Assembly: GCA_030654635.1 (NCBI GenBank)
Contig: JAURXE010000375.1
Span: forward strand, 1 to 11,951
Origin: Pseudomonas sp.
GTDB taxonomy: Bacteria; Pseudomonadota; Gammaproteobacteria; Pseudomonadales; Pseudomonadaceae
Reading direction: 5' to 3'
DNA length: 11,951 nt
In this document: positions 1 through 11,951 of the stretch, one piece after another
Position numbering within the stretch: position 1 is the stretch's first letter
Layout of the letters: each line of letters opens with the position of its first letter
Made by a program: the position numbers and the translations under genes
Notes under the pieces: generated by a model
The model's input: only the letters and a program-made list of their open reading frames with translations
What the model was told of the DNA's origin: nothing
Databases searched by the model: none

Positions 1-260
1 GCCTCATACATGGCCGGCACATTGGGCAACAACACCGCGACGGTATCGCCGCGCTGCACGCCGTGCTGCGAGAGCGCCGAAGCCAGGCGCCGACAGCGCT
101 CATAGGTGCTGGCCCAGGAGTACTCAATCGCACCGTAGATCACTGCCGTGCGCTCAGGGTAAACATGGGCCGCGCGGGCCAGGAAAGACAGCGGCGACAA
201 GGCGGTGAAGTTGGCCTGGCACTGGTCCAGGCCGGTCGAATAGAGGGTGGCGTTGGTCAT
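1..260 (-). CDS. Acyl-CoA synthetase (AMP-forming), N-terminal part, cut by window edge
   Basis: Seen: an open frame from the ATG at 260 to the left edge gives 86 residues, starting MTNATLYSTGLDQCQANF, then a stretch of the type LSPLSFLARAAHVYPERTAV, then GVQRGDTVAVLLPNVPAMYEA. Known: this run (NF.pLtPlsFL.Raa.vyPertAv, followed by Gv..GD.VavllpN.p.m.ea) is the characteristic N-terminus of fatty-acyl-CoA ligases of the ANL superfamily, which activate a carboxylic acid with ATP and CoA. The AMP-binding and C-terminal lid motifs lie outside the window, so substrate class cannot be judged. A GGAG ribosome site sits 7 bases before the start. It begins 30 bases after the DUF1330-like gene and is the fourth gene of the minus-strand operon, suggesting it activates an acid produced by the upstream enzymes. 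Family call is fairly certain; chain-length preference is not. Confidence 0.87.
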   Translation of the reverse strand, partial: MTNATLYSTGLDQCQANFTALSPLSFLARAAHVYPERTAVIYGAIEYSWASTYERCRRLASALSQHGVQRGDTVAVLLPNVPAMYE

Positions 261-290
261 GGGTGGCTCCGATTGGGCGAGCGTGAATGT

Positions 291-965
291 TTAACGGCGG
301 CGCGCGGCGCGCAGCCAGCCGAACGCCAACAGGATGATCAGGCTGGCAAAACCCAGCAGCAGGCGCACGTCCGGGGTGATGGCCGCGCCGTCGGTGGGCA
401 CCAGGTCGACATGCAGCGCGGCGAACTTGTAGGGCATCATCTTGGTCAGGTAGTCGGGGTTGCTCACCAGCTCAAAAAAAGCCTGGCGACTGGGGTAGCG
501 CACCACCAGCAGACGGCTCCAGTTGTCGGCATCCTTGGCATGCCCCAGCAGGTTGGTGCTTGGCGTCGGCCCTTGGCGCACGCCCTGCACATTGCTGGCC
601 ACCGGCATCTGTACGCCGGCCACCAAGGCAATGCCCATGGTCATCTGTTCATAGAGACTATTAGTTTCCTCCGGCGTGGCGCCCTTGACCTGGGTGCCCG
701 GCAAGGGCTGCAACTGCGGGTGGTAACGCATCAGGTTGAACATATACACCGGCTCACCGTCGTCGGCGGCACCCCAGGTGCGCAGGTCGGCGATAAATAC
801 GGCCTTGTCTGCGGCCGGCAGCGGCGCCAGCTGGTCGATGCGCTGCACGTAGGTATCGATCTCGGCCTGGCTCAGCACATGGCCGGGTGCCTGCCAGTAA
901 CACACCGCGAGAAACAGACCGAGCAAAATGCTGCCCAGGATAAATTCAGCTTTATAGAATTTCAT
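291..965 (-). CDS. Membrane-anchored DUF1330-like protein
   Basis: Seen: 224 residues with one hydrophobic segment near residues 8-24 and another at about 202-219, ending in a basic tail (RAARRR). By the positive-inside rule both ends face the cytoplasm and the roughly 175 residues between them lie in the periplasm. That part contains EPVYMFNLMRY (71-81) and VVRYPSRQAFFELVSNPDY (154-172), which resemble the two conserved blocks of DUF1330, a ferredoxin-like dimeric alpha/beta-barrel fold. Typical DUF1330 proteins are soluble and only about 100 residues, so the helices and the extra length are unusual. An AGGA ribosome site lies 9 bases before the ATG, and the gene begins 15 bases after the epoxide hydrolase stop, so it is co-transcribed with it. 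No function is known. Inference: a periplasmic binding or isomerase-like accessory for the operon's hydrophobic substrate. Confidence 0.75.
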   Translation of the reverse strand: MKFYKAEFILGSILLGLFLAVCYWQAPGHVLSQAEIDTYVQRIDQLAPLPAADKAVFIADLRTWGAADDGEPVYMFNLMRYHPQLQPLPGTQVKGATPEETNSLYEQMTMGIALVAGVQMPVASNVQGVRQGPTPSTNLLGHAKDADNWSRLLVVRYPSRQAFFELVSNPDYLTKMMPYKFAALHVDLVPTDGAAITPDVRLLLGFASLIILLAFGWLRAARRR

Positions 966-980
966 GGTGAGAGTTCCTGA

Positions 981-1796
981 TTAAGCCAGTGCCGCGAGAA
1001 TGAGTGGGGTGACTTGCTCTGGCGCATCCAGCTGCAGCCAGTGGTTGGCGCCGTTGACCCGCTGGTAGCGAAAGCCCGTGTCGCAATAAGCGGCGCTGGC
1101 GAGCATCTGCCGCTCGGTGAGAAAACGGTCGCCATCGCTGAAGATGCCGGTCACCGGCACGCTGACGCGCGGATAGGTGCGCGGCAGAATCAGCTGCAAA
1201 TTAGCCCGGTAATAATTGATCCCGGCGGTCAGCCGACCCGGCCGGGAAAGTGTCTTGCGCCAGTGCGGCAGTTCTTGCGGGAAGCCGGTGAACAGACCAA
1301 AGACCTTCCAGTTACCCAAACGCAACAGCCATTCGGCGAAGCCGCGCAGCTGAAACAGCAGCACGTAGTAACCCTTGAGTTTTTGCACCAGGCCTCCGCT
1401 GCCATAGGCACTCGGATGGCCGACCGACAGGGCCACATAACGCTCGATGCGCTGCGGGTGGGCCATGACCAACTGCCAGCCGATCACCGCACCCCAGTCG
1501 TGGGCGACCAGCTTGACCTTGGCCAGGCCCAGCACATCCAGTAGTGCCACTAGATCGGCGATCAGGTGCTTGATCTGGTAATCGGCCACCCGCACCAGCA
1601 ACTGACTGTCGCCACAACCGCGTGTGTCCGGGGCGATCACCCGGTAGCCAGCCGCGACCAGCGCCGGGATCTGCTCACGCCACACCGCGTGGGTGTCCGG
1701 GAAGCCATGCAGTAACAGCACCGGCTCGCCTTCGCCGACGTCGATCACGTTCAGTTCGACGCCATTTACCCGCAGCAATTTACGGGGGAAGTTCAT
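981..1796 (-). CDS. Epoxide-hydrolase-like alpha/beta hydrolase
   Basis: Seen: 271 residues with the alpha/beta-hydrolase order complete. The oxyanion motif HGFP is at 30-33, the nucleophile elbow AHDWGAVIGW has Asp100, an acid candidate (Asp221 or Asp223) lies in FSDGD, and the base is His252 in GANHWLQLDAPE. Known: an Asp nucleophile followed by Trp, together with lid tyrosines (YY at 143-144, INYYRAN with 195-196), is typical of soluble epoxide hydrolases; fluoroacetate dehalogenases usually carry HDRG at the elbow. There is no signal peptide, so it is cytoplasmic. The start at 1796 is preferred because an AGAGAGG site lies 8 bases upstream and overlaps the stop codon of the dehydrogenase gene, implying translational coupling. 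An ATG at 1814 would overlap that stop (ATGA) and add six residues, and is the alternative. Haloacid or ester hydrolysis cannot be excluded. Confidence 0.88.
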   Translation of the reverse strand: MNFPRKLLRVNGVELNVIDVGEGEPVLLLHGFPDTHAVWREQIPALVAAGYRVIAPDTRGCGDSQLLVRVADYQIKHLIADLVALLDVLGLAKVKLVAHDWGAVIGWQLVMAHPQRIERYVALSVGHPSAYGSGGLVQKLKGYYVLLFQLRGFAEWLLRLGNWKVFGLFTGFPQELPHWRKTLSRPGRLTAGINYYRANLQLILPRTYPRVSVPVTGIFSDGDRFLTERQMLASAAYCDTGFRYQRVNGANHWLQLDAPEQVTPLILAALA

Positions 1797-1810
1797 CTCA
1801 GCGCCCTCTC

Positions 1811-2983
1811 TCATACCGGCACCGGCTGCGCGGCCAAGCGCCGCGGATCGATAAGAATCTTGGCGTGCAGCTCCGGGTCCTTGAGCGCCTCGAAGGCATT
1901 GGCCACCCCATCCAGCCCGACGATGCCGGTCAGCATCGGCGCGCAATTGACCTTGCCCTCGGCGATCAGGTGCAGGGTGTCGCGGTACTCAAGCGGCGAG
2001 TGGCCGAACACGAAGCGCAGGTCGATCTCCTTGTGGATGGCCAGCGCCGGCTCGTAACGGTCGACCTGCATGCACACCCCGGCCACCACCACCCGGGACA
2101 GCAACGGCGCGCCATCGATGATCTGCTGAACGATGCCGGGCACCCCGACGCACTCGAAAATCACCGGCCGCTTGGGCGCCCCGGCGCCGAGTTTCTCGGC
2201 CAGCCGCCAGGCCAGATGCCAGGGAATCGGCAGCTTGCCGAGCTTCTCGCGGGTGCCGACCGACAGTTCCAAGAGCGCCGGCAGGTCACGGATAAAGCCC
2301 TCGTTGGGACGCTCGACAAACGGCGAGCCTTGCTTGGGATCGATGACGATATCGGCGCCGCAACGCTGGGCCAGGGCGCGCCGGCCGGCGGAGAAATCGC
2401 TGGCCACCACGGTGCCGACGCCCTGCGCCTTGAGCAGGCAGATCACCGCCAGACCAACCGGGCCACAGCCGACCACTATGGCCACATCCTTGCGGGCGAT
2501 TTCGCTGCGGCGTACCGCGTGCCAGGCCACCGCCATCGGCTCGGTCAGCGCCGCCATGTCGGCGGACAGGCCGTTGGGCACCGGCACCAGCGCCGACTCC
2601 TGCAACAGCATGCGTTCGGCATAACCGCCGGTGGCAATCGGTGACAGCCCGGCCAGATGGATATCGCCGCCGATGCGCAGCACCGGCTGGGCCACCACCC
2701 GGGTACCGGGCTTGAGTTTCTGTTCGCAGCCGGGGCCGTATTCGAGCACTTCGCAGCACAGCTCATGGCCGAATACGAAGGGCTGATTGCTGGACGGCAG
2801 CTGCTTGCCAAAGCCGACTTTCTCCAGCAGCGCTTTCATCGGATCGCACTGGTGACGCATGTGCAGATCGGAGCCGCAAATGCCGCAGCGCAGCACCTCG
2901 ACCAACACCTGCCCCGGGCCGGGAACCGGCTCGGGTAACTCAACCAAGCTGAGTTCAGCGTTCTGACAAACAACAGCCTTCAT
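1811..2983 (-). CDS. Zinc-type alcohol dehydrogenase (MDR superfamily)
   Basis: Seen: 390 residues. Catalytic-zinc ligands are recognisable: Cys36 in RCGICGSDLH, His73-Glu74 in FGHELC, and Glu148 in LTEPM. The nucleotide fold has GCGPVGL (172-178), and Asp196 at the end of the second strand suggests NAD rather than NADP. Known: MDR alcohol dehydrogenases oxidise alcohols to aldehydes or ketones. Odd: the structural-zinc lobe (four Cys after the GHE region) is missing, residues 95-115 having none, and about 30 extra residues, including LPIPWHLAWRLAEKLG, interrupt the Rossmann domain around 220-270. The start at 2983 is chosen for a GAGGAG site (plus-strand 2991-2996) seven bases upstream; a start at 3001 would place that site inside the gene. 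It is the first gene of a four-gene operon, with a copy of the shared regulatory element 57 bases upstream of its start codon. The substrate is unknown. Confidence 0.9.
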   Translation of the reverse strand: MKAVVCQNAELSLVELPEPVPGPGQVLVEVLRCGICGSDLHMRHQCDPMKALLEKVGFGKQLPSSNQPFVFGHELCCEVLEYGPGCEQKLKPGTRVVAQPVLRIGGDIHLAGLSPIATGGYAERMLLQESALVPVPNGLSADMAALTEPMAVAWHAVRRSEIARKDVAIVVGCGPVGLAVICLLKAQGVGTVVASDFSAGRRALAQRCGADIVIDPKQGSPFVERPNEGFIRDLPALLELSVGTREKLGKLPIPWHLAWRLAEKLGAGAPKRPVIFECVGVPGIVQQIIDGAPLLSRVVVAGVCMQVDRYEPALAIHKEIDLRFVFGHSPLEYRDTLHLIAEGKVNCAPMLTGIVGLDGVANAFEALKDPELHAKILIDPRRLAAQPVPV

Positions 2984-3040
2984 GACGGCACTCCTCGACA
3001 ATGAGACGCAAAGAGCCGGCTAGCCCTGAGCAGAAAGTGT

Positions 3041-3101
3041 CGAAAGTTTGCCGCCAGGCACCAACAGAAACTTTATATTTCACGCCATTCGTATTTAGCG
3101 C
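3041..3101 (-). promoter_or_regulatory. Shared regulatory element, copy 1
   Basis: This stretch matches 11049-11109 base for base without gaps. Positions 3068-3101 match at 31 of 34 bases, including the identical 20-mer AAACTTTATATTTCACGCCA, and 3041-3052 match at 11 of 12 (CGAAAGTyTGCC). The middle 15 or so bases are poorly conserved. The spacing between the two blocks is the same in both copies, as expected for a two-site protein-binding region. Read on the minus strand, TGGCG starts three blocks, at 3103, 3087 and 3056. The element lies 57 bases upstream of the dehydrogenase start codon. It is inferred to be the operator of the AraC-type regulator encoded at 11129; no clear -35/-10 pair could be assigned. 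Confidence 0.72.
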
Positions 3102-3441
3102 CAGCGGCCACTCGGCGGCCCTATTCGCGCTGCGCTAACGGCACAAATCTGCCGGCCCTGAATCACGCGCAAAGCCGCGAATAATCTGGGCTGAGCGGCG
3201 AGCAAGGGGGCCGATCCAATCCCGCGAGCAGGCGATCTTGGCGGTCGTAAACACCCTGAATTTCCGGCGCAGGCCCTCCCCCGGTGGCCTAGCCATGCGC
3301 CACGTTTCCGGCTTGAATATCCCCCCAGGAGTTCTTGCTGAGTCGAAACACGCCACTGATGAGTCTCTTCAGGGGGAGCGTCCTCAGCTAATGCTCGGAG
3401 CACTTCCCAACTTACTGGCTGAACGCCAAAAGGAACTGACG
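3102..3441. other. Intergenic region upstream of haloalkane dehalogenase
   Basis: About 340 bases lie between the shared element and the dehalogenase start. Frames through it are open in places, but the translations look random (low-complexity Arg/Pro/Gly-rich) and have no ribosome sites, so I see no gene. No convincing sigma70 or sigma54 promoter was found, although a promoter for the plus-strand genes must lie here. The only clear signal is the AGGA ribosome site at the right end, serving the dehalogenase. The length would allow a long leader or several regulator sites. Confidence 0.5.
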
Positions 3442-4335
3442 ATGAAGGTGTTGCGCACCCCCGATGCATGCTTTGCCAACCTGCCCGATTACCCATTTGC
3501 TGCGCACTACCTTGAAGTCGGGACGGCGCTGCGCCTGCATTACGTGGATGAAGGCCCGCGCGACGGCAAGCTGGTATTGATGCTACACGGCGAACCGAGC
3601 TGGTCGTTTCTTTACCGGTTTATGATTCCACCGGTGGCCGCAGCCGGGCTGCGCGTGCTGGCGCCAGATTTGATCGGCTTTGGCAAATCCGACAAACCGG
3701 CGCAACGCAGCGACTACAGCTTTTCCGGGCAAGTGGCGTGGCTGCGCGAGTGGATCGAAGCACTCGATTTACGCGATATCACCCTGGTCTGCCAAGACTG
3801 GGGCTCGCTGATCGGCTTGCGTCTGGCGGCGGAAAGTCCCGAGCGTTTTGCCCGGGTAATACTGTCCAACGGCGGCCTGCCCACCGGCGCAGAAAAAATG
3901 TCGCTGACCTGGCGCCTCTGGGAAAAATTTGCCCGCTTGAGCCCCTGGTTTCCCATCGGCCGCATTCTGCAATTTGGCACCAAACGCAAACTGACCCCAG
4001 CCGAAATCGCCGCCTACGACGCGCCGTTCCCCGCCGAAAGCTTCAAGGCCGCAGCGCGCATCTACCCTGCACTGGTGCCGGTGCTTTACGACGACCCGGA
4101 GGCGGCGAAAAACCGTGCTGCTTGGGCGGTCTATCGACAATGGCAAAAGCCGTTCATTACTTGCTTCAGCGATGGCGACCCGGTCACCCGCGGCTGGAAC
4201 CAATACTTCGTTCGCGCAGTTCCGGGGGCTCAGGGCCAGGAGCACTGCACGCTGCATGGCGGGCATTTTATTCAAGAGGACGACCCGCTACGCTTTGCCG
4301 AATTGGTGATTGCCGCCTGTAATAAACATCCGTAG
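3442..4335 (+). CDS. Haloalkane dehalogenase, HLD-I type
   Basis: Seen: 297 residues. HGEPSWSFLYRFMIP (49-63) and LAPDLIGFGKSDKP (73-86) follow the Xanthobacter DhlA pattern closely. The nucleophile is Asp119 in CQDWGS, followed by Trp120; the acid is probably Asp246 in FSDGDPVTRG; the base is His275 in LHGGHFIQEDDP. Known: class I haloalkane dehalogenases hydrolyse carbon-halogen bonds through an Asp ester and hold the halide with the Trp after the nucleophile plus a second Trp in the cap. Cap candidates here are Trp157, Trp160 and Trp169. There is no signal peptide, so it acts in the cytoplasm. The start at 3442 is preferred because AAAGGAA lies about eight bases upstream; the longer reading from 3238 adds 68 residues that do not resemble the family. 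The Cys-type sulfatase follows on the same strand after 146 bases. Activity on halides is inferred, since some relatives are poor dehalogenases. Confidence 0.87.
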   Translation: MKVLRTPDACFANLPDYPFAAHYLEVGTALRLHYVDEGPRDGKLVLMLHGEPSWSFLYRFMIPPVAAAGLRVLAPDLIGFGKSDKPAQRSDYSFSGQVAWLREWIEALDLRDITLVCQDWGSLIGLRLAAESPERFARVILSNGGLPTGAEKMSLTWRLWEKFARLSPWFPIGRILQFGTKRKLTPAEIAAYDAPFPAESFKAAARIYPALVPVLYDDPEAAKNRAAWAVYRQWQKPFITCFSDGDPVTRGWNQYFVRAVPGAQGQEHCTLHGGHFIQEDDPLRFAELVIAACNKHP

Positions 4336-4481
4336 TCGACGCCAGGACGCCGGGCTCCCAGCGACCCAGCAAGGCCACCACCGTCAGGGATTTATCTGAG
4401 CATCGAACAAGGCGTGGCGCAGCTTTTCCCGGCGTAGGAAAGGTTGGCCGCGCAAACCCAGTCAACAAGGAGAAGTCTGGT

Positions 4482-6974
4482 ATGAAAACGTTCAACCTGA
4501 TCGCGAGCCTCGCACTATCAACGGCCGTCTTGACGTTCAGTTCCAGCGCCAGCAGCGCGCAGCAAGTCACCGGTGAACTGGGTTCGGCCAACGCCACCAG
4601 CACCGCCGATGCACAACAACTGCCAACGCCGGAGCCCGCTTTCGGCGGGGTGATCAAGCAAAAGGCCGCCGACTCGACCGCCTGGTGGGCACCGCGCATC
4701 GTGCCGCCCAAAGGCGCACCCAATGTGCTGCTGATAATGACCGACGATAGCGGCTTTGGCGCACCGGGCACCTTCGGCGGCGTGGTGCCGACGCCGGCGC
4801 TGGATCGGATTGCCAAGGCTGGCCTGCGTTACACCAACTTCCACTCCACCTCGCTCTGCTCGCCCTCGCGGGCGGCCTTGATTACCGGGCGCAACCACCA
4901 TGTGGCCGGCTTCGGTGTGGTGGGCGAAATCGCCACCGGTTTCCCCGGCTACAACTCGGTGATCCGCAAGGAAACCGGCACCCTCGGGGCGATCCTGAAG
5001 GACAACGGCTACGCCACCTCCTGGTTCGGCAAGAACCACAACACGCCCTTCTACCAATCGACTCAGGCCGGCCCTTTCGACCAGTGGCCGAACGGCATGG
5101 GCTTCGATTATTTCTACGGTTTCGTCGGCGGCGATGCCAGCCAGTGGCAACCCAACCTGTACCGCAATACGACGGCCATCTACCCCTTCGAGGGCAAGCC
5201 AGGCTGGAACCTGACCACGGCCATGGCCGACGAAGCCATCCAGTACATGAAGCAGATCAAGGCGATCGCGCCCGACAAGCCGTTCCTGGTCTATTACGCG
5301 CCGGGCGGCACCCACTCCCCCCATCATCCGACGCCCGAGTGGATCGACAAGATCGGCGCCCTGCACCTGTTCGACCAAGGCTGGAACAAGCTGCGCGAAA
5401 CCATCTTCGCCAATCAGCAACGCCTGGGCATCATGCCCCCCGAAGCCAAGCTGACCCCCTGGCCGAAAGAGCTGCCCGAGTGGGACTCCCTTGGCTGGAA
5501 GGAGAAGAAACTCTTTATCAAGCAAGCCGACGTATTTGGCGCCTACCTGGCCTACACCGACCATGAGATCGGCCGGGTGATTCAGGCGGTCGAGGACCTT
5601 GGCCAGCTCGACAACACGCTGATCATCTACATCGCCGGCGACAACGGGGCGAGCCCCGAAGGCATGCTCAACGGCACCCCGAACGAATTCACCACCTTCA
5701 ATGGGGTTGCCGTGCCGGTCGATGCCCAGTTCGCCTGGTATCCGTTCTGGGGCTCGGACAAGACCTTCCCGCACTTTGCGGCGCCCTGGGCCTGGGCCCT
5801 GGACACACCCTTCAAGTGGACCAAGCAAGTGGCCTCGCATTACGGCGGCACCTCACAAGGCATGGCCATCTCCTGGCCCGGCCACATCAATGACGTCGGC
5901 GGCATTCGCCGGCAGTTTCACCACCTGATCGACATAGTGCCGACTGTCCTTGAAGCCAGCGGAATTCCCGCACCGCAAACCCTTACCGGCGTCCAGCAAC
6001 GGCCCATGGACGGCGTGAGCCTGACCTACACCTGGGACAAGGCCAATGCCTCCAGCCCGACGCAGCACAGCACCCAGTACTTCGAGATGCTCGGCAACCG
6101 CGCCATCTACCATGACGGCTGGCTGGCGGCCACGACCCCGGCGACCTTGCCGTGGGAACTGAGCAGCAAACCGGCGCCCGATGTCATCAGCGGCTACCAG
6201 TGGGAACTCTACAACGTGGCCGAGGACCCGACCGAGTTCGACGACCTGGCGACCAAGATGCCGGACAAACTCAAGCAGATGCAGGAACTGTTCTACGCCG
6301 AGGCGGCCAAGCATGACGTGCTGCCACTCGACAACAGCTCGCTGACTCGCTGGAATGCGCCCAAGCCAAACCTCACCGGGGGACGCAAGGTCTTCAACTA
6401 CTCAGGGGTACTGACCGGCGTGCCAAACAGCGGCGCACCGAGCATCCTCAACAAGTCGTACCGCATCAGCGCCGAGGTCACCATCCCCGAGGGCGGCGCC
6501 GAGGGCATGATAGTCACCGACGGCGGACGCTTTGGCGGCTATGGGCTGTTTTTGAGTAAGGGTGTGCTGGACATTCGCCGCAGCAAACCGGTGTTCCTCT
6601 ACAACCTGCTCAACCTCAAACGCACCGTGTGGGCCGGCCCTGAGCTGGACGCCGGCAAGCACAGCATCGTCTTCGAGTTCACCTCCAAAGAACCGGGCCT
6701 GGGCAAAGGCGGCACCGGGGTACTCAGCGTGGACGGCAAGGAGGTGGCCCGCAACAGCATGGAGAACTCCACGCCGATCACCTTCCCCGAAGATGAAACC
6801 TTCGATGTCGGTCAGGACACCCGCACCGGCGTCGCCCTGCTGGAGTATCGCTACGATGTGCCGTTCGCCTTCACGGGCGAGATCAACAAGCTCAGCTTCA
6901 ACCTCGAACCTGAGCAGGTAACGCCAGAAGAGCGTGCGGCGATGGCCAAGACCGCCGCTCAAGCACGGGATTAG
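4482..6974 (+). CDS. Secreted Cys-type arylsulfatase, 830 residues
   Basis: Seen: a signal peptide with probable cleavage after Ala26 (SSA|QQ), then a sulfatase core. Metal ligands are Asp88-Asp89 (TDDSGFG) and Asp387-Asn388 (AGDNGAS). The signature LCSPSRAALITGRNHH carries Cys126, the residue converted to formylglycine, and Arg130. Other active-site residues fit Lys184/His186 (FGKNHNTP), His278 and Lys448. After about residue 635 a beta-rich domain of some 170 residues follows, with a short charged tail. Known: such enzymes hydrolyse sulfate esters; P. aeruginosa AtsA has about 536 residues, so this belongs to the long type with a C-terminal beta-sandwich. It should act in the periplasm or outside. 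AAGGAGA lies about nine bases before the ATG. It follows the dehalogenase and converges on the maturase gene. No formylglycine-generating enzyme of the aerobic type is in the window, so the neighbouring radical-SAM maturase may serve it. The substrate is unknown. Confidence 0.93.
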   Translation: MKTFNLIASLALSTAVLTFSSSASSAQQVTGELGSANATSTADAQQLPTPEPAFGGVIKQKAADSTAWWAPRIVPPKGAPNVLLIMTDDSGFGAPGTFGGVVPTPALDRIAKAGLRYTNFHSTSLCSPSRAALITGRNHHVAGFGVVGEIATGFPGYNSVIRKETGTLGAILKDNGYATSWFGKNHNTPFYQSTQAGPFDQWPNGMGFDYFYGFVGGDASQWQPNLYRNTTAIYPFEGKPGWNLTTAMADEAIQYMKQIKAIAPDKPFLVYYAPGGTHSPHHPTPEWIDKIGALHLFDQGWNKLRETIFANQQRLGIMPPEAKLTPWPKELPEWDSLGWKEKKLFIKQADVFGAYLAYTDHEIGRVIQAVEDLGQLDNTLIIYIAGDNGASPEGMLNGTPNEFTTFNGVAVPVDAQFAWYPFWGSDKTFPHFAAPWAWALDTPFKWTKQVASHYGGTSQGMAISWPGHINDVGGIRRQFHHLIDIVPTVLEASGIPAPQTLTGVQQRPMDGVSLTYTWDKANASSPTQHSTQYFEMLGNRAIYHDGWLAATTPATLPWELSSKPAPDVISGYQWELYNVAEDPTEFDDLATKMPDKLKQMQELFYAEAAKHDVLPLDNSSLTRWNAPKPNLTGGRKVFNYSGVLTGVPNSGAPSILNKSYRISAEVTIPEGGAEGMIVTDGGRFGGYGLFLSKGVLDIRRSKPVFLYNLLNLKRTVWAGPELDAGKHSIVFEFTSKEPGLGKGGTGVLSVDGKEVARNSMENSTPITFPEDETFDVGQDTRTGVALLEYRYDVPFAFTGEINKLSFNLEPEQVTPEERAAMAKTAAQARD

Positions 6975-7025
6975 GCTCAGCGACGGAGCGGCGCCCCTGC
7001 CGGAGCTTCGCAAACCACAGAACAA

Positions 7026-7053
7026 CCACGCTCGGTTCTATAACCGAGCGTGG
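7026..7053. terminator. Perfect 12-bp hairpin between convergent genes
   Basis: CCACGCTCGGTT (7026-7037) is followed by a four-base loop and its exact complement (7042-7053). It lies between the stop of the Cys-type sulfatase and the stop of the maturase, which converge here. Only short, interrupted T runs follow on either side (CAGTTTG on plus, TTGTTCT on minus), so it resembles a bidirectional transcription end with weak U-tracts. Confidence 0.72.
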
Positions 7054-7082
7054 CAGTTTGCACGCGACCTGCTCTCCGGCCA

Positions 7083-8369
7083 CTAGCGCTTCAACAGCAA
7101 CGGCCCTTTATAGGCGTCCATGATGGTCGAGGCCGCAAAACCCTGGCTGACGATCTGCCCCAGGGCATTCATGGCTTCGGTGATGTGGGCAAAATATTTC
7201 TTATAACTGGGGCACAGGTAGTTCAAGCCCGCTTCGCCGTCGGGGGTGCGGGTGAAGCGGTTTTTCGGGCATTCGCCATGGCAGGCAAAGAGATAGGGAC
7301 AACGCTGGCAATAGCCTGGCAGCGTGGTTTCTTTGGCCGCGCCAAAAGCCTGCTGCACCGCACTGGCGGCCAGCGACGAGAGATCATCCTCGACGATATT
7401 GCCCAGGCGATAGTCGGGGTACATAAAGTGATCGCACGAATACACCTCGCCACTGTGCTCAACAATCAGCGCCTTTCCACAGCGCGGCGCAAACAGGCAA
7501 ACGCTGGCCGGCAGTTGCAACCAAGAAGCCAAGGCCCATTCGAAATTCATCACATGCACAGTGCCGACATCATTGCGCACCCACTCATCGAACACCGCGA
7601 TCAGAAAATCCCCATAGGCCTCGCGCTCGACACTTTGCGGGCTGACGGCGGCCGCGCTGGGCGGTAGTTCGTCGAGCGCTGAAGGCTGCCCAAGCGACAA
7701 GCCCGGTGGCTGGGCGAAATGCAAATGAATCACTTGCTCGGCCGACGTCGGCAGGCGTTCGACCACCGGATTGAACTGGATAAACCGCACCCCCGCGGCT
7801 TTGAGGAAGCGGTAGATTTCCAGACCATGGGCCGTGCTCTGCCGGCTCACGGTGACCAGCACATTGAACTGCACCCGATGCTGGCGCAGCAGCTGCAGCC
7901 CTCCCATGACCGAGTCAAAACTGGAGCGACCCTGTTTGTCGGGGCGGTGCAAATCGTGGATGGCCTGCGGGCCATCGATGCTGATGCCAACGGTGAAGTC
8001 TTCGGCGGCCAGAAACTCGCACCACTGCTCGTCCAGCAAGGTGCCGTTGGTTTGCAGACTGTTGCGGATGGTTTTAGCGCCGGCATATTCGCGCTGGTAA
8101 CTCACTGCACGCTGGAAGAACTCGACCCCCAACAGGGTCGGCTCGCCACCCTGCCAGGTGAACTCGACCTCAGGCGTGGATTGCGCCGCGATGTAGCCTT
8201 GCACGTAGGCGCGCAAGACCTCATCGGTCATGCGAAATTTTTCCCGCGGCGGGTACATGGCCTCTTTTTCCAGGTAGAAACAGTAGTCGCAATCCAGGTT
8301 GCAAATCGGCCCAACGGGCTTGGCCATCAGGTGCAGACCTTGTTGCTCAGCCGGGCTGTCACTCATCAT
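7083..8369 (-). CDS. Anaerobic sulfatase-maturating enzyme (radical SAM/SPASM)
   Basis: Seen: 428 residues. The radical-SAM cluster motif is C23-x3-C27-x2-C30 (CNLDCDYC), followed by TWQGGEPTL (71-79) and GISIDGP (128-134). Eight further cysteines at 291, 297, 312, 354, 357, 363, 367 and 386 reproduce the spacing of the two SPASM auxiliary clusters of Clostridium perfringens anSME, and Asp313 directly after Cys312 matches its catalytic Asp. Known: anSMEs use S-adenosylmethionine radical chemistry to oxidise an active-site Cys or Ser of sulfatases to formylglycine in the cytoplasm, without oxygen. A Pro/Ala-rich stretch at about 205-245 looks longer than usual. AGGAG lies five bases before the ATG at 8369; ATG 8366 and TTG 8372 are alternatives. 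It follows the Ser-type sulfatase on the same strand, which is its evident substrate. The strong cysteine match makes this call secure. Confidence 0.95.
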   Translation of the reverse strand: MMSDSPAEQQGLHLMAKPVGPICNLDCDYCFYLEKEAMYPPREKFRMTDEVLRAYVQGYIAAQSTPEVEFTWQGGEPTLLGVEFFQRAVSYQREYAGAKTIRNSLQTNGTLLDEQWCEFLAAEDFTVGISIDGPQAIHDLHRPDKQGRSSFDSVMGGLQLLRQHRVQFNVLVTVSRQSTAHGLEIYRFLKAAGVRFIQFNPVVERLPTSAEQVIHLHFAQPPGLSLGQPSALDELPPSAAAVSPQSVEREAYGDFLIAVFDEWVRNDVGTVHVMNFEWALASWLQLPASVCLFAPRCGKALIVEHSGEVYSCDHFMYPDYRLGNIVEDDLSSLAASAVQQAFGAAKETTLPGYCQRCPYLFACHGECPKNRFTRTPDGEAGLNYLCPSYKKYFAHITEAMNALGQIVSQGFAASTIMDAYKGPLLLKR

Positions 8370-8390
8370 CAAAGCTCCTGTGTCTCAGGC

Positions 8391-8421
8391 CAAAAAGGCG
8401 GCGTGGTCACCCCACGCCGCC
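8391..8421 (-). terminator. Rho-independent terminator after Ser-type sulfatase
   Basis: On the minus strand GGCGGCGTGG, a five-base loop and CCACGCCGCC form a perfect 10-bp GC-rich stem (8397-8421), directly followed by five T (plus-strand A at 8392-8396). It starts 32 bases past the sulfatase stop codon and ends just upstream of the maturase ribosome site. The plus strand has no T-run after the stem, so it acts in the minus direction. It would limit expression of the maturase relative to the sulfatase. Confidence 0.85.
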
Positions 8422-8453
8422 CCTTGGCTCACTGCGTTTTCACACGCGCCGAG

Positions 8454-10859
8454 TTATGGCATGTACTGAATATGCACATCATTGATCACACCGTTAAAGG
8501 CGAACGGAGCCTGGTCGAAGTAGTCGAGCGACACCGGTGCGCCCCGGTCGAGCCCGACATCCAGGGTCTCGGTGGCACTGAAGGCAATGGGCGCGGTGAA
8601 GGGCACGGTGTTCTCGGCGACCTGCACGCCATTGACCGACAAGCTGACATCGGCCGGTACACCACGCCGGCGCGACGACATGTTCAGTTCGACGGCAATT
8701 TGCGCACGACCGGCCGGCAGCGGTTCCGACGCCTGCAGCTTGGTGCGCACCATGCCAAAGCCGTTGTACTCATAGGTCAGCCGGCCATCTTGCAGGTACA
8801 GGCTGATGCCGCCGCCGATACCGCCCAGGGCAAACAGCACGCCATTGGCATTGGCCGGCAGCTCGGCATCGACGGTGACCCGGTTGTTGTGCGACTTGAT
8901 ATTCGGCGCGGCGAATTCCGGGATGCGCGAAGCACTGCCGGGCAGGTGCCATTGCGCCTGATCGTCGTAGTGGCGCGGACGCACCAGCATGTCGAAGCTG
9001 ACGCCAATCGGGTAGACATGATTGGCCTTGGCATCCTGATCAAATTTGTCTTTCAGCTCTGCGAGTTTTTCCGGGTGGGCCGCAGCAACATCCTCGGCTT
9101 GGCCAAAGTCATTATTGAGGTCATACAGCGCCCACTGGTCGTCTTCGGGCTTCCATTTCAGCCAACCGAAATAATCGCCGATCCAGTTCTGGTTAAGCAC
9201 TATGGCCAGCTTGCCGGCAAAAGACACCAGCCCGGTCTGGTCCGCCACCCAGGGTTTGCGCGGGCCGAGCACCGCCGCGACCCAGCCGTCGGCGTATTCG
9301 GCGCGGCTGCCCATGACTTCGAAGTACTGCTGCTTTTTGCGATTTTCCGCCCCGGCATTATCGAAGCTGTAGGCGAGGCTGATGCCATCCAGGGGGAGCT
9401 GGGGCTGCCCGTTCAACTCGGCAGGCGGGGTGATTCCAATAACGTCATAGATGGTCGGGGCGATGTCGTTGACGTGGTGAAACTGCCCGCGCACCGTCGC
9501 ATCCGGTTTGATCTGCTTGGGCCAGGACACCGCCATGGGCGTGCGCGTCCCGCCGAAATAACCGGCCACCAATTTGGTACCGACGAAGGGACTCATCCCC
9601 GCCCAGGCCCAGGCGGCATTGTAATGTTCTTCGACTTTCGGCCCGCCCAAGGCCGCCAGCCCACCGATTTTATCCAGGGCTGCCATTTGCTCTTGGGGCG
9701 TGGTCTGGATGCCGTTCAAGCCCACCAGGGAACTGATGGAACCCTGCATGCCTTCCGCCGAGGCACCGTTGTCGGAGAGCACGTAAAAAATCAGGGTGTT
9801 GTCACGCACACCGAGGCGCTCCAGCTCATCGACAATCTTGCCGGCCTGGGTGTCGGTGTGTTCGAGAAAGCCGGCATAGACCTCCATCAGTCGCGCCTGG
9901 AACTTCTGCTCTTCAGCACTCAGGCTGTCCCAGGCTGGCAGCTCGGCAGGCCGCGGCGAGAGCTTGGTGTCCGCCGGAATCCAGCCCAGCGCCTTCTGGC
10001 GCTCGAAGGCCCGCTGACGGTAAGCATCCCAACCGCTGTCAAACTTGCCTTTATATTTGTCCGTCCACTCTTGGAATACCTGATGCGGCGCATGCACGGC
10101 GCCCGGCGTCCAGTAGACGAAGAAAGGCTTGTCCGGCTGGGTCGCCTGGTGCTGATCGATCCACTCAATGGCTTTTTGTGCGATGTCTTCGGTGAAGTGA
10201 TATTTCGGATCGTGGGGCGACTCGATCAGCGTGGTGTCGTTCACTAGCAGGGGACTGTACTGATCGGACTCGCCGCCCATAAAGCCGTAGAAATGATCGA
10301 AGCCATAACTGGTCGGCCAGTGATTGAACGGGCCCTTGGCTACGACTTCATGGGCCGGAGTGTTGTGCCATTTGCCGAAGGCCGCACTGCTGTAGTTATG
10401 CTCGTGCAGCACCTGCGGCAGGGTGGCCGCCGTCGGCGGAATGATCCCGGTATAGCCGGCGTCATCGGTCGCCGCTTCAGTGACGGTGCCATTGCCAACC
10501 CGGTGATGATTGCGCCCGGTCAGCAGTGAAGCCCGAGTCGCCGAACTGATTGCCGTGGCGTGAAAGGCGTTGTACTTGATCCCGCTTTGCGCAATGCGGC
10601 TCAGGGTCGGGGTGTGGATCTCGCCTCCTACTGTGTCGGCCTGAGCAAAGCCGGCATCATCGAGCATGATAATCAGGATATTCGGTGCCGCAGGTTGGCT
10701 GGCCTTGCCATCCGTCGCGGTCGGGTTGCTCGCTGCGGTTTGGGTTGGCAAGAGCGCGGCTTGTTCGGCGCCGGCCATGGAGCTGGCCAGGCCACCGAAC
10801 GCCAGCACACCCAGCGACAAGGATGAACGCAGCGGTTTAAAGGAACGCGATAGTTTCAT
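8454..10859 (-). CDS. Secreted Ser-type sulfatase with S-S-A-T-R active site, 801 residues
   Basis: Seen: a signal peptide with probable cleavage after Ala31 (AGA|EQ), then a sulfatase core with Asp67-Asp68 (LDDAGFA), Lys163/His165 (FGKWHNTP), His256 (VHAPH), Asp363-Asn364 (LSDNGAS) and Lys429. At the catalytic position the sequence ATAISSATRASLLTGRNHH has Ser105 (codon AGT) instead of Cys, Ala107 where Pro is usual, and Arg109. A beta-rich C-terminal domain covers about 640-801, like the sulfatase at 4482. Known: Ser-type sulfatases such as Klebsiella AtsA need a radical-SAM maturase to form formylglycine, and one is encoded next to this gene. The usual signature has Pro at the third position, so the Ala is atypical. 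GGAG lies seven bases before the ATG. A copy of the shared element lies 189 bases upstream of the start. The enzyme should be periplasmic, and its substrate is unknown. A loss of activity is possible but unlikely, given that all other active-site residues remain. Confidence 0.93.
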   Translation of the reverse strand: MKLSRSFKPLRSSLSLGVLAFGGLASSMAGAEQAALLPTQTAASNPTATDGKASQPAAPNILIIMLDDAGFAQADTVGGEIHTPTLSRIAQSGIKYNAFHATAISSATRASLLTGRNHHRVGNGTVTEAATDDAGYTGIIPPTAATLPQVLHEHNYSSAAFGKWHNTPAHEVVAKGPFNHWPTSYGFDHFYGFMGGESDQYSPLLVNDTTLIESPHDPKYHFTEDIAQKAIEWIDQHQATQPDKPFFVYWTPGAVHAPHQVFQEWTDKYKGKFDSGWDAYRQRAFERQKALGWIPADTKLSPRPAELPAWDSLSAEEQKFQARLMEVYAGFLEHTDTQAGKIVDELERLGVRDNTLIFYVLSDNGASAEGMQGSISSLVGLNGIQTTPQEQMAALDKIGGLAALGGPKVEEHYNAAWAWAGMSPFVGTKLVAGYFGGTRTPMAVSWPKQIKPDATVRGQFHHVNDIAPTIYDVIGITPPAELNGQPQLPLDGISLAYSFDNAGAENRKKQQYFEVMGSRAEYADGWVAAVLGPRKPWVADQTGLVSFAGKLAIVLNQNWIGDYFGWLKWKPEDDQWALYDLNNDFGQAEDVAAAHPEKLAELKDKFDQDAKANHVYPIGVSFDMLVRPRHYDDQAQWHLPGSASRIPEFAAPNIKSHNNRVTVDAELPANANGVLFALGGIGGGISLYLQDGRLTYEYNGFGMVRTKLQASEPLPAGRAQIAVELNMSSRRRGVPADVSLSVNGVQVAENTVPFTAPIAFSATETLDVGLDRGAPVSLDYFDQAPFAFNGVINDVHIQYMP

Positions 10860-11048
10860 GCAAGACTCCAGTTTGATCCGTTAGCAACCCCGCCCGACGA
10901 CTCGTTTAGTCACTGCCAAGCTTAGTTGCTCAATGCACCACAGGCGCTGGCCGCACTGTCAGTTGGCGGGCTGACCGACAACCGCCATCACCACGGCATT
11001 GCTCTACAGTGAGAGGCAGAGAAGCGGAAAATTCTCGACCACAAGGAA

Positions 11049-11109
11049 CGAAAGTCTGCCCACTGCCCGTGCAATAAACTTTATATTTCACGCCAATCGT
11101 CTTCAGCGC
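11049..11109 (-). promoter_or_regulatory. Shared regulatory element, copy 2
   Basis: This is the partner of 3041-3101, with the same two conserved blocks at identical spacing (11049-11060 and 11076-11109). It lies in the divergent region between the Ser-type sulfatase (189 bases to its start codon) and the AraC regulator (19 bases to its start codon). Its orientation relative to the sulfatase is the same as copy 1 relative to the dehydrogenase operon. A position so close to the regulator start suggests autoregulation, probably repression, while the sulfatase side would be activated. Assignment to the AraC protein is inferred from position and repetition. Confidence 0.72.
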
Positions 11110-11128
11110 AGCGAGTTGCCCAAGCCCC

Positions 11129-11951
11129 ATGCCACTCTATGAACCCTTCCTCTCGTCGCGCTACGTCGCGCCCCTGCTGACGATCCTGCAACGCCAGCAC
11201 GCCAGCGCCCTGGAGCGCATTCTCGAGCGCGCGCAACTGCCGGCGAACAAGCTGCAATTGGCCGGCAAGTTCATCACCTACCCGGAGTTTGATCGCCTGC
11301 TGTGCGCCGCCGCCGCCGAACTGCAGCGCGACGACCTGGGTTTCGAGCTTGGCCAGAACATCACCATCGATCACCACGCGGCGCTGGGCGTGGCGCTGCG
11401 CCAATGCCGCACGGCCGACCAACTGCTGCGTCTGGTGGCGCGCTTCAGCAAGCTGATCACCAATGGGTTTTTCATCCATTACCAGCGGCACGCTGAGTAT
11501 GGCGAACTGCTGATTCGCCCCGCGGCAATGCTCAGCCAGCAGACCCTGTATGCCATGGAAGAGTTGTTCGCGGTGTCCACGCACAGCGACTTGATGGCCA
11601 TGCTCGAGCAGGCACCGGGGCTGGAGATCTCCCTGTCGATGCCCAGGCCGGCGCATGCCGAGCGCTATGCGCGGCTACGGCCGACACGCTTTCAGTTCGG
11701 CGCCAATGGCTTGCCCGAAGTGCGCTGCCGCTTGCCCGCGGCCCTGCTCGACAAACCCCTGCGCCAACCCGCCGGCAGCCCACCGCGCGACGGCGTCGAG
11801 CTGGCCAACCAACGCCATCCAGACCAACGGAGCAAGGAATACAGCCAGTGGCTGAAGATGATGCTGCGCGAAGCCGAAGGGGTGCAGCCGCGCCTAGCCG
11901 AGCTGGCGCAGATGCTGGCGATCAGCCCGCGCAGCCTCAACCGCTACTTGC
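11129..11951 (+). CDS. AraC-family transcriptional regulator, C-terminal end missing
   Basis: Seen: 274 residues to the right edge. The N-terminal part starts MPLYEPFLSSRYVAPLLTIL and continues with PEFDRLLCAAAAELQRDDLG, LGVALRQCRTADQLLRLVARF and a central region ending near DGVELANQRH. This is the layout of the arabinose-binding-type N-terminal domain found in OruR-like AraC regulators. From about 253, PRLAELAQMLAISPRSLNRY is the first helix-turn-helix of the AraC DNA-binding domain; the second lies outside the window. Known: such regulators usually sense a hydrophobic or small organic ligand and control adjacent catabolic genes. The start at 11129 has only a weak ribosome site, and no other in-frame start is visible just upstream. 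The gene diverges from the Ser-type sulfatase, and the shared element sits 19 bases before it. It is the best candidate for controlling both element-bearing units. Confidence 0.9.
   Translation, partial: MPLYEPFLSSRYVAPLLTILQRQHASALERILERAQLPANKLQLAGKFITYPEFDRLLCAAAAELQRDDLGFELGQNITIDHHAALGVALRQCRTADQLLRLVARFSKLITNGFFIHYQRHAEYGELLIRPAAMLSQQTLYAMEELFAVSTHSDLMAMLEQAPGLEISLSMPRPAHAERYARLRPTRFQFGANGLPEVRCRLPAALLDKPLRQPAGSPPRDGVELANQRHPDQRSKEYSQWLKMMLREAEGVQPRLAELAQMLAISPRSLNRYL

Follow-up and report, generated by a model that had tools for sequence, protein, structure and literature searches.

In the long-term experiment with E. coli, the Cit+ trait reportedly arose by promoter capture. In horizontal regulatory transfer, a regulatory region that is replaced or supplied by a copy from elsewhere changes the regulator in control of a gene (available text of PMC5890482). 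In regard to regulators, GliR (PA3027) of P. aeruginosa is an AraC-type regulator that lies divergent from its target, its sites contain a GGCG box (e.g. GTGGCGTTATTCGCC), and a site at -35 together with one further upstream is needed for full activation of PA3026p, according to PMC8151288. The Pseudomonas ArgR is described in PMC10963909 as having the ARG box TGTCGCN6GNAA arranged in tandem.

In the locus presented here, the promoter region of an alcohol dehydrogenase (ADH) operon occurs a second time between an araC gene and an operon for a sulfatase and its maturase. In contrast to regulatory transfer and promoter capture as described above, the copy is intragenomic, lies 8 kb away, stands beside the regulator gene and retains what reads as a stub of the donor gene. 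The kind of event, promoter capture or intergenic replacement, is known, while this instance of it is new and unusually legible. As with GliR, an AraC-type regulator is divergent from its putative target, and no duplicated promoter is described for GliR in the accessible parts of PMC8151288. The GliR model matched the AraC of the cluster over its whole length with 55.7 bits against a cutoff of 570, and the regulator is not GliR. With ArgR the locus has in common the AraC/XylS family, putative tandem half-sites and a G/C-rich box followed by AA, whereas the box here is TGGCG and the repeat distances are 16 bp and 31 bp, compared with 21 bp for ArgR (a 16-bp box and a 5-bp spacer) in the accessible text of PMC10963909. 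The GliR consensus YYGGCGHTDTYSGMC did not place the core sequence of the duplicated promoter among its top four matches in either promoter, and the ARG-box pattern did not single it out. Since neither consensus picks out the core, we speak of likeness and not of membership. Among named AraC models, QhpR (NCBIfam NF049968) scored best for the full-length protein of a relative, with 102 bits and below its cutoff of 250, and the quinohemoprotein amine dehydrogenase family had no match among the window proteins scanned. Searches of open-licence full text listed no title dealing with this cluster or with a Pseudomonas system that combines sulfatase, AraC and anSME.

The locus and the extent of the duplicated segment

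The window, by which we mean the whole stretch of DNA analysed, is an entire contig (C12) of 11,951 bp from a 3.1 Mb draft genome (G000) in 791 contigs, which is 91% complete and probably a metagenome assembly. The genes that matter for the argument are the following:

1-260, minus strand: AMP-binding enzyme, cut by the contig end (ADH run; Pfam)
291-965, minus strand: unknown protein (ADH run)
981-1796, minus strand: alpha/beta hydrolase (ADH run; Pfam)
1811-2983, minus strand: zinc-dependent ADH, first gene of the run (Pfam)
7083-8366, minus strand: radical-SAM sulfatase maturase (anSME; TIGR03942, 485 bits, cutoff 349)
8454-10859, minus strand: Ser-type sulfatase (PF00884; SSATR motif in the translation)
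11129-11951, plus strand: AraC-family regulator, cut by the contig end (PF12625)

Besides araC, the plus strand carries a haloalkane-dehalogenase-like hydrolase and a Cys-type sulfatase. The sole relative with this AraC gene whose DNA was compared is a Pseudomonas sp. MAG (locus L005, genome G779), in which the cluster has 89-93% DNA identity to the window and occurs without the Cys-type sulfatase block. This block (2.7 kb, 4372-7070; the sulfatase has a CSPSR motif) is missing there, where about 60 bases stay unaligned. Past araC, the relative carries a PF10118 hydrolase, an alpha/beta hydrolase, a TetR regulator, a DUF1302 protein, a second AMP-binding enzyme and a thiolase (L005:11179-20575), which suggests a larger lipid- or steroid-like catabolic island.

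The first-pass annotation had pointed to a repeated 61-bp element, and its gapless alignment of 3041-3101 with 11049-11109 was reproduced, with 31/34, 4/15 and 11/12 matches in the successive blocks. The repeat stands, but not its extent, as the 61-bp element is the upstream end of a similarity that runs on without gaps to 145 bp, into the ADH codons:

2957-3101, minus strand: copy 1 of the duplicated segment, comprising upstream region, leader and the first nine ADH codons
10965-11109, minus strand: copy 2, preceding the sulfatase gene, with 19 bases between it and the start codon of araC

These copies are identical at 99 of 145 positions, at an offset of 8008 and with zero gaps, while no other place in the window exceeds 58 matches to the 145-bp segment on the same strand or 54 on the opposite strand. 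When the two regions were aligned locally, the score was 372, compared with a maximum of 196 in 2000 dinucleotide shuffles, in agreement with the earlier judgement that chance recurrence is very unlikely. The 84 bases past the 61-bp element are identical at 53 positions without gaps (next best 36), and the matches are distributed as 14/31 in 3010-3040, 20/26 in the ADH leader (2984-3009) and 19/27 in ADH codons 1-9 (2957-2983). Taken alone, leader and codons (2957-3009) match at 39 of 53 positions, compared with at most 25 matches elsewhere on the same strand and 26 on the opposite one, and their local score of 150 compares with a mean of 57.6 (sd 9.6, maximum 104) in 2000 dinucleotide-preserving shuffles. 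Similarity ends near ADH codon 9-10, past which 7/27 positions match, and on the other side at 3101, past which the count is 6/29. In the relative, both copies are kept at the same positions as in the window, and its own two copies also show the extension (score 187, shuffle maximum 134). Homology of the two upstream regions, ungapped over 145 bp, reaches past the putative binding sites, and duplication of a promoter segment is well supported by these sequence comparisons.

An ADH gene start in the sulfatase leader

The downstream end of copy 2 consists of donor-gene codons left at the recipient site, that is, the counterpart of ADH codons 1-9 within the sulfatase leader:

10965-10991, minus strand: remnant of the start of the ADH gene within the sulfatase leader (17/27 against the ADH start of a further genome, G237)

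The stub reads GTG ATG GCG GTT GTC GGT CAG CCC GCC (VMAVVGQPA), about 130 bases before the sulfatase start, and its counterpart in ADH reads ATG AAG GCT GTT GTT TGT CAG AAC GCT (MKAVVCQNA). Its start codon looks dead, since in both species the sulfatase copy has GTG and not ATG, and the Shine-Dalgarno sequence GAGGAG/GAGGAA has become GAGCAA. The stub forms a tiny frame in the sulfatase leader, GTG-ATG...TGA (VMAVVGQPAN; 10959-10991, minus strand), and a conserved leader peptide is unlikely because the frame of the relative differs (VTAVVVTHSSRR...).

In regard to the origin of these codons, ADH genes from elsewhere are informative. Three matches outside the own genome were obtained among 298 genus genomes, and one of them, in G237, is an 84%-identical ADH that begins ATGAAAGCTGTTGTTTGCCAGAAC and has an unrelated upstream region without the element. 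As this ADH has the same codons without the element, the first codons belong to ADH, and it follows that the shared sequence came to the sulfatase leader from ADH rather than to ADH from the sulfatase leader. An Acinetobacter ADH also starts MKSVLC. The other two matches (G142 and G241, 63-64% identical) are without the core and without a looser form of the half-site. In G237, the ADH lies in a similar gene set (L031, 7832-13595; hydrolase 65%, AMP-binding enzyme 67%), and since the element is missing upstream, such an ADH operon also exists under other control. Among plasmids, nine records held ADH relatives, and the one examined had a different gene context.

The reading we prefer, with a probability of about 0.74, is that the ADH promoter region and the first nine codons were duplicated to a site between araC and the sulfatase-maturase operon, which would have brought both operons under a shared predicted AraC activator. 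The promoter that was copied would be of the ADH type and under predicted AraC control. AraC would bind the core through the half-site TGGCGnnAAAT and activate both minus-strand operons, ADH and sulfatase, and copy 2 would also govern araC itself, as autoregulation, since only those 19 bases separate it from the araC start codon. The two operons would likely respond jointly to a sulfated alcohol, with the sulfatase freeing the alcohol and ADH oxidising it, after which the hydrolase and the AMP-binding enzyme would carry the product onward. Growth of a regulon is usually argued from binding sites that are too short to reveal their ancestry; here the origin is directly readable from the fragment of the donor gene that remains attached to the copied promoter, and comparison of the two species separates the retained core from the decayed start codon. 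The preferred reading predicts co-regulation of the sulfatase with an oxidation operon 8 kb away, which is invisible from gene order.

Alternatively, the same function could have been reached by the opposite history, which does not exclude the preferred reading. The araC gene would first have stood divergent beside a complete ADH gene, the ADH operon would then have been copied away, and the copy on the araC side would have been deleted down to the promoter and nine codons, where the sulfatase operon joined. Such a course of events yields the same stub, and the ADH of G237 without the element upstream is in line with it. It also starts from the usual arrangement, in which a regulator is divergent from its target. 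Nevertheless, one more step is needed, and the one relative with AraC that was compared shows no intermediate in which a second ADH stands next to araC, so that we regard this order of events as rather unlikely, although a serious candidate.

The core, its repeats and the putative regulator

Within the duplicated segment, the following smaller features were distinguished:

3068-3087, minus strand: core TGGCGTGAAATATAAAGTTT, copy 1, predicted AraC operator half-site, invariant in four of four copies
11076-11095, minus strand: core TGGCGTGAAATATAAAGTTT, copy 2, likewise invariant in four of four copies
3088-3103, minus strand: TGGCGCTAAATACGAA, which repeats the core half-site directly at a distance of 16 bp on the upstream side and is distinct in the ADH copies only
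3041-3056, minus strand: TGGCGGCAAACTTTCG, third half-site-like repeat, whose GGCAAACTTTCG end is the second conserved block (3041-3052)
11049-11060, minus strand: second conserved block, copy 2, GGCAGACTTTCG

The second conserved block agrees at 11 of 12 positions between the window copies, and 10 of the 12 are invariant in all four copies, that is, two from each species. On its minus strand, the window has four occurrences of the motif TGGCGNNAAA (TGGCGnnAAA), always within the two elements, with three occurrences in the ADH promoter (starts 3103, 3087 and 3056) and one in the sulfatase promoter; the single occurrence of the motif on the plus strand is inside the sulfatase gene. The sulfatase copy reads CTGCGCTGAAGACGAT where the ADH copy has TGGCGCTAAATACGAA, and this upstream repeat matches the core at 7 of 16 positions (counted by eye). 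Neither outer repeat position of the sulfatase copy reaches 8/16 against the core, a value reached at two other places. In the relative, the third repeat on the ADH side starts GGGCG and not TGGCG. Direct half-sites of which the last is nearest the gene would fit an activator of the AraC type. A core-like 14/20 match at L018:3637 was set aside, as it is not beside the sulfatase there. No Rfam match to a known RNA element was obtained at gathering cutoffs.

All four copies agree in 86 of the 145 columns, and an invariant run of 20 columns arose in 152 of 200000 column permutations, or in 246 of 200000 with noncoding columns only; with the two window copies alone the signal is weaker (1172 of 100000). 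Selective retention, mainly of the core, is supported by these comparisons. It had been proposed that the conserved ends mark two protein contacts. This step from similarity to contact has to be corrected, since the copies are paralogous through duplication of a longer segment running from promoter through leader to start codon, and similarity alone is then no proof of contact with a protein.

The 20-bp core occurs exactly twice per genome at up to 3 mismatches, both in the genome of the window, where it is found nowhere else in the draft, and in that of the relative. In the search of 398 genus genomes with up to 2 mismatches, it was found in the own genome (two exact matches) and in two genomes with one 2-mismatch match each, the reversed core giving one match as control. 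The distribution of the regulator is similarly narrow. In the relative, AraC is a full-length protein of 346 aa with PF12625 (79.5 bits) and PF12833 (HTH_18, 72.1 bits), and the window protein, cut by the contig end, shows PF12625 only. At E<=1e-30 this AraC was found in the own genome only among the 398 genus genomes (about six candidates scored per genome); in 369 genomes of the class, the own genome was joined by two matches at 26% and 29%; in 283 genomes of the order, with a relative as query and E<=1e-50, again only the own genome was found. Plasmids yielded no AraC relative at E<=1e-20. A protein database contained seven relatives at E<=1e-30. Three of them are 91-96% identical, and the other four, on contigs of about 1.5-3 kb, are 62-65% identical across the N-terminal part used in the search. 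The relatives P0004-P0007, encoded on metagenome contigs, have 60-62% identity to P0003 over the alignment.

Because the core has no further copies and the element is conserved in the relative with the cluster (one such relative was found), the likeliest function is a common control that takes in araC as well as the ADH and sulfatase operons. The earlier interpretation as a likely regulon is therefore retained, with its origin corrected to promoter duplication.

It is also possible that the duplication is real and that the core is read not by the adjacent AraC but by another AraC-like or global factor, or is itself a core-promoter element. The genome of the window has eight other places matching an AraC-type regulator (E<=1e-15, with the protein of genome G082 as query), so that naming this particular AraC rests mainly on its adjacency. 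Furthermore, the core holds two sequences similar to a -10 hexamer, TATAAA and, on the opposite strand, TATATT, and a similar half-site stands before a sulfatase in genome G131; the 19.5 kb surrounding that half-site contain none of the 11 AraC-like places listed there. On the other hand, unlike what would be expected of a global factor or a general promoter element, the 397 other genus genomes are practically devoid of the core when up to 2 mismatches are allowed, the core tracks this AraC gene in both of the two compared genomes that carry it, and a sigma-70 consensus pair was not found in either element region. A different reader is thus improbable in our estimation.

The comparison between species bears on whether the sulfatase-side copy works at all. 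Between the window and the relative, the sulfatase side keeps 33/34 positions of the core block, 26/26 of the leader and 17/27 of the stub codons, and the ADH side 31/34, 22/26 and 26/27, respectively. Such a pattern fits a working promoter with a discarded gene start, in a footprint that is shallow because only two genomes with AraC and the element, 89-93% alike over the cluster, were compared. If the sulfatase-side copy were instead a decaying duplicate that does not drive the sulfatase, the difference at about one third of positions between the copies, the degraded outer half-site repeats and start codon, and the failure to find a consensus promoter in 10850-11140 would all be accounted for. 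The near identity of its core and leader in the two species, set against the loss in the stub codons, makes such neutral decay very improbable. Two independent operators, made alike through selection by one AraC and with flanks of separate ancestry, would explain why the core is the best conserved part, but this is contradicted by gapless homology over 84 further bases, including ADH codons out of place in a sulfatase leader, and hardly deserves credence. A dispersed repeat or mobile element, suggested by two copies in one window, can be dismissed, as the first-pass annotation had already held, given exactly two core copies per genome and no exact match in the viral contigs searched.

Sulfatases of other Pseudomonas genomes

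Homologues of the Ser-type sulfatase at E<=1e-150 were present in 5 of 198 other genus genomes. The closest are 63-64% identical (two copies in G142, and G150), and the others (G040, G082 and G131) are 40-49% identical. Neither the core nor a match to this AraC was found with the two G142 sulfatases and that of G150 within the stretches compared. Eight upstream regions were checked for the half-site, one belonging to an ADH gene and the remaining seven to sulfatase or AraC genes. In G131 (L020:9016), TGGCGTGAAATACCAAG lies 92 bp before the sulfatase start, and in G082 (L021:10559), TGGCGCAAAATGCCAAG lies 89 bp before the homologous sulfatase, just after another PF12625 AraC gene. Against the 20-base core, the former matches at 15 of 20 positions, a score that 1 of 500 shuffles of the G131 region attained, and the latter at only 13 of 20, which 52 of these same 500 shuffles equalled or exceeded.

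The pattern TGGCGNNAAATNNNAAG, which was loosened post hoc after the matches in G131 and G082 had been seen, was counted over nine genomes, with one match in G131, one in G082, one in G237, two in the genome of the window, four in that of the relative and none in the remaining four; reversed controls gave zero matches. The extra matches in G779 (contigs C27 and C30) and G237 (contig C3) are inside ORFs and were taken as chance. Given the relaxing of the pattern after the fact, the homology of the sulfatases themselves, and the absence from G131 of any AraC closely related to that of G082 (best 30%), we treat the occurrences in G131 and G082 as a lead. With this reservation, the half-site TGGCGnnAAATnnnAAG may be the signature of a larger set of Pseudomonas sulfatases under AraC control. 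A broader proposal, which includes this set and which we hold tentatively, at somewhat less than even odds, is that a single copying event expanded the catabolic regulon by inserting an activator-dependent promoter, together with the start of its gene, between the activator gene and the sulfatase operon, thereby recruiting the sulfatase and placing the activator under its own operator at once.

Finally, without carrying the core, a stretch of G040 (L022) holds sulfatase, ADH-like, hydrolase-like and AraC-like genes together, and this gene group is possibly a parallel assembly of the same pathway.
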